64,000 bases of DNA. It comes from Clostridiaceae bacterium (GTDB taxonomy: Bacteria; Bacillota; Clostridia; Saccharofermentanales; DTU023). Both the position numbers and the translations under genes were made by a program. Below the pieces are notes generated by a model. It made no database searches. It was not told the DNA's origin and saw nothing but the letters and a program-made list of their open reading frames with translations. The stretch spans positions 1-64,000 of the forward strand of contig DUVH01000016.1 of assembly GCA_012841145.1 (NCBI GenBank), written 5' to 3'. Below are positions 1 through 64,000 of the stretch, one piece after another (position 1 is the stretch's first letter; the number at the start of each line of letters is the position of its first letter).

Positions 1-113
1 GAGGAGAAAATGACCTCGGCACCGGCTGATTCCGCACAAAGCGCAATGGCAGGGCCCGGTATTCCGTCACGATCACCGATGACGATGACCTTTTTACCGT
101 CGAGTATGCTCAT
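1..113 (-). CDS. grdA: Glycine reductase complex selenoprotein A, N-terminal part (truncated by window edge)
   Basis: Minus-strand translation from ATG at 113: [38 protein letters not shown], matching the GrdA N-terminus. The expected Sec codon lies beyond the window edge. Confidence 0.88.
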
Positions 114-271
114 TCAATCATCTCCTTTCATTTGATCTCGGGTGATCAAGGGGAACCCACCCCGTAACGCGACAAAGTAATATCGTCACGATTATATAGT
201 TTATCACGAACGGTCAATCTTTGGCATGCGATTGAGCTGAATATTGCCCTTCGTGATAGACACTTTATTAT

Positions 272-589
272 CTAGATGTACTTTTTCACCATCTCTTCAA
301 TGGCTTCAGGAGTGCAATCGTCCTTAACGAGCTCTTCCACTTTTTCGCCGTCTTTGTAAATGGCGACGACCGGCAGTCCGAGAATTTTCTGGCTGATGGA
401 CAGGCGGCGTGCTTTAGTGGTGTTGAGTGCTGTAAAAAGGATTTTGTCTCCGTATTTTTCCTCAAGCGCTTCCACGTGCGGCGTCAGCGCGGCACAGGGT
501 ACGCATCCGTCACCGTAAAAATCGACGAGGATCGCGCCTTCGCCCTGGAGGACGATTTCATCAAAGTTTTTTCTGTCAAGTTGTAGCAT
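272..589 (-). CDS. trxA: Thioredoxin, glycine-reductase associated, CVPC active site
   Basis: 105 aa thioredoxin fold with GDGCVPCAAL instead of WCGPC; lies between trxB and grdA. Confidence 0.92.
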   Translation of the reverse strand: MLQLDRKNFDEIVLQGEGAILVDFYGDGCVPCAALTPHVEALEEKYGDKILFTALNTTKARRLSISQKILGLPVVAIYKDGEKVEELVKDDCTPEAIEEMVKKYI

Positions 590-839
590 ACGTATTTCCT
601 TCCTAATCTGATTTCATATCAAATTATATCTTCTAAAAGCGACCTGTGCATTTCGCTATAAAACGAATCGGCGTGACGGGGTGCGATTTCGTTCATGCGG
701 TTTACATAGCAACCAAAAACCATCTCCGCTCTGCCGCCATTAATGCGTATCGAGCGGATATGGCGCAAGACGCTTTTTCCCTATCGTTGATCAGCGATGA
801 GAGAGGATTGAGCCTCTCTCGTCGCTGCCAAACCTTGAA

Positions 840-1796
840 TTATCCGATGACGCCCGAGGCGAGATCGTGTTCCACCTGCATCGCGGCAATCGCACCGTCC
901 GCACAAGCCGTGACGACTTGGCGTAGAGGTGTCACGCGAACATCACCCGCCGCATAGACGCCGGGGATACTTGTCCGCATCGCTTCATCGGTTACGATGT
1001 AGTTGTATTCCGTCTCGACCTGGTCGAGGAAGAGCTCGGAATTCGGCAAGAAGCCGACAAATACGAACACACCGAACATCCCGTCATCGGGGTCGGCCTC
1101 GATGAGGCGCTCTTCACCTGTTTTTGTGTCTTTGACCGTCATCCCGGAGAGAATACCGTCGCCGTGCAGTCCGACGACTACGGAATTCCACATGAACTCG
1201 ATCTTGTCATTCGCGAATGCGCGCTCGCGGATCGATTCGACGGCGCGAAGCTCATCGCGACGATGGATGATCGTGACTTTGCGTGCGAATTTCGTGAGGT
1301 AGATCGCCTCTTCAACGGCCGTGTCACCGCCGCCGACGACGAAGACCTCGAAATCCTCAAAGAACGAACCGTCGCATGTCGCGCAGTACGAGACACCGCG
1401 TCCGGTGAATTCAGCTTCGCCGGGGCATCCGATCAGGCGCGGATGAGCGCCTGTCGCGATGATGACGGCTTTCGACTCATAAACGCCTTGACGTGTATGG
1501 ACGCGCTTCACTTTGCCTTCGAGTTCGACTTTCGTGACGTTGGCGTTCAGCCGCTCGACACCGAAGTGCGCGACTTGGGCCGTCATGCGCGCGATCAGCT
1601 CTGCGCCGCTTTCAATATTATCGGGGCCTGACAGTCCGCCGGGGAAATTCTCAATCTCGGAAGTGATGGCGATTTGACCGCCGTCCTGGCCTTTTTCGAT
1701 CAGGAGCGTGTCGAGTCGCGAACGCCCGCCGTAAAGACCTGCCGTCAGTCCGGCGGGGCCTGCTCCGATGATAATGAGATCGTACAATTTTTCCAT
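840..1796 (-). CDS. trxB: Thioredoxin-disulfide reductase
   Basis: MEKLYDLIIIGAGPAGLTAGLYGGRS, CATC motif, GGGDTAVEEA NAD(P) motif and C-terminal GVYAAGDVR. Start moved from ORF start 1889 to ATG 1796. Confidence 0.93.
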   Translation of the reverse strand: MEKLYDLIIIGAGPAGLTAGLYGGRSRLDTLLIEKGQDGGQIAITSEIENFPGGLSGPDNIESGAELIARMTAQVAHFGVERLNANVTKVELEGKVKRVHTRQGVYESKAVIIATGAHPRLIGCPGEAEFTGRGVSYCATCDGSFFEDFEVFVVGGGDTAVEEAIYLTKFARKVTIIHRRDELRAVESIRERAFANDKIEFMWNSVVVGLHGDGILSGMTVKDTKTGEERLIEADPDDGMFGVFVFVGFLPNSELFLDQVETEYNYIVTDEAMRTSIPGVYAAGDVRVTPLRQVVTACADGAIAAMQVEHDLASGVIG

Positions 1797-1839
1797 ATGT
1801 CCTTTGCCTTCCTGAAACTTCCGGACAATCACCATAAAA

Positions 1840-3150
1840 TTAGACTTCAAAAATCGTCTGATCGTCGACCTCTGTGGACAATGCCTCAAGAGCCTTATCG
1901 ACCAGTTTGCGCCTCAAAGCGTATTCGTCATCAAAGGGGAGTTCCGGATTGCCCAGCGGGTGCGGAATCGCGATTGCCGGGACGATACGGTTCGCGCCGA
2001 CTGTCATCGAGATCGGGGTGACCGTACAGATGTGCACCACGGGGATGCCTGTTCTTTCGATTTCTTTGACCATTGTTGCACCGCAACGTGTACAAGTTCC
2101 TCAGGTCGAAGTGAGAACCACGGCATCTACATCGTAGTTGTGAAGTTTCTCCGCAATCTCGGCAGCATATTTCTTCGCTGAGGCGACGGCGGTTCCGTTA
2201 CCGACGGTCGAGTAGTACCAGTCGTGAAGCTTGCCGATTTTTCCTTCTTTTTCGTACTGACGGAGAACGTCGACAGGGATGACGCGGTCGGCATCCTCGT
2301 TGGCGTACACAGGGTCGTGACCGCCGTGAGCCGTTTCGTATGTCTCTCCTGTCAGATCGTCGACGCCTTCAATATTATAACTTCCATATTTCGATGCGGA
2401 AGAGCTCTCGATACGATCGGGGTTGCCCTTCGGGACGATACCGCCCGATGTCACGATGGCGATGTTCGCCTTCGTCATGTCGACGATGGCGGGCATCGGG
2501 GGCACGCGATCGAACGTGGGCATGGGATATTCCGTTTCGAACGGTTTGCCGGCGATTTTTTTGAGCAGCATCTCGAGAGCGCGCGTGCTTCCGCGTTTCT
2601 TATCGAAGAAGTTTCTGCGGACACCGTCAGGGATGTATCCCTCTTCGACGGATGCGCCGATGCGCTCGCCCTTGACGAGTTTGAGTGCGAGCTTCGCCAT
2701 CACGGGGACGGCTTTTCTCATGCCAGCCGCGCTGTTCGCCGTGGAGACGATCAGGACTTCGGTGCGGAACATGTCGGCGCCGGGGTTCTCAATGTACATG
2801 CCGGTCAGGACGGGAATGCCGAGTTCTTTCTTGACTGCATCGCAGATGGTGCCGCAGGCAACGCCGTAACGGCCGGCGTTAAAGGCGGGGCCGGCGATAA
2901 ACAAGTCGGGGGATTCCTCCTTGACCATGTCGAGAACCGTTTTTGTGGCGAGCTCGAGATTCTCATTAAACCAGGAGTCTCCGCACACGATCGTCGCGAC
3001 GATTTCCGCTTCATCACCGAACTGCTTGGAAAAAGCCAAGCCGGGACCCGCGGGCCCCATACGCTTTTCAGCCGGGATATGCGCCATTTCCTCGCCGCCG
3101 ACTTGGCCGAAGAACTGGTTGATGTAATGGACAACTTTAAATTTGCTCAT
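1840..3150 (-). CDS. grdB: Glycine (or sarcosine/betaine) reductase component B gamma subunit, selenoprotein with in-frame UGA at 2101-2103
   Basis: ORF 3150..2101 ends ...DAVVLTST-UGA; the same frame continues GTCTRCGAT then ORF 2073..1840 (MVKEIERTGIPVVHICTVTPISMTVGANRIVPAIAIPHPLG). Together 436 aa, the GrdB architecture ST-U-GTCTRCGATMVKEIER. Confidence 0.93.
2075..2087 (-). promoter_or_regulatory. SECIS-like hairpin downstream of the grdB UGA
   Basis: Minus strand UGA GGAACUUGUACAC GUUGC GGU GCAAC: perfect 5-bp stem with a GGU loop starting 13 nt after the UGA, the position expected for a bacterial SECIS. Confidence 0.6.
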
Positions 3151-3161
3151 TTTCTCCTCCT

Positions 3162-4445
3162 TTATCGCGCGCTCATGCGGTTAAAGCCCATCTCATTCGT
3201 CGATCCGATGATGATCTGGAGTTCAGCTTCGATGGAACCGTCAGGTCGCAGCGATCCGTCGTGACCGCCGGCTACGATGTCGACATAGTCGAGCGTGCCG
3301 ATGACGCGATCGAGTGATGGCAAAACAACGACTTCGTTTGCGTTTCCGCCCGTAACGACGGCATTCGCGAGTTCGTCGGCGTCGGCCAACGACTGGCTCT
3401 TTCCGTCCTGCCCGGCGTATTCGTCCGTGATGATGACTGTCTTGATGCCCTGTTTTTCGAGTTTCGTGCAGTTCATGATCAAATCTGTGTCGGGGTTTCC
3501 GAAACCTTCCTGTGTGATGATCGCGGCATCGAGCGAGAGGTAATTCGCCATTTTGGCTGTCCAGTCCGATGAACGGATCTTATCATCCAGGTAGACGTTT
3601 TCGTTTGTGATGATGGTTCCGACGAAGTTGATCAACTTGCCGTGAACGGCGAGCAGATCATGAATGACGGGGTTGTTCTGGTGATGGTACGTCGTGTTCT
3701 TGTCACATGCCGACACGCAGTTGCCGGAGACAATCGCGCCGTCCATCACTTCCGTGGCGCTGATCATGGTAGACAGTGTGCGCTTCGCGTCTACACCGTA
3801 TACGTACGTGTCGTGCAGGAGTCCTTGGCTCTGCAGCATCATGACGTAACCGACACGCGGCAGATCTTTCCACTCTTCTTTAAATGATTCCGCGACGGAT
3901 GGCGTCTCGTAAACGACTGTTTCGTCCGGTACAAGCTCTTTCGCCAATTCACCGATCGCCGCTGCCGTTCTCAACCCTGCGAGCCGTGCGGCCGCCTCAT
4001 ACTCATGCTGTTTGAAGTTCTCAACAGGCTCCATAACGAGTACGAGGTTGTGCAGTTTTGAGAAAGGCGTGTACTCTGCTCCAAGACCTGTCATGTCGAT
4101 GATTCCCTCTTGGAAACCAACGATAGGACCTGCCGTGACGACTGCCATGCCGCGGAGCACGTGTGTTTTTCCCGACCCGACTGTATCGACTTTCGATACC
4201 ATGCCCGGGAAGACACCACCGCCGCCCTCGACTTTAACGCGAGGTTCGATCACATCTTTAACGGGCGTGATGCGGATGCTCTCGCCCGGCGTTGCGATCT
4301 CGAAATGTGCGGATTTGATGAGGGGGTCTTCCAGTACGGGCTCGAGCAGCGGCTCGGGGTTGACAATGAGAATACCGTCTTCGACCGCGTTGTAATCGCC
4401 GAAACGGATGCCCTTAATGTCAATGTAGCCCACTTCAAGTTTCAC
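3162..4445 (-). CDS. grdE: Glycine/sarcosine/betaine reductase component B alpha/beta proprotein
   Basis: 427 aa GrdE-like with processing-site region IVSGNCVSACDKNTTYHHQNNP; GTG start after AGAGGTGAG. Confidence 0.9.
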   Translation of the reverse strand: MKLEVGYIDIKGIRFGDYNAVEDGILIVNPEPLLEPVLEDPLIKSAHFEIATPGESIRITPVKDVIEPRVKVEGGGGVFPGMVSKVDTVGSGKTHVLRGMAVVTAGPIVGFQEGIIDMTGLGAEYTPFSKLHNLVLVMEPVENFKQHEYEAAARLAGLRTAAAIGELAKELVPDETVVYETPSVAESFKEEWKDLPRVGYVMMLQSQGLLHDTYVYGVDAKRTLSTMISATEVMDGAIVSGNCVSACDKNTTYHHQNNPVIHDLLAVHGKLINFVGTIITNENVYLDDKIRSSDWTAKMANYLSLDAAIITQEGFGNPDTDLIMNCTKLEKQGIKTVIITDEYAGQDGKSQSLADADELANAVVTGGNANEVVVLPSLDRVIGTLDYVDIVAGGHDGSLRPDGSIEAELQIIIGSTNEMGFNRMSAR

Positions 4446-4487
4446 GTTCTCACCTCTTTTTCTGTTTTCTATAGACGGATTCGTGAT

Positions 4488-4889
4488 CTAAATCCGCCCA
4501 ATCGCCTCGACCGACGGCAACGCGCTCTCGATAAGACTCAGATCAATCGTCTGAAAGTCGCTGTCGATCGACGGCTTCGTCGTTTCAAGGCGTTCCTTTG
4601 ATTGACGGATGACCATCAAGGCAAACTCGACAAGCTCGAGCGACGTCTCATCGATCGCCGAACCTTTGCTCGTCGAGACCATGACGGAACGATATGGCGT
4701 TTCCCAAGGTTTGACACTCCCCGCAAGAGGAGCCGTCAAAACGCGATAATGCTGATGAACGAGATCTCTGACCGTTTCGATCACATCGCGATCGCTGCCC
4801 TGTTCTAAAAAAACAACGCGGCATCTCTCGCCGAACACGTCGGCGACCATCGGATTATTCGTTACGATCTGGTATTTGTTCGCATGCAA
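4488..4889 (-). CDS. grdX: GrdX family protein
   Basis: KYQIVTNNPMVADVF... with conserved position at the head of the grd operon. A TTG start at 4889 is plausible; the ATG ORF starts at 4934. Confidence 0.75.
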   Translation of the reverse strand: MHANKYQIVTNNPMVADVFGERCRVVFLEQGSDRDVIETVRDLVHQHYRVLTAPLAGSVKPWETPYRSVMVSTSKGSAIDETSLELVEFALMVIRQSKERLETTKPSIDSDFQTIDLSLIESALPSVEAIGRI

Positions 4890-5101
4890 AGTCTCTTGTT
4901 CTCCGCCAAGTGTCAATCGCCAAAAGTTCACCACATGTTATTATCTCAAACATACGAATATTTGCAAGTGAAAAACCGACAAACAAAAACATACTTTTCG
5001 CTGTATAGAAGTCCCGCAAATGTGCTTTTGCGTTATTTGTTCCTCAAGGAGAGGATTGCCGGCAAAGCAACGCCTACACACGGAAAATAGACCTCGTTTC
5101 G

Positions 5102-5137
5102 TTGTTCACATTCATACGTTACGATGAATGTGAACAA
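5102..5137. promoter_or_regulatory. Long inverted repeat upstream of rubrerythrin, putative operator
   Basis: TTGTTCACATTCAT-ACGTTACG-ATGAATGTGAACAA: perfect 14-bp arms just upstream of an extended -10 (TGGTAGAAT, 5148-5156). Confidence 0.6.
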
Positions 5138-5208
5138 GGGTCAAGCGTGGTAGAATGATGGGGCCAATAGAGTAAAACAAAGAGGAATACCTTTGAAGGA
5201 GGATTTTT

Positions 5209-5793
5209 ATGTCATTAAAAGGAACAAGGACAGCGAAAAACCTGATGATTTCCTTTGCCGGAGAAGCTCAGGCCACTTTCCGCTACAATGTGGCGGCCAA
5301 GCAAGCCAATAAGGAGGGTTACGTTCAGATCCAAAACATTTTTGAAGAAACTGCCCGCAATGAAGTTGAACACGGCAAGCGCTTTTATAAGTTCTTGCGT
5401 GAAGATTTTGAGCCGGATGAAGTCGTGAACGTCAACTGGGACTACCCCGTCACTTACGCCAATACGGTAGAGAATTTGCAAAGCGCGATCAACGGCGAGC
5501 ACGGTGAAGCGAACTCGATGTATCCCGAGTTTGCCGATATTGCCGAGGAGGAAGGATTCCCGGAGATTGCTTACGTGTGGCGCGAGATTGCAGAAGTTGA
5601 AGAGGCGCACGAAATCCGTTTCAGAAAGCTGCTTGACAACATCAAGGCCGGTCGCGTCTTTGAGCGTGACGAGGAAGTTGTCTGGAAGTGCAATAACTGC
5701 GGCTACCTGCATACGGGCAAAGCCGCACCTGATCTCTGCCCCGCTTGCGATCACGAGCAGAAGTACTTTGAGCTTTTCATCGAAACGTATTAA
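5209..5793 (+). CDS. rbr: Rubrerythrin
   Basis: EARNEVEHGKRF-type ferritin-like motifs and C-terminal rubredoxin CNNCGYLH...CPACDH; strong RBS GAAGGAGG. Confidence 0.93.
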   Translation: MSLKGTRTAKNLMISFAGEAQATFRYNVAAKQANKEGYVQIQNIFEETARNEVEHGKRFYKFLREDFEPDEVVNVNWDYPVTYANTVENLQSAINGEHGEANSMYPEFADIAEEEGFPEIAYVWREIAEVEEAHEIRFRKLLDNIKAGRVFERDEEVVWKCNNCGYLHTGKAAPDLCPACDHEQKYFELFIETY

Positions 5794-5815
5794 GTCGATC
5801 GAGTGAAAAATGATT

Positions 5816-5854
5816 TCCGGGTTCGCTCCTTACTGTGTCGAACCCGGATTTTTT
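5816..5854 (+). terminator. Intrinsic terminator of rubrerythrin
   Basis: TCCGGGTTCG...CGAACCCGGA followed by TTTTTT. Confidence 0.88.
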
Positions 5855-5954
5855 GTTTCTATACTTAAACTTCCCCGATCTCATTGCTTGTAGCAAGATT
5901 TTTCAACACGTATTGATGACATTTTTCAGATTAATGATATGCAAACAGATTTCG

Positions 5955-6863
5955 TTATAAATTTATACGACGATCTACTTCATCAATTAACCGATCTTTA
6001 TCGTGTGGCAATGTGCCTTTTATCTTGATGATATTTGTCGGATGTGTAGTATCAAATGTCATTGGTTGAGCAGGTTCAAGATTTTCTAAAAGTATTTTTA
6101 TTTCAAGCAACCGCTCGACGCCGCTTGGCGGAATAAAAGAACCTTTCTCGATCGTCTTGTGTAGTTCTGTTCCGCTAAATACTGTTAAATTCATCGTAAT
6201 GACGGATCTTGGCGAAAACTTATTGATCATGTTCGCCGTTGCAACGGCGTTATCTACAGATTGACCCTTGCCGGCAATCCCATACATAATAATTGAATTA
6301 AATGGTATTTTAGCTTCGTTGAGTTTCTTTGCTTGTGTTATTGCTTCATTGACTGTATGAGCCTTATTAACTAATTTCAGTACGTCATCTCTACCTGTTT
6401 CAAAGCCGATATATAGAAGCCTAAGTCCCAAGTTATGAAGAATAGAAAGTTCTTCAAGCGAATATTTGGAAATACTCCTTATGGACGCATAGGATGCCAC
6501 ACAAGCACAATATGGCAGATGTTTACGAATCATGTTTAGCAACTTGTTCATTTTGTCAAATCCTATAGACATAGGATCCGCGCCGGTTAGGAATACTTTT
6601 TCTGTATACTTATAGCCGTGTTTCAGTTCCATTTCTATAGCCGGAAAAGGAACTTCACTATACTTTTCGTCTTTATACATAGAACAGAAGGTACATTTGT
6701 TATATGAACATCCTATTGTTACCGGTAACAAAACAGTAGTCATTTCATCCTGTGGATAAAAAACGTTCGCATTTTTATACATATTACAAATACTCCTTAG
6801 GCTCAAAACGGGGCCATTTTTCCTCCTGCAGGTTTTTGACCCTGCAAGCTGATTGTTTGTCAC
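5955..6863 (-). CDS. Radical SAM protein (B12-independent, elongator/NifB-like group)
   Basis: CSYNKCTFCSMY (CxxxCxxC) radical SAM motif, FLTGADPM, YIGFETG. The true start may be internal (MYKNANVFYP). Confidence 0.85.
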   Translation of the reverse strand: MTNNQLAGSKTCRRKNGPVLSLRSICNMYKNANVFYPQDEMTTVLLPVTIGCSYNKCTFCSMYKDEKYSEVPFPAIEMELKHGYKYTEKVFLTGADPMSIGFDKMNKLLNMIRKHLPYCACVASYASIRSISKYSLEELSILHNLGLRLLYIGFETGRDDVLKLVNKAHTVNEAITQAKKLNEAKIPFNSIIMYGIAGKGQSVDNAVATANMINKFSPRSVITMNLTVFSGTELHKTIEKGSFIPPSGVERLLEIKILLENLEPAQPMTFDTTHPTNIIKIKGTLPHDKDRLIDEVDRRINL

Positions 6864-7066
6864 CGGTTACAGTAGAGAACAATTCCAGTTTAGTCATTAA
6901 ACAGAATAATGTAAAACGATTTGATTAAACTGGGCATTCTTTTAACTTGTATAATTCGTCTCTTTAATATATAAATAGTAAACTACTAGGAATTAACAGG
7001 ACATTTTTCGTTTTAGTTATTCCGGGTCATGCGAGAAAATACACTGATATGACAAGGTGGATAAAT

Positions 7067-7969
7067 ATGATTACTGACAACATTCTTGATATTATCGGCG
7101 GTACACCGATTATCAGCCTGAAAAAAGCCACAGGGCTAAATATCTTTGCGAAGGCTGAATACTTGAATCCCGGCGGCAGCATCAAAGACCGGGTGGCCAA
7201 ATATATGATTGAGCAGGCCGAAGCCGAGGGAAAACTAAAGCCCGGCATGACGATCATGGAGCCCACCTCCGGCAATACCGGTATCGGTCTTGCATTAGTC
7301 GGTGTACAAAAAGGCTACCGGGTGGTCATTGTTATGCCGGAAAATATGAGTGAGGAAAGAAAAAAGATCATCCGCGCTCTGGGTGCCGAGCTGATCCTGA
7401 CTGATGCCAATGAAAGTATCGGCGGAACCGTCGCGGAGACGGAACGGCAACAAGCTACTGACGAGAATATATATGTACCGCAACAGTTTGAAAACATGAA
7501 TAATCCCCGGATCCACTACTTAACCACAGCAGCGGAAATTTGGGAACAAATGGAGGGTCGCGTAGATGTCTTTGTTTCCGGGCTGGGGAGCGGTGGCACC
7601 CTGACGGGCATAGGCCGCTTTATAGTAGAAAAGAATCCACAGGCCAAGATCATCGCCGTGGAGCCGAAAAATGTTTCTGCGCTATTAGGACATGAGCCGG
7701 GGTTTCATAAGATTCAAGGCATTGGCGATGGGTTCATCCCCAATGTGCTTGATGTCAACCTAATTAGCGAGGTTGTTGAGGTAACGGATGAAGATGCCGT
7801 TAATACGACAAGAGCATTGGCCAGCGGGCAGGGGCTTTTGGTTGGCACTTCGTCCGGCGCCAATGTCTGGGCATCTATTCAGATGGCGAAAAAGTATGGT
7901 CAAGATAAAAACATCGTCACAGTTTTACCGGACAGAGTGGAAAGATATTTCAGTACCGCATTGATTTAA
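7067..7969 (+). CDS. cysK: Cysteine synthase (O-acetylserine sulfhydrylase)
   Basis: PGGSIKDRVA PLP-Lys motif, PTSGNTGIGLA, GSGGTLTG, C-terminal LPDRVERYFSTALI. Confidence 0.93.
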   Translation: MITDNILDIIGGTPIISLKKATGLNIFAKAEYLNPGGSIKDRVAKYMIEQAEAEGKLKPGMTIMEPTSGNTGIGLALVGVQKGYRVVIVMPENMSEERKKIIRALGAELILTDANESIGGTVAETERQQATDENIYVPQQFENMNNPRIHYLTTAAEIWEQMEGRVDVFVSGLGSGGTLTGIGRFIVEKNPQAKIIAVEPKNVSALLGHEPGFHKIQGIGDGFIPNVLDVNLISEVVEVTDEDAVNTTRALASGQGLLVGTSSGANVWASIQMAKKYGQDKNIVTVLPDRVERYFSTALI

Positions 7970-8002
7970 ACTTTCCGAAAATAACGAGCAGTCGATTGCT
8001 GT

Positions 8003-8030
8003 TTCTTGACTATTGATGGTCAAGAAGTTT
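8003..8030. terminator. Hairpin TTCTTGAC-TATTGATG-GTCAAGAA, probable terminator between convergent genes
   Basis: Perfect 8-bp stem followed by GTTTTC; located between convergent cysK and the DMT gene. Confidence 0.55.
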
Positions 8031-8080
8031 TCATATAGGTGCCTCAATAAAAGATGCCGGCAAAAAGAGCTTTGGAATCA

Positions 8081-9007
8081 TTAAATCTGATCGGCGGCGG
8101 AATCTTTTAATGAAAAGACAGAAATGATGGTGGCGCCAAGCAAGATCAGGGCGCAGCCGATCCAATTGGTGAGAGAATACGATTCTTTCAAAACTAGGTA
8201 TCCGATGGCGACACCCGTCAGCGGCTCCAGCATGACGATGATGGAGGTCGTGCTTGCCCCGACCAACACGATGGCGTGATTTAAGAGGGCGAAGCCGGCG
8301 ACACCGACCATCAGGGCGAGCAGGAAGGAATAGCCCCACGCCGACGGCGTCATGTGAAGATTTAAGAGGCCGCTTATCTGTCCAATGATAAATGAAACGA
8401 TGCTGACGAAGAGACTTGTGTAAAAAGTCAGCGTGACATGATGCAGTTCGTTGAGCGCCGTATGTTCAATGCCGAGAAAAATAACGGCATAACTGAAGGC
8501 CGAAATCAGGGCAAGCACCGTGCCCAATAAATTTGTACCGCCGGACTTGGTAAAGAACGTAAGCATGCCCGTGAACGCGAGAATCAGTGATAAGATCTTC
8601 CAGCTCTTTGCCTTTTCTTTGAAGAGCAGGATGTTAATCACCATGACGATGACGGGGGAGAGATAATGCAAAACAATCGCCAACCCGACGCCGATATATT
8701 GAAAAGACCAGTAAAGCGTCACGGTTGAAGCGAAGTTGCCCGCAATGCTTACGAAAAGAAGCGTGAACAACTGCCGTTTGCTCAGTCGAAGGGAGATTCT
8801 GGCCGCCTTCGCAATCAGGAAGAGGACGGGAACGGAAAACAGAAATCTCGTGAAGGTTATGGTGTACCCGTCGCTTCCGCCTGTATAAGCAAGTTTGGCG
8901 ACAATAGGTGACGCGCCGAAAATCAGGGCGGCCAGAACGGCGGAGCCGATCCCGATGAAGCTGTTTCTCCGTGAGATGTCTTTGCTTTTGATCGTTTTCA
9001 CTCGCAA
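8081..9007 (-). CDS. EamA/DMT-family transporter
   Basis: About 10 hydrophobic segments with duplicated EamA pattern (AALIFGASPIVAKLAY, GVAIGYLVLKE). Confidence 0.88.
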   Translation of the reverse strand: MRVKTIKSKDISRRNSFIGIGSAVLAALIFGASPIVAKLAYTGGSDGYTITFTRFLFSVPVLFLIAKAARISLRLSKRQLFTLLFVSIAGNFASTVTLYWSFQYIGVGLAIVLHYLSPVIVMVINILLFKEKAKSWKILSLILAFTGMLTFFTKSGGTNLLGTVLALISAFSYAVIFLGIEHTALNELHHVTLTFYTSLFVSIVSFIIGQISGLLNLHMTPSAWGYSFLLALMVGVAGFALLNHAIVLVGASTTSIIVMLEPLTGVAIGYLVLKESYSLTNWIGCALILLGATIISVFSLKDSAADQI

Positions 9008-9021
9008 TTTTCCTCAAAGGT

Positions 9022-9147
9022 GGTGTCTCAATAGAGTCTCCCCTCTTGTGCACGATCGGGCTGTCTCGTCTTGAGACAGAGAGATTCCCAATTTCGCGCA
9101 CTATTTCTGTTTGATAAAGGAGGTGCCTCTTTTTGAGACACTACCCT
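9022..9147. repeat. Cluster of three GTCTC/GAGAC hairpins between pheT and the DMT gene
   Basis: GGTGTCTC-AATA-GAGTCTCC (9022-9041), TGTCTC-GTCTT-GAGACA (9062-9078), GGTGCCTC-TTTTT-GAGACACTACC (9122-9145). Confidence 0.55.
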
Positions 9148-9148
9148 C

Positions 9149-11587
9149 TTATCGCATTTCAGCGCCGAGTGTGTACTGTAATTTCTTGATGAGGCGATTT
9201 CTTAACTTATCGATCTCTTCCGCCGTCAGCGTTCCGGTGTCAGATGCTAACCGGAAGCGGAACATGAGCGATTTTTTTCCTTTCGGCACTTGTTCGCCGC
9301 GATATTCTTCGACGAACTCCGCGTCGTGCACGAGATTCTCGACGGCCTCATAAATCTGGGCCCATGAGACATCCTCGTCAAGCACGATGGAGAGATCCTG
9401 TTCGACGAGCGGGAATTGCGGCAAGCGCTCATACAGGTTGTCGCGGCTTTGAAGCGGGACGAGCTTTTCGACGTTGATTTCTGCGATGGCGACACAAGGG
9501 ACGCGCAAGCCTGAATCTTCAGTCGCTTTTGGCGACAACAAGCCCATCAATCCCAGCTCGTCGCCCTTGTCATTGACGATCTTGAGCCAGACATTGTGGT
9601 CAGCCCACGTCATTTTGTCTCCCGATTGCTCGAAACGCCATTCCTCGACACGACCGAAGCGCGGGAGTCTAGCGAGAATTCCTTTCAATCGACGGAAGAG
9701 CAGGAAAGGTATTACACCGGCGAGAGCGATCGCGAGGCGGCGCTCCTGCACGGGGAGTTTTTCTTTATCTATAGACGGACTTACGGCACCTTTCGTAAAA
9801 ACCTGCGTGAGCTCGAAGAGCCCGAACGTCTCGTAATAGCGTGAGTTCAAAACGGCGGACTCCAATAAGTTCGGGATGAGCGAGCCGCGCAGATAGCGGC
9901 GGTCGGGCGAAGGCGGGGCGGCTAATGCGACGAGCGAATCTGTGTCGCCGCCGGTAATATTGATAAAGGTGTCGGACACCCACGGGTATGTGTAGATTTC
10001 TTGGAGCCCGGCGCGAAAAGCCAAGAATTCGCGGATGGCGCGTTCGCTCTCATGGGCGAGCTGCCTGATCGGTTTGTCGAGCGTGATGACGGGAGGTTTG
10101 TACTCGAAGTTTTCGTAGCCGATCATGCGGCAGACTTCCTCGAGGATGTCATCTTTGATGTCCACATCGCCTGTGGCGCGCCAACTCGGGACAATGACAT
10201 TGAGCGTGTCGTCACCGTCATACGTGACAACGAACCCAAGTGGTTCCAAAGCGCTTATGGCGTCGTTCGCCGTGATGGTATGACCTGATCGGACATTGAG
10301 AAAGTGAAGCGAGACGGGAATCTCGATCGCCTCCGTCTCGCGCACGCGGTGCGTGCCCGCGGCGACGATGCGGGCGTTCGGCTGCAATTCCGCCATCAGC
10401 TGACACGTCAGCCCTACTGCGAGATCGCAGCGTTGCGTGTTGATCGCTTTTTCAAATCGAATCGAAGCTTCCGTTCGGAGGTGGTGGCGTGACGCCGTCC
10501 GGCGCAGACTGATCGCTTCAAAGTTCGCGACCTCGAGGACGATGTCCTTCGTCTCGGGGAGAATGGAATCTTGAGCGCCGCCCATGATTCCCGCCAAGCC
10601 GATCGCCTTATCGGCTCCGTCACAGATCAAAAGATCAGTCGGCGAGAGGGTCAGTTTATGGCCGTCGAGCAGCTCAAGCTGCTCTCCTTCATGCGCAGTT
10701 CGCACGCGGATGCCGTTGCTGACATGCGATTCGTCGAACGCGTGTGTCGGCTGTCCGGTAGCGAGCATGACGTAGTTCGTGATATCGACGATGACGTTGA
10801 TCGGGCGCATGCCGACCGACCAGATGAGCTTGCGCATTGAAAAGGGCGCTTCACGCAGTTCAATGCCTTCGAAGACGACGGCGTCGTAGCGGAAGCAGCG
10901 GTCTTCGTCGACTATTTCGACTGAGTAATCTTTCAAGCCGGAAGGAATCTCTGTCGCGGGGAGCGGATGAAGCGTACCGCCGTAGATGGCGCAGAGTTCG
11001 CGCGCGAGCCCGTAATGGCCCCAGAGGTCGGGACGATTCGTCAGCGATTTGTTGTTGATGTCGATGATGAGGTCGTCAAGTCCCAGGACGTCGGCGACCG
11101 GTTGCCCCGGTATCGCGTCGGGGAACAGTTCCGTCAGGTCGACGATCTCCGGTTCTTCGCTTTCTGACGGAGGGAAAAGACCTTCCAGGTCGAGTTCTGA
11201 TGCGGCGCAGATCATTCCGTGGCTGACGACGCCGCGAACTTTGGCGGCGGAGAGCTCCACGCGCTCTCCCTCGCCGTGCCAGCGGACTTTCGCGCCCGGA
11301 GGCGCCACGACGACGATTTGGTTCTCGTAGAGGTTCGAGCCTCCGCAGACGATTTGGCTCGTTTTTTTCTGACCGATATCGACATCGCAGACAACGAGGC
11401 GGTCGGCTTGCGGATGTCTTCTGATCGTGACGACGCGTCCGATGACGACTCCTTCGACGAGGTCGGCTGGGTTGGTGATTTCTTCCACTTCGACCGTCTG
11501 CATCGTCAAGTCGTGTGCGAGTTGTTCCGCCGTGATATCTTGCGGCAGATCGGCGTATGTTCGAATCCAGTTCAATGATGCTTTCAT
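9149..11587 (-). CDS. pheT: Phenylalanyl-tRNA synthetase beta subunit
   Basis: 812 aa with N-terminal tRNA-bind domain, B3/B4, B5 and C-terminal FDX-ACB domain (SIVLDEDVSWAQIYEAV). Confidence 0.96.
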   Translation of the reverse strand: MKASLNWIRTYADLPQDITAEQLAHDLTMQTVEVEEITNPADLVEGVVIGRVVTIRRHPQADRLVVCDVDIGQKKTSQIVCGGSNLYENQIVVVAPPGAKVRWHGEGERVELSAAKVRGVVSHGMICAASELDLEGLFPPSESEEPEIVDLTELFPDAIPGQPVADVLGLDDLIIDINNKSLTNRPDLWGHYGLARELCAIYGGTLHPLPATEIPSGLKDYSVEIVDEDRCFRYDAVVFEGIELREAPFSMRKLIWSVGMRPINVIVDITNYVMLATGQPTHAFDESHVSNGIRVRTAHEGEQLELLDGHKLTLSPTDLLICDGADKAIGLAGIMGGAQDSILPETKDIVLEVANFEAISLRRTASRHHLRTEASIRFEKAINTQRCDLAVGLTCQLMAELQPNARIVAAGTHRVRETEAIEIPVSLHFLNVRSGHTITANDAISALEPLGFVVTYDGDDTLNVIVPSWRATGDVDIKDDILEEVCRMIGYENFEYKPPVITLDKPIRQLAHESERAIREFLAFRAGLQEIYTYPWVSDTFINITGGDTDSLVALAAPPSPDRRYLRGSLIPNLLESAVLNSRYYETFGLFELTQVFTKGAVSPSIDKEKLPVQERRLAIALAGVIPFLLFRRLKGILARLPRFGRVEEWRFEQSGDKMTWADHNVWLKIVNDKGDELGLMGLLSPKATEDSGLRVPCVAIAEINVEKLVPLQSRDNLYERLPQFPLVEQDLSIVLDEDVSWAQIYEAVENLVHDAEFVEEYRGEQVPKGKKSLMFRFRLASDTGTLTAEEIDKLRNRLIKKLQYTLGAEMR

Positions 11588-11750
11588 AGTGATTCCCTAT
11601 ATATTTTTCTAATTAAACGCTTTGCGGTTGTGTTCTGTCTATTTTGGGTAGCTGTTCATGCTGTCAGCTTTGGCGGTGCTGTGCTTGGTGCCATGCCGGC
11701 ATCGTCTTCCATATCACGATCCCGCGGCGATCACCGGGCTGATTCATTAT

Positions 11751-12788
11751 TTACTTAAACTGCTCAAGAAAACGGAGATCGGCGCTTCGGAACAGACGCA
11801 CGTCGTCAATCTCGTATCTCATCATTACGAGACGGTCGAGCCCGATGTTGATGTAGAAGCCGCTCCAGATGTCGGGATCGAGGCCGGCTGCGCGCAAGAC
11901 GTTCGGGTGCGGCGCTCCGCCGGGCATGACTTCTATCCAGCCGACGTTTTGGCAGACTTGACAGCCTTCGCCGTCGCACACGCTGCACTGCATGTCGATT
12001 TCAAACCCCGGTTCAACAAACGGGAAGAATCCGGCGCGCATGCGGACAGGGACGTCGTGCCCGAAGACTTTTTCCAAAATCGTGCGGACGAGCAGGAGTC
12101 CCGATGAAAAAGAGAAATCGCGATCGACGATCAGCGCTTCGTATTGATAGAAGGCGCGTTCGTGGCGCGCGTCAGTGCTCTCGTTTCGAAAGACGGTTCC
12201 CGGATAGACGAATCGTGCCGGCGCTCCGTGCTTTTGGAGGTAACGGACGCTTGCGCCTGTCAGGTGCGGGCGCAGGCAGAGACGTTCGGCTCCTCGTTTG
12301 TCTTCCGTGCCTGCAAGCCAGTAAGTGTCCATCGTATCGCGCGCCGGGTGATCGGGAGGGAAGTTGAGGTAGTCAAACGCATATAGTTCGCTCGTGATCT
12401 CATCTTCACTAAAAATCTCAAAGTTCAAAGAGCGGAAGGCATCGTTCAGGTCGTAACACATCTGTGTAATCGGGTGCAGACCGCCGCCCGCGATGCCGAG
12501 TCCCGGAATGGTCAAGTCGGGACGAATCTCGAGAAACGACGCATTCTCTAGGAGTTCCTCTTTGCGTTCATCAATCGCCTGAATAAACGATTTTTTGATT
12601 TCGTTTGCCAGCTGTCCGAGTTGTCGGCGTTCGTCGTGTGATAATTTGCCGAGCCCTTTCAGGATCTCCGTCAAGACCCCTTTCTTTCCGAGATAATGTT
12701 GGCGGAGCGATTCTAACGACTCTGCCGTCCCCGCCGTCGCAAAAGCATCTAATCCCGTTACTCGGATTTCGCTTAATTGATCCCTCAT
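11751..12788 (-). CDS. pheS: Phenylalanyl-tRNA synthetase alpha subunit
   Basis: 345 aa; HPARDTMDTYWL, RNESTDARHERAFYQYEAL, GLDRLVMMRYEIDDVRLF. Confidence 0.96.
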   Translation of the reverse strand: MRDQLSEIRVTGLDAFATAGTAESLESLRQHYLGKKGVLTEILKGLGKLSHDERRQLGQLANEIKKSFIQAIDERKEELLENASFLEIRPDLTIPGLGIAGGGLHPITQMCYDLNDAFRSLNFEIFSEDEITSELYAFDYLNFPPDHPARDTMDTYWLAGTEDKRGAERLCLRPHLTGASVRYLQKHGAPARFVYPGTVFRNESTDARHERAFYQYEALIVDRDFSFSSGLLLVRTILEKVFGHDVPVRMRAGFFPFVEPGFEIDMQCSVCDGEGCQVCQNVGWIEVMPGGAPHPNVLRAAGLDPDIWSGFYINIGLDRLVMMRYEIDDVRLFRSADLRFLEQFK

Positions 12789-13060
12789 TGGTATCTCTCC
12801 TCCGTTTAATGACTACCCACAAGTATAGATCATGAAAGCAATTGTTGTCGATTGACGGCTTGAGAATGATTGGCGGGGCGTTTCCAATTATTGCGGAATG
12901 ATACTCCGCGTCGATACCTAGCTCTATTTCACCAAGAAGTTGTTTATGCGGGATAGCGTCGCGATTTCGTAGCGACGATAAGTTGTTTGTATCGAAATGC
13001 TTTGTGCAGTTAACCGCAAAACGCTGAGTGTGTCGATATTCCTGTTTCTGCCACTTACGA

Positions 13061-14200
13061 TTACTCAGACACGTACAGCGTTTCAACAGCCCAATAATCA
13101 CCGGGTTTCATGCGGAGGAGATGCTCTCCCATCAGTCGACGCTTCTCTCCCTCCTGATCGATCATCAGAAAACTGGTTGAAATGAGATAGTCATCTACAC
13201 GCATGAAATTCATCGGATCGTAACCGCAAATGCTCGCCTGAACCGGCTTTTCAACGGGAAACTTGGTCTGAAAGGAATTCAGGATATCTGCCCGTCTGCG
13301 GCGTTCTCGGTCGACTGTCGCATGCGCTCTTTCCAACTCTTCATCCGTCAGAATCAATTCGCGAACGTTTATTTTGCCCGTTGCTGCAACGATTTGCTGT
13401 TCGAAGAGTTCCCAGAGCGTTTTCTTCATCGTGAAGTTTCGATCGAAATCAAGTTCCGCAGTCTCGGCAAGCAAAGGCAGAAATAATCCTGTGTGATAGC
13501 CACGGCCTCTGTGGTCTATCGCATCGGTCGCCTTGCGAAGATACTCGACGTAAACGTCGATCTCTTTTGCGGCGAGCTCGCCGTTCAGCTGGCGGAGCGC
13601 CTTAAACCCGACATGTTCCGCGATACCTTCGAGCGTTTCAACGCGCCATTCGTTGATCGTTGCGCCGTCACTCAGCGTCCTCATCTCGTTGCGAATCTCT
13701 GCCATTCTACGAAGTGTCGTCATCGCGTCCAGGCGTTGTTCTTGCAGGTTATCGCCGGAGGTTGTCGAAACCGTTTTCATCATGTCTGCAAATTGGCCCA
13801 AAAGGTCGTTTTCGCGGTATGCGAGCGCGACAAGTTTTGCATCGAGGGGGAAGGCGATCAGCTCTAGATCGTTCGGGAAGCGCGATTCGCCGTTTTCCAT
13901 CTGAAAGACGTGGAACATTTCATGCACGATTCTGGCTGTCAGCCTGTCGAGATCTGTATCCGTCTCAATCTGCTCGGACTTCAACATCCAGATGGCGATC
14001 ATCTTGCCTTCATATTCAATCGCCGTGTTGCCGTAGAAATGATCAGGCTTAGGCAGCAACTCCCCGTCAAAGCACATGGACTCGTCCGTGTACAGTGCGT
14101 AGGACGGTTTCGCAAAACGCGGCCACAGCGATGCGAAATCGAGTTTTGCCAAACGTTCTTCAAGTTTTTGATACGTGTCGAGCAACATGTGACGATCCAT
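13061..14200 (-). CDS. Uncharacterised putative zinc metallopeptidase-like protein (HEMFH)
   Basis: 379 aa continuous ORF; LTARIVHEMFHVFQMENGE contains HExxH; downstream WRVETLEGIAEHVG could supply a third ligand. Confidence 0.6.
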   Translation of the reverse strand: MDRHMLLDTYQKLEERLAKLDFASLWPRFAKPSYALYTDESMCFDGELLPKPDHFYGNTAIEYEGKMIAIWMLKSEQIETDTDLDRLTARIVHEMFHVFQMENGESRFPNDLELIAFPLDAKLVALAYRENDLLGQFADMMKTVSTTSGDNLQEQRLDAMTTLRRMAEIRNEMRTLSDGATINEWRVETLEGIAEHVGFKALRQLNGELAAKEIDVYVEYLRKATDAIDHRGRGYHTGLFLPLLAETAELDFDRNFTMKKTLWELFEQQIVAATGKINVRELILTDEELERAHATVDRERRRRADILNSFQTKFPVEKPVQASICGYDPMNFMRVDDYLISTSFLMIDQEGEKRRLMGEHLLRMKPGDYWAVETLYVSE

Positions 14201-14308
14201 TAGTCCCTCCGAGTTTCCATTTTATGTTGATGGCCGCATATATTATAATTAAGTCGCATCTTGATCTTGTTAATTAATTGTTTTTTTAGTACTTATGGGA
14301 GGCTCAAA

Positions 14309-14959
14309 ATGGATAACACATTACGCGGTGAAAAGCGGACGGTCGAAGTTGTTTGGCACGGTCACGCATGTTTCGAAGTGAAGAGTGCGGAGAAATCTGT
14401 CGTTTTTGATCCGTATCTCGAAGTGCCGGGTTTTGCGACATTAGATCTTGAGGCCGATCTCGTGCTCGTCTCTCATGAACATGACGACCATAACGCGCGC
14501 GAACGTGTGAAGCTCTCAGGTCGTCCGATCGATGTCGCCGTCAAAGTAATCGATACGTGCCATGACGATAAAGGCGGAAAGCTTCGCGGACCCAATAAAA
14601 TACATGTCATTGATTTTGACGGCATCCGTGTGGCGCACTTCGGCGATCTCGGCAGAGATCTGTCACAGGACGAGCTTGAGCAATTAAAAGGACTCGATGT
14701 CGCGCTCATTCCCGTCGGAGGATTTTTCACGATTGACGCCTTGCATGCCGCGGCGATCATTCGCGCAATCAAACCGGACGTCACCGTGCCGATGCACTAC
14801 TTCGACGGCGTATCCGGCTGGGATAAGACGGCAGGCGTTGAGCCGTTTCTTGAGCAGTTTGCTTGTGTTGCGCGGCACGATAAGAATAGATTTACCGTGG
14901 GAACATTCAGCGATTGCGTGCTCGTCCTCAAAAAAGCCTTAGAGCACACCGCAAATTAG
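14309..14959 (+). CDS. MBL-fold metal-dependent hydrolase (UlaG-like)
   Basis: VWHGHACFEVKS, LVSHEHDDHN, HFGDLG, VPMHYFDG metallo-beta-lactamase motifs; GGGAGG RBS. Confidence 0.88.
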   Translation: MDNTLRGEKRTVEVVWHGHACFEVKSAEKSVVFDPYLEVPGFATLDLEADLVLVSHEHDDHNARERVKLSGRPIDVAVKVIDTCHDDKGGKLRGPNKIHVIDFDGIRVAHFGDLGRDLSQDELEQLKGLDVALIPVGGFFTIDALHAAAIIRAIKPDVTVPMHYFDGVSGWDKTAGVEPFLEQFACVARHDKNRFTVGTFSDCVLVLKKALEHTAN

Positions 14960-14976
14960 ACATAGCTTGACCTGAT

Positions 14977-15777
14977 ATGTTTGGAGCAATTTTAGGTGAT
15001 ATTGTCGGGAGTCCGTACGAACAACCGGCAAACAATGTTCGGACGAAGGACTTTCCTCTTTTTTCTGAGCGATCGCGCTTTACTGACGACACTGTCATGA
15101 CCTTGGCGGTGGCTGATGCTTTTTTGGAGATGGGCTACAGTACCGAAGAGCTGAGTATTCGAGGGGCGCTGATTCACTCCATGCAGAAGTTCGGGCGAAG
15201 GTATCCTGACGCCGGTTACGGCGCCAAGTTCACGAAATGGCTCACAAGTCCGCGGCCACAGCCGTACGGCAGCTACGGAAACGGCTCGGCAATGCGCGTG
15301 TCGTCCGTCGGCTGGCTGTTTCATGATCTTGCGAAAGTGCGTCAGATGGCGCGGTTGTCGGCCGATGTCACGCACAACCATCCGGAGGGAATCAAAGGTG
15401 CCGAAGCCGTCGCTTCCGCCATCTTTCTAGCTCGCACGGGGCATTCGAAAGAAAAGATCCGCGAGCACATTGAATCGAGATTCAAGTACGATCTCAGCCG
15501 GACGGTCGATGAGATCCGTCCGACCTATACTTATCAGCTTTCCTGTATGGAAACGGTGCCGGAGGCGATTACGGCTTTCCTCGACGGCGAGGATTTTGAA
15601 GACGTCATTCGAACTGCCGTTTCGCTCGGCGGTGACAGCGACACGATCGCCGCCATTGCCGGCAGCATTGCGGAAGCCTTTTACGGCGTTCCCGACCTTC
15701 TAAAGAATGAGTGCTTCGAGTATCTGACAGACGATCTCGCCGCCGTCCTGCAATCATTTGAGGAGGCGGTCGGCTAA
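14977..15777 (+). CDS. ADP-ribosylglycohydrolase family protein
   Basis: GAILGDIVGSPYE, FTDDTVMTLAVADA, GNGSAMRVSSVGW, SLGGDSDTIAAIAGSIAEAFYG. Confidence 0.92.
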   Translation: MFGAILGDIVGSPYEQPANNVRTKDFPLFSERSRFTDDTVMTLAVADAFLEMGYSTEELSIRGALIHSMQKFGRRYPDAGYGAKFTKWLTSPRPQPYGSYGNGSAMRVSSVGWLFHDLAKVRQMARLSADVTHNHPEGIKGAEAVASAIFLARTGHSKEKIREHIESRFKYDLSRTVDEIRPTYTYQLSCMETVPEAITAFLDGEDFEDVIRTAVSLGGDSDTIAAIAGSIAEAFYGVPDLLKNECFEYLTDDLAAVLQSFEEAVG

Positions 15778-15800
15778 GGGCAGATCAGATTCATTTGATC

Positions 15801-15930
15801 AAAAATGTACATTACCCGACCGCAGAGTGCAAAAATTCGATATTAACTGCAAAACTGTACTCTCATTCCGAGCATAAATCCAAAATTTCGATGCTAACTG
15901 AAAAATTGAACACTGATGCCGAGTGTTCGG
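15801..15930. repeat. Three degenerate tandem repeats of about 50 bp
   Basis: AAAAATGTACATTACCCGAC (15801), AAAACTGTACTCTCATTCCGAGC (15851), AAAAATTGAACACTGATGCCGAGT (15901), with AAAAATTCGATATTAACTG (15831) and AAAATTTCGATGCTAACTG (15882) between them. Confidence 0.65.
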
Positions 15931-15950
15931 ACAAATAATGTGACGAAAAA

Positions 15951-15978
15951 GGAGCTGTCTCTAAAAAGAGATAGCCCC
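15951..15978. terminator. Hairpin GGAGCTGTCTCT-AAAA-AGAGATAGCCCC
   Basis: 12-position stem with one mismatch and one G-U pair, followed by TTTCCCTTT; between convergent genes. Confidence 0.65.
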
Positions 15979-16089
15979 TTTCCCTTTAACTGTATAAAGT
16001 TATCTATAGAAGCACCCCGCCGGGAGCCAACCGTATTGCTGTCGGGGGGATGCAGCGTAACGTGGCCCCTTCAGAGAGCACTTGCTGTC

Positions 16090-16692
16090 TTATTTAGCTT
16101 TAGCGTAACGATCGGCAACGATATCCCAGTTGACGAGGCCCCACCACTCTTTTAAGTAGTCGGCGCGCCTGTTCTGATACTTCAGGTAGTAGGCGTGTTC
16201 CCAGACGTCGTTAACGAGGAGGGGTATCATGCCTTTGCTGACGGGCGAATCCTGGTTCGAGGATTGGACAATTTTCATTTCACCTTTGTCGAGGACGAGC
16301 CATGCCCAACCGCTGCCGAACTGACCGGCGCCTGCTTTTTCGAATGCTTCTTTAAACTTCTCAAAACCGCCGAATGTCTCGTCAATCGCCTTCGCGAGTT
16401 CACCTTGCGGCTCTTTTGCGCCGCCCGGTGTCATCGTTGCCCAGTAGACGAGGTGGTTGTAGTGTCCGCCTCCATGGTTAATGACGGCTTGACGTCTTTC
16501 ATCCGGAACTTGGCTCAGATCTCTCAGCAGTTCTTCGATCGTCTGCTCTTTCAGATCAAGTCCTTCAATCGCCTTATTGAGATTGTTGACGTAAGTCTGA
16601 TGGTGCTTGCCGTGGTGTACTTCGACCGTCTTTTGGTCGATGACCGGCTCCAACGCATCGTAGGGATACTGTAATGCGTCTAATTTATACAT
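16090..16692 (-). CDS. sodA: Superoxide dismutase (Fe/Mn)
   Basis: YKLDALQYPYDALEPVIDQKTVEVHHGKHHQTYVNNLN, DVWEHAYYLKYQNRRADYL. Confidence 0.95.
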   Translation of the reverse strand: MYKLDALQYPYDALEPVIDQKTVEVHHGKHHQTYVNNLNKAIEGLDLKEQTIEELLRDLSQVPDERRQAVINHGGGHYNHLVYWATMTPGGAKEPQGELAKAIDETFGGFEKFKEAFEKAGAGQFGSGWAWLVLDKGEMKIVQSSNQDSPVSKGMIPLLVNDVWEHAYYLKYQNRRADYLKEWWGLVNWDIVADRYAKAK

Positions 16693-16768
16693 GATACTCT
16701 CCTCCTTAAAAATGTGGCACTTGCTAACGCGCCTATTTCTATTATTAACAAGTTGATATGACAGGCTT

Positions 16769-16787
16769 ATTGCCTCTCATTTGCAAT
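16769..16787 (-). promoter_or_regulatory. Putative Fur/PerR-type operator upstream of sodA
   Basis: ATTGC-N8-TGCAAT, same spacing as the site upstream of the Fur-family gene at 18998-19020. Confidence 0.45.
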
Positions 16788-16968
16788 TATACTTGAATTA
16801 TTTCGACAGAATCGTACCTTGTGTGCCATTCCGGATACATCTAGTCGCCTTTGTCCGCATGATTTTAAATATAAAAATAAACAAGGCATTTGCATTATTC
16901 TCCTGTGTCATTATCAGAGAGTTATTAATATCTTAAATAAATAATAAAAAGCACCTGTATCTTTGGTG

Positions 16969-17679
16969 TTACAACTGCACAGCCCGCTCTTTTCGGTACT
17001 CAGGCATGACTCCCGCAAAGTAAACGATTCCGCACGCGACTTGCACGGTTCCGGCGATTGTTACAGCGTAAAGCAGCAGTGTATGGCGCAACAGCGCGCC
17101 GGCGACGGCGCCGATCACGTAAATCACCATATGCAGCACGAAATAAGGAAGTTTCCACCGATCCTTTTTAGCGCCGCGGAGTCTCTTGCCGAGCTCAACG
17201 CCCGCATCTGTGAGATAGCCGGTCATGTGTGTTGTGCGCGTCGTCACCCCGTGGAAGTTCATCAAGATACCGTTTTGCACGCCAAGCGACAATGAGGCAT
17301 AAAAGCATGGGATCAAGAGCAGCGTGTCCGGTATGATGAACGACATGAGCACGTATACGGCTCCCTGAAAGATGAGGAAGTATCCGTAACGTTTTGATCG
17401 ACCGACGTCACATTGGTAGAAAAGCATGCCGGCAATTGTGGAACCTAGGAAGAAAACGACAATCAGGCCCAAGTAAATGAGGGCGAGCGTCCATTTTCCA
17501 TTTTTGATCGCGATTGCGAACTGCGTGAGATTGCCCGTATGGTGCGAGACGGCAAAAGCCGGACCGACCAGCGCTTCAGCGTTCATAAAGCCTGCTGAAA
17601 AAGTCATTAACGATATCCAGAGACTTGCATTCTTTCTCGACAGCTTTCTCATAATTCTTGGACCTTTCAGTTTGTCCAT
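16969..17679 (-). CDS. YoaK family (DUF1275) membrane protein
   Basis: 236 aa hydrophobic protein; FSAGFMNAEALV, SVQNGILMNFHGVTTRTTHMTGYLTDAGVELGK. Confidence 0.88.
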   Translation of the reverse strand: MDKLKGPRIMRKLSRKNASLWISLMTFSAGFMNAEALVGPAFAVSHHTGNLTQFAIAIKNGKWTLALIYLGLIVVFFLGSTIAGMLFYQCDVGRSKRYGYFLIFQGAVYVLMSFIIPDTLLLIPCFYASLSLGVQNGILMNFHGVTTRTTHMTGYLTDAGVELGKRLRGAKKDRWKLPYFVLHMVIYVIGAVAGALLRHTLLLYAVTIAGTVQVACGIVYFAGVMPEYRKERAVQL

Positions 17680-17738
17680 AAATCATACCACGACTGTCAG
17701 TGTTTTCTGCTATTTATCACATGAAGGCAAAAAGAAAA

Positions 17739-17786
17739 GCGGATAATCCGCACGATCCCTTCAAGGAGAATCGTCGGATTATCCGC
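17739..17786 (-). terminator. Intrinsic terminator downstream of the second rubrerythrin
   Basis: GCGGATAATCCG...CGGATTATCCGC; minus-strand read ends in TTTTCTTTTT. Confidence 0.8.
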
Positions 17787-17823
17787 ATGATTCGCGTCGT
17801 TCTATGAAACTCGATGAATCGGC

Positions 17824-18366
17824 TTAGTAGTTCTCTGCAACGAGCTGGAAGTATTTTTGTTCGTATTTGCAGACGGGGCAAATGACGGGCGCTTTTTTGC
17901 CGACGTGGATGTGTCCGCATTTGGCGCAGATCCATGCTGTTTCACTGTCTTCACGCTCGAAAACGATGCCTTCCTCGATGTTCGCCTTCAAGCGGTTGTA
18001 ACGTTCCTCGTGATGTTTTTCAATGGCGGCGACCATACGGAAGAGTGTGGCGATGCGCTTAAAGCCTTCTTCTTCAGCCTCTTTTGCGAACGTTGCATAC
18101 ATTTCTGTCCACTCGTAGTTTTCGCCTGCCGCCGCATCGGCCAAGTTCTCGAGCGTTCCCGGAATCTTGTCATCGTTCAGCAGTTTGAACCAGAGCTTGG
18201 CGTGTTCCATTTCGTTTCTGGCTGTCTCTTCAAAAAAGTCTGCGATCTGCTCGTATCCTTCCTCGCGTGCTTTCGCGGCATAGTACGTGTACTTGTTGCG
18301 CGCCATCGACTCGCCGGCAAATGCTTCCTGCAGATTCGCTTCGGTCTTCGTTCCTTTAAGATCCAT
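17824..18366 (-). CDS. rbr: Rubrerythrin (second copy)
   Basis: 180 aa; [27 protein letters not shown]...[13 protein letters not shown]. Confidence 0.93.
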
Positions 18367-18498
18367 GTTCGTCTCTCCTTTTAATGTTATTAACGTTTCT
18401 TTTATCGGTGGTGATATCTCACCCGTTGAACATCCGCGCGGGATGTTGCCATTTTTTGAATTCTCTGTGACGTGGGCGCTGCGTCCGCATCATATGGG

Positions 18499-18954
18499 TC
18501 ATCGATTGTGCGGCTCAGGATTTCCGCGGTCCTCCTCGGTCTTCTTTCGGTTATTGTCTCGGCACTTTGAGCAGATGCCTCTAAAAATGACATCGTGTCC
18601 CGTCAGTTGAAAATCGCTGTCTTGAGGGAAATGCTGATCAATTTGTGGAAGAACGGGCATATCCACATCAGACAGCGTGCCGCATTTCTCGCAAAGAATG
18701 TGGTAGTGCGGATCGAGCGTGGCATCGTAGTGGAAGATCCCATCCTCTCCGACGAGGCGGGCGACTTCGCCGTCTTCAACCATTCGGTTCATCGTTCTGT
18801 AGACGGTTGCCTTGTTGATTGTGGGCGCCGTCCGAATGACGCATTCTTGAATCTCATCAACAGTGGGGTGGTTCAGTGTTTTGAGGCAATCGGAAATAAC
18901 TTGGCGCTGCTGCGTCATACGTCTATGAGCGTGATTTTTGGCCGTTTCTGTCAT
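18499..18954 (-). CDS. perR: Fur family transcriptional regulator (PerR-like)
   Basis: RRMTQQRQVISDCL, INKATVYRTMNRMVEDGEV, HYHILCEKCGTLSDVD, FRGICSKC. Confidence 0.85.
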   Translation of the reverse strand: MTETAKNHAHRRMTQQRQVISDCLKTLNHPTVDEIQECVIRTAPTINKATVYRTMNRMVEDGEVARLVGEDGIFHYDATLDPHYHILCEKCGTLSDVDMPVLPQIDQHFPQDSDFQLTGHDVIFRGICSKCRDNNRKKTEEDRGNPEPHNR

Positions 18955-18997
18955 GTTCGATTCGCCTCATGTTTCTTGTTACATATCTAGCATAAAA

Positions 18998-19020
18998 CTA
19001 TTGCAATTTGCTTGCAATAG
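18998..19020 (-). promoter_or_regulatory. Putative autoregulatory operator of the Fur-family gene
   Basis: CTATTGCAA-TTTGC-TTGCAATAG, perfect 9-bp inverted repeat overlapping a TTGCAA-17-TATGCT promoter. Confidence 0.6.
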
Positions 19021-19124
19021 AAAATCGAACAAAAGAAAACTCGAAAAAGGGCCTTCCATCGTTGCTTTTCTTGAGAAGGAGACGGTGCGTCAGCGGTCCG
19101 GCCAACGTTTTTCAGTCGAGGACG

Positions 19125-21110
19125 TTATAAGTCGCTTATTTGCAGGACGCTTTCTTCTATTGCAACTTCAACGACAGCGCTTCCCCAACGCGCTAAAGAT
19201 CGTTCAAATACCGGCTCAGCAGTCGTCAGGTCGATAGTCCAGCAAGAGTGTCCTTCCAAATCTTTCGTCGTGACGAACTCAAGTTCGATCCCGGTTGACA
19301 ACTCTCTCACGCGAGTCGGATTGTTTTCGATGTGATAGAGCCGGAGCTTCTTGTTTCCAGGCAGGCGTCTTAAGTGAATGTAGGCGCGATGTTCTTTTCC
19401 CGTCAGATAAAAATCATCCTGCTCATAGGGATAATCAGGGCAGGATGATGTTCCGTAAAATGCGTCGCCGTACACGCGAAGAAATTCTCCCGTCTCATTC
19501 AATGCATCGAGAGACGGTTTCGGTATGGCGCCGGTCTCGTCGGGTCCGATATTGAGAAGCATGTTGCCCCCTCGGCTGACGACCTTCGTTAGCTGGTGAA
19601 TGACATCTCGTGCCGTGCGCCAATTTTGGTCATTTCTTTTGTATCCCCACGAGCTGTTCAAGGTGGCGGGAATTTCCCATAGTTTTACTTGTGAAGCACT
19701 TGGCAGCATGTTGTCGCCCGTCGTAATATAGTCTCCAAGGCCGTATCCGATGCGCCCGGAAATGAGACAAGTCGGCTGCAACGAACGGATAAGGTCTTTG
19801 ACCCGACGGCATTGTGCGGGAGTCATGGAGATCGGAGTGTCAAGCCAGATCATCGCGAGCGGTCCGTACCGCGTCAAAAGTTCCCGCAATTGCGGAAAGC
19901 ATTTCTCTTCCAAGTATTGCTCGAACAGCGGTGCGGGCGGCGCTTCCCGGTAGGCGCGCAGTCCCCCCGGATGATCCCAATCTTGTGCTTGCGAGTAGTA
20001 GACGCAGAAGGGCAAATCATATTTTGCGCACGCTTCCGACATTTCGCGGACGAAATCGCGCCCGGAAGGGCTTTTTGCGACGCTGTTAAAGGAATCAGTC
20101 GATGAATCGAACAGAGCGAAGCCGTCGTGGTGTTTCGCCGTAAGGCAGATGTATTTCATGCCCCAGGAACGCGCGAGTTCGCAGATGCGGTCGGCGTCAA
20201 AAGCTGTTGGGTTGAAAGAGGCCGCCAAGCTTCGGTATTCATCGTCAGGAATATCGAGTGTGAGCCGGATCCACTCCGCCAAAAAGGGCGTTTCATTTCC
20301 TTTGTATTCGCCGCCGAGAAGAGAATAGAGTCCGAAATGAACAAACAGTCCGAATCCTGCTTCCTTGAAAGCTCGACGTGCCTCGTCAATCGAGTTATCT
20401 TCTAATACTTGCCCGATCTTATCACGCGCATCGTGACGGCGGACAATTTCAACGATTTCCTTCACGCTCTCCGCATCAATGGGGTTCGATGCATTGCCGA
20501 ATCGCAATGCCGTTCCGATATGAAGATCCATATCCTTCGACGGAAGTGCTTGATAAATGTGCTCGATGTTGCTGTGCGTGATCCCGCTTCCTAAAATCAG
20601 CTTCGGTCGCGCGTGCTCTAAATACCACGGTAAGCGATCGAGGTTTTGGGCAACGCTCCCTCGCCCCAGCGATGTCAGGATGTGCGTGATGCGCGGGTAG
20701 CCGTTGATGCGCTCGAGAGAGGCTGCAACATCGGAGCTATCATCAATGGCACGATGAAAGGTAACGTCAAAATCCGTTCCCTCAAGCACGTTTGAGAGTG
20801 TCGCCACATCGGCGATTCCATCCTCATCGAGGATGCCCGTCACGACGTGCTGAACGCCCAGTTCCTGAAATCGCAGGGCATCTCGCCTCATCACGGATAA
20901 TTGGTGCTTCGAGTAGTGAAAGGAATCTTGTTCGGGGCGCAGCATGACGGCGACGGGGATGCGGACGGACTCAAGGACTGCTCGTATGAGACTGTCGCTC
21001 GGCGTGAAGCCTCCGCGCTCAAGGCACGAGACGAGCTCGATGCGATCGCCGCCGTTTGATTCAATGGTGATCGCATCGGATAAGCTTGTGGCAATACATT
21101 CGAGAATCAC
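19125..21110 (-). CDS. Fusion protein: N-terminal CutC-family TIM barrel plus C-terminal GH29 alpha-L-fucosidase
   Basis: aa 1-225 resemble CutC (GGDRIELVSCLERGGFTPS, PVAVMLRPEQDSFHYS, DVTFHRAIDD, ILTSLGRGSV, LILGSGI); the rest resembles GH29 (GFGLFVHFGLYSLLGG, YICLTAKHHDGFALFDS, PFCVYYSQAQDWDHP, GPLAMIWLD). One uninterrupted 661 aa ORF with GTG start. Confidence 0.85.
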   Translation of the reverse strand: MILECIATSLSDAITIESNGGDRIELVSCLERGGFTPSDSLIRAVLESVRIPVAVMLRPEQDSFHYSKHQLSVMRRDALRFQELGVQHVVTGILDEDGIADVATLSNVLEGTDFDVTFHRAIDDSSDVAASLERINGYPRITHILTSLGRGSVAQNLDRLPWYLEHARPKLILGSGITHSNIEHIYQALPSKDMDLHIGTALRFGNASNPIDAESVKEIVEIVRRHDARDKIGQVLEDNSIDEARRAFKEAGFGLFVHFGLYSLLGGEYKGNETPFLAEWIRLTLDIPDDEYRSLAASFNPTAFDADRICELARSWGMKYICLTAKHHDGFALFDSSTDSFNSVAKSPSGRDFVREMSEACAKYDLPFCVYYSQAQDWDHPGGLRAYREAPPAPLFEQYLEEKCFPQLRELLTRYGPLAMIWLDTPISMTPAQCRRVKDLIRSLQPTCLISGRIGYGLGDYITTGDNMLPSASQVKLWEIPATLNSSWGYKRNDQNWRTARDVIHQLTKVVSRGGNMLLNIGPDETGAIPKPSLDALNETGEFLRVYGDAFYGTSSCPDYPYEQDDFYLTGKEHRAYIHLRRLPGNKKLRLYHIENNPTRVRELSTGIELEFVTTKDLEGHSCWTIDLTTAEPVFERSLARWGSAVVEVAIEESVLQISDL

Positions 21111-21455
21111 GGGTTATCTTCTCCTATAGCACGTTCACCTGCAAGCTCCACCTCGACGCCCTGTTCACTGATCTGATAAACGATCTCTTGTTCAGTTTGA
21201 GGATTGTTTGCGTCGTTCACGGCGGTTTCTCCCGCCGTGCAGGAACATGTTTGTGATCAATGGATAGTAGAACTCGCCTGCTTTTATCGCTTCGCGAAAT
21301 CCGAGTGGCGTGAACGCGTACCGCTGTAAGAACTCGTACAAGTGCAGCGGATCGAGCGTCTGCTGATAGATAAAAACCGCGACGTTGAAAATAATAAGAG
21401 CAACGGTGATGACAGGAATTCTGTGGCTCGGTTGGCTATCTCGCAGCGGCAGCAA
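21108..21455 (-). pseudogene. Truncated rhomboid-family protease remnant (N-terminus only)
   Basis: MLPLRDSQPSHRIPVITVALIIFNVAVFIYQQ...FYYPLITNMFLHGG is a rhomboid N-terminus; the core TM/catalytic region is absent after FLHGG. Confidence 0.7.
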
Positions 21456-21544
21456 TTTTCTTTTCCCTCAAGTTAATATCGGAGCCCACAAAACGTCGAC
21501 TCATGTTGCCAAACCATCATGTGTTGCACAGATGAGCCGCAAAG

Positions 21545-21580
21545 AAAACCTGCCCCTTTTGCCAGTAAGGAGCAGGTTTT
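21545..21580 (-). terminator. Terminator of FAD oxidoreductase
   Basis: AAAACCTGC...GCAGGTTTT flanked by a T tract on the minus strand. Confidence 0.75.
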
Positions 21581-21586
21581 GCGATT

Positions 21587-22747
21587 CTATCCCATCTGCA
21601 GCTCACGGCTTAACATAGAAAACGGAGTCGTATCGCCCAACAGGATATAGCCGACAAGCCTGTCTCCGATGAAATTGCGGCGATCGTACGTGAGCTGTGT
21701 TTCATCAAAAGAAATCTGCGAGGTTACTTCCGGACCCTTCGGCGCGATATCTCCGGCGGATGCGACACGCGTCTCCATCGTGTTAACGAGATAGGGTGGC
21801 GGCGGGATGACGCAGATTTCATCGCCACCGGCGGCATTTGCGCCGGCAACTCTTCCTTCTCGCGTGGAAACGGACCAAAGGCCGTACCAAATGCCGTCCA
21901 TCAAGGCGCAGTCGCCCGCTGCGTAAACGTTCGGGATGTTCGTCTCCATGCGGTTATTCGTCACGAAACGTCGGTCGATCTCAATATCTACGCCATCCAT
22001 CGTCTCCGTGCGTGCGCGCACACCGGTCGAGACGAGCACGAGGTCGGTCGCGATAACGGAGCCGTCCGTCAACTTAACGCTTGAGACTTTTCCCGTCTCA
22101 GGATCGGCTATAATCTCCGCGGTGGACGCTTCTTTTCTAACCTTGATGCCGAGGCGCTCAACTTGTTCTTGGAACATGGCGCTTGCGCGGGCATCCAGCT
22201 GCCTTGAGAGAAGCGCTTGGCCGCGTTCGAGAATTGTCGTGTCGAGGCCGCGCTTTTTCAACGCGTACGCGATTTCGAGTCCCAGCAATCCGCCTCCAAT
22301 GACGACTGCTGTCCGAGCTTTTTCGACAAAATTGGATATCGCCTTTGCGTCGTCGAGCGTCCACAGCGTAAAAACACCGGGCAGGTCATTTCCGGGCATC
22401 GGCGGCAAAAAGCTTCGGCTCCCGGTCGCCAGAATCAGCTTGTCGTACTTCAGCGTCGAAAGATCCGACAATTCAACGCGCTGATTATCTACGTCAACGC
22501 TATTAACCGAAGCACCTAGACGAAGGTCGAATTGCCGTTCATCATACCACGCCTGATCGTGCAGAAAAACTCTGTCGATCATTTCCGGCTCCATGACGAC
22601 ACTCGGAAGGCGCGGTCTATGGTAGGGAAGGTATGTATCTTCAGATAACAAAATAATCTTTACATCGGGGTCTTGTTTGCGGGCGGCCTCTGCCGCTGAA
22701 AGTCCCGCGATACCGCTTCCGATGATTATAATGGTTCGTTCTGACAT
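21587..22747 (-). CDS. NAD(P)/FAD-dependent oxidoreductase (rubredoxin/nitrite reductase-like)
   Basis: TIIIIGSGIAGLSAAEAARKQDPDVKI, YHRPRLPSVV, VVIGGGLLGLEIAYALKKRG, NVYAAGDCAL. Confidence 0.88.
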   Translation of the reverse strand: MSERTIIIIGSGIAGLSAAEAARKQDPDVKIILLSEDTYLPYHRPRLPSVVMEPEMIDRVFLHDQAWYDERQFDLRLGASVNSVDVDNQRVELSDLSTLKYDKLILATGSRSFLPPMPGNDLPGVFTLWTLDDAKAISNFVEKARTAVVIGGGLLGLEIAYALKKRGLDTTILERGQALLSRQLDARASAMFQEQVERLGIKVRKEASTAEIIADPETGKVSSVKLTDGSVIATDLVLVSTGVRARTETMDGVDIEIDRRFVTNNRMETNIPNVYAAGDCALMDGIWYGLWSVSTREGRVAGANAAGGDEICVIPPPPYLVNTMETRVASAGDIAPKGPEVTSQISFDETQLTYDRRNFIGDRLVGYILLGDTTPFSMLSRELQMG

Positions 22748-22963
22748 GAAAAGCCTCCTTTATGAGGGAAAATGCCTGCTATCTATCGCTGCTTTGAGTG
22801 TACTATCGAAGACATGGATTCATGATAATCAGTAGCTAAACAAGTGTCAACTTGAAGGGATACATCAGGATTTTTTATCAACGAATCGATCTGCATTCAA
22901 GAGTGTGCTCGGTTGACTGAGCTTGACATTGGAAGAGGCTTTCATGTTTTAGAAATATTAAAA

Positions 22964-22985
22964 GCGGGGGCCCGTGAGCCCCCGC
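22964..22985 (-). terminator. GC-rich terminator of the YfcC-family transporter
   Basis: GCGGGGGCTCACGGGCCCCCGC followed by TTTT on the minus strand. Confidence 0.8.
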
Positions 22986-23017
22986 ATCCGACAAAATTGT
23001 TGCCGAATTATATTTTC

Positions 23018-24421
23018 TTAGAATGGCCCCAGCTGAATGACTTGGGCAATGATCATGGCAATAATAGCAAGTGCCCATTGGATGAGCAGGAGCGGGAAGA
23101 AGAATTTCACCCATTTTTTATACGGAACTCTTGCAAGGGCAATCGTGGCCATAAAGTAGCCCGAAACCGGATAAAAAATATTGACAAGGCCATCGCCGAA
23201 CTGTAACGCCATAACCGCAGTTTGGCGCGTAACGCCGATGACATCTGCCAAGGGAGCCATAATCGGCATTGTCGCGACTGCCTGTCCGCTCCCGGAAGAG
23301 ATGAAAAATTCGATAATCGTCTGTGCGACCATCATGCCGACGGCAGACAGGATGGCGGGAACGCCCGTTAGTACGGTGGCAAGGCCATGAATGATGGTGT
23401 CGGTGATTTGAGCATTGTCCATAACGACCGCGATACCACGCGAAACACCTATGATCAAGGCACCTTCCAAGACTCTTGCGGAACCCTCGACAAAGGCATT
23501 ACAGATTTGTTCTCCCTTCATACCGGCGATAACTCCGCCAAATATACCGATAGCGACGAAAGCCGCACCGATTTCCGGCATATCCCAGCCCCACAATATG
23601 ACGCCTACGACCATTAGCAGGAAGATAAGAATAGCGGAAATGCCGCCAAGCTTTTGACGCAACGTCAGGGCAATCGTATCTGGATTATCGGTATTTAGTT
23701 CTTCCCGTGTTTTTTGATCAATCTCAAACATCAGGCCGCTCTCGGGGTTGTCTCTTACCTTTTTGGCGTGTCGCATGACGTAGTAGACGGCAACGATCAT
23801 GAAGATTACTTGGACAATTAAGCGGAACCACCAGCCCGACATCAAAGGCAGACCGGAAATTTTTTGGCCGATAATGGTCGTAAAGGGGTTTGCCACGCCG
23901 AGAGAAAAGCCGATCTGTGAACCGATTAATGCTGTCGCCGCAGCGGTCATAGAGTCAAACCCCATCGAAAGCATCAGCGGTAAGATGATCGGAACATAAA
24001 CCATAGTTAATTCACACATTCCGATGAAATTATCGATTAGGGCGAAAACGACCATGAGAATCGGAATGACGAGGATTCCGCGGCCGCGCAGCTTTTTGGT
24101 CAAAGCTTGTATCGCTCCCGTGATGATGCCGGCTTTTTCAAGTACAAAAACGCCGGCTCCGACAGCAAAAGTCAGTGCAACCACGTAGCCCGCTTCAACC
24201 AAGCCCGTTACGGGAGATTCAAAAAACTCTACGATCGTGGTTGGATTCTTTTCGATCGTGTGATACGAAGTCGGATCAACGATGTTTCGTCCTGTTGTCT
24301 CATCATAGTGCCGGTCATACGATCCTGCCGGTATGATATAGGTCAGGATTGAAACGACTAGAATAAGGCCCATTAGAATAATAAAAGTGTGTGGAACTGT
24401 CAGCCTTTTGAATAGCTTCAT
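23018..24421 (-). CDS. YfcC/DcuC-type C4-dicarboxylate or amino-acid transporter family
   Basis: 467 aa; PHTFIILMGLILVVSILTYIIPAGSYDR and many TM segments; IIEFFISSGSGQAVATMPIMAPLADVIGVTRQTAV. Confidence 0.85.
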   Translation of the reverse strand: MKLFKRLTVPHTFIILMGLILVVSILTYIIPAGSYDRHYDETTGRNIVDPTSYHTIEKNPTTIVEFFESPVTGLVEAGYVVALTFAVGAGVFVLEKAGIITGAIQALTKKLRGRGILVIPILMVVFALIDNFIGMCELTMVYVPIILPLMLSMGFDSMTAAATALIGSQIGFSLGVANPFTTIIGQKISGLPLMSGWWFRLIVQVIFMIVAVYYVMRHAKKVRDNPESGLMFEIDQKTREELNTDNPDTIALTLRQKLGGISAILIFLLMVVGVILWGWDMPEIGAAFVAIGIFGGVIAGMKGEQICNAFVEGSARVLEGALIIGVSRGIAVVMDNAQITDTIIHGLATVLTGVPAILSAVGMMVAQTIIEFFISSGSGQAVATMPIMAPLADVIGVTRQTAVMALQFGDGLVNIFYPVSGYFMATIALARVPYKKWVKFFFPLLLIQWALAIIAMIIAQVIQLGPF

Positions 24422-24579
24422 TTGAAATCTCCTCTCAGAAAGTGTCGGCTTGTCAGATCGATAAACTGTGCCAAAAGAATGAACACTAACTGCATGCCGG
24501 CATGTTCAGGAAGTACTGAACGCGTCGTCGCTCCGGCCGCCTAATGGTGTTGATCGTGCCTTTCTGTGAAGAAGGCGAT

Positions 24580-24592
24580 AATAGTAATACTA
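24580..24592. promoter_or_regulatory. Predicted GntR-family operator TAGTAATACTA
   Basis: 11-bp palindrome; the 11-mer AATAGTAATAC recurs at 42330 and 42485. Confidence 0.5.
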
Positions 24593-24811
24593 ATCATAGT
24601 GCTTTGCGCATTAACTGTCAACCCGTAATGCGTATAATTTTCACGAATTTGTGTATTATTTTACTTATTATTAGCAGCACAGATGTACTCGTTGTATAAT
24701 AGAAAAGACCGGTAATCACACCGTTCATCGACAAAAAGCATCATGAAAAACATCGATAGAATTGTTCAGCCTCGGCAGTCGTTTCAGACATCAACAGAGA
24801 CAGGAGCCGTT

Positions 24812-25531
24812 ATGACCATTCAACACAAAAAAGAAAGAAAATATGTCCCCGAGATTACGTCGCCGCTTCGCGGAGACATCATCAAAATGCCGGGGGTCAT
24901 CGCCGAATGTTCAGGTATTCGCATATACGGGAAGCGCATTAAATCGATTATCTTTACGACAGATGCCGCACAGGCAATCAACCACAATGCCGACGCTCTG
25001 ATCGCCGTTTATCCGTTTACACCGCACCCCGCCATTACGAGCGCGATTATAGGGATCTCGCCGGTGCCTGTGTTTGCCGGGGTCGGCGGCGGAACGACGG
25101 GAGGCAAGCGATGCGCGCAGATCGCGATGTTCGCCGAATCGCAGGGCGCCGTCGGCCTCGTCGTCAATTCACCGACAACGCTCGAAACCATACGCGACAT
25201 TAAGGCCGTCGTCGATATACCGATCGTCTGCACCATCGTAACGGAGTACATGGACATCGAATCGAGAGTCGAAGCAGGTGTTCAAATATTCAATGTGAGC
25301 GGAGCGGATCGTACCGTTGATATCGTGAAAAGCATCCGCACACGTTATCCGACGATCCCCATCATTGCGACAGGAGGTTCAACGGACGAAACGATACTCA
25401 GGACGATACAGGCGGGCGCTAACGCCATCACGTATACGCCTCCGACGAGCGCCCAGCTTTTCAAGCTCAAAATGGATAAATATCGAAAGATGGCGCAAGA
25501 CGAATACGAGAGTAGGCACCAACTGAGTTAA
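24812..25531 (+). CDS. Uncharacterised TIM-barrel-like protein
   Basis: ITSPLRGDIIKMPGVIAEC, VFAGVGGGTTGGKRCAQIAMFAESQGAVGLVVN, IPIIATGGSTDETI. ATG 24812 has an AGGAG RBS; ORF start 24743. Confidence 0.6.
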   Translation: MTIQHKKERKYVPEITSPLRGDIIKMPGVIAECSGIRIYGKRIKSIIFTTDAAQAINHNADALIAVYPFTPHPAITSAIIGISPVPVFAGVGGGTTGGKRCAQIAMFAESQGAVGLVVNSPTTLETIRDIKAVVDIPIVCTIVTEYMDIESRVEAGVQIFNVSGADRTVDIVKSIRTRYPTIPIIATGGSTDETILRTIQAGANAITYTPPTSAQLFKLKMDKYRKMAQDEYESRHQLS

Positions 25532-25601
25532 CATTTTTATGACACTCCGTTTCGCGAGGTGTAGTATCATTAATCCCATCAAATAGAGGGAACGATCTTT
25601 T

Positions 25602-26990
25602 ATGCTCAGCGACACATTATTTGAATGCAAGCGATATTTTATTGATGGCGCGGAAAGCGAGTTGCGCGCGCAGCATAATACGGGGCGGCGTGTTTCTTTT
25701 TTGGACGGTCAGATGATCGGCAACGTCCGCCAAGATTATAAGGGTGTGAGTGCGCGAGTTCGACGCGGAGGTCTCTACGGTTTCTCGTCAAAGGGCGAGT
25801 ACACGCTTGATTCTGTCAAAAGTGTATTGAATGAAGCTTCGAACAATGCGCTTTTTCTTGAAAAACATGTCAAATCGACGAAGGGTCGCCTTTCTCCGGT
25901 GCCGACAGGCATGACGGGACTCAAAGAGTCCGTGACCGATGCGGAGCAGTCTTTTTACGTCGAACTCTGTCGAGCGATTGATGCGTATATCGTCGCCCGG
26001 TGTCCGAACATCATCAGCCGGCGTGTCAGCGCTTTTAGTGATTCGGTCGAGAAGGTTATTACCGTTTCGAACGGATACGATGCGCATGTCGTCACGCCTC
26101 GCAGTTATGTGTATGTCGTACTGACGGCGGAATCGGCGGCCGGTACGCCGGTTGACGTAATGGCGGCGATCGGAGGTTTTGGCACCATCGATCACAATTT
26201 CGTCGATCTAAATGAAGCGAAGGAGAAGATCGACAAGCTGTACGAACAACTGCAACAAAAATGCGAAGGCGTCTATGCGAAAGCGGGCGAGGCTACGTGC
26301 ATTCTTTCGGGACGTATGGCGGGGATGCTCGCTCACGAAGCCGTAGGGCATACGGTGGAAGCCGACCTTGTTCAGAGCGGGTCTGTGTCGGCGCATATGC
26401 TCGGCAAGCAAGTCGCTTCCGAGAAAGTCTCGATGGTCGACTATGCTCATACCGTCTTCGGAAAGCCGACACCTCTCCCTGTCTATGTTGACGACGAGGG
26501 CGTGAAGGCGGAAGACGCCGTGTTGATTCAAGACGGCATCCTGACGGAGTACATGAATAATCGCCAATCGGCTGATTTGTTCGATATGACGCCTCGGGGC
26601 AATGCGCGCGCATGGCTTTTCTCCGACGAGCCGCTCATCCGTATGCGCAATACGGCGATTGTGCCGGGAGACGACAAACTTGAGGACATGATCGCCTCGG
26701 TGGACGATGGCTATTATTTAGTTGATTCAGGCAATGGACAAGCCGATATGACGGGCGAGTTCATGTTCGGCGTGACGATCGGTTACGAAATCAAAAAAGG
26801 AAAGCTCGGACGCGCCATACTCGATACAACCATTTCGGGGGTCGCTTTCGAGATGCTGAAAACGGTCGACATGGTTTCCGATGAATTAGAGTGGGTGAGC
26901 GCCGGTTTTTGCGGAAAGAAACAGCCGATGGCGGTCGGGATGGGCGGCCCGCATATTCGCTGCCGTCTGACGATGGGAGGCAAAGCATGA
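25602..26990 (+). CDS. tldD: TldD metalloprotease
   Basis: MLAHEAVGHTVEADLVQSGS (HExxxH) and GGPHIRCRLTMGGKA. Confidence 0.93.
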   Translation: MLSDTLFECKRYFIDGAESELRAQHNTGRRVSFLDGQMIGNVRQDYKGVSARVRRGGLYGFSSKGEYTLDSVKSVLNEASNNALFLEKHVKSTKGRLSPVPTGMTGLKESVTDAEQSFYVELCRAIDAYIVARCPNIISRRVSAFSDSVEKVITVSNGYDAHVVTPRSYVYVVLTAESAAGTPVDVMAAIGGFGTIDHNFVDLNEAKEKIDKLYEQLQQKCEGVYAKAGEATCILSGRMAGMLAHEAVGHTVEADLVQSGSVSAHMLGKQVASEKVSMVDYAHTVFGKPTPLPVYVDDEGVKAEDAVLIQDGILTEYMNNRQSADLFDMTPRGNARAWLFSDEPLIRMRNTAIVPGDDKLEDMIASVDDGYYLVDSGNGQADMTGEFMFGVTIGYEIKKGKLGRAILDTTISGVAFEMLKTVDMVSDELEWVSAGFCGKKQPMAVGMGGPHIRCRLTMGGKA

Positions 26991-28288
26991 TAGCGATGGA
27001 AAAACTGGCACAACTCGGAGTATCGGCTCTTCAGAAGGGCGGTGCCGATCAGGCTGTCTGTTCCGTGTCGCGTTCCGTCATGCGCGAATTGACGGCGGAG
27101 TGGGGAGAGTTCAGTCTATATCGAACGATTTTTGATGATTCCGTCGGCTTTATGGCGACAATAGATGGACGGCGCGGCGTTCTGTCCCAAAATATGGTCA
27201 ATGAAGAGGCCATACGAGAGGGAGCTGCCAATTGTTTAAAATCGGCGGAAGCTGCAGATCCTGACGAAGCGTGGCAGCTCGCGCCTCCGGTTCCGGAGCA
27301 GTTATTTGAGACGGGACCTCTTGCGTGCGATGAAGAGAAATTGTTTGAGCGCTGTGCGGAGTTTTTGGCCGATATACGTGCGCGATTCCCCCTTATCAGC
27401 GTCGGTTCGCTCATGGCGACGCATGTTCTGAGAGAAGGGCTAAGCCTCTATTCGACAGGGAGTCGATTTATCTCGCGGCGCGGGGTCTATTCAGTTGACC
27501 TCATGTTCAATGCGATGGAGAACGAAGCGACATCGTCATTCTTCTCAACCTCGGTGGAGATTCTTGATCTTGACACTCCTTTTATTGAACTTGGAAGTTT
27601 TGAATCGGACTTGGCCGCTATTTCGAGACAAGTTGTCACGAAGGCGATGGATGACAAGTTTACGGGAACGGTGTTGCTGACACCTGACTGTTTCGGCGAC
27701 TTGCTCGCAATGTGCATCGGGACATACGCGTCGGACGGTGTAATTTTGGACGGCACGAGCCTCTGGCTTGACAAGATCGGGCAGCAGGTTGCGAGCGAGA
27801 AGCTGAGTCTGAAGCTGGCGCCGCATCACCCCGATATCGTCGCCGGTCAGCGTTTCACATCGGAAGGCTATATCTCCGAAGATTACGATATGATCGAGCG
27901 AGGTGTCCTGAAACAGTTCCGTCTCAGCGACTACGCGGCTCGTAAAACAGGCTACAAGCGGTCGCCCAATTCATCGCTCGGCAGCTTCATTGTCGAACCG
28001 GGCGAGGAGTCGTTCGAGACGATGATTCGCGACATTGACCGCGGAATTTTCGTCGCGCGGTTGTCCGGCGGTTCGCCGAGCGCATCGGGCGATTTCTCGG
28101 GTGTTGCGAAAAACTGTTTTTTGATTGAAAAGGGCGAAATTAGAGAGGCGTTGAGCGAAACGATGATCAACGGCAATTTGGCGGAGTTTCTTATGAACAT
28201 CAAGGCGCTCTCAAAGGAAGTCGTAAAAGACGGAAGTTGCGTACTCCCGTGGGTCGCTATCGAGGGCGTGGGGATCGCCGGCAAGTAA
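26987..28288 (+). CDS. pmbA: TldE/PmbA metalloprotease partner
   Basis: TGTVLLTPDCFGDLL, SPNSSLGSFIVEPGEESFETMIRDIDRGIFV; ATGA overlap with tldD. Confidence 0.92.
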   Translation: MIAMEKLAQLGVSALQKGGADQAVCSVSRSVMRELTAEWGEFSLYRTIFDDSVGFMATIDGRRGVLSQNMVNEEAIREGAANCLKSAEAADPDEAWQLAPPVPEQLFETGPLACDEEKLFERCAEFLADIRARFPLISVGSLMATHVLREGLSLYSTGSRFISRRGVYSVDLMFNAMENEATSSFFSTSVEILDLDTPFIELGSFESDLAAISRQVVTKAMDDKFTGTVLLTPDCFGDLLAMCIGTYASDGVILDGTSLWLDKIGQQVASEKLSLKLAPHHPDIVAGQRFTSEGYISEDYDMIERGVLKQFRLSDYAARKTGYKRSPNSSLGSFIVEPGEESFETMIRDIDRGIFVARLSGGSPSASGDFSGVAKNCFLIEKGEIREALSETMINGNLAEFLMNIKALSKEVVKDGSCVLPWVAIEGVGIAGK

Positions 28289-28300
28289 AGGAAAAAACAT

Positions 28301-28888
28301 ATGATTGAGAACGTGAAAGATAAGAAAGATAAGATGGAAAAAACTCCGAAGAGAGTATTCTGGGAACTGATGCTGATCGGCGTCGCTTTATTGACAGCTG
28401 GCATCTTTACTCTTGCGAATCCGCAGGGAACGCTCAAGTTCATTCTGATTGTCGTGGGGATTGTCTCCATCGTCAGCAGTGTTGGTTTCTTCATGCGCTT
28501 TTTACGCATTCGTGAGGAGACGGGGTGGACGAGCTCTTTTGTGCTCGTGCTGGCAGGGCTTCTATTTATATTCGGCTTAATCCTCATCATCAAACCGGAC
28601 GAGACGTGGAAGTTTCTGATCTACTCGGTCGGCTTGTGGTTTATCGCTTACGCTGTGTATTCGCTCGTCGCTTCCGTGAAGATTAAATCTTTTAATCAGA
28701 AGCTTTTCACTGTTACCTTCATACTCGGTTTGCTGCTGCTCCTTGCAGGCGTCCTATTAATCTTATCGCCGACGATCGGACTTACGTTTATCGGTCTGCT
28801 GATCGGTATCGCTCTCGTCGTCAACGGTTTGGATTTTATCTTGCTTGCGATTGCGGGGAAATTGATCGGCAGTCAACAGAGACTATGA
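28301..28888 (+). CDS. DUF308/HdeD-like membrane protein
   Basis: Six TM helices, repeated GLLLLLAGVLLILSP and NGLDFILL pattern. Confidence 0.8.
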   Translation: MIENVKDKKDKMEKTPKRVFWELMLIGVALLTAGIFTLANPQGTLKFILIVVGIVSIVSSVGFFMRFLRIREETGWTSSFVLVLAGLLFIFGLILIIKPDETWKFLIYSVGLWFIAYAVYSLVASVKIKSFNQKLFTVTFILGLLLLLAGVLLILSPTIGLTFIGLLIGIALVVNGLDFILLAIAGKLIGSQQRL

Positions 28889-29021
28889 CAATACGTGTAA
28901 CGTGGGCAGTTCCGCGTATTTCGTCATGGATATGTGCTGGTCGTCATGGCGTTTGCGCAGGTATGTTAACGTCGTGCTATAGTAGTAAAAGACACGAATA
29001 GACAAAAGGAAGGTTTTTACA

Positions 29022-29177
29022 ATGTCAGATAAAAAGAGAATTATCACTTTGCCGACGCGTAAACTGATTGACGCTGACAGGCGCGACGGTTGCGGTGAAT
29101 GTCAGACGTCTTGTCAATCGGCCTGCAAAACGTCGTGCGGTGTCGCGAATCAGCAGTGTGAGCAGGAGCGCGACTAA
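29022..29177 (+). CDS. scfA: SCIFF (six cysteines in forty-five) ranthipeptide precursor
   Basis: Translation MSDKKRIITLPTRKLIDADRRDGCGECQTSCQSACKTSCGVANQQCEQERD (51 aa, absent from the ORF track): six Cys, core CGECQTSCQSACKTSC; AAGGAAGG RBS; next to its maturase. Confidence 0.95.
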   Translation: MSDKKRIITLPTRKLIDADRRDGCGECQTSCQSACKTSCGVANQQCEQERD

Positions 29178-29260
29178 TCGCATTACTTTTGTGATGAAGG
29201 CCCGAAGCGTCGGCATGCCGTGCTGAAAAGACGGCGCGCCGGTTTCTTGCGGATGAGCGG

Positions 29261-30706
29261 ATGGTACATCAGTATAAACTGAACGGCTACAACATCGTGT
29301 TGGACGTCGATAGCGGCAGTATTCATCTCGTAGACGAGCTCGTCTACGAGATTATTTCTTTGTACGAAAAGACAGGCAGGACAGATATCGTTCGCGCGCT
29401 TTCCGATCGTTTCGAACCTGACGATATCCGTTCAGCGCTCGTTGAAGTGGAGGAGCTCGTCGATCAGCAAAAGCTGTTCTCTCGTACGGATCACGCCGCG
29501 CGACTTTTTGCGGGTCCAGGATTCCCGACGACGAAGAGGAAGAGTTCGACAGCAAACGCACAACTCGATCATGATGAAGGCGCGGATGAGTATGGCCGGA
29601 AACATGAAGATGTTATCAAGGCGCTCTGTCTCAATGTCGCTCACACATGCAATCTCGATTGCTCTTATTGTTTTGCCGGACAGGGCAAGTACAAAGGAGA
29701 GCGGGCGCTCATGTCGTTTGAGACGGGCAAGAAGGCGATCGACTTTCTCATCAATCATTCAGGATCGAGGCGGAATCTTGAAGTCGACTTCTTCGGCGGT
29801 GAACCGCTTCTCAATTGGCAGATGGTCAAAGATGTCGTCACTTATGCACGTTCCGTCGAAGAGAAGACCGGCAAGCATTTCCGTTTCACGTTGACGACGA
29901 ATGGCCTGCTTATCGATGACGACGTGATCGAGTTCACGAACAAAGAGATGCATAACGTCGTCCTCAGTCTCGACGGACGCCCTCACGTGCACGACCGTTT
30001 TCGTGTCGATATAGGGGGGCAAGGCAGCTATGCGCGTATCGTTCCGAAATTTCTCGAACTCGTTCGCAGACGTAACCGCGGCACGTATTACGTCAGAGGT
30101 ACATATACGCACCTCAACACCGATTTTATGAACGATATTCTTCATATGCTCGACCTCGGGTTTCGTGAGCTTAGTATGGAGCCGGTCGTTTGCCGCCCGG
30201 ACGAGCCGTATGCGCTGACGGAAGAGGACATGCCGGTCCTCAAAGAACAATACGAGAAGCTTGCCAAAGAGATGCTGCGCCGCGAGCGCGAGGGCGACCC
30301 TTTCGAGTTCTACCATTTCATGATCGATCTCGAGCACGGTCCCTGCATTTACAAGCGGATCGTCGGCTGTGGGGCAGGGACGGAATATCTTGCCGTGACG
30401 CCGACGGGCGACCTCTATCCGTGCCATCAGCTCGTCGATGATCCGTCCTTTTGCATCGGTACTCTTGATGATGGCGTGACGGAACAAGATCTTCAAAATG
30501 AGTTTCGAAAGTGCAACATCTTTGCCCGTGAGGCGTGTCGCGATTGCTGGGCGAAGTTGTATTGTGCCGGAGGCTGTGCCGCGAACGCATTTCACATGTC
30601 GGGAAGTCTCTTCGGAATCGACACGTTCGGCTGCGAACTTTTCAAAAAGCGTATTGAATGCGCCATCATGATAAAAGTCGCCAAGGCGGTTGCCTCGGCG
30701 ACTTGA
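29261..30706 (+). CDS. scfB: Radical SAM/SPASM thioether maturase of SCIFF peptide
   Basis: CNLDCSYCFAGQGKYKGE radical SAM motif, SPASM region CGAGTEYLAVTPTGDLYPCHQ...CRDCWAKLYCAGGCAAN. Confidence 0.95.
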   Translation: MVHQYKLNGYNIVLDVDSGSIHLVDELVYEIISLYEKTGRTDIVRALSDRFEPDDIRSALVEVEELVDQQKLFSRTDHAARLFAGPGFPTTKRKSSTANAQLDHDEGADEYGRKHEDVIKALCLNVAHTCNLDCSYCFAGQGKYKGERALMSFETGKKAIDFLINHSGSRRNLEVDFFGGEPLLNWQMVKDVVTYARSVEEKTGKHFRFTLTTNGLLIDDDVIEFTNKEMHNVVLSLDGRPHVHDRFRVDIGGQGSYARIVPKFLELVRRRNRGTYYVRGTYTHLNTDFMNDILHMLDLGFRELSMEPVVCRPDEPYALTEEDMPVLKEQYEKLAKEMLRREREGDPFEFYHFMIDLEHGPCIYKRIVGCGAGTEYLAVTPTGDLYPCHQLVDDPSFCIGTLDDGVTEQDLQNEFRKCNIFAREACRDCWAKLYCAGGCAANAFHMSGSLFGIDTFGCELFKKRIECAIMIKVAKAVASAT

Positions 30707-30782
30707 CCCTAAGGTTATATTTAACGACGCAAAGGTATTCTGTGTCTGTTAACCTCTCATTCCCTTCTGGCGTTTTTACAGA

Positions 30783-31352
30783 TTAACGTTCAAACGTGAT
30801 GCGGTTTTCCGCAACACCCATGCCGTCTTCCTCGATTTCTTCAACGGACGCGATGGAAAGGTCGAAGAGGAGTAATTGTTCATTCAGCGACAAGTTGTCA
30901 ATAAATTTCTCATTGCCTTGGAAAAGATTCAAAGCTTCTCCGCTTAACGCTTTTTCCTCGATAACGAATCGATAGGTCTTGCCCTTGCTGACAGTTTCCA
31001 ACAAGGAATCCGCGACCTCAAGCAGAAAGGGCTTTGTCTGGTAGCATGCGACTAAGAGCATTCTCGGCGTTTCTCCGTCAAGCACATAATCGGGGATGAT
31101 GTCGATCACGCGAGCTGCAAACTCTCCCTTTGCGATGACGGAGGTGATTATTGTCTCTTCCGATTCAGTAGATTCAATTTCAGTAGTTTCGGCTTCAGTG
31201 GTTTCGACCGTCTCGGTATCTTCAATATCGACCTCGACCTCAATGACCTCTTCATTTGTTTTCGGATCGCCGACTTTGATACCGAGGGTGCAAGCACTTG
31301 ACAACATCAATGCAATCAAAAGCAAACAAACGACGACCGGTATTTTCTTCAT
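30783..31352 (-). CDS. Putative lipoprotein with acidic Thr/Glu-rich linker
   Basis: MKKIPVVVCLLLIALMLSSACTLG lipobox; TETVETTEAETTEIESTESEET low-complexity segment. Confidence 0.7.
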   Translation of the reverse strand: MKKIPVVVCLLLIALMLSSACTLGIKVGDPKTNEEVIEVEVDIEDTETVETTEAETTEIESTESEETIITSVIAKGEFAARVIDIIPDYVLDGETPRMLLVACYQTKPFLLEVADSLLETVSKGKTYRFVIEEKALSGEALNLFQGNEKFIDNLSLNEQLLLFDLSIASVEEIEEDGMGVAENRITFER

Positions 31353-31437
31353 AATGTAATCCCCCTATCCCGTTCTTCGTTGATCTTCAATCAGGCTTTT
31401 TGTTCGTTGCACAGCCTGCACAAACTCTCGAAACGAC

Positions 31438-32511
31438 CTAGTAGTGCGGTATTACGGCGATCCAGCCGTGAATATCTTCGACAGTCTGACGCTGGATGCC
31501 GGTGAGTATATCGTAGAACATCTGCGCCACGGATCCAATCTCTCTGTTGTTGATGATGATCGATTCGCCCATGTATTGGAGCTCGCCGACAGGAGAGATG
31601 ACGGCCGCCGTGCCTGTACCGAACGCTTCCGTCAGGCGTCCTTCAGCATGTGCCTCATACAGTTCTTTGACGCTGATACGGCGTTCTTCCACAATCATAT
31701 CGCGGTCTTTGGCGAGCGTGATGACGGAGTCGCGCGTCACGCCCGGCAAGATGGTATCTCCGAGTTCCGCTGTGACGATCTTGCCGTCGATCACGAACAT
31801 CATATTCATGGCGCCGACCTCTTCAACGTATTTCTGTTCGCGCCCGTCGAGCCAGAGTACTTGGTTGAATCCGGCATCCATAGCCTCTTTCGTCGCCTTG
31901 AAGCTGGCGGCGTAGTTCCCGCCCGTTTTCGCGCGTCCCATGCCGCCTTTGACGGCACGTACATAACGCTGTTCGATGCGGATACGAACCGGTTTCATGC
32001 CGTCCGGATAGTACGATCCTGACGGCGCGCAAATGACAAAGTAGATAAAGCGCTCGGCGGAATGTGCGCCGAGGCTCTTGCCGTCCGCGATCATCGTCGG
32101 TCGTATGTAGAGCGACGTTCCCTCACTGCTCGGCACCCAGTCGCGATCGAGATCGATTAAACGCGAAATAGCTTCGACCTGAAAATCTTCGTCAAGGGCG
32201 GGCATGCAAGTGCGATCGGCGCTTCGGTTCATGCGGCGCGCATTATCGATGAGGCGGAAAGAACCGACCTCACCATTCGGCAATCTGTACGCTTTGGTGC
32301 CTTCGAATATTTCCTGTGCGTAATGAAAGACAGGTGATGCCGGATCGAGACAAAGCGGTCCATACGGGACGATACGCGCATCGTGCCACCCAATGCCTTT
32401 GTCGTACTCGACAATAAACATATGGTCGGTAAAAATACGCCCAAAGCCGAGTTTGCTCTCGTCTGTCGGTTTAACTTTCGGGTTTTCTGTTCTGGTAATC
32501 TTGATGTCCAT
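31438..32511 (-). CDS. ilvE: Branched-chain amino acid aminotransferase
   Basis: FGRIFTDHMFIVEYDKGIGWHDARI, EIFEGTKAYR, GGNYAASFKATKEA, EEVGAMNMMFVI. Confidence 0.95.
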   Translation of the reverse strand: MDIKITRTENPKVKPTDESKLGFGRIFTDHMFIVEYDKGIGWHDARIVPYGPLCLDPASPVFHYAQEIFEGTKAYRLPNGEVGSFRLIDNARRMNRSADRTCMPALDEDFQVEAISRLIDLDRDWVPSSEGTSLYIRPTMIADGKSLGAHSAERFIYFVICAPSGSYYPDGMKPVRIRIEQRYVRAVKGGMGRAKTGGNYAASFKATKEAMDAGFNQVLWLDGREQKYVEEVGAMNMMFVIDGKIVTAELGDTILPGVTRDSVITLAKDRDMIVEERRISVKELYEAHAEGRLTEAFGTGTAAVISPVGELQYMGESIIINNREIGSVAQMFYDILTGIQRQTVEDIHGWIAVIPHY

Positions 32512-32654
32512 TGTTGATCCTTTCTCGAATCAATCTCTTGCGGAGCTGACGCTTTGTACATCTTTTCCCTTCGAGATTGATTGGGGAAGTTGCTGACGGT
32601 AAGGGTACGCGGCACCCCCTCTTGCCGAATACCCTTGAGTCATCTGTTTCTTGC

Positions 32655-33197
32655 TCACAGTCTCACGCAGGCGGCGCCTCGCTGGAGCGCGACCTCGTTC
32701 AGTTCGACGAGGTGAGCCTTTTTGCTGGTGAAAATGTTTCGCAACATATCAACGACTGTTTCAAATTTCAAAAATTTAGTCGCCTCGATGTAGGCGCCGA
32801 GCATCGCCATGTTGGCGACGCGCATATTGCCGAGCTCCGAAGCGATTTCGAGTGACGGGACATAGACGATCCGTACGTCGTCGCGTTTGACCTTGCGCTC
32901 AACGATCGATTCGTTGACGAGGATTAAGCCGCCCGGTTTGACGGTCGGCTCGAACTTATCGAGGGACGGCTGGTTCATAGCGATGAGCTCGCTCGGCTCG
33001 AGGACGATCGGCGAGATGATTTCCGTATCGGCAATGACGACGCTGCAGTTCGCCGTACCGCCACGCATCTCAGGGCCATATGACGGCAGCCAGCTGACGT
33101 TCAGGCCCTGCGCCATCGCTGCTTCCGACATCGTCGTGCCGATCGACATGACGCCCTGTCCGCCGAAACCCGCTACGATGATTTCATGGTAAGCCAT
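32655..33197 (-). CDS. 2-oxoacid:ferredoxin oxidoreductase gamma subunit
   Basis: EIIVAGFGGQGVMSIGTTMSEAAM, GPEMRGGTANCSVVI. Confidence 0.92.
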   Translation of the reverse strand: MAYHEIIVAGFGGQGVMSIGTTMSEAAMAQGLNVSWLPSYGPEMRGGTANCSVVIADTEIISPIVLEPSELIAMNQPSLDKFEPTVKPGGLILVNESIVERKVKRDDVRIVYVPSLEIASELGNMRVANMAMLGAYIEATKFLKFETVVDMLRNIFTSKKAHLVELNEVALQRGAACVRL

Positions 33198-33198
33198 C

Positions 33199-33945
33199 TC
33201 ATGCCTCCTTTGTGATGTCTTTGTAAACGCCGAGCGGGAAGACGGGAATCATGTTCTCGTTCAGCCATTCGAGCGCTTTAACGGGTGTCAAGCCCCAGTT
33301 CGTCGGACATGTCGATAAGACTTCGATCAGCGTGAATCCGCGTCCTTCGATTTGCAGTTCGAATGCTTTCTTAATGGCTCGTTTCGCTCTCATGACGTTG
33401 GCGGGCGATGTGACGGTGACACGCTCGATGTAGGCGGCGCCATCGATTGTCGCGAGCATTTCCGCGATACGGATTGGCGATCCCGCGTGACTCTTGTCAC
33501 GGCCGAGCGGCGCCGTGGTGGCGCGCTGTCCGACGAGTGTTGTCGGGGCCATCTGGCCGCCGGTCATGCCGTAAATAGCGTTGTTGACGAAGACCGTCGT
33601 GATGTTCTCTCCGCGCATCGCCGCGTGCGTGATTTCTCCCGTGCCGATCGCGGCGAGGTCTCCGTCGCCCTGATATGTGAAGACGACTTTGTCAGGCAAC
33701 ACGCGTTTGATGCCTGTCGCGACGGCGGGGGCGCGGCCGTGTGCCGCTTCCTGCATATCGCAGTTGAAGTAGTCGTAAGCGAAGACAGAGCAACCGACCG
33801 GCGCGACGCCTACGGTGTTCCCTAGGACGCCTAGTTCTTCAAGCGTTTCGGCGACGAGTCTATGAATGATTCCGTGCGTACAGCCCGGACAATAGTGTGT
33901 TTCAATATCGGCGAGACCTTTCGATCTTTGATAGACGATTGCCAT
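33199..33945 (-). CDS. 2-oxoacid:ferredoxin oxidoreductase beta subunit (TPP-binding)
   Basis: [47 protein letters not shown]. Confidence 0.93.
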
Positions 33946-33949
33946 GCTT

Positions 33950-35017
<1,068 letters not shown>

Positions 35018-35028
35018 ACTGCCCCCCT

Positions 35029-35244
35029 CTACTCGCGTTCCACGGTAATGATGGAATCCGGGCACATGCGCGCGCAATTGGCGCACCCGATGCACTTGTC
35101 CATTTCCTTAACCGTGGCGGGGTGATACCCCTTGCGGTTCGTCATACTTTCATCGAGAAAGATGATCTTTTTCGGACAGACCGAGACGCAAAGGCCGCAG
35201 CCTTTACACCAATCCTGCCGAAACGTTACCCTTCCTTTTGCCAT
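35029..35244 (-). CDS. 2x[4Fe-4S] ferredoxin delta subunit
   Basis: CKGCGLCVSVCPKKI...CIGCANCARMCPDSI. Confidence 0.93.
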   Translation of the reverse strand: MAKGRVTFRQDWCKGCGLCVSVCPKKIIFLDESMTNRKGYHPATVKEMDKCIGCANCARMCPDSIITVERE

Positions 35245-35942
35245 GCGAATAGTCCTCCTTCGTGGTCACCGAGTTCCCATGGTTTTGTCATATATCGATC
35301 GATCGGAAAAAAAGAGCCGTTCAGTCGGCCTTTCAATTCTTCCTCGAATTTGCGTTCAGCTACAGTATAAATGAGCGGCAGGTTTATCGCTTTAGCGACA
35401 TTTGCCGCGAACTCATCGCCGCTTAAAATGACATCTACCGTTGTCTCTTCGCCGAGATGCGTGTTGTTGACGATGCCCGTTATCTGCTGCTTGCTTGCCG
35501 CCTCCGTAAGTTGTAAGTAGCGTCTGACCTTGTCGATCGTTCCGTTTTCAACGCGATTTTGATTGATCACGAACCAGAAATCGAAATCGATCCGGTCTAG
35601 CTGCGGCTGATAATAGCCGAGAAGGCGCGCACCGACGGGGTCGCCTCCTAGATCGATGATGCTCTGCTGCTGACGATTTGCGAAAATTGCCATGATGTCG
35701 GGCGGAAGCGCGGGGATGTCCGCCTTTCCGAAGTTAGACGTTACGTAGACAGTGATACCCTCGCATTCAAGTTCACGGCTGCGCTCATAAGACCGAAAAT
35801 ACGGGTTGACGATGTCGAGGTCGGCAAGCGCCGTCTTTCGGCCGTCACGCGCCATGGCAAAGGCGAGATTGACGGCAAATTCCGTTTTCCCCGTCCCGTA
35901 ATGTCCCGAGATGATCGTGATTTGTTTCTCTGGCAGTTTCAA
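35226..35942 (-). CDS. Uncharacterised P-loop ATPase (MinD/CobQ-like) in the ferredoxin oxidoreductase operon
   Basis: ITIISGHYGTGKTEFAVNLAFAMARDG Walker A, ALADLDIVNPYFRS; probable TTG start 35942 with AAGGAGTG RBS; overlaps the ferredoxin gene. Confidence 0.75.
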   Translation of the reverse strand: MKLPEKQITIISGHYGTGKTEFAVNLAFAMARDGRKTALADLDIVNPYFRSYERSRELECEGITVYVTSNFGKADIPALPPDIMAIFANRQQQSIIDLGGDPVGARLLGYYQPQLDRIDFDFWFVINQNRVENGTIDKVRRYLQLTEAASKQQITGIVNNTHLGEETTVDVILSGDEFAANVAKAINLPLIYTVAERKFEEELKGRLNGSFFPIDRYMTKPWELGDHEGGLFAWQKEG

Positions 35943-35946
35943 ACCG

Positions 35947-37017
35947 TCACTCCTTCTCGTAGACGCATAACGGCTCACGTCCCGCCAACGCTTCGCTCAC
36001 GGCTTCCGCCAATGCCGTCAGTTCGTCTTCGCCGGGATACACGTGGACCGGCGCGATAAAACCGATGCGATCAATAATCCACTTTACGAACCCCTCGCCG
36101 TAAGCGAGTCCTCCCGTGAGCAATATGGCGTCGACGTCGCCCTTGAGAACGGCTGCCGCGCTGCCGATCTCTTTGGCGACCTGATAAGCCATCGCTTCAT
36201 AGATAAGGTTCGCCTTCTCATCGCCGGAGATTATTCTCCGCTCGACTTCACGAGCGTCGCTCGTTCCAAGGTAAGAAGTGAGACCGCCTCCTCCGACAAG
36301 AGCTTTTTTTAATTCGCTTTCCGAATATTTCCCCGAGTAGCAGAGCTCAATGAGCGAAAAAATCGGAAGTCCGCCTGAGCGTTCCGGTGAAAAAGGTCCG
36401 TCACCCGACAGCGCGTTGTTGACATCGATGACTTTGCCTCTCCTGTGTGCGCCGACGGAGATCCCGCCTCCCATGTGGGCGATGATCAAGTTGCAGTTTT
36501 GCGGCGAACCGCCATGTTCACGGCAAAAGCGCCGCGCGACGGCTTTCTGATTGAGCGGGTGAAAAATAGAAATACGTTCAATTGAATGCCATCCGGAGAT
36601 GCGTGCCAAAGGTTCCAGTTCGTCGACGATAACGGGATCGGCGATGTACGCCTTTAAGTTGTGCCGAGTTGCGATGTTGTATGCGAGGATGCCGCCAAGA
36701 TTGCTCGAATGCCATCCGTACCGGCACGCCGTCATATCGTCGATCATGGCGGCGTTGACCTCATAGACGCCTCCGTCGAGCGGGTGTAAGAGTCCTCCGC
36801 GTCCGACGATCGCGTCCATCGAATCGACATCTATGTTTTCTTCCTCCAAGATATTGAGGATGAGCTTCTGTCTGACGGGGAGCTGACTTTTGAGATCCTT
36901 CAAACGTTCCATTTCAGCTCCATGACGGATTGTTTTCTCGAAAGAGAGCGCTCCATTCTCGTAAATGCCGACTTTTGTCGAGGTCGATCCGGGATTGATG
37001 ATGAGTAATCGTGCCAT
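35947..37017 (-). CDS. buk: Butyrate kinase (or branched-chain fatty-acid kinase)
   Basis: LLIINPGSTSTKVGIYENG, NLIIAHMGGGISVGAHRRGKVIDVNNAL, ILLTGGLAYG. Confidence 0.94.
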   Translation of the reverse strand: MARLLIINPGSTSTKVGIYENGALSFEKTIRHGAEMERLKDLKSQLPVRQKLILNILEEENIDVDSMDAIVGRGGLLHPLDGGVYEVNAAMIDDMTACRYGWHSSNLGGILAYNIATRHNLKAYIADPVIVDELEPLARISGWHSIERISIFHPLNQKAVARRFCREHGGSPQNCNLIIAHMGGGISVGAHRRGKVIDVNNALSGDGPFSPERSGGLPIFSLIELCYSGKYSESELKKALVGGGGLTSYLGTSDAREVERRIISGDEKANLIYEAMAYQVAKEIGSAAAVLKGDVDAILLTGGLAYGEGFVKWIIDRIGFIAPVHVYPGEDELTALAEAVSEALAGREPLCVYEKE

Positions 37018-37019
37018 CT

Positions 37020-37970
37020 CTATCTCTCCTGCCTGCTCAACCGTTCAGTCCCCGCCTTGCGCCGTTCCTGCTCAAGGGCGATATAAAGTGCCAATGTGAT
37101 GGAATTGAGTTTCGCATCCATTAAATCGCTTCGAGATGTCACGATGACGGGCGCTTTTGCTCCGAGAACGAGTCCGGCACCGGGGGCGTCGCACAGGAAG
37201 GCGAGCGCTTTATAAAGAACATTTCCCGCCTCGATGTTCGGCATGAGCAAGATGTCAACGTTTCCGGCGACCGGGTCGGTGACGCCTTTACGGCGCGCCG
37301 CATCCGGGAAGAGCGCATTGTCAAGCGCAAATGGACCGCCCACGCGGCACCCCGTCAGATCGCCTTCCCGATTCATTCGCACGAGTTCCTCCGCATCGAC
37401 GGTCGCCTGCATGGCGGAGTTTACTTTCTCAAGGGCGCAGATGCACGCGACTTGAGGTTCGTCGATTCCGAGCAAGTGCGCGACTTTGACGGCGTTCTCA
37501 ATGATGTGTTTTTTCGCCGCAACATCGGGAGCGATGCACATCCCGGCATCGGTAACGATCATGGGACGATTGATCTTCGGAATAAAAAAGAGACCGATAT
37601 GCGAAAGCAACTCTCCGTCTCTTATTCCCGTTTCGCGATTCAGGATCGCTTTGAGCACGTAGGCGGTGCCGACGAGCCCCTTCATAATGGCGTCGGCATA
37701 TTCCATGCGTATCAAGCGAACGGCCAAGTTGCACGCCTCGACGTCGTCCGTCTCCTCGATGATTTCATATTGCTCGGCTCTGACTCCGCAGCGATTGCCG
37801 GCTTCAATGATCTTGTCACGATGACCGATGAGAATCGGTTCGGCGATCCCTAACGCCGACGCCTTATCAATGGAGAGCAGCACATCTTCATTCTGAGCGA
37901 CGGCTACGGCAATGCGCCGGCGCCCCGAAGCGACAATTTTCTCATTCATGAAATCGAAAGACTGTATCAT
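37020..37970 (-). CDS. ptb: Phosphate butyryltransferase
   Basis: IAVAVAQNEDVLLSIDKA, ADAIMKGLVGTAYVLKAILN, VTDAGMCIAPD; start ATG 37970 after GGAAGG RBS. Confidence 0.93.
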   Translation of the reverse strand: MIQSFDFMNEKIVASGRRRIAVAVAQNEDVLLSIDKASALGIAEPILIGHRDKIIEAGNRCGVRAEQYEIIEETDDVEACNLAVRLIRMEYADAIMKGLVGTAYVLKAILNRETGIRDGELLSHIGLFFIPKINRPMIVTDAGMCIAPDVAAKKHIIENAVKVAHLLGIDEPQVACICALEKVNSAMQATVDAEELVRMNREGDLTGCRVGGPFALDNALFPDAARRKGVTDPVAGNVDILLMPNIEAGNVLYKALAFLCDAPGAGLVLGAKAPVIVTSRSDLMDAKLNSITLALYIALEQERRKAGTERLSRQER

Positions 37971-38360
37971 AGATTCCTTCCGGCTTAATCGCATCTACGC
38001 CATGTCGCTTCTCGTGACATGTCTCCATCTCGTCGAAATCGACGCAGTTTCCGCACAACGACGATTGACTTCCGGCATTGCTCAAACATCTTGGCGCCGT
38101 GATCTCTGATGCTTGCATATCAGGCGTTATACGATCATTCATCTGAAAATGAATAACGTCTGTGTTTGAGTTCAGTGTACTCTATTGTGTAACGGATGGT
38201 CAAACTTAAATTGACGAGTCTTCGTGTCACATTCGTTGTCCTGAACACGTCAATTTTCAAGAGAGCTAGTCGGCGGAGAAGAGTAATGGTACTACTTATG
38301 GTAAAATCTCATCAAACGCGTTGATTACTTTTGCAAGCGACACGATAAGGAGGGAGATCC

Positions 38361-38906
38361 ATGATTAAAGAATTTAAGGTTCAGTATGAGGAAAGAGAGC
38401 GCAAGCTTTCAGAGCTTCAGCCGTACGAAGTCGCCTTGCTTCGGAGAACCATCGAGATTTGCGCGGAGGCAAAGGCGCGCGGGGATCATCCGTTTGGCTG
38501 TCTTCTCGCTGATGCGGAGGGAAATATTCTGATGGAACAAGGCAATGAGGAGGTCACGCGCGGAGGTGACTGCACTTCACATGCGGAAGCATTGCTGATG
38601 CGAAAAGCGTCACAAATTTACGATAAGGAAGCCATGTCAAAACTGACGATGTACAATTGCGCCGACTCATGTGCCATGTGTACGGGTGCGATGTACTGGG
38701 GAAACTTGGGGAGAATGGTGTATATCTGTCCTGAATCGAAGCTCAAAGAAGTGACAGGCGATGACATCCGTAACCCGACGTTGAATTTGCCGAGCGCTGT
38801 CGTTATCGCCTGCGGTCAAAAACCGATGGAAATTGTAGGCCCGTTTCCTGAGCTTGTGCCTGATTTCCTCGCCTTACATGAGGGTTATTGGGACAAAGGA
38901 TCATAG
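38361..38906 (+). CDS. Nucleoside deaminase (guanine/cytosine deaminase-like)
   Basis: DHPFGCLLADAEGN, TSHAEALLMRKA, NCADSCAMCTGAMYWG zinc deaminase motifs. Confidence 0.88.
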   Translation: MIKEFKVQYEERERKLSELQPYEVALLRRTIEICAEAKARGDHPFGCLLADAEGNILMEQGNEEVTRGGDCTSHAEALLMRKASQIYDKEAMSKLTMYNCADSCAMCTGAMYWGNLGRMVYICPESKLKEVTGDDIRNPTLNLPSAVVIACGQKPMEIVGPFPELVPDFLALHEGYWDKGS

Positions 38907-38949
38907 CTCCGGCAATTAAAAGAAGAAAAAGAAAAACGCTGTAATCATA

Positions 38950-38983
38950 GGCGGACGGTAAATTTTGCCAGTCCGCCTTGTTT
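38950..38983 (+). terminator. Intrinsic terminator
   Basis: GGCGGAC...GTCCGCC followed by TTGTTTTT. Confidence 0.85.
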
Positions 38984-39059
38984 TTCGCGGCACTTTGAAT
39001 CTATTCGCTGAGACTGTTGCTATAATTGTCAAGAGAAATCATTCCCTAGGAGCGACGAG

Positions 39060-39854
39060 ATGATGAATAACCCGTGGAAACTTTACGACGCCCTGATTGA
39101 AGGAGTCGACCCTTCATGGAAAGTAGATTATTATTCACAAGGCGTGACATGGTGTGAAGTCTTTTCAGGTGAGAACTCAGGTATCGCCATGTGTATGCAC
39201 GAGCGCGGACCCGGTTCTCAATTCCCCGAACCTTTTGAAGGGATGTCGTTGAAAGACATGGCGGCGATGATCAAGTCGTGGAATTTTCTCGAGGCGTCGC
39301 TCGGGTTGGCGGCGTTGAACTGTTACTACAATACCGTCGAAAAAGTGAAGAGCCTCGGCGGTTTTCGCGGCCTGGAGATCTGCACGGGCGCCGTCGATTA
39401 TGAAAAGCGCAAGCAGCTCAATGCATTTATTGCGTTTCAAGATGAAATCGCAGGCAAAAAAGTTGCCGTTATCGGTCACTTCCCGCACATTGAACGCAAG
39501 ATCGGCGGTATTTCAGATCTGATTGTGATCGAGCGCCGCCCTCAGAAAGGCGATTATCCCGATTCCGCCTCCGAGTATATTCTCCGTGAACACGACTATG
39601 TCTTTATCACGGGGTCTACCTTGACGAACAAGACGCTTCCGCGATTGCTTGATGTTGCCGGCGATCGCTGTAAAGTCAGTCTCGTCGGTCCTTCCGCCTG
39701 TATGGCGCCTGCCCTTTTTGAGATGGGCGTCCACAATATTTCAGGGTATTGCGCCACAGACCAGAAACTCCTCGATCAGGCTATCCGTCGCGGTGATGTG
39801 ATGGCGATTTACGACGCGGGATATATGGTGAGCGTTGATCGTCCGCTTTGGTAA
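39060..39854 (+). CDS. DUF364/DUF4213 family protein (Rossmann-like)
   Basis: KVAVIGHFPHIER, VFITGSTLTNKTLPRLLDVA, VGPSACMAPALFEMGVHNISG. Confidence 0.75.
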   Translation: MMNNPWKLYDALIEGVDPSWKVDYYSQGVTWCEVFSGENSGIAMCMHERGPGSQFPEPFEGMSLKDMAAMIKSWNFLEASLGLAALNCYYNTVEKVKSLGGFRGLEICTGAVDYEKRKQLNAFIAFQDEIAGKKVAVIGHFPHIERKIGGISDLIVIERRPQKGDYPDSASEYILREHDYVFITGSTLTNKTLPRLLDVAGDRCKVSLVGPSACMAPALFEMGVHNISGYCATDQKLLDQAIRRGDVMAIYDAGYMVSVDRPLW

Positions 39855-40029
39855 GATCGATTCAGTGCTTTTTCCTAGAGCTTTCTGAAAACCGCTAACA
39901 GTGAGAACGAGACAGTTTTTTGCAGTTCTAAAGAATTACATGCGCTTGGCTGAATCACTACTTTTGGCCAGTCACATGTGATTTTATCTCGAATGTGGTC
40001 AAAAAATTAACCTTGAACACCCAACTTAA

Positions 40030-40060
40030 GAGAGGCTGTCTCGTTTTGAGACAACCTCTC
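40030..40060. terminator. GTCTC/GAGAC hairpin, probable bidirectional terminator
   Basis: GAGAGGCTGTCTC-GTTTT-GAGACAACCTCTC between convergent genes. Confidence 0.7.
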
Positions 40061-40087
40061 CTTTGAACGTTGCGTCAATTCACCCAG

Positions 40088-41323
40088 CTAAAAGATATAT
40101 TCCGTTGTTCGAACGTTTTTGACGATCACTTTTCCTTCGCGAATAACGTACGGTCTGTTCGGAGCGAGTGCGATCGCCTCTCGGATATTTTTCGCTTCGA
40201 TTAGGACGAGGTTGGCGTCGCAACCTTCTTTGAGTCCGTAGGCTGGCAGATTCATGATCTTGTTGGCGTCCGTCGTGATCATGTCGAAGACCTTTTCCAG
40301 CTCGTGAGGCAGGCTCATCTGGGCTGCGTGAACGGTGACGTTTGCCACTTGGAGCATGTCGGCACACCCGAGCGGATAGAACGTGTCGTTGACGCAGTCT
40401 TGCCCGAAGCTGACGTTGACGCCGGCTTCAAGCAGTTCCTTCACGCGCGTGATGCCGCGGCGGATCGGCTGTTTGTCGAGGCGTCCCTGAAGCATTAAGT
40501 TCGTGACGGGATTCGTGATCATGTGGATACCGGCGCGCGCGACTTTGTCGATGACATAGGAGGCGTAGTGGTCGTCGTAAGCGGCGAGCGCACATGTGTG
40601 TCCCGCCGTGACACGTCCGTGCCATCCGCGTTTGATCGTTTCGTCCGCCACCATTTCAAGCGTCCGATAAAAAGGATCATCTGTTTCATCGACGTGCATG
40701 TCGATGTCGGCGTCGTACTTCTCAGCGAGATCGAAACAGAATTTGACATGGGCGAGGCTGTCGTCCGGCGTGTTTTCATTCGCCGGCATACCTCCGACGA
40801 TGTCACAACCCATCTTCATCGCTTCTTCCATCAGTCGATCGCATCCCGGATCCTTCAGAATTCCCTCCTGCGGGAATGCGACGAGTTGGAGAGTCATTTT
40901 GTCGCGGTATCGTTCACGGAGGGCCAAGACACCTTTGAGCGGTTTGAGCCCGCCGATCGTGTCGATATCGACGTGCGTGCGCATAGCAAGCGTCCCGTTC
41001 ATCAGTGCCAGATCGAGAACGGCTCCGGCACGTTCGATGACATCTTCGTCCGTATATGCCTTCTTCCGATCCCAGATGATCTCGATCGCTTCCGTCAGCG
41101 TGCCGCTCACGTTCTTTCGCACGGAGTCGAGAATGTTGACCTTGTCGAGATGAATATGGGGGTCGATAAACGCGGGGACGAGCAGGTTACCCGCCGCATC
41201 GATCGTTGTATCGGATTTCTTGTCGAGTCCCTGCCCGATGGCGGCGATTGTCTTACCTTCGCAGTAGATATCCCATAAACCTTCGCGTCCTCGCAGAGTG
41301 CAGTTTTGAATGAGTAGTGACAT
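40088..41323 (-). CDS. Amidohydrolase, cytosine deaminase-like
   Basis: AFIDPHIHLDK, MRTHVDID, DMHVDETDDP, GHTCALAAYDD, FGQDCVNDTFYPLG; start ATG 41323 after AAAGGAG. Confidence 0.85.
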   Translation of the reverse strand: MSLLIQNCTLRGREGLWDIYCEGKTIAAIGQGLDKKSDTTIDAAGNLLVPAFIDPHIHLDKVNILDSVRKNVSGTLTEAIEIIWDRKKAYTDEDVIERAGAVLDLALMNGTLAMRTHVDIDTIGGLKPLKGVLALRERYRDKMTLQLVAFPQEGILKDPGCDRLMEEAMKMGCDIVGGMPANENTPDDSLAHVKFCFDLAEKYDADIDMHVDETDDPFYRTLEMVADETIKRGWHGRVTAGHTCALAAYDDHYASYVIDKVARAGIHMITNPVTNLMLQGRLDKQPIRRGITRVKELLEAGVNVSFGQDCVNDTFYPLGCADMLQVANVTVHAAQMSLPHELEKVFDMITTDANKIMNLPAYGLKEGCDANLVLIEAKNIREAIALAPNRPYVIREGKVIVKNVRTTEYIF

Positions 41324-41461
41324 GATGGCTCCTTTCTCTTCCTTGCCGGCGGAGTGATTCTTTTTATTCATTGTAGTACAGGGCGGGTATTGTATGGATA
41401 ATGATTTTGGATTGTGCTATCATTCTATTGAAAAAAGTGCCATAAATGGCAGAAGTTTTCA

Positions 41462-42220
41462 TTAGAATTTCTTTCGTAGGACGATGTGGTTGAGGATGCC
41501 GTCGGCGTAATATTCGTCGGAGTACAGAATAATCTCATCGTTGATGTTGTAAGCCACTTCATCGAGATGGAGAACGGGCGCACCGACGGGAACTTGGAGC
41601 AACTCGCTAATGTGTTCGTCAGCCGTATATGGAGACACTTCAGTCAGATCCATGTAGATGCTTGTATGGCAAAAATTCTCGATAAAATGGAAAATCGGCG
41701 GCTCTAAATCTTTCGGTGTGAAATTGTAGTCTTTAATGCGTTCGTATGGTACGTGGTCCACACAATATATTGCCGGTCGTCCGTCCGCCGTGACGACCCT
41801 CGCGACGGAGAGAACGGGGGAATGTAACGGTATCTGCAGCTTGGATGCCACTTTCTCATTATCCGTAATCGTTTTGACTTCGAGGTGAATAGTTCCCGGA
41901 ATATAACCTGCCTGTGCGATCATATCGAGGAATTCAACTTCCAAGTCAATACGCGTGCTGACTTCAGTGACGTGGCGATTGATGACGGTGCCGATTCTGC
42001 GCCGCCTCGTAATAAAACCGGACTGTTCAAGAATTGCCAGACCGTCACGCAGCTGCGTGCGGCTGATACCGAGCTTAGCGGCAAGTTCCGTTTCAGGCGG
42101 CAGCTTGTCGGCATCCTTGTAACGGCCAAAACGAATATCGTACAAAAGCTCATTCCAAATAGATGAGACCGATCTGTCATTTCTGCTATGAGCAGAGTTT
42201 TTTCCTCTTTTGGCCGCCAT
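41462..42220 (-). CDS. GntR family regulator with UTRA domain
   Basis: KLPPETELAAKLGISRTQLRDGLAILEQSGFITRRRRIGTVI wHTH plus UTRA-like C-terminus; ATG 42220 with GAGGAGG RBS. Confidence 0.9.
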   Translation of the reverse strand: MAAKRGKNSAHSRNDRSVSSIWNELLYDIRFGRYKDADKLPPETELAAKLGISRTQLRDGLAILEQSGFITRRRRIGTVINRHVTEVSTRIDLEVEFLDMIAQAGYIPGTIHLEVKTITDNEKVASKLQIPLHSPVLSVARVVTADGRPAIYCVDHVPYERIKDYNFTPKDLEPPIFHFIENFCHTSIYMDLTEVSPYTADEHISELLQVPVGAPVLHLDEVAYNINDEIILYSDEYYADGILNHIVLRKKF

Positions 42221-42331
42221 AAAGTTTCCTCCTCTCTCTCTGACGGTCAAGACCGTGCACATAACCATACGATGTGCAGCACTATACACCGAGCCATCAC
42301 TGATATCCGCTTAAAACATCAATCAGTGAAA

Positions 42332-42355
42332 TAGTAATACGTAGACATATTACAG
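42332..42355. promoter_or_regulatory. Predicted operator pair in gntR-proximal half of divergent intergenic region
   Basis: TAGTAATACGT (42332-42342) and ACATATTACAG (42345-42355). Confidence 0.5.
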
Positions 42356-42454
42356 TGTTACCTTTCATTTTGTCGAGTTGTCGAGTAATTTCATTATTTT
42401 GGAGCTTTTTGCATGAAAAAGGCTCATCTTGCCTGAAAAATATTGGTGCAATCG

Positions 42455-42483
42455 TTGACAAAGGGTAAACAGGGTTATATGAT
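42455..42483 (+). promoter_or_regulatory. Sigma-A type promoter for the BMP/ABC/xdh operon
   Basis: TTGACA (42455-42460), 17 nt spacer, TATGAT (42478-42483). Confidence 0.8.
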
Positions 42484-42486
42484 TAA

Positions 42487-42519
42487 TAGTAATACCAAAC
42501 AGCTTAGATGGTAATATTA
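42487..42519. promoter_or_regulatory. Predicted GntR operator pair overlapping the transcription start region
   Basis: TAGTAATACCA (42487-42497) and TGGTAATATTA (42509-42519), just downstream of the -10. Confidence 0.6.
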
Positions 42520-42566
42520 AATTGCCGTAAGCTGCGCAACGAGTCACGGATGATAGGGAGGTACTC

Positions 42567-43610
42567 ATGAAAAAGTCTTTGAAACGAATGGCGCTGGCAC
42601 TTGCTGTCGTACTCATTCTCTCTGCAGGTTTTGCCTGTAAGTCGAAAGAGCAGGGAGGAAATGGTGAAACGACAGGCGACAAACTGAAGGTCGCGCTCGT
42701 GTTGCCGGGGAAGAAGGATGACGTGTCATTCAACCAGGCGATGTTCCTGGCGCTTGACAGTTATGCAGAAGCAAACAAGGACAAGATTGATCTCAAAGTC
42801 GTTGAGAATATGTACGAGGTAGCGGACATTGAGCCGGCGCTGATCGATTTTGCCAGTCAGGATTACGATGTCGTGTTCGGACACGGCTTCCAGTTCATGG
42901 AGCCCATCGTGAAAATTGCGCCCAAGTATGAGAACACAATGTTTCTGTTGGGGACAGGCTATAAGACGGTGGATAATTCCGCCGTTTACGATGTTCACCT
43001 TGAAGCGGGCGGATACTTGATGGGAGTTGTTGCCGGATTGGCGACCGAGACAAATAAAGTCGGAGTCATTGGCGGCGCCGATGCGTCTGAGACTTTCCGC
43101 GGACACGAAGGATTTAAGGCGGGCGCAAAGAGCGTCAACCCTGAAGTAACGATTGAAGAAGTATACACGGGCGACTGGACGGACACCGTCGGCGCGAAGG
43201 AAGCGGCAATCGGCATGTATGATGCCGGCGTCGATGTCATCTGGCATTCGGGCGACGGAATTGGACTCGGCGTTGTTCAAGCTGCCAAAGAAAAAGATAA
43301 GATTTGTCTTGGTAACGTTGCCGACCAAAATACGCTTGCCCCAGACAATGTGATGACAGGTATCGTGTACAACTGGGTGACGGTCATCGAGAACATTTTC
43401 AATGACATCAATGCCGGCAAATTCAAAGGTCGCGAAGAGTCGGAACGCTTCTACTGGATTACCATTGAAAACGGCGGGATTATCTATGCGCCGATCATAG
43501 ATCCGAAGGGCATGCTGACGGAAGAGGATAAGGCGAAAATTGAGGAAGTTTACCAAGGAATCAAGGCAGGCACCGTGGAAATGCCGGAAATTGATGAACC
43601 GAAGAACTAA
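42567..43610 (+). CDS. BMP family ABC transporter substrate-binding lipoprotein (nucleoside/purine type)
   Basis: LILSAGFACKSKE lipobox; KVALVLPGKKDDVSFNQA, FGHGFQF, GVIGGADASETFRGHEGFKAGA. Confidence 0.93.
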   Translation: MKKSLKRMALALAVVLILSAGFACKSKEQGGNGETTGDKLKVALVLPGKKDDVSFNQAMFLALDSYAEANKDKIDLKVVENMYEVADIEPALIDFASQDYDVVFGHGFQFMEPIVKIAPKYENTMFLLGTGYKTVDNSAVYDVHLEAGGYLMGVVAGLATETNKVGVIGGADASETFRGHEGFKAGAKSVNPEVTIEEVYTGDWTDTVGAKEAAIGMYDAGVDVIWHSGDGIGLGVVQAAKEKDKICLGNVADQNTLAPDNVMTGIVYNWVTVIENIFNDINAGKFKGREESERFYWITIENGGIIYAPIIDPKGMLTEEDKAKIEEVYQGIKAGTVEMPEIDEPKN

Positions 43611-43667
43611 ACGACTTCACTGACGTCGAGCCATCACCTTGGCAAAAGTTTTAGAAAGGTGTTTCCT

Positions 43668-45209
43668 ATGGAATCGATCGCAGTAGAAATGCGCGATATA
43701 ACGAAAATATTCGGTCACAAAGCGGCAAACGATCATGTGAACTTTACGTTGCGTCGCGGGACGATTCACGGGCTCCTCGGCGAAAACGGCGCAGGCAAGA
43801 CGACGTTAATGAATATCCTGTACGGTCTCTACAAGCCGGAGGGCGGGGACATCTTTCTGAAAGGCGAACGCGTAGACATCCAGTCCCCGGAGAAAGCAAT
43901 TTCTCTGGGGATTGGAATGGTTCACCAGCATTTTATGCTCGCCAATCCCTTAACGGTGACAGAGAACATCATGGCGGGCAATTTCAGAAAACGCCAAATC
44001 CTGCTTCGAAAAGATCAGTTCAGACGTGAAGTTCTGGAGTTAGCAGAGCGATACAAGATGAAAGTCGATCCCGACAGCTATATCTGGCAGAACTCCGTCG
44101 GCGAACAACAGCGGATAGAGATTCTGTCCGTTCTTTTTCAGGATATCGATATCCTCATTCTCGATGAGCCTACTGCCGTTCTGACGCCGAGCGAAACGGA
44201 CGAACTTTTCATCACGCTGCGCGAGCTCGTTGATGACGGCAAGTCGATCGTCATGATCACGCATAAGCTTGATGAGATTCTACAGGTTGCCGATGAGGTG
44301 ACCGTTCTCAGAGATGGTAAAAATGTGGGGTGCAGAAAGATCGATGAAACGGTGACGAAACGTGATCTGTCATCCATGATGATCGGGTATGACATCGACC
44401 TCGACTTGCAGTCGACCCATGAATGTACGGGCGATTGCATCGCTTTATCCGTCAAGGATCTGACAGTTAAGAACGATAAGGGCCTCATCGCTCTCGATCA
44501 TATTTCTTTCGACATTAAGGAAGGTGAAATTCTCGGACTTGCAGGCGTCGATGGTAACGGTCAGAAGGAGCTTTGCGAGGCGTTGACGGGATTGCGCCCT
44601 GTCGAGGCGGGCCAAATTTATGTCAAGGGCGATGATTTCACCGGTAAAAATTCGAAAGATTTTATCAATGCCGGCGTTTCCTTTGTACCGGAAGATCGTC
44701 GAGACGTGGGGCTTGCCCTTGACTGGAATATAGCTAACAACTTAATCATCAAAGAATACGGAACGGATGCCTTTTCATCGCGCGGCTTGCTTCTTCGCAA
44801 CAAGATAAAAAGCCACGCGAAAGAGATGATCGAACGATTTGATATACGCGCCATCGGAGAGGATGCGCTCGTTAAGGATCTCTCGGGAGGAAATCAGCAG
44901 AAAGTCATTCTCGCACGCGAGCTGAACGGCTTGCCCTCCGTTCTGATTGCGAATCAGCCGACTCGCGGCGTTGATATCAATGCGACGATGAATATTCGCA
45001 GGGAGATTATCGAGAGCAGCAACAATGGAACGGCAGTGCTACTTGTATCTGCCGACCTCGAGGAAATCATACAGGTGAGCGATCGGATTGCCGTAATTTA
45101 CGACGGTAAGATTATGGGCATTTTGCCGGGGCGTTCATCGGTAGCGGAAATTGGTCCGCTCATGCTGGGAGAAAGGATGCAGAGACATGATGAAACGGCG
45201 TCTGCGTAG
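43668..45209 (+). CDS. ABC transporter ATP-binding protein (duplicated sugar/nucleoside type)
   Basis: GLLGENGAGKTTLMNILYGLYKPEGG, ILDEPTAVLTPSE, second domain GVDGNGQKELCEALTG. Confidence 0.95.
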   Translation: MESIAVEMRDITKIFGHKAANDHVNFTLRRGTIHGLLGENGAGKTTLMNILYGLYKPEGGDIFLKGERVDIQSPEKAISLGIGMVHQHFMLANPLTVTENIMAGNFRKRQILLRKDQFRREVLELAERYKMKVDPDSYIWQNSVGEQQRIEILSVLFQDIDILILDEPTAVLTPSETDELFITLRELVDDGKSIVMITHKLDEILQVADEVTVLRDGKNVGCRKIDETVTKRDLSSMMIGYDIDLDLQSTHECTGDCIALSVKDLTVKNDKGLIALDHISFDIKEGEILGLAGVDGNGQKELCEALTGLRPVEAGQIYVKGDDFTGKNSKDFINAGVSFVPEDRRDVGLALDWNIANNLIIKEYGTDAFSSRGLLLRNKIKSHAKEMIERFDIRAIGEDALVKDLSGGNQQKVILARELNGLPSVLIANQPTRGVDINATMNIRREIIESSNNGTAVLLVSADLEEIIQVSDRIAVIYDGKIMGILPGRSSVAEIGPLMLGERMQRHDETASA

Positions 45210-46245
45210 CAGTATCTCGACTACCTGGCAAACGGCTGTCATTGTTGTGGCTGCTCTTTTGCTTGGCGCCCTCTTTATTGCGTTTGCAGGTGAAAGTCCA
45301 TTGGAATGTTACGGTGTCATGCTTGAAGGGGCGCTCGGAAGCATGTCGCGTATTTCGGAAATTATGATCAAAATGGTGCCGCTCATGATCATGGCGCTTG
45401 GTGTTTCAATCGCATTCCGGGCGAAACTGTGGAACATCGGAGCGGAAGGACAGATGATCGTTGGAGCGATCACGTCCGCTGTTGTCGGATTATACATCCC
45501 TCTTCCTCCGTGGCTCCATATGATCATTGCTCCGATCTTCGGAATGATCGGCGGTGCATTATGGGCGATGATCGCCGGATGGCTTCGCGTTCGCTTTAAT
45601 GCGAACGAAGTTATCACGACGATGATGCTCAATTACGTTGCGCTTTACTTGTTGGCCTATATGGTCTACGGTCCTATGCAGGAGCCCGGCGGCTATAACT
45701 ATCCGCAGTCATCGAGCATGGCTGAGTCTATTCAGCTGACACCGCTCGGAGCTGGTTTGCGTGTTAATACAAGTGTTTTCGTCGCTATTGGTGTACTGAT
45801 CCTCATCATTTTATTCTGGCGCAGTCGGTTTGGTTTTACGGTCGACCTTCTGGGTCACGGCACTAAAATAACGAATTACGCCGGACTTAACGCCAACAGA
45901 ACGATCATTTGGACGATGATGCTGTCCGGTGCGCTTTCCGGACTTGTCGGATGGATTGAGGTCTATGGCGTCCACTTCCGACTCCTGGAGGGGATCGGCG
46001 CCGGGTTTGGAGATCTTGCGGTCGTCATTACGTTGCTCGGGAAAATGTCACCGATCGGTATTCTGTTCGCGTCGTTTTTCATTTCTGCTCTCCTTGTGGG
46101 CGGTGCGACGATGCAGCGGATGACGGCTATCCCCTATTCGATCGTCGACATTATTCAAGGACTTGTCATTGTCTTGTTGATCACACAGCCTATGATTCAG
46201 CAGAAGCTGCAAGCGAGAAAGGCACGGGGAATCTATGTGGAATGA
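45187..46245 (+). CDS. ABC transporter permease
   Basis: AKLWNIGAEGQMIVGAITSA, RFNANEVITTMMLNYVALY. Confidence 0.93.
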   Translation: MMKRRLRSSISTTWQTAVIVVAALLLGALFIAFAGESPLECYGVMLEGALGSMSRISEIMIKMVPLMIMALGVSIAFRAKLWNIGAEGQMIVGAITSAVVGLYIPLPPWLHMIIAPIFGMIGGALWAMIAGWLRVRFNANEVITTMMLNYVALYLLAYMVYGPMQEPGGYNYPQSSSMAESIQLTPLGAGLRVNTSVFVAIGVLILIILFWRSRFGFTVDLLGHGTKITNYAGLNANRTIIWTMMLSGALSGLVGWIEVYGVHFRLLEGIGAGFGDLAVVITLLGKMSPIGILFASFFISALLVGGATMQRMTAIPYSIVDIIQGLVIVLLITQPMIQQKLQARKARGIYVE

Positions 46246-47179
46246 GATTTTTAGCTTAACATTTCTGACGAGCCTCTTAGCCGCTACAATCCGTCTGGCA
46301 ACCCCCATTCTGTATGCAGCGCTCGGGCAAATCTTTACACAGAAAGCCGGCATCCTGAACTTAGGTGTTGAGGGAACCATGATCGTAAGCGCGATGGCGG
46401 CCTTTACCGTATCGTATTTCAGTGGCAGCCTCTGGCTCGGTTTTATCTCAGCTATTGTTGTCGGTGTGCTCTGGTCGTCAATTATGGCGTGGTTGAGCAA
46501 TACGATGAACGCAGTGCAGGTGATCGCCGGTATCGGGCTCAATATCTTAGGCGCGGGGGTCGCATCCTACGTGTATCGCATTATTTTCGGTGTGCGCACG
46601 CTGCCTCCGCAAATTGATCCTTTCCCCGTCGTGGAGCTTCCGTTGCTCTCGAAAATACCCGTCATCGGTCCCGTGCTCTTTTGCAACAATGTTCCGACGT
46701 ACATTGCGTTTCTGCTTATTCCCGTCTCGTGGTTTCTCATGGAGCGTACGACCTTCGGATTGCGTGTCAAAATGGTCGGAGAACACCCGCGCGCATCTGA
46801 CGCGAAAGGTATTCACGTGACGCTGATACGCAATATTGCCGTCCTGATCGGCGGCGCTTGTGCAGGAGCTGCAGGCGCGTACATGAGCACGGCTTACATG
46901 AATCTGTTTACGGATAACTTGGTGCAGGGACAGGGATTCATGGCCGTTGCCGTTGTTATCTTCTCGAAATTCCGACCGGGATGGGCATTAGTCGGTTCGC
47001 TCGTTTTCGGTTTTTCGAACGCGCTTCAGATGCGGTTGCAGGCCATCGGTGCCGGTATTCCAAACCAGCTCTTATTGATGCTTCCTTATATCGTTACCAT
47101 CTTCGCGCTTATCAGCACTTCGCGAAAAGCCGAGATGCCGAGCGCCTATACAAAGCCTTACGTGCGGATGGAGCGGTAA
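46235..47179 (+). CDS. ABC transporter permease
   Basis: RLATPILYAALGQIFTQKAGILNLGVEGTM, MGEHPRASDAKGI-type motif (VGEHPRASDAKGIHV). Confidence 0.93.
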   Translation: MWNEIFSLTFLTSLLAATIRLATPILYAALGQIFTQKAGILNLGVEGTMIVSAMAAFTVSYFSGSLWLGFISAIVVGVLWSSIMAWLSNTMNAVQVIAGIGLNILGAGVASYVYRIIFGVRTLPPQIDPFPVVELPLLSKIPVIGPVLFCNNVPTYIAFLLIPVSWFLMERTTFGLRVKMVGEHPRASDAKGIHVTLIRNIAVLIGGACAGAAGAYMSTAYMNLFTDNLVQGQGFMAVAVVIFSKFRPGWALVGSLVFGFSNALQMRLQAIGAGIPNQLLLMLPYIVTIFALISTSRKAEMPSAYTKPYVRMER

Positions 47180-47186
47180 GCGGACG

Positions 47187-47660
47187 ATGAGCGGAAGAAT
47201 GCGAGTAACGATTATTGCTGCGACGCTGCTTGTAGCTGTGGTCGTATGCCTTATCACACTTTTGCCTGCACCTAAATCGTGCGCAAGAGCGGAAAAACGT
47301 GTGAGGGCTTTCGTTAACGCCGTCAATTACGATTTTAAGACACCGGAAAAGATTTATCCGTACCTGACGGAGGCCTACCGTACGTCAATCACGGAAGAGG
47401 CGTTTGTGGAAGCCTTCCATAAAGAGCGCTCCTATCCGTACCTGACGCCTCTCTTTTTGAACTACGAGTCAATTGAGATGGATGCAAACGCGACAAGCGG
47501 AAGTGCCCTGTTTTCTCAGGCGGCACGCCTGCCCGGCATGTTTACGGAGATCGCGGTGACTTACGAGAACGGAGACTATTTTGTGACTTACTTTGAGGAG
47601 TTTCTCGACGGAAGTTACTTAGATAAATTTGAAAAATTAACACCGGAGGAAGATAGGTGA
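47187..47660 (+). CDS. Hypothetical membrane-anchored protein inside the purine operon
   Basis: Single N-terminal TM then about 125 aa soluble domain; tightly spaced between permease and xdh genes. Confidence 0.7.
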   Translation: MSGRMRVTIIAATLLVAVVVCLITLLPAPKSCARAEKRVRAFVNAVNYDFKTPEKIYPYLTEAYRTSITEEAFVEAFHKERSYPYLTPLFLNYESIEMDANATSGSALFSQAARLPGMFTEIAVTYENGDYFVTYFEEFLDGSYLDKFEKLTPEEDR

Positions 47661-49777
47661 GAAGCATGTCTATATCACGTCCTGTGAAACGAAAAGATTT
47701 CGATGAAAAGATAAGCGGTCGAGCGAAGTTTGTCGATGACTATCAATCGCCCGATTATTATCACGCATGTATTCTGCGATCGGAAAGACCGCATGCGCGG
47801 ATTGTGTCGATTAACATTCCGGAGATACCGGAAGACACATGGGTTGCAAGAGGGAGAGATGTGCCTGTTCAAAACCGAGTCTTGGTCGATATCCCCGATC
47901 AGTTCATCCTGAATGACGTAGAAGTTGAATACGTGGGGGAGGCGATCCTTATCGTCGTCGCAAAAACGAAAGCGAAGGCTCGCCGGTTCATGGAACAGAT
48001 TTCTGTAGAGTATGAAGATCTTCCGACATGTTTCGACGTTACGGAATCCGATACCATCTTACACGACTGTCGTTTTGTGAAAGGTGATCCCGACAAAGTT
48101 TTCAACGAAGCGCACGAAGTCTTTGAAGAGGTCTTGACGACGGGCTTTCAGGAACACGCTTACCTTGAGCCCCAGGGGATCGTTGCCGAATACCGAGACG
48201 GGTATATGACAGTGTGCGGAGCGATGCAATGTCCCTTCTACATACATAATGCGATCAAGCATGCCTTCGGATTTGACGATGATCACGTACGAGTGATTCA
48301 AGCGACGGTCGGCGGCGGTTTCGGCGGAAAAGAGGATTACCCTTCAGTGGTAGGACTGCAGGCGGCTCTCGCCTCGTATGTGTCGGGCAAGCCAGTCAAA
48401 CTCGTCTTTGATCGACAGGAAGATATCATTTCGACGACGAAACGACATGCTGCACGTATGATCTACAAGACGGCGCTCGATGAAGAAGGCAACATCCTGG
48501 CGATGGACGTGAACGTGACGCTTGATGGCGGAGCTTATCTCGGTATCTCGACAACGGTGATCGAGCGGAGCCTTGTTCACTGTCTCGGCCCTTATGTCGT
48601 TGATCACGTGCGCGCCTATGGTTGTGTCAAGAAGACAAACCAAGTCGTGACGGGAGCATTCAGGGGCTTTGGTGATCCACAGACAATTTTCGCCGTCGAT
48701 ACACATCTAGCACACATTGCCAGACACTTGGGGCGCGATCACGTTGAGTATCGCAGGAGTTATCTTGCACAACAGGGTGATCGAACGGCAACTGACGGTT
48801 TGTACCGCGATCCTGTTTTCATTCGGGAGATGGCGGATAAAGTGTTGGAACAGTCAGATTATTATGCAAAGCGTGAGGCATATTCAAAAGATACCGGGCG
48901 TTACCGCCGCGGAATAGGTATCGGATTTCTCGGACGCGGTTGCGGTTTTGCGGGTTTTGCCGAGCGTGATTTCGTAAAAGGCGTCGTTCGTATTCGAAAA
49001 CATGCCGACGATACGGTCGAAGCGCTCGTTTCGAGTACGGATATGGGCCAAGGAATCCACACATCGTTCTGTAAAGTCATTGCGGAGACACTGGAGATTC
49101 CCTTGTCTCAGGTCAGTTGTCCTCGGCCCGACACACAGCGCGTTCCTAATTCGGGTCCGACGAATGCGTCAAGGTCGATGCAAATTGTAGGCCGTATGTT
49201 GCAGCGCGCCGCGTTACGCCTCAAAGATGAATGGATTCCCGGGAAGGAGCAGGTGATCGAGGAACACTACCGTGAAGAACGCGATGCCGTCAATCCTTGG
49301 AATACCAAGACATTCAACGGTGACGGCTTCGCGACGTATGGGTGGTCGACAACCGTTACCGAGGTTGAACTCGATACGGTGACGTCGGAAGTTCGTCTCG
49401 TGAACATTTGGGGAGTATTCGATATCGGCCGCATCATAGATCGCAATCTAGTGGAGGGACAAATGCACGGCGGTCTCGTTCAAGGTTACGGATACGCTTC
49501 GATGGAAAAAATGGAAATCGAGAATGGCGTCATTATGCAAGATCGCCTGAACAATTACATTATTCCAACGGCATACGATATTGGAGGTATCCACGTTGAT
49601 TTTGTCGATAACCCGTATGAAGCGGGTCCTTTCGGTGCGAAGGGTGCGGCGGAATTGCCGTTCTGCGGCGTGGCGAGTTCGTATGTGAATGCTGTCGAGA
49701 ATGTTACGCAGCGTGTCTATTTAAGTATTCCGCTCACTCCGGAAAAAATCTTTGAAAGTTTACAGGAGGAAGTATGA
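47657..49777 (+). CDS. xdhA: Xanthine dehydrogenase-type molybdenum hydroxylase, molybdopterin-binding subunit
   Basis: ATVGGGFGGKEDYP, GAFRGFGDPQ, GPFGAKGAAELPFCGVA. The start may be ATG 47666. Confidence 0.93.
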   Translation: MRSMSISRPVKRKDFDEKISGRAKFVDDYQSPDYYHACILRSERPHARIVSINIPEIPEDTWVARGRDVPVQNRVLVDIPDQFILNDVEVEYVGEAILIVVAKTKAKARRFMEQISVEYEDLPTCFDVTESDTILHDCRFVKGDPDKVFNEAHEVFEEVLTTGFQEHAYLEPQGIVAEYRDGYMTVCGAMQCPFYIHNAIKHAFGFDDDHVRVIQATVGGGFGGKEDYPSVVGLQAALASYVSGKPVKLVFDRQEDIISTTKRHAARMIYKTALDEEGNILAMDVNVTLDGGAYLGISTTVIERSLVHCLGPYVVDHVRAYGCVKKTNQVVTGAFRGFGDPQTIFAVDTHLAHIARHLGRDHVEYRRSYLAQQGDRTATDGLYRDPVFIREMADKVLEQSDYYAKREAYSKDTGRYRRGIGIGFLGRGCGFAGFAERDFVKGVVRIRKHADDTVEALVSSTDMGQGIHTSFCKVIAETLEIPLSQVSCPRPDTQRVPNSGPTNASRSMQIVGRMLQRAALRLKDEWIPGKEQVIEEHYREERDAVNPWNTKTFNGDGFATYGWSTTVTEVELDTVTSEVRLVNIWGVFDIGRIIDRNLVEGQMHGGLVQGYGYASMEKMEIENGVIMQDRLNNYIIPTAYDIGGIHVDFVDNPYEAGPFGAKGAAELPFCGVASSYVNAVENVTQRVYLSIPLTPEKIFESLQEEV

Positions 49778-50256
49778 TCTCTTTTGTATTGAACGGTGAA
49801 AATGTTGAAACAGCGTCGCTGCCATCGTCACGTCTTCTCGACATATTGAGAGAGGAGTTTTTGCTGACCGGTGCGAAGGAGGGATGCGGAGAGGGTGAAT
49901 GCGGCGCATGTTCCGTTTTGATCGACGGCAAATTGGCGAATTCATGTCTCATCGCTGTAGGCAGTATTGAAGGCAAAAAAGTGATGACGATTGAAGGGTT
50001 CAGCGAGACAGAGCGGTTCAGAGTATTGTCGGATGCTTTTGCAGAGGTCGGTGCTGTCCAATGCGGGTTCTGTATACCCGGTATGGTTCTCGCGTCAGAG
50101 AGTTTGCTCTCCGTCTGTGCGAAACCTACGGAAGAGGAGATTCGTATCGCATTGTCGGGAAATCTCTGCCGTTGCACGGGGTATGAACTGATCGTCAAAG
50201 CGGTTCAGCTAGCCTCAGAACGAGGCGCAGGTACCGTTTGGACGGCAGGAATATAG
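49774..50256 (+). CDS. xdhC: Xanthine dehydrogenase-type 2Fe-2S subunit
   Basis: GCGEGECGACSVLIDGKLANSCL, QCGFCIPGMV, GNLCRCTGYELIV. Confidence 0.95.
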   Translation: MISFVLNGENVETASLPSSRLLDILREEFLLTGAKEGCGEGECGACSVLIDGKLANSCLIAVGSIEGKKVMTIEGFSETERFRVLSDAFAEVGAVQCGFCIPGMVLASESLLSVCAKPTEEEIRIALSGNLCRCTGYELIVKAVQLASERGAGTVWTAGI

Positions 50257-50257
50257 A

Positions 50258-51109
50258 GTGGAGTCAATCATGGCGATTAATAATAGAAAACCTCAATCAC
50301 TAAATGAGGCGTTGCGCATCAGACACGACTGCGAAGTCATCCCATATATGGGAGGTACAGATGTTATGGTGGAGCGGGATCCGAAGGCCTCCTTTTTGTT
50401 TCTCGGAGATTTGCCCGAACTCCAGCAGTTGACACGCGATGCCGAGGGGTGGCATCTGGGATCCGGCCTTACGTTTTCGTCGCTTCTCGCAGAAGAGGAC
50501 TGTCCCGACTTGTTGCGTGAGGCTGTGTCCCGGATCGCCTCCCCCGCCATCCGAAATCTCGGCACGATCGGCGGGAACATTTGCAATGCCTCACCTGCAG
50601 GAGATACCTTGCCCGTCCTCCTTCTGTACGATACGGATCTCGTTCTCAAGAGTCTGAAAGGCGAAAGGCGTGTTTCCCTCGATGCTTTTATTGTTTCGCG
50701 CAAACACATCGATTTGCGCTCTGACGAATTGCTCGTCGATATCATCATGAAACCCAAAGCGTACAACCACTTCTACTATGAGAAGATCGGAAGTCGTCGC
50801 GCCATGTCGATCTCAAAGATTGCCATGGCCGCGGCAGCGGAGATTCAAAAAGGAACAGTCGCGGATTTTGCGATCAGTTTCGCTTCAATGTACAAGACGC
50901 CGCTGCGCTTTAAGGATCTCGAGGAGACGGTTAAAGGGAAGTCGTTGGATTCACTTGAGGCGATGAAACAAGACGTCGTTCATGCGTATGGCGAACGCCT
51001 CAACCCGATAAGCGATCTGCGTTCGACCGCGGACTATAGAAAAGGTGTTTCCCTGAAACTCATCGGCGATTTCATTGATACGATTTTGGAGACGTTTGGT
51101 CAAGGATAA
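50258..51109 (+). CDS. xdhB: Xanthine dehydrogenase-type FAD subunit
   Basis: PYMGGTDVMVERD, LGTIGGNICNASPAGDTLPVLL. Confidence 0.92.
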   Translation: MESIMAINNRKPQSLNEALRIRHDCEVIPYMGGTDVMVERDPKASFLFLGDLPELQQLTRDAEGWHLGSGLTFSSLLAEEDCPDLLREAVSRIASPAIRNLGTIGGNICNASPAGDTLPVLLLYDTDLVLKSLKGERRVSLDAFIVSRKHIDLRSDELLVDIIMKPKAYNHFYYEKIGSRRAMSISKIAMAAAAEIQKGTVADFAISFASMYKTPLRFKDLEETVKGKSLDSLEAMKQDVVHAYGERLNPISDLRSTADYRKGVSLKLIGDFIDTILETFGQG

Positions 51110-51143
51110 TTGCCACCGGAGGCATATGCCTTCAGGATAGACG

Positions 51144-51179
51144 AAGGGGCTCTAAATCAGAAGTGATTTAGAGCCCCTT
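51144..51179. terminator. Bidirectional terminator between xdhB and pckG
   Basis: AAGGGGCTCTAAATCA-GAAG-TGATTTAGAGCCCCTT, perfect 16-bp stem. Confidence 0.9.
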
Positions 51180-51237
51180 TACCGCAGTGATATTGTGCCG
51201 AAGATCTGCGGGCTTTACTCTTTTACTCAAAATCGGC

Positions 51238-53025
<1,788 letters not shown>

Positions 53026-53346
53026 TGATTACCTCACTTAACTTATGATGTCTCAAAAACTATTCGATACGATATTATTTGTCGAGCTTGCGACCGCGAC
53101 ATGATTCGCAATTGTTCCGGTCGGCAGATATCGATTACGTTTTAGTGTAACACGATGGGCAACGATGTGTGTGAGTACTTATGCACAAATTATGTATCAC
53201 ATATCTATCGCAGTTATCGACAGTCTCGTGATATCATGACTTGGAGATTAGGGAAGCTGATCGGGGCGATCAAACGTGCTCGCTCGACAGTTTCCCGTCG
53301 ATCATAAAACATCAAACACGGAATTTATGTACTGAAAGGAAAATAT

Positions 53347-54531
53347 ATGGTTTCAGATCGTGTCAGGAGGATGTCTCCATCGCAGACGTTGGAACTCAAC
53401 GCAAAAGTTGCCGAATTGCGCGCGGAAGGTAAAAACATTATCGCGCTGAATAGCGGCGAACCTGATTTCAACACACCGCCACCCGTAATCGAGGCGGCGC
53501 ATCGTGCCATGCTGGAAGGAAAAACGAAGTACACGCCGACGCCCGGCATCCTGCCCTTGAGAGAAGCGATCGCGCGCAAGCTCTTGAAGGACAATCATAT
53601 CACGTACGATCCGAGCGAGATCATCGTCTCGATAGGGGCGAAGTTTGTACTCGCGAGCGCATTCCAAGTTTTATGCAACCCCGGCGATGAAGTGATCATA
53701 CCGACACCGTGCTGGGTAAGCTACGTGGAGATGGTCAAGTTGGCTGAAGGTGTTCCCGTCCTCGTCCCCGTCGCTTCCGACAACAGGCTCGATGTCGATG
53801 AGATCGAGCGCGCGATCACGCCGAAAACGCGCGTTATCCTGATCAATTCGCCGAACAATCCGACAGGCGCCGTTTATACGGAGGAGAGTCTGCGACGCGT
53901 CGCGGAACTTGCCGTAAAGCACGATTGCTTTATCATTACGGATGAAGTGTATGAAAAGCTTATTTACGGGACAACGCCTCACGTAAGCATCGCATCGTTC
54001 TCGCCGGAAGTCTGGGCGCGGACACTGACGGTCAACGCATTTTCAAAAGCATATTCGATGACAGGTTGGCGTCTCGGTTACGCCGCCGGGCCGCGAGAGA
54101 TTATAAAGGGCATCTCGGCATTACAGGGTCACACAACCTCGAACAGCACATCTTTTGTCCAGTGGGCCGGCATAACGGCGCTGGAAGAGTGTGACGAACA
54201 TGTCGAATTCATGCGCAAAGCTTTTGAAGAGAGGCGCAACTACATGTTCGAGCGCGTAAGCAAGCTTCCCGGTGTCAGCTGTCCGTTTCCGGAGGGTGCG
54301 TTCTATTTATTCCCCGATGTATCGGGAACGTTTGGGAAACGCGTAGGTGATCGTGTCATTACCGACGCGCCGGCGCTTGCCGACTACCTTCTCGATGAAG
54401 CGGGTGTCGCGCTCGTGCCGGGCAACGCCTTTGAAGCTCCGAACGCCATTAGGCTCACGTATTCAAATTCGATGGAGAATTTGACGGCCGCGATGGATCG
54501 CATTGAGGCGGCGATCAGTAAATTGACCTGA
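53347..54531 (+). CDS. Aspartate/aromatic class I aminotransferase
   Basis: MVSDRVRRMSPSQTLELNAKVAELRAEGKNIIALNSGEPDF, NPNNPTGAVY-like SPNNPTGAVY, NAFSKAYSMTGWRLGY. Confidence 0.94.
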   Translation: MVSDRVRRMSPSQTLELNAKVAELRAEGKNIIALNSGEPDFNTPPPVIEAAHRAMLEGKTKYTPTPGILPLREAIARKLLKDNHITYDPSEIIVSIGAKFVLASAFQVLCNPGDEVIIPTPCWVSYVEMVKLAEGVPVLVPVASDNRLDVDEIERAITPKTRVILINSPNNPTGAVYTEESLRRVAELAVKHDCFIITDEVYEKLIYGTTPHVSIASFSPEVWARTLTVNAFSKAYSMTGWRLGYAAGPREIIKGISALQGHTTSNSTSFVQWAGITALEECDEHVEFMRKAFEERRNYMFERVSKLPGVSCPFPEGAFYLFPDVSGTFGKRVGDRVITDAPALADYLLDEAGVALVPGNAFEAPNAIRLTYSNSMENLTAAMDRIEAAISKLT

Positions 54532-54607
54532 CGAGACGAACGCTACCGTTTACGGTCGTCTGTCATGTCGTTAAAGGGAAGTCCGCGCTCTGACGGGGAG
54601 GATTGTC

Positions 54608-57004
54608 ATGCGTCTCAACAAGAAAATCAGTTATCTGGAGGGAGACGGGTACTGGCTTCTCAAGGGTTCCCGTCTCCGTCTTTCCGATGGCCCCCACGGA
54701 CTCCGAAAAGAGGCGCCGCGGGGTACGTTGCGAGCAACGTGTTTTCCGACGGCTTCAGCGCTCGCCTGCAGCTGGGATGAAAAACTCGTCGAACTCGTCG
54801 GCGAATCGCTTGCGACGGAATGTATCGCTCAGGACGTAGACGTGCTGCTCGGGCCGGGTGTCAATCTGCAAAGACATCCCGGATGCGGGCGCAACTTTGA
54901 ATATTTCGGCGAAGATCCTCTTTTGAGCGGCAAAACGGCTGCCGCCTACATACGCGGCGTTCAATCGAAAAACGTGGCGGCAACGCTCAAGCATTTTGCG
55001 CTCAATTCTCAAGAGACAGACCGTTTCCTTGCTGAAAGCGTCGTCGATGAGAGAGCGTTGCGCGAGCTGTATCTCATGCCTTTCGAAATCGCAATCCGCG
55101 AGTCGAATCCATGGGCCGTAATGACGGCGTACAATCGCTTTGAAGGCCTGAACGCAGGTGAGAATAAGCGGCTTCTCGACATCCTGCGCTCTGAATGGAG
55201 CTATGATGGTTGCGTCGTGAGCGACTGGGGCAGCGTCGAGAACAGAGTCCTCGGGTTGGAAGCCGGCATGGATCTTGAGATGCCCGGGGGATCAAGCCCT
55301 TCAAGCGCAGAGATCAAGAAAGGTTATAGAAAAGGACAGCTCGACGAGGAGCTCATCGATCGCGCGCTTACGAACATCGAAAAACTCGAAGACAGGGCGG
55401 GCGCCATGAAGAGATCTGCGCGTCTCGGCCATTACCGTGTCGCTGTCGATGTCGCTCGCGAATGCATGGTTCTGCTAAAAAACGATGGCGATCTCTTGCC
55501 TCTTGCTGCGACAGACACAATCCTCTTGGCCGGAGCGATCGACGAAGCGCAAATACAGGGGCTCGGATCGTCAAGGGTGGAACCTTTGGTTACGAACACG
55601 CCGCTGAAACAATGGCGCGACGGCGAGCATCCTTACATCCTTGAGCCTCGTCGAGAGGGAGCAGAGGAGTTTGAGAAGAAAAGTAAAGTTATCAGAGGAC
55701 AGTCGAGAGAACGAGCTGCAGACGTTGCCGCTGATTTGACAGTCACTGAATCTGATAATGACCGCAAAGCTGGTGTCTGCCTATATTTTGCCAAATTGTC
55801 TCCCGATGCGGAGGGGTATGATCGCCTGTCGCTCGAACTTTCGCCTGAAGACAAAATGGCGGTGGATCGGCTGAAAAATAAGGGTTACGCGATCGTTCTT
55901 ATACTGCAGACTGGCGCGCCGATCGCTTTGGGTGACGTCCGGGCGGATGCCGTATTATTAATGAATTATGCCGGCGAGGGCGCGTATGAAGCGCTGCAAT
56001 CGCTTATTTACGGTTTGCACAGTCCTTCGGGGAGACTTTGCGCGACATGGACTGAAAAACAGGAGGATATCGCATCCGATCCCTACTATCCGGCGCAAGA
56101 TTTCTTGGCTCAATACCGAGAGAGTATCTATGTCGGCTATCGCTATCACGTGACGTTCGACAAGCCTGTCGCGTACCCTTTCGGATACGGGCTCACTTAC
56201 GGGAAATTCCGATATGAACAGATCGAGGCAGAGCTGACGGCAGGCGATGTTTTCCTGAATGTTCGTGTAACAAATATCGGGAAACGAAAAGCTAAAGAAG
56301 TCGTTCAGGCGTACGTCTCCTTCCCTACGAGTTCTCTGCTTCGTCCTTTTTATGAACTAAAGGCATGGGCAAAAGTCGAGCTGGAGGCGGGCGAAAGTCG
56401 CGATATCGTGCTCAAAATACCGCACGATCGCCTTAAGACGTATACGCCGCAAGGCGAAAAAATATTCGAAGACGGCGTGTATTATTTCCTCTGTGGCCCT
56501 AACTGCCGCGATCTTCCTTTGATCGCTTCACTGGAGCTTCACGGCAACGGGCAAAGTGATCGCATGACAGGCGATTCCGGAACCGTCACGATAGAGCATT
56601 TGAGACAACGCCATCTTCTATTCTCCGGTCTTGACACGTCCTCGAAAATCCCGGCCATTTACAAGACGATGGATCGACCGGTCTCTCAAGTTGAATTTGA
56701 ACAACTTCTGGGGCGCAAAGTGCCTGAATCGGTCGCACTTCAGGGCGTCCATGCGCCGCTTTGTGCGATACGCGGACCGCTTAGACCGCTGTTTTTGAAG
56801 ATTGCGTCAAAGAGAGCCGACGCGATGCCGGGCGATCGTCAGATGAACCGTCGCGCCGTCCTCAGCATGCCTTTGCGAGCGCTTGCGCGTCTTAGCGAAG
56901 GTCTGCTCTCGCCGCGACTTCTGAAGTTTATCGTCTTTTTCTGTCTCCGCGGTCCGCATCGGTCGAAAAGAATAAGAAGAACGGAGGCTCAAAAGCATGT
57001 TTGA
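54608..57004 (+). CDS. Glycoside hydrolase family 3 (beta-glycosidase)
   Basis: DGPHGLRKE, NLQRHPGCGRNFEYFGEDP, AATLKHFALNSQE, GCVVSDWGSVENRVLGLEAGMDLEMPG, GYRYHVTFDKPVAYPFGYGLTY; no signal peptide seen. Confidence 0.92.
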   Translation: MRLNKKISYLEGDGYWLLKGSRLRLSDGPHGLRKEAPRGTLRATCFPTASALACSWDEKLVELVGESLATECIAQDVDVLLGPGVNLQRHPGCGRNFEYFGEDPLLSGKTAAAYIRGVQSKNVAATLKHFALNSQETDRFLAESVVDERALRELYLMPFEIAIRESNPWAVMTAYNRFEGLNAGENKRLLDILRSEWSYDGCVVSDWGSVENRVLGLEAGMDLEMPGGSSPSSAEIKKGYRKGQLDEELIDRALTNIEKLEDRAGAMKRSARLGHYRVAVDVARECMVLLKNDGDLLPLAATDTILLAGAIDEAQIQGLGSSRVEPLVTNTPLKQWRDGEHPYILEPRREGAEEFEKKSKVIRGQSRERAADVAADLTVTESDNDRKAGVCLYFAKLSPDAEGYDRLSLELSPEDKMAVDRLKNKGYAIVLILQTGAPIALGDVRADAVLLMNYAGEGAYEALQSLIYGLHSPSGRLCATWTEKQEDIASDPYYPAQDFLAQYRESIYVGYRYHVTFDKPVAYPFGYGLTYGKFRYEQIEAELTAGDVFLNVRVTNIGKRKAKEVVQAYVSFPTSSLLRPFYELKAWAKVELEAGESRDIVLKIPHDRLKTYTPQGEKIFEDGVYYFLCGPNCRDLPLIASLELHGNGQSDRMTGDSGTVTIEHLRQRHLLFSGLDTSSKIPAIYKTMDRPVSQVEFEQLLGRKVPESVALQGVHAPLCAIRGPLRPLFLKIASKRADAMPGDRQMNRRAVLSMPLRALARLSEGLLSPRLLKFIVFFCLRGPHRSKRIRRTEAQKHV

Positions 57005-58553
57005 TGTGGCTATTATTGGGGCGGGCGTGGTCGGCTGCGCTGTCGCCTATGAGCTCTCTCAATACGAACTTCGCGTCGTGCTGATCGAGAAGGAAAACGA
57101 CGTCGCGATGGGAGCGTCGCGAGCGAACACGGCGATTATTCACGGCGGTTACGATCCTGAACCTCATACGCTGATGGGGAAGCTGAACGTCGAAGGCATG
57201 CGTCGTTGTTTCAAACTATGTGAAGAGCTTGACGTCCAGCACATAAAGACGGGTTCGTGGGTCGTCGCCTTCGATGAAGCGCAACGCGCGACGCTCGAGC
57301 TGCTTTTGGAGCAGGGTATCGCCAACGGGTGCGAAGGTCTCGAGATACTTGATGGGGATGTTGTCCGATCGCGCGAACCGAACTTGTCCGACGACATCGT
57401 AGCGGCGCTTTGGATACCTGAATCGGGTGTCCTCAATCCCTGGGAGTTCGCGCTGGCGATGGCGGAAGTCGCTGTCCGAAACGGTGTCACATTCATGCCG
57501 AACACGAAAGTCTGCGGCATGTCTTGGCAAGACGATCATTATGAGATCAAATCGTGTGTTATAGGCGCAGGATCCTGTGCGTCAGCCAACGAAAGCGAAT
57601 TGGAAAATGGCAAGCACGATACTTCCTGTTCTGCTGCGAAAGCTGCGATGCCTGAAAAGATAACAACGATTTGTTCGCGATACGTGATCAATGCCGCCGG
57701 CGTGGAAAGCGATCGAATCCATAACATGGTCGCGCCTCCGGCCTTTGACATTGTGCCTACGCGTGGCGAATACTATCTTCTCGACGGAACAGCGGCAGGC
57801 CGGATTGTTAGTTCCGTCATTTTTCCATGTCCTACGTGTGCGGGGAAAGGCATCACCGTCTCGCCGACGATTCACGGAGATTTTCTGGTCGGTCCGAACT
57901 CGGAAGTCATCGGCGATCGTGAGGATACGTCGGTGACGCGGGACGCTCTTTTGGACATCGCTCAAAAAGCCCGCCAAATTGTGCCGAACCTCAATGTCCG
58001 GACGAGCATTAGAAATTTTGCCGGCGTACGCTCGAACAGTACGTACGGAGATTTCTTTATTGCGAAATCGGCGACGAATTTTATTGATCTCGCGGCGATC
58101 AAGTCGCCCGGACTGACGTGCGCGCCGGCGATTGCCCGCATCGCGCGAGAAATTTTGGGCGAGGAGGGGGTTCTCAGGGAAAGGCGCAAAGATTGGCGTG
58201 GTGGACGCCGTATCGTCCGCTTCAAAGAGATTCCGGAAGGAGAGCGCGCCGCTTTCGTGCGTGAGCATCCGCTCTACGGGCGGGTGATCTGTCGCTGTGA
58301 GACGATCACGGAAGGTGAGATTGTCGCCTCGATGAAACGCGAGATTCCTCCCGTATCGATCGACGGTGTGAAACGTCGAACAGGAACAGGCATGGGGCGC
58401 TGTCAGGGCGGATTCTGCGGACCGCGCGTTTTGGAGATTCTTGCTCGCGAGTCCGGGCACGAACCCTTGAATATTGTAGAAGACGGGTGCGGCAGCACCA
58501 TTTTGGTCGGAGAAACAAAGGATCCGAGATCGCGAGAGGTCTCGCACAAATAG
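56997..58553 (+). CDS. glpA: FAD-dependent oxidoreductase, GlpA-like glycerol-3-phosphate dehydrogenase with BFD-type Fe-S domain
   Basis: FDVAIIGAGVVGCAVAYELSQYELRVVLIEKE, VICRCETITEGEIV...CQGGFCGPRV; overlaps the GH3 gene by 8 nt. Confidence 0.9.
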   Translation: MFDVAIIGAGVVGCAVAYELSQYELRVVLIEKENDVAMGASRANTAIIHGGYDPEPHTLMGKLNVEGMRRCFKLCEELDVQHIKTGSWVVAFDEAQRATLELLLEQGIANGCEGLEILDGDVVRSREPNLSDDIVAALWIPESGVLNPWEFALAMAEVAVRNGVTFMPNTKVCGMSWQDDHYEIKSCVIGAGSCASANESELENGKHDTSCSAAKAAMPEKITTICSRYVINAAGVESDRIHNMVAPPAFDIVPTRGEYYLLDGTAAGRIVSSVIFPCPTCAGKGITVSPTIHGDFLVGPNSEVIGDREDTSVTRDALLDIAQKARQIVPNLNVRTSIRNFAGVRSNSTYGDFFIAKSATNFIDLAAIKSPGLTCAPAIARIAREILGEEGVLRERRKDWRGGRRIVRFKEIPEGERAAFVREHPLYGRVICRCETITEGEIVASMKREIPPVSIDGVKRRTGTGMGRCQGGFCGPRVLEILARESGHEPLNIVEDGCGSTILVGETKDPRSREVSHK

Positions 58554-58630
58554 CAAGTTGCAATAGCCCGCGTGCCGAACAGTTGTAAAAGCTGCACTCG
58601 AAGATATCATATTGAACGGAATGGTAGAAC

Positions 58631-59935
58631 GTGAAGATGTACGATGACTACGAACTGATTGTCATAGGCGGAGGACCGGCCGGTCTCGGTGCCGCCCTAA
58701 GTGCTCGCGAGCACGGACTCGAACGTATTCTTATCGTCGAGCGTGATGTGGAGCTCGGCGGTATTCTGAACCAGTGTATTCACAACGGTTTCGGTCTTCA
58801 CTATTTTGGCGAGGAGCTGACGGGTCCCGAATATGCCGCTAGGCTCATCGATCGGCTCGAGGGGCAGGCGATCGACGTCCTTTGTGACACGATGGTGCTT
58901 GAGCTGATTCCCGGCGAGCAAGGCCATACAGTACGTCTGATGAGTATGGCAGAGGGCTATCGCTCCGTCGGGAGTCGGGCTGTCATCCTCGCGATGGGAT
59001 GTCGCGAGCGGACACGCGGTGCTATTCAAATACCCGGGACGAGAGCATCAGGAGTTTTTACTGCCGGCACAGCGCAGCGCTATGTCAACATCGAAGGTTA
59101 CATGGTCGGAAAGCGCGTCATCATTTTGGGATCCGGCGACATCGGCCTGATCATGGCGCGACGCATGGTTCTCGAAGGGGCGACAGTGCTCGCCTGTGTG
59201 GAGATCATGCCTCATTCGGGAGGATTGACGAGGAACATCGTGCAATGTCTTCAAGACTTTGATATTCCGCTTTATCTCTCGCACACGATCACGAAGATTG
59301 AAGGCAGGCAACGCGTCGAGAAGGTCACGGTGCAAGAGGTAGACGATCACTTTAATCCGATCGACGGAACGGAAATAGTATTCGACGTCGACACGGTATT
59401 GCTGTCCGTCGGTCTTATTCCCGAGAACGAATTGAGTCGTGCTGCAGGCGTGGAAATGGATCCGAAGACGTCGGGTCCGATCGTTTTCGAAAACGGAGAG
59501 ACGAGTGTTTCCGGTATCTTCGCATGCGGCAATGTCCTTCACGTCCACGATCTCGTCGATTACGTCACGACGGAAAGTGAAGGAGCCGGTAAAGCGGCAG
59601 CCGAATACGTACTCCGGTGTGCACATACTTCTCATAAGAGAACGTGTGAGAAAACACCATACATTTCGCTTGTTAAAGATGAAACCGTTACGTATACGGT
59701 ACCGCAGAGGATCAGGGTTCAATGCGTCGATGACCATGTCCGCGTGTTCTTCCGCGTGAAGACTCCGTACAAAACGCCAAGACGTATCGTCTTTCGCGAC
59801 GGCGATCGTGTTATCGCATCTTTCCGTCGACCGTATATGACGCCTGGAGAGATGGAACACGTCACTTTGAAACGTGAACAACTCGATGAGGTGCTTGGTG
59901 ACGAATTGACAATCTCAGTGGAAGAAATACGTTAA
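58631..59935 (+). CDS. FAD/NAD-dependent oxidoreductase partner of the GlpA-like protein
   Basis: YELIVIGGGPAGLGAALSAREHG, LNQCIHNGFGLHYFGEELTGPEYA, AGTAQRYVNIEGYMVG. Confidence 0.9.
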   Translation: MKMYDDYELIVIGGGPAGLGAALSAREHGLERILIVERDVELGGILNQCIHNGFGLHYFGEELTGPEYAARLIDRLEGQAIDVLCDTMVLELIPGEQGHTVRLMSMAEGYRSVGSRAVILAMGCRERTRGAIQIPGTRASGVFTAGTAQRYVNIEGYMVGKRVIILGSGDIGLIMARRMVLEGATVLACVEIMPHSGGLTRNIVQCLQDFDIPLYLSHTITKIEGRQRVEKVTVQEVDDHFNPIDGTEIVFDVDTVLLSVGLIPENELSRAAGVEMDPKTSGPIVFENGETSVSGIFACGNVLHVHDLVDYVTTESEGAGKAAAEYVLRCAHTSHKRTCEKTPYISLVKDETVTYTVPQRIRVQCVDDHVRVFFRVKTPYKTPRRIVFRDGDRVIASFRRPYMTPGEMEHVTLKREQLDEVLGDELTISVEEIR

Positions 59936-60018
59936 CGCAAGATGGCGGCCTGATAGAGGGAAATGCCGTCATATCGATTGGGTATGAATTGTTTTGCAAA
60001 AGAGGATGGTGAGTCCGA

Positions 60019-60369
60019 ATGAAAGAGTACATTTGCATTGTCTGTCCACGCGGCTGTCATCTCGCTGTCGATGACGAGAACGATTATGCCGTGACGGGCA
60101 ACGCCTGTCTTCGAGGTGCGGCGTACGGGCGCGAAGAAGCCATGCATCCCACACGTGTCGTGACATCGTCCGTTCGCGTCCGAAGTCGGAAGCACCCGCG
60201 CTGTTCCGTCAAGACAGACATCGCGATTGATAAATCGGACATTGCAAAGGCGATGCTCCTGCTTGATGATGTCGAGCTCATCCCGCCCGTACGCCGCGGC
60301 GATATCGTTATTGCTTCGTTGTTCGGCAGCGAGGCGAACTTCATCGCGACGCGCGATATCGACGAGTAA
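60019..60369 (+). CDS. DUF1667 family protein
   Basis: CIVCPRGCHLAVDD...VTGNACLRGAAYGREEAMHPTRVVTSSVRV, located between the GlpA/FAD pair and glpK. Confidence 0.92.
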   Translation: MKEYICIVCPRGCHLAVDDENDYAVTGNACLRGAAYGREEAMHPTRVVTSSVRVRSRKHPRCSVKTDIAIDKSDIAKAMLLLDDVELIPPVRRGDIVIASLFGSEANFIATRDIDE

Positions 60370-60482
60370 TGATTTAAGGCAAGAAATAGGACGAGATATC
60401 GGACGAGACGATGAGAGTGTTTTGAATCAAGAGGTTCGGGCGAGATGATGTATAGACGTCTTTTCTTTGAGGAGGTGAGGTC

Positions 60483-61973
60483 ATGCCGCGCTATGTGATG
60501 GCGTTTGACGCAGGAACGACGAGTAATCGATGCATTCTCTTCGACGAGCACGGTGTCGTGCGTTCTGTCGCTCAGAAAGAGTTTCGACAGATATTCCCGA
60601 AACCCGGTTGGGTCGAGCACGATGCGAACGAGATCTGGTCGACGCAAATGGGCGTCGCCGTCGAGGCGATGCAGAAGGCGAGCGCAAAGGCTGAAGACAT
60701 CGCGGCGATCGGCATCACGAACCAGCGCGAGACGACCATCTTGTGGGATCGTGAGACGGGAGAACCGATCCACCACGCGATCGTCTGGCAATGTCGAAGG
60801 ACGTCGGAAATTTGCGACCGTTTGAAAGAAGAGGGGTTGACTTCGCTAATCAGAGAGAAAACGGGGCTCGTCATTGACGCGTATTTCAGCGGAACGAAAA
60901 TTAAATGGCTCCTCGATCATGTGCCGGGAGCGCGTGAAAAAGCTCGCCGCGGCGAATTTCTTTTCGGTACGGTGGAGACGTGGCTCATTTGGAAACTCAC
61001 GTGCGGAAAAGTACATGTGACAGATTATTCCAATGCCTCGCGCACGATGCTCTTTAACATCAGAACGCTTTCCTGGGATGAAGAAATTTTACAACTGCTC
61101 GACATTCCACCTGAGATTCTGCCAACGGTTCTTCCTTCAAGTCACGTTTTCGGTATGGCGGATGAATCGTTTTTCGGAGTGCCCATTCCAATCTCGGGTG
61201 CTGCCGGAGATCAGCAGGCGGCACTGTTCGGCGAGGCTTGTTTTTCGGCTGGAGAAGCGAAAAACACGTACGGAACGGGTTGTTTTCTGCTGATGAATAC
61301 GGGTGAGTCGCCTGTCTTCAGTCAAAACGGTCTCGTAACAACGATTGCCTGGGGCATCGACGGCCGCGTGTACTACGCCTTGGAGGGATCGATCTTCGTC
61401 GCAGGCGCCGCCGTCCAATGGCTCCGTGATGAACTTAAAATCATCGATACGGCTGAAGAATCGGAGACCGCCGCGCTACAGGTTGAAGACACGAACGGGT
61501 GTTATATCGTTCCCGCCTTTACGGGACTCGGCGCGCCTTACTGGGATCAAGACGCCAGAGGATGTATTGTCGGGCTGACGCGCGGTGTCAATGACAAACA
61601 CCTGGTGCGCGCGGTACTTGAATCGATTGCTTACCAAACTGCAGATGTTCTGGCGGTGATGCAGGAAGACTCGGGACTTGAACTGAAGTCATTAAAGGTC
61701 GACGGAGGGGCGGCGAAAAATAACTTTCTAATGCAATTTCAGGCCGATATCGTCGATGTCGCCGTACACCGCCCCGCATGCGTCGAAACAACGGCGCTCG
61801 GGGCCGCATACCTTGCCGGCTTGGCCGTCGGCTTCTGGGACAGTGTGGAGACATTAAAGGCTCACTGGAAGATCGACCGCGTTTTTGAACCGGCGATGAC
61901 CGAAGAAGTGCGCCAAGAAAAACTAAAAGCTTGGAGAAAAGCTGTTTCTCGCGCCCTTGGCTGGTTCTCGTAA
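60483..61973 (+). CDS. glpK: Glycerol kinase
   Basis: [77 protein letters not shown]. Confidence 0.97.
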
Positions 61974-62166
61974 TCTATAGTAAAAGGTCAACGAACTTCG
62001 CATGCTTTAGTTTTGTGCGTTTTTTGTTTGTCGTATAGTCCAGATATCATTTTTCAAGGGTCTTCAGAATCTCCCAATTAACGTTTTTGGGGAAAACTTT
62101 GATTTTTGCTTTTTTTGTCGGATTTTGTTGGTTTTTGTCGGTTTTGCATCATTTTTAAGATTTCGC

Positions 62167-62196
62167 TTGACAAATAATTGCTAAAAATGTAGAATC
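62167..62196 (+). promoter_or_regulatory. Sigma-A type promoter
   Basis: TTGACA (62167-62172), 18 nt, TAGAAT (62191-62196). Confidence 0.75.
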
Positions 62197-62207
62197 TCGT
62201 TACGATA

Positions 62208-62227
62208 ACATCAAATAAGTTTGATGT
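62208..62227. promoter_or_regulatory. Palindromic operator candidate at the transcription start of the XRE-cupin gene
   Basis: ACATCAAA-TAAG-TTTGATGT perfect inverted repeat. Confidence 0.6.
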
Positions 62228-62257
62228 CACCGAAATCAATCGCAAGGTAACTGAAGA

Positions 62258-62803
62258 ATGCTTAATGTTGGAAAGATGATTCGTAACATTCGAACAGATA
62301 AAAATATGACCCTAAAGGAACTGGCGGAGAAGGCAGACATATCTGTTTCATATCTTTCGCAGATTGAAAACGATAGTGTCAATATGAACTTGCGAGTTCT
62401 TGAGGCCATTGGCAATGCGCTTAATGTTCCTTTGTACGCCTTTTTCATTCAAGAACGGATATTGAACATCTCAGCTGTAAAAAAAGAGGGGCGTGATCGT
62501 ATATTGAGAAGCGATGGTGTTTTACTTGAGTATCTTACAGATCCAAATCTTGTGAACACGAACGTTCATATAATGACTGTTCCTGCGGGATACTGTCCCC
62601 AAGAATACAGTTCTCACCCGGGTGAGGAATTTCTGTATCTGTTAAAGGGAGATCTTGAGGTAGATTTTAATAGATTGAGAAGAATCAAATTGGATGTTTT
62701 TGACTCTCTCGCTTACCCTTCACTAATCCCACACAAAATAATAAGCATACATGGATGTGAATTAATTATGAATTCTACAACGAATCCCGGTATTTACGCG
62801 TAA
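62258..62803 (+). CDS. XRE family regulator with C-terminal cupin domain
   Basis: MTLKELAEKADISVSYLSQIENDSVNMNLRVLEAIGNAL HTH; YSSHPGEEFLYLLKGDLEV cupin. Confidence 0.92.
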   Translation: MLNVGKMIRNIRTDKNMTLKELAEKADISVSYLSQIENDSVNMNLRVLEAIGNALNVPLYAFFIQERILNISAVKKEGRDRILRSDGVLLEYLTDPNLVNTNVHIMTVPAGYCPQEYSSHPGEEFLYLLKGDLEVDFNRLRRIKLDVFDSLAYPSLIPHKIISIHGCELIMNSTTNPGIYA

Positions 62804-62829
62804 AGAAATAAGTTTTAGGAGGAAATATT

Positions 62830-64000
62830 ATGCAGGTCGATTTGGTAGTGAAGAATGCGCGCATTCCTTTCGGGGAAGAGACAATTTTGTGCGATATTTT
62901 GGTCAACAATGAGAAGATTGTTGGTTTCATTGAGGATAGTGGATGTATTCAGCGAGGAAACGAAATTGATGCGGAAGGCTTTTTAACGTTACCTGGATGT
63001 ATTGATTCACATGTGCATTTTATGGATCCTGGGTTTTGCCACCGCGAAACATTTCTATCGGGAACAAGCGCTGCGGCAGCGGGCGGAGTTACTACGGTTA
63101 TTGACATGCCTTGCTGTAGTATTCCCTCAGTGCGTGATGTTGATAGCATGATGAATAAAATAGCAGCTATTGATGGGCAAGCCATGGTGGATTATGCACT
63201 CTGGGGTGGAGTTACCGGGGAAGATGTTCGCCAGGGGAAGCTCGATAATGTTCAAAAACAGGCAGATGAAGGTGTTGTCGGTTTTAAAGCTTATATGACT
63301 CCATCGGTACCATCGTATCCCCGTAGCAATGATGCGGAACTCTTGGAAATTTTTAAAGTTGTTGCAGAGACTGGGCTGCCTTTGGGTGTGCACACAGAGA
63401 ACTACACAATTTGTGATTATTTTGTAAACAAGTTACGTGAAGAAGGGAGGATGGATTCGGTTGCTTGGGCAGAAGCAAGGATGGAATTGGCGGAAAAATC
63501 TGCGATCGAATTGTGCATTAGTTTTGCTGAGTATTCAGGGGCAAGGATGCACGTTGTGCATATGAGTACAGGTGTCGGTGCCAAGCTGATAGAAGCCGGT
63601 AAGATGCGCGGTATAGATGTAACAGCAGAAACTTGCCCGCACTATCTCGTTCTTAATGCTGAAGAATCTATGGGGAAGTGGGGGTCTTTTGCCAAAATTG
63701 CTCCCCCTCTCAGAACGGTTAACGATAACGAGATACTTTGGGAAAAACTTCGAAATGGTGCTGTCGATTTTGTTGCTACTGATCACGCTCCGTATGAGAT
63801 TGCATCAGAAAAAACGGCGGAAGGCATGACGATTTGGAATAGCTTTCCGGGAATTCCTGGTGTCGAAACAATTGTGCCAATCATGGTGAGTGAAGGTCTG
63901 AATAAGGGCAGGATCGGCTTAAAACGTTTGGTGGAAGTTCTAAGCGAAAATCCTGCAAAGCATTACGGCTTGTATCCCAAAAAGGGAAGTATGGCCATAG
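62830..64000 (+). CDS. Dihydropyrimidinase/allantoinase-type amidohydrolase (truncated by window edge, not in ORF track)
   Basis: MQVDLVVKNARIPFGEETILCDILV...GCIDSHVHFMDPGFCHRETFLSGTSAAAAGGVTTVIDMP; open to the window end; RBS AGGAGG. Confidence 0.9.
   Translation, partial: MQVDLVVKNARIPFGEETILCDILVNNEKIVGFIEDSGCIQRGNEIDAEGFLTLPGCIDSHVHFMDPGFCHRETFLSGTSAAAAGGVTTVIDMPCCSIPSVRDVDSMMNKIAAIDGQAMVDYALWGGVTGEDVRQGKLDNVQKQADEGVVGFKAYMTPSVPSYPRSNDAELLEIFKVVAETGLPLGVHTENYTICDYFVNKLREEGRMDSVAWAEARMELAEKSAIELCISFAEYSGARMHVVHMSTGVGAKLIEAGKMRGIDVTAETCPHYLVLNAEESMGKWGSFAKIAPPLRTVNDNEILWEKLRNGAVDFVATDHAPYEIASEKTAEGMTIWNSFPGIPGVETIVPIMVSEGLNKGRIGLKRLVEVLSENPAKHYGLYPKKGSMAI

Follow-up and report, generated by a model that had tools for sequence, protein, structure and literature searches.

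A CutC–GH29 fusion in one genus of Clostridia suggests an amino-sugar role for CutC

Introduction

CutC proteins occur from bacteria to humans under a copper name that rests on indirect phenotypes, and we know of no reaction for any of them. The other half of the protein described here belongs to the GH29 alpha-L-fucosidases, among which the alpha-1,6-fucosidase AlfC of Lactobacillus casei is part of the alf-2 route for Fuc-alpha-1,6-GlcNAc-Asn, together with the glycosylasparaginase AsnA2 and the ROK kinase SugK; the cluster also includes the M20 peptidase gene PepV, the 1-amino-GlcNAc is taken to decay spontaneously, and the fucose is excreted by L. casei (PMC6960285). As described, alf-2 has no cutC and CutC has no place in that scheme, yet various subsets of the GH29, glycosylasparaginase, M20 peptidase and ROK genes that alf-2 holds together recur around many CutC genes. 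Here we analyse a 64,000-nucleotide stretch of contig DUVH01000016.1 from a Clostridiaceae bacterium (the window), in which a single gene joins CutC to GH29. No relevant report of such a fusion, or of a linkage between CutC and glycan genes, was found in the literature searched.

Results and discussion

Architecture of the fusion protein

The fusion gene lies on the minus strand (19125–21110) and encodes 661 residues in a stop-free frame running from a GTG start (21110) to a TAA stop (19125), with a Shine-Dalgarno sequence, AGGAGAAG (21118–21125, minus strand), read seven bases before the GTG. The first-pass annotation had taken this single open reading frame for a complete CutC domain followed by a GH29 fucosidase, and its coordinates and length are right; both domains are matched in Pfam far above the cut-offs, CutC (PF03932) at the N-terminus over residues 3–188 (123.6 bits against a cut-off of 23.3, E = 9.5e-36, profile positions 3–190 of 202) and Alpha_L_fucos (PF01120) over residues 240–549 (247.9 bits against 25.2, E = 2.5e-73, profile positions 22–345 of 345). 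Combining Pfam, alignment and a structural model (md2644c024fe6), we assign residues 1–225 to the CutC domain (20436–21110, minus strand), which is followed by a linker placed by alignment, residues 226–239 (20394–20435, minus strand), where pLDDT drops to 64. The GH29 catalytic domain, delimited by Pfam and by alignment with AlfC, occupies residues 240–549 (19464–20393, minus strand), and the GH29 part ends in a beta-rich C-terminal domain, residues 550–661 (19128–19463, minus strand), identified from the secondary structure of a second model (md3fb08c6dc78). For the whole protein, AlphaFold2 (mean pLDDT 89, mostly 96–98 in the CutC part) yields two distinct, confidently predicted domains, comprising two barrels and the C-terminal beta domain.

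No sugar operon surrounds the fusion gene; around it lie genes for an FAD oxidoreductase, Fur and rubrerythrin and the remnant of a rhomboid protease gene. This remnant (21192–21455, minus strand; 87 residues, without a Pfam match) corresponds to a gene found ahead of the fusion in sister species, where it encodes 220 residues at one locus (L003), and the window copy is about 390 bases short relative to another (L004). Further along, the gene at 24743–25531 (plus strand), whose TIM-barrel-like product matches NanE at a sub-threshold level (E = 0.0008), has also stayed close to cutC in sister species. Near the start of the window, an Rfam SECIS_4 element (2063–2100, minus strand; 56.6 bits) stands directly behind a 349-residue open reading frame (2101–3150), which may therefore read on across an in-frame UGA and encode a selenoprotein.

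The GH29 domain

The GH29 part aligns with L. casei AlfC (PDB: 6o18) over residues 248–532 (E = 6e-69). In this alignment AlfC D200, D242, R229, E39 and E274 correspond to D424, D466, R453, E279 and E479 of the window protein, all five of which are invariant in five aligned fusions. The residue equivalent to the AlfC nucleophile, D424 (19839–19841, minus strand), is an aspartate in 21 of 21 GH29 rows, while D466 (19713–19715, minus strand) is the presumed general acid/base. Mutation of AlfC at any of these five positions left no measurable activity in a screening assay (PMC7718225), and since all five are kept, the GH29 half should be an active fucosidase, although both this activity and its linkage are inferred. 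The two proteins differ in that AlfC lacks both the C-terminal domain (PMC7718225) and the CutC part, and the alpha-1,6 specificity of AlfC may or may not extend to the related domain of the fusion. The nearest stand-alone GH29 relatives, from two genomes (G050 and G016), are 50–51% identical and their genes sit behind sugar or peptide ABC transporters.

The CutC domain

Modelled alone, the CutC part reaches a pLDDT of 96.7, and among solved structures it comes closest to CutC of Bacillus anthracis (PDB: 4r9x; TM 0.90, 36% identity); the first 19 PDB matches are all CutC entries (TMq 0.78–0.90). The window domain has the full domain, the fold and all invariant residues in common with this Bacillus/Clostridium-type CutC, and differs from that type in being fused to GH29, in carrying valine at one of the proposed copper-site cysteine positions, and in its divergence, scoring 107 bits against the equivalog cut-off of 311 for NF008603. 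Ten residues never vary in 44 diverse CutC proteins (E4, E25, T36, P37, R58, F64, G92, A121, G176 and H197) and six more are near-invariant in the family (Y66, H119, R120, D123, T146 and S147). Every one of them is kept in the window protein; its genus has TSLG where most CutC proteins have TSGG. Structure prediction to look for conserved active sites, a check proposed in the first-pass annotation, gave two confident domains, each with its conserved residues in place.

In the model, most of these conserved residues lie where the strands of the barrel end on the C-terminal side, or close by, which is where TIM barrels hold their substrates. Matches to the HisF and PRAI profiles were weak and not significant; fold matches to PdxS and MfnB (TMq up to 0.74) suggest at most a barrel of sugar-phosphate type. 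At positions 5 and 27, the sites of the cysteines proposed as copper ligands of the human protein, cysteine occurs in only 6 and 11 of the 44 proteins, respectively, and the window protein has C5 and V27, so that conserved copper-binding cysteines were not found across this set. This variability, beside invariant barrel residues, speaks against CutC being a copper-handling protein as annotated, with the fusion and its neighbourhood incidental. In favour of that reading, human CUTC binds Cu(I), weakly and at one ion per monomer, and worm and human cells become more sensitive to copper when CUTC is lost (reviewed in PMC11083455). The cutC region of Escherichia coli also encodes the sRNA MicL (PMC8216713), which confounds deletion phenotypes. 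Genomic neighbourhoods bear on the same question and are considered below.

Distribution of the fusion

The fusion was found in six species of one genus, that of the window genome and five others. Unbroken fused frames of 672, 666, 663 and 734 codons are present in four separately assembled genomes (G009, G001, G007 and G004, respectively), and these four proteins align with the window protein from end to end at 58–80% identity; a further contig, DUNG01000041 (L032), encodes the same fusion in 665 residues. Across the five aligned fused proteins the linker varies from roughly 15 to 85 residues. The AS-numbered isolates among these records are anaerobic-digester assemblies. The fused copies with public titles come from metagenome-assembled genomes, labelled Clostridiaceae or Petrimonas, which might raise the suspicion that assembly or chance read-through has joined two genes. 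However, six species share the fused frame, their linkers differ in length, and where aligned the proteins show such identity from end to end; this rules out an assembly or frameshift artefact, and we give that explanation practically no credence. The first-pass statement that no frameshift separates the two parts is thus upheld by an uninterrupted frame here and in five other species.

Three further species of the genus (G003, G012 and G010) have CutC without GH29, and in two of them (G003 and G010) rubrerythrin adjoins the stand-alone CutC, as it does beside the fusion in G007. The CutC tree does not discriminate between a single gain followed by loss and two gains (support 71/20). It could be supposed that the fused CutC domain is by now non-catalytic and helps the fucosidase to oligomerise or to hold its substrate. 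Oligomers are indeed formed by AlfC and other GH29 enzymes (PMC7718225), human CUTC is reported to be tetrameric (PMC11083455), and the TSLG variant of the genus also speaks for such a role. Yet the fused domains retain all invariant barrel residues, and CutC is kept in three sister species that have no GH29 attached to it, which makes a purely structural role unlikely.

Outside the genus, no CutC–GH29 fusion was found in 148 genomes of the order, in a 399-genome sample of the phylum or, within GTDB genomes, at the 80 closest CutC loci. A long CutC frame in one genome (G466) merely reflects an early start, and one CutC copy in another (G060) sits in a 389-codon open frame.

Separate CutC and GH29 genes as neighbours

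Survey of separate genes, which the first-pass annotation had proposed alongside that of fusions, revealed that the two are also associated beyond the genus. In five of the eight order-level genomes having both (G019, G028, G039, G042 and G046), CutC and GH29 lie no more than two genes apart, with a chance probability of about 5e-9 if 1% per genome is assumed, and CutC adjoins GH29 in five Paenibacillus-type loci (L101, L103, L109, L111 and L130). Gene order differs between clusters: peptide ABC transporter, M17 aminopeptidase, CutC, ROK and GH29 in one (L146), peptide ABC transporter, GH29, CutC and a transglutaminase-core protein in a second (L158), and sugar ABC transporter, GH29 and CutC in a third (L154). 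The transglutaminase-core protein, of about 900 residues, is found beside or near CutC in three order-level genomes (L158:10888–13638, L157:11538–14189 and L153:7047–9716), in two of them near GH29, its core having been recognised by Pfam on L158. No solved relative of it was found in the PDB, and it is a candidate for a peptide:N-glycanase-like enzyme.

CutC neighbourhoods across phyla

For the phylum we used an evenly sampled set of 40 CutC loci, counting as near those genes within three genes and on the same strand. By this measure 18 of the 40 CutC genes are near NagA, NagB, ROK, glycosylasparaginase, PTS or GH29, and the other 22 have none of these neighbours. For the five main families, 27 matches are near and 4 far (four to nine genes away; p = 7e-9), in a test that ignores kinship on samples that include related genomes. 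Across all loci, glycosylasparaginase occurs near CutC 20 times and far from it once. When 106 close CutC neighbours were scanned with Pfam, the picture was the same, with NamZ muramidases in addition; Cu_amine_oxidN1, which appears in the list of commonest neighbour domains, is part of the NamZ proteins. At three loci (L112, L113 and L115; NamZ identified by Pfam on L112) CutC has NagA, ROK and a NamZ exo-muramidase gene close by, which links it also to the recycling of peptidoglycan sugars.

Similar surroundings are seen in annotated replicons. In Hymenobacter the glycosylasparaginase gene overlaps cutC by 4 bases, an overlap met twice in such replicons, with GH92 nearby. Close to cutC in six Alphaproteobacteria are genes for GH20, NagA, NagB, ROK, SIS or MurNAc-6-P etherase; the neighbours are ROK and peptide ABC genes in Palleronia, and a BadF-type ATPase with sugar genes in two records from Pseudoalteromonas. 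The surroundings of cutC in Parabacteroides, Cetobacterium and Enterococcus hold no such genes. An M81 (MlrC-type) metallopeptidase gene lies beside or near cutC in both Bacillota and Alphaproteobacteria (L132, L133, L152 and L160, and plasmids L176, L178, L179 and L185).

In the scan of 106 close neighbours, the 25 commonest families include none that handles copper, and a heavy-metal-ATPase-like gene, named by eye from its sequence, lies within six genes of CutC at only four loci of the subfamily. Taken with the variable cysteines, this makes a copper function distinctly improbable. The carbohydrate-related role that the first-pass annotation had proposed for CutC is, by contrast, well supported by the fusion itself, by the adjacency of CutC and GH29 outside the genus, and by GlcNAc and N-glycan neighbours in Bacillota, Bacteroidota and Proteobacteria.

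The window genome and the alf-2 route

The window genome (G000) encodes NagA (C31:28317–29426, 310 bits) and a ROK protein (C3:26629–27570). Neither glycosylasparaginase (PF01112) nor L-fucose isomerase was found in it or in seven sister genomes, absences that are provisional in a genome 91% complete, yet recur in each of these eight members of the genus. With no glycosylasparaginase found, the window organism appears to lack a complete alf-2-like route. Given both absences, the substrate is here more likely to be a fucosylated GlcNAc oligosaccharide than an Asn-linked stub, and the fucose, for which no isomerase was found, would be excreted or otherwise used, and may leave the cell. Within the genus NagA is present in all five fusion genomes and in four of nine others (p = 0.06); an exact co-occurrence of NagA and the fusion had held for eight genomes and weakened on the addition of six more. 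In two fusion-bearing sister species (L192 and L193), nagA stands in divergent orientation to a group of genes that includes ROK, Gfo/Idh-type and NanE genes (NanE assigned by eye), a possible amino-sugar or sialic-acid locus.

The lack of a fucose isomerase means that released fucose must have another fate, and could be read to mean that the CutC domain itself acts on the L-fucose freed by GH29, for example as a mutarotase or isomerase replacing FucU or FucI, as might also be suggested by direct fusion to a fucosidase and the recurrent adjacency of the two genes. However, CutC genes with informative neighbours are mostly near GlcNAc genes rather than fucose genes, and in G050, source of the closest stand-alone GH29, a ROK gene follows GH29 and FucI is close by, but CutC is elsewhere. 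We therefore consider action on fucose unlikely. The first-pass suggestion that CutC acts on a product of the hydrolase stands in part: an aryl product is unsupported and a fucosylated product is possible, with the neighbours favouring the amino-sugar (GlcNAc) side.

Putative role of the fusion

In our working model, which we regard as evenly poised between right and wrong, the fusion is a bifunctional cytoplasmic enzyme that degrades a fucosylated GlcNAc-containing oligosaccharide or glycoconjugate stub, its CutC domain being a second enzyme and not a copper protein. The cytoplasmic location is suggested by the absence of a leader before CutC. The GH29 domain would remove L-fucose by the customary retaining mechanism, with D424 as nucleophile and D466 as acid/base, and the CutC domain would process the amino sugar of that substrate, either in place or once released and possibly phosphorylated, the fusion coupling this step to fucose removal. 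We place CutC on the amino-sugar side because gene kinds like those of alf-2 surround it, while it is itself absent from alf-2. Its product would be handed to the ROK kinase and NagA route encoded in the genome, and the presence of both genes supports the sugar end of the proposal. CutC is thus probably an enzyme of amino-sugar or glycan catabolism; its exact reaction is a matter of speculation, the likeliest chemistry being at the anomeric carbon, such as glycosylamine hydrolysis or anomer interconversion.

It is conceivable, if somewhat short of an even chance, that CutC proteins as a whole family are enzymes for amino sugars in the breakdown of glycans and peptidoglycan, working on the anomeric carbon of sugars of the GlcNAc type (for instance in clearing the glycosylamine released by glycosylasparaginase), that the copper label is misassigned, human CUTC included, and that the fusion bears witness to this link. 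Together with the recurrent clustering of CutC with GH29, glycosylasparaginase, NagA, NagB and ROK in at least three phyla, the fusion leads to a short list of candidate substrates. If the proposal is true, a very widespread family would be renamed, and a step so far overlooked in the catabolism of N-glycans or amino sugars might be filled in.
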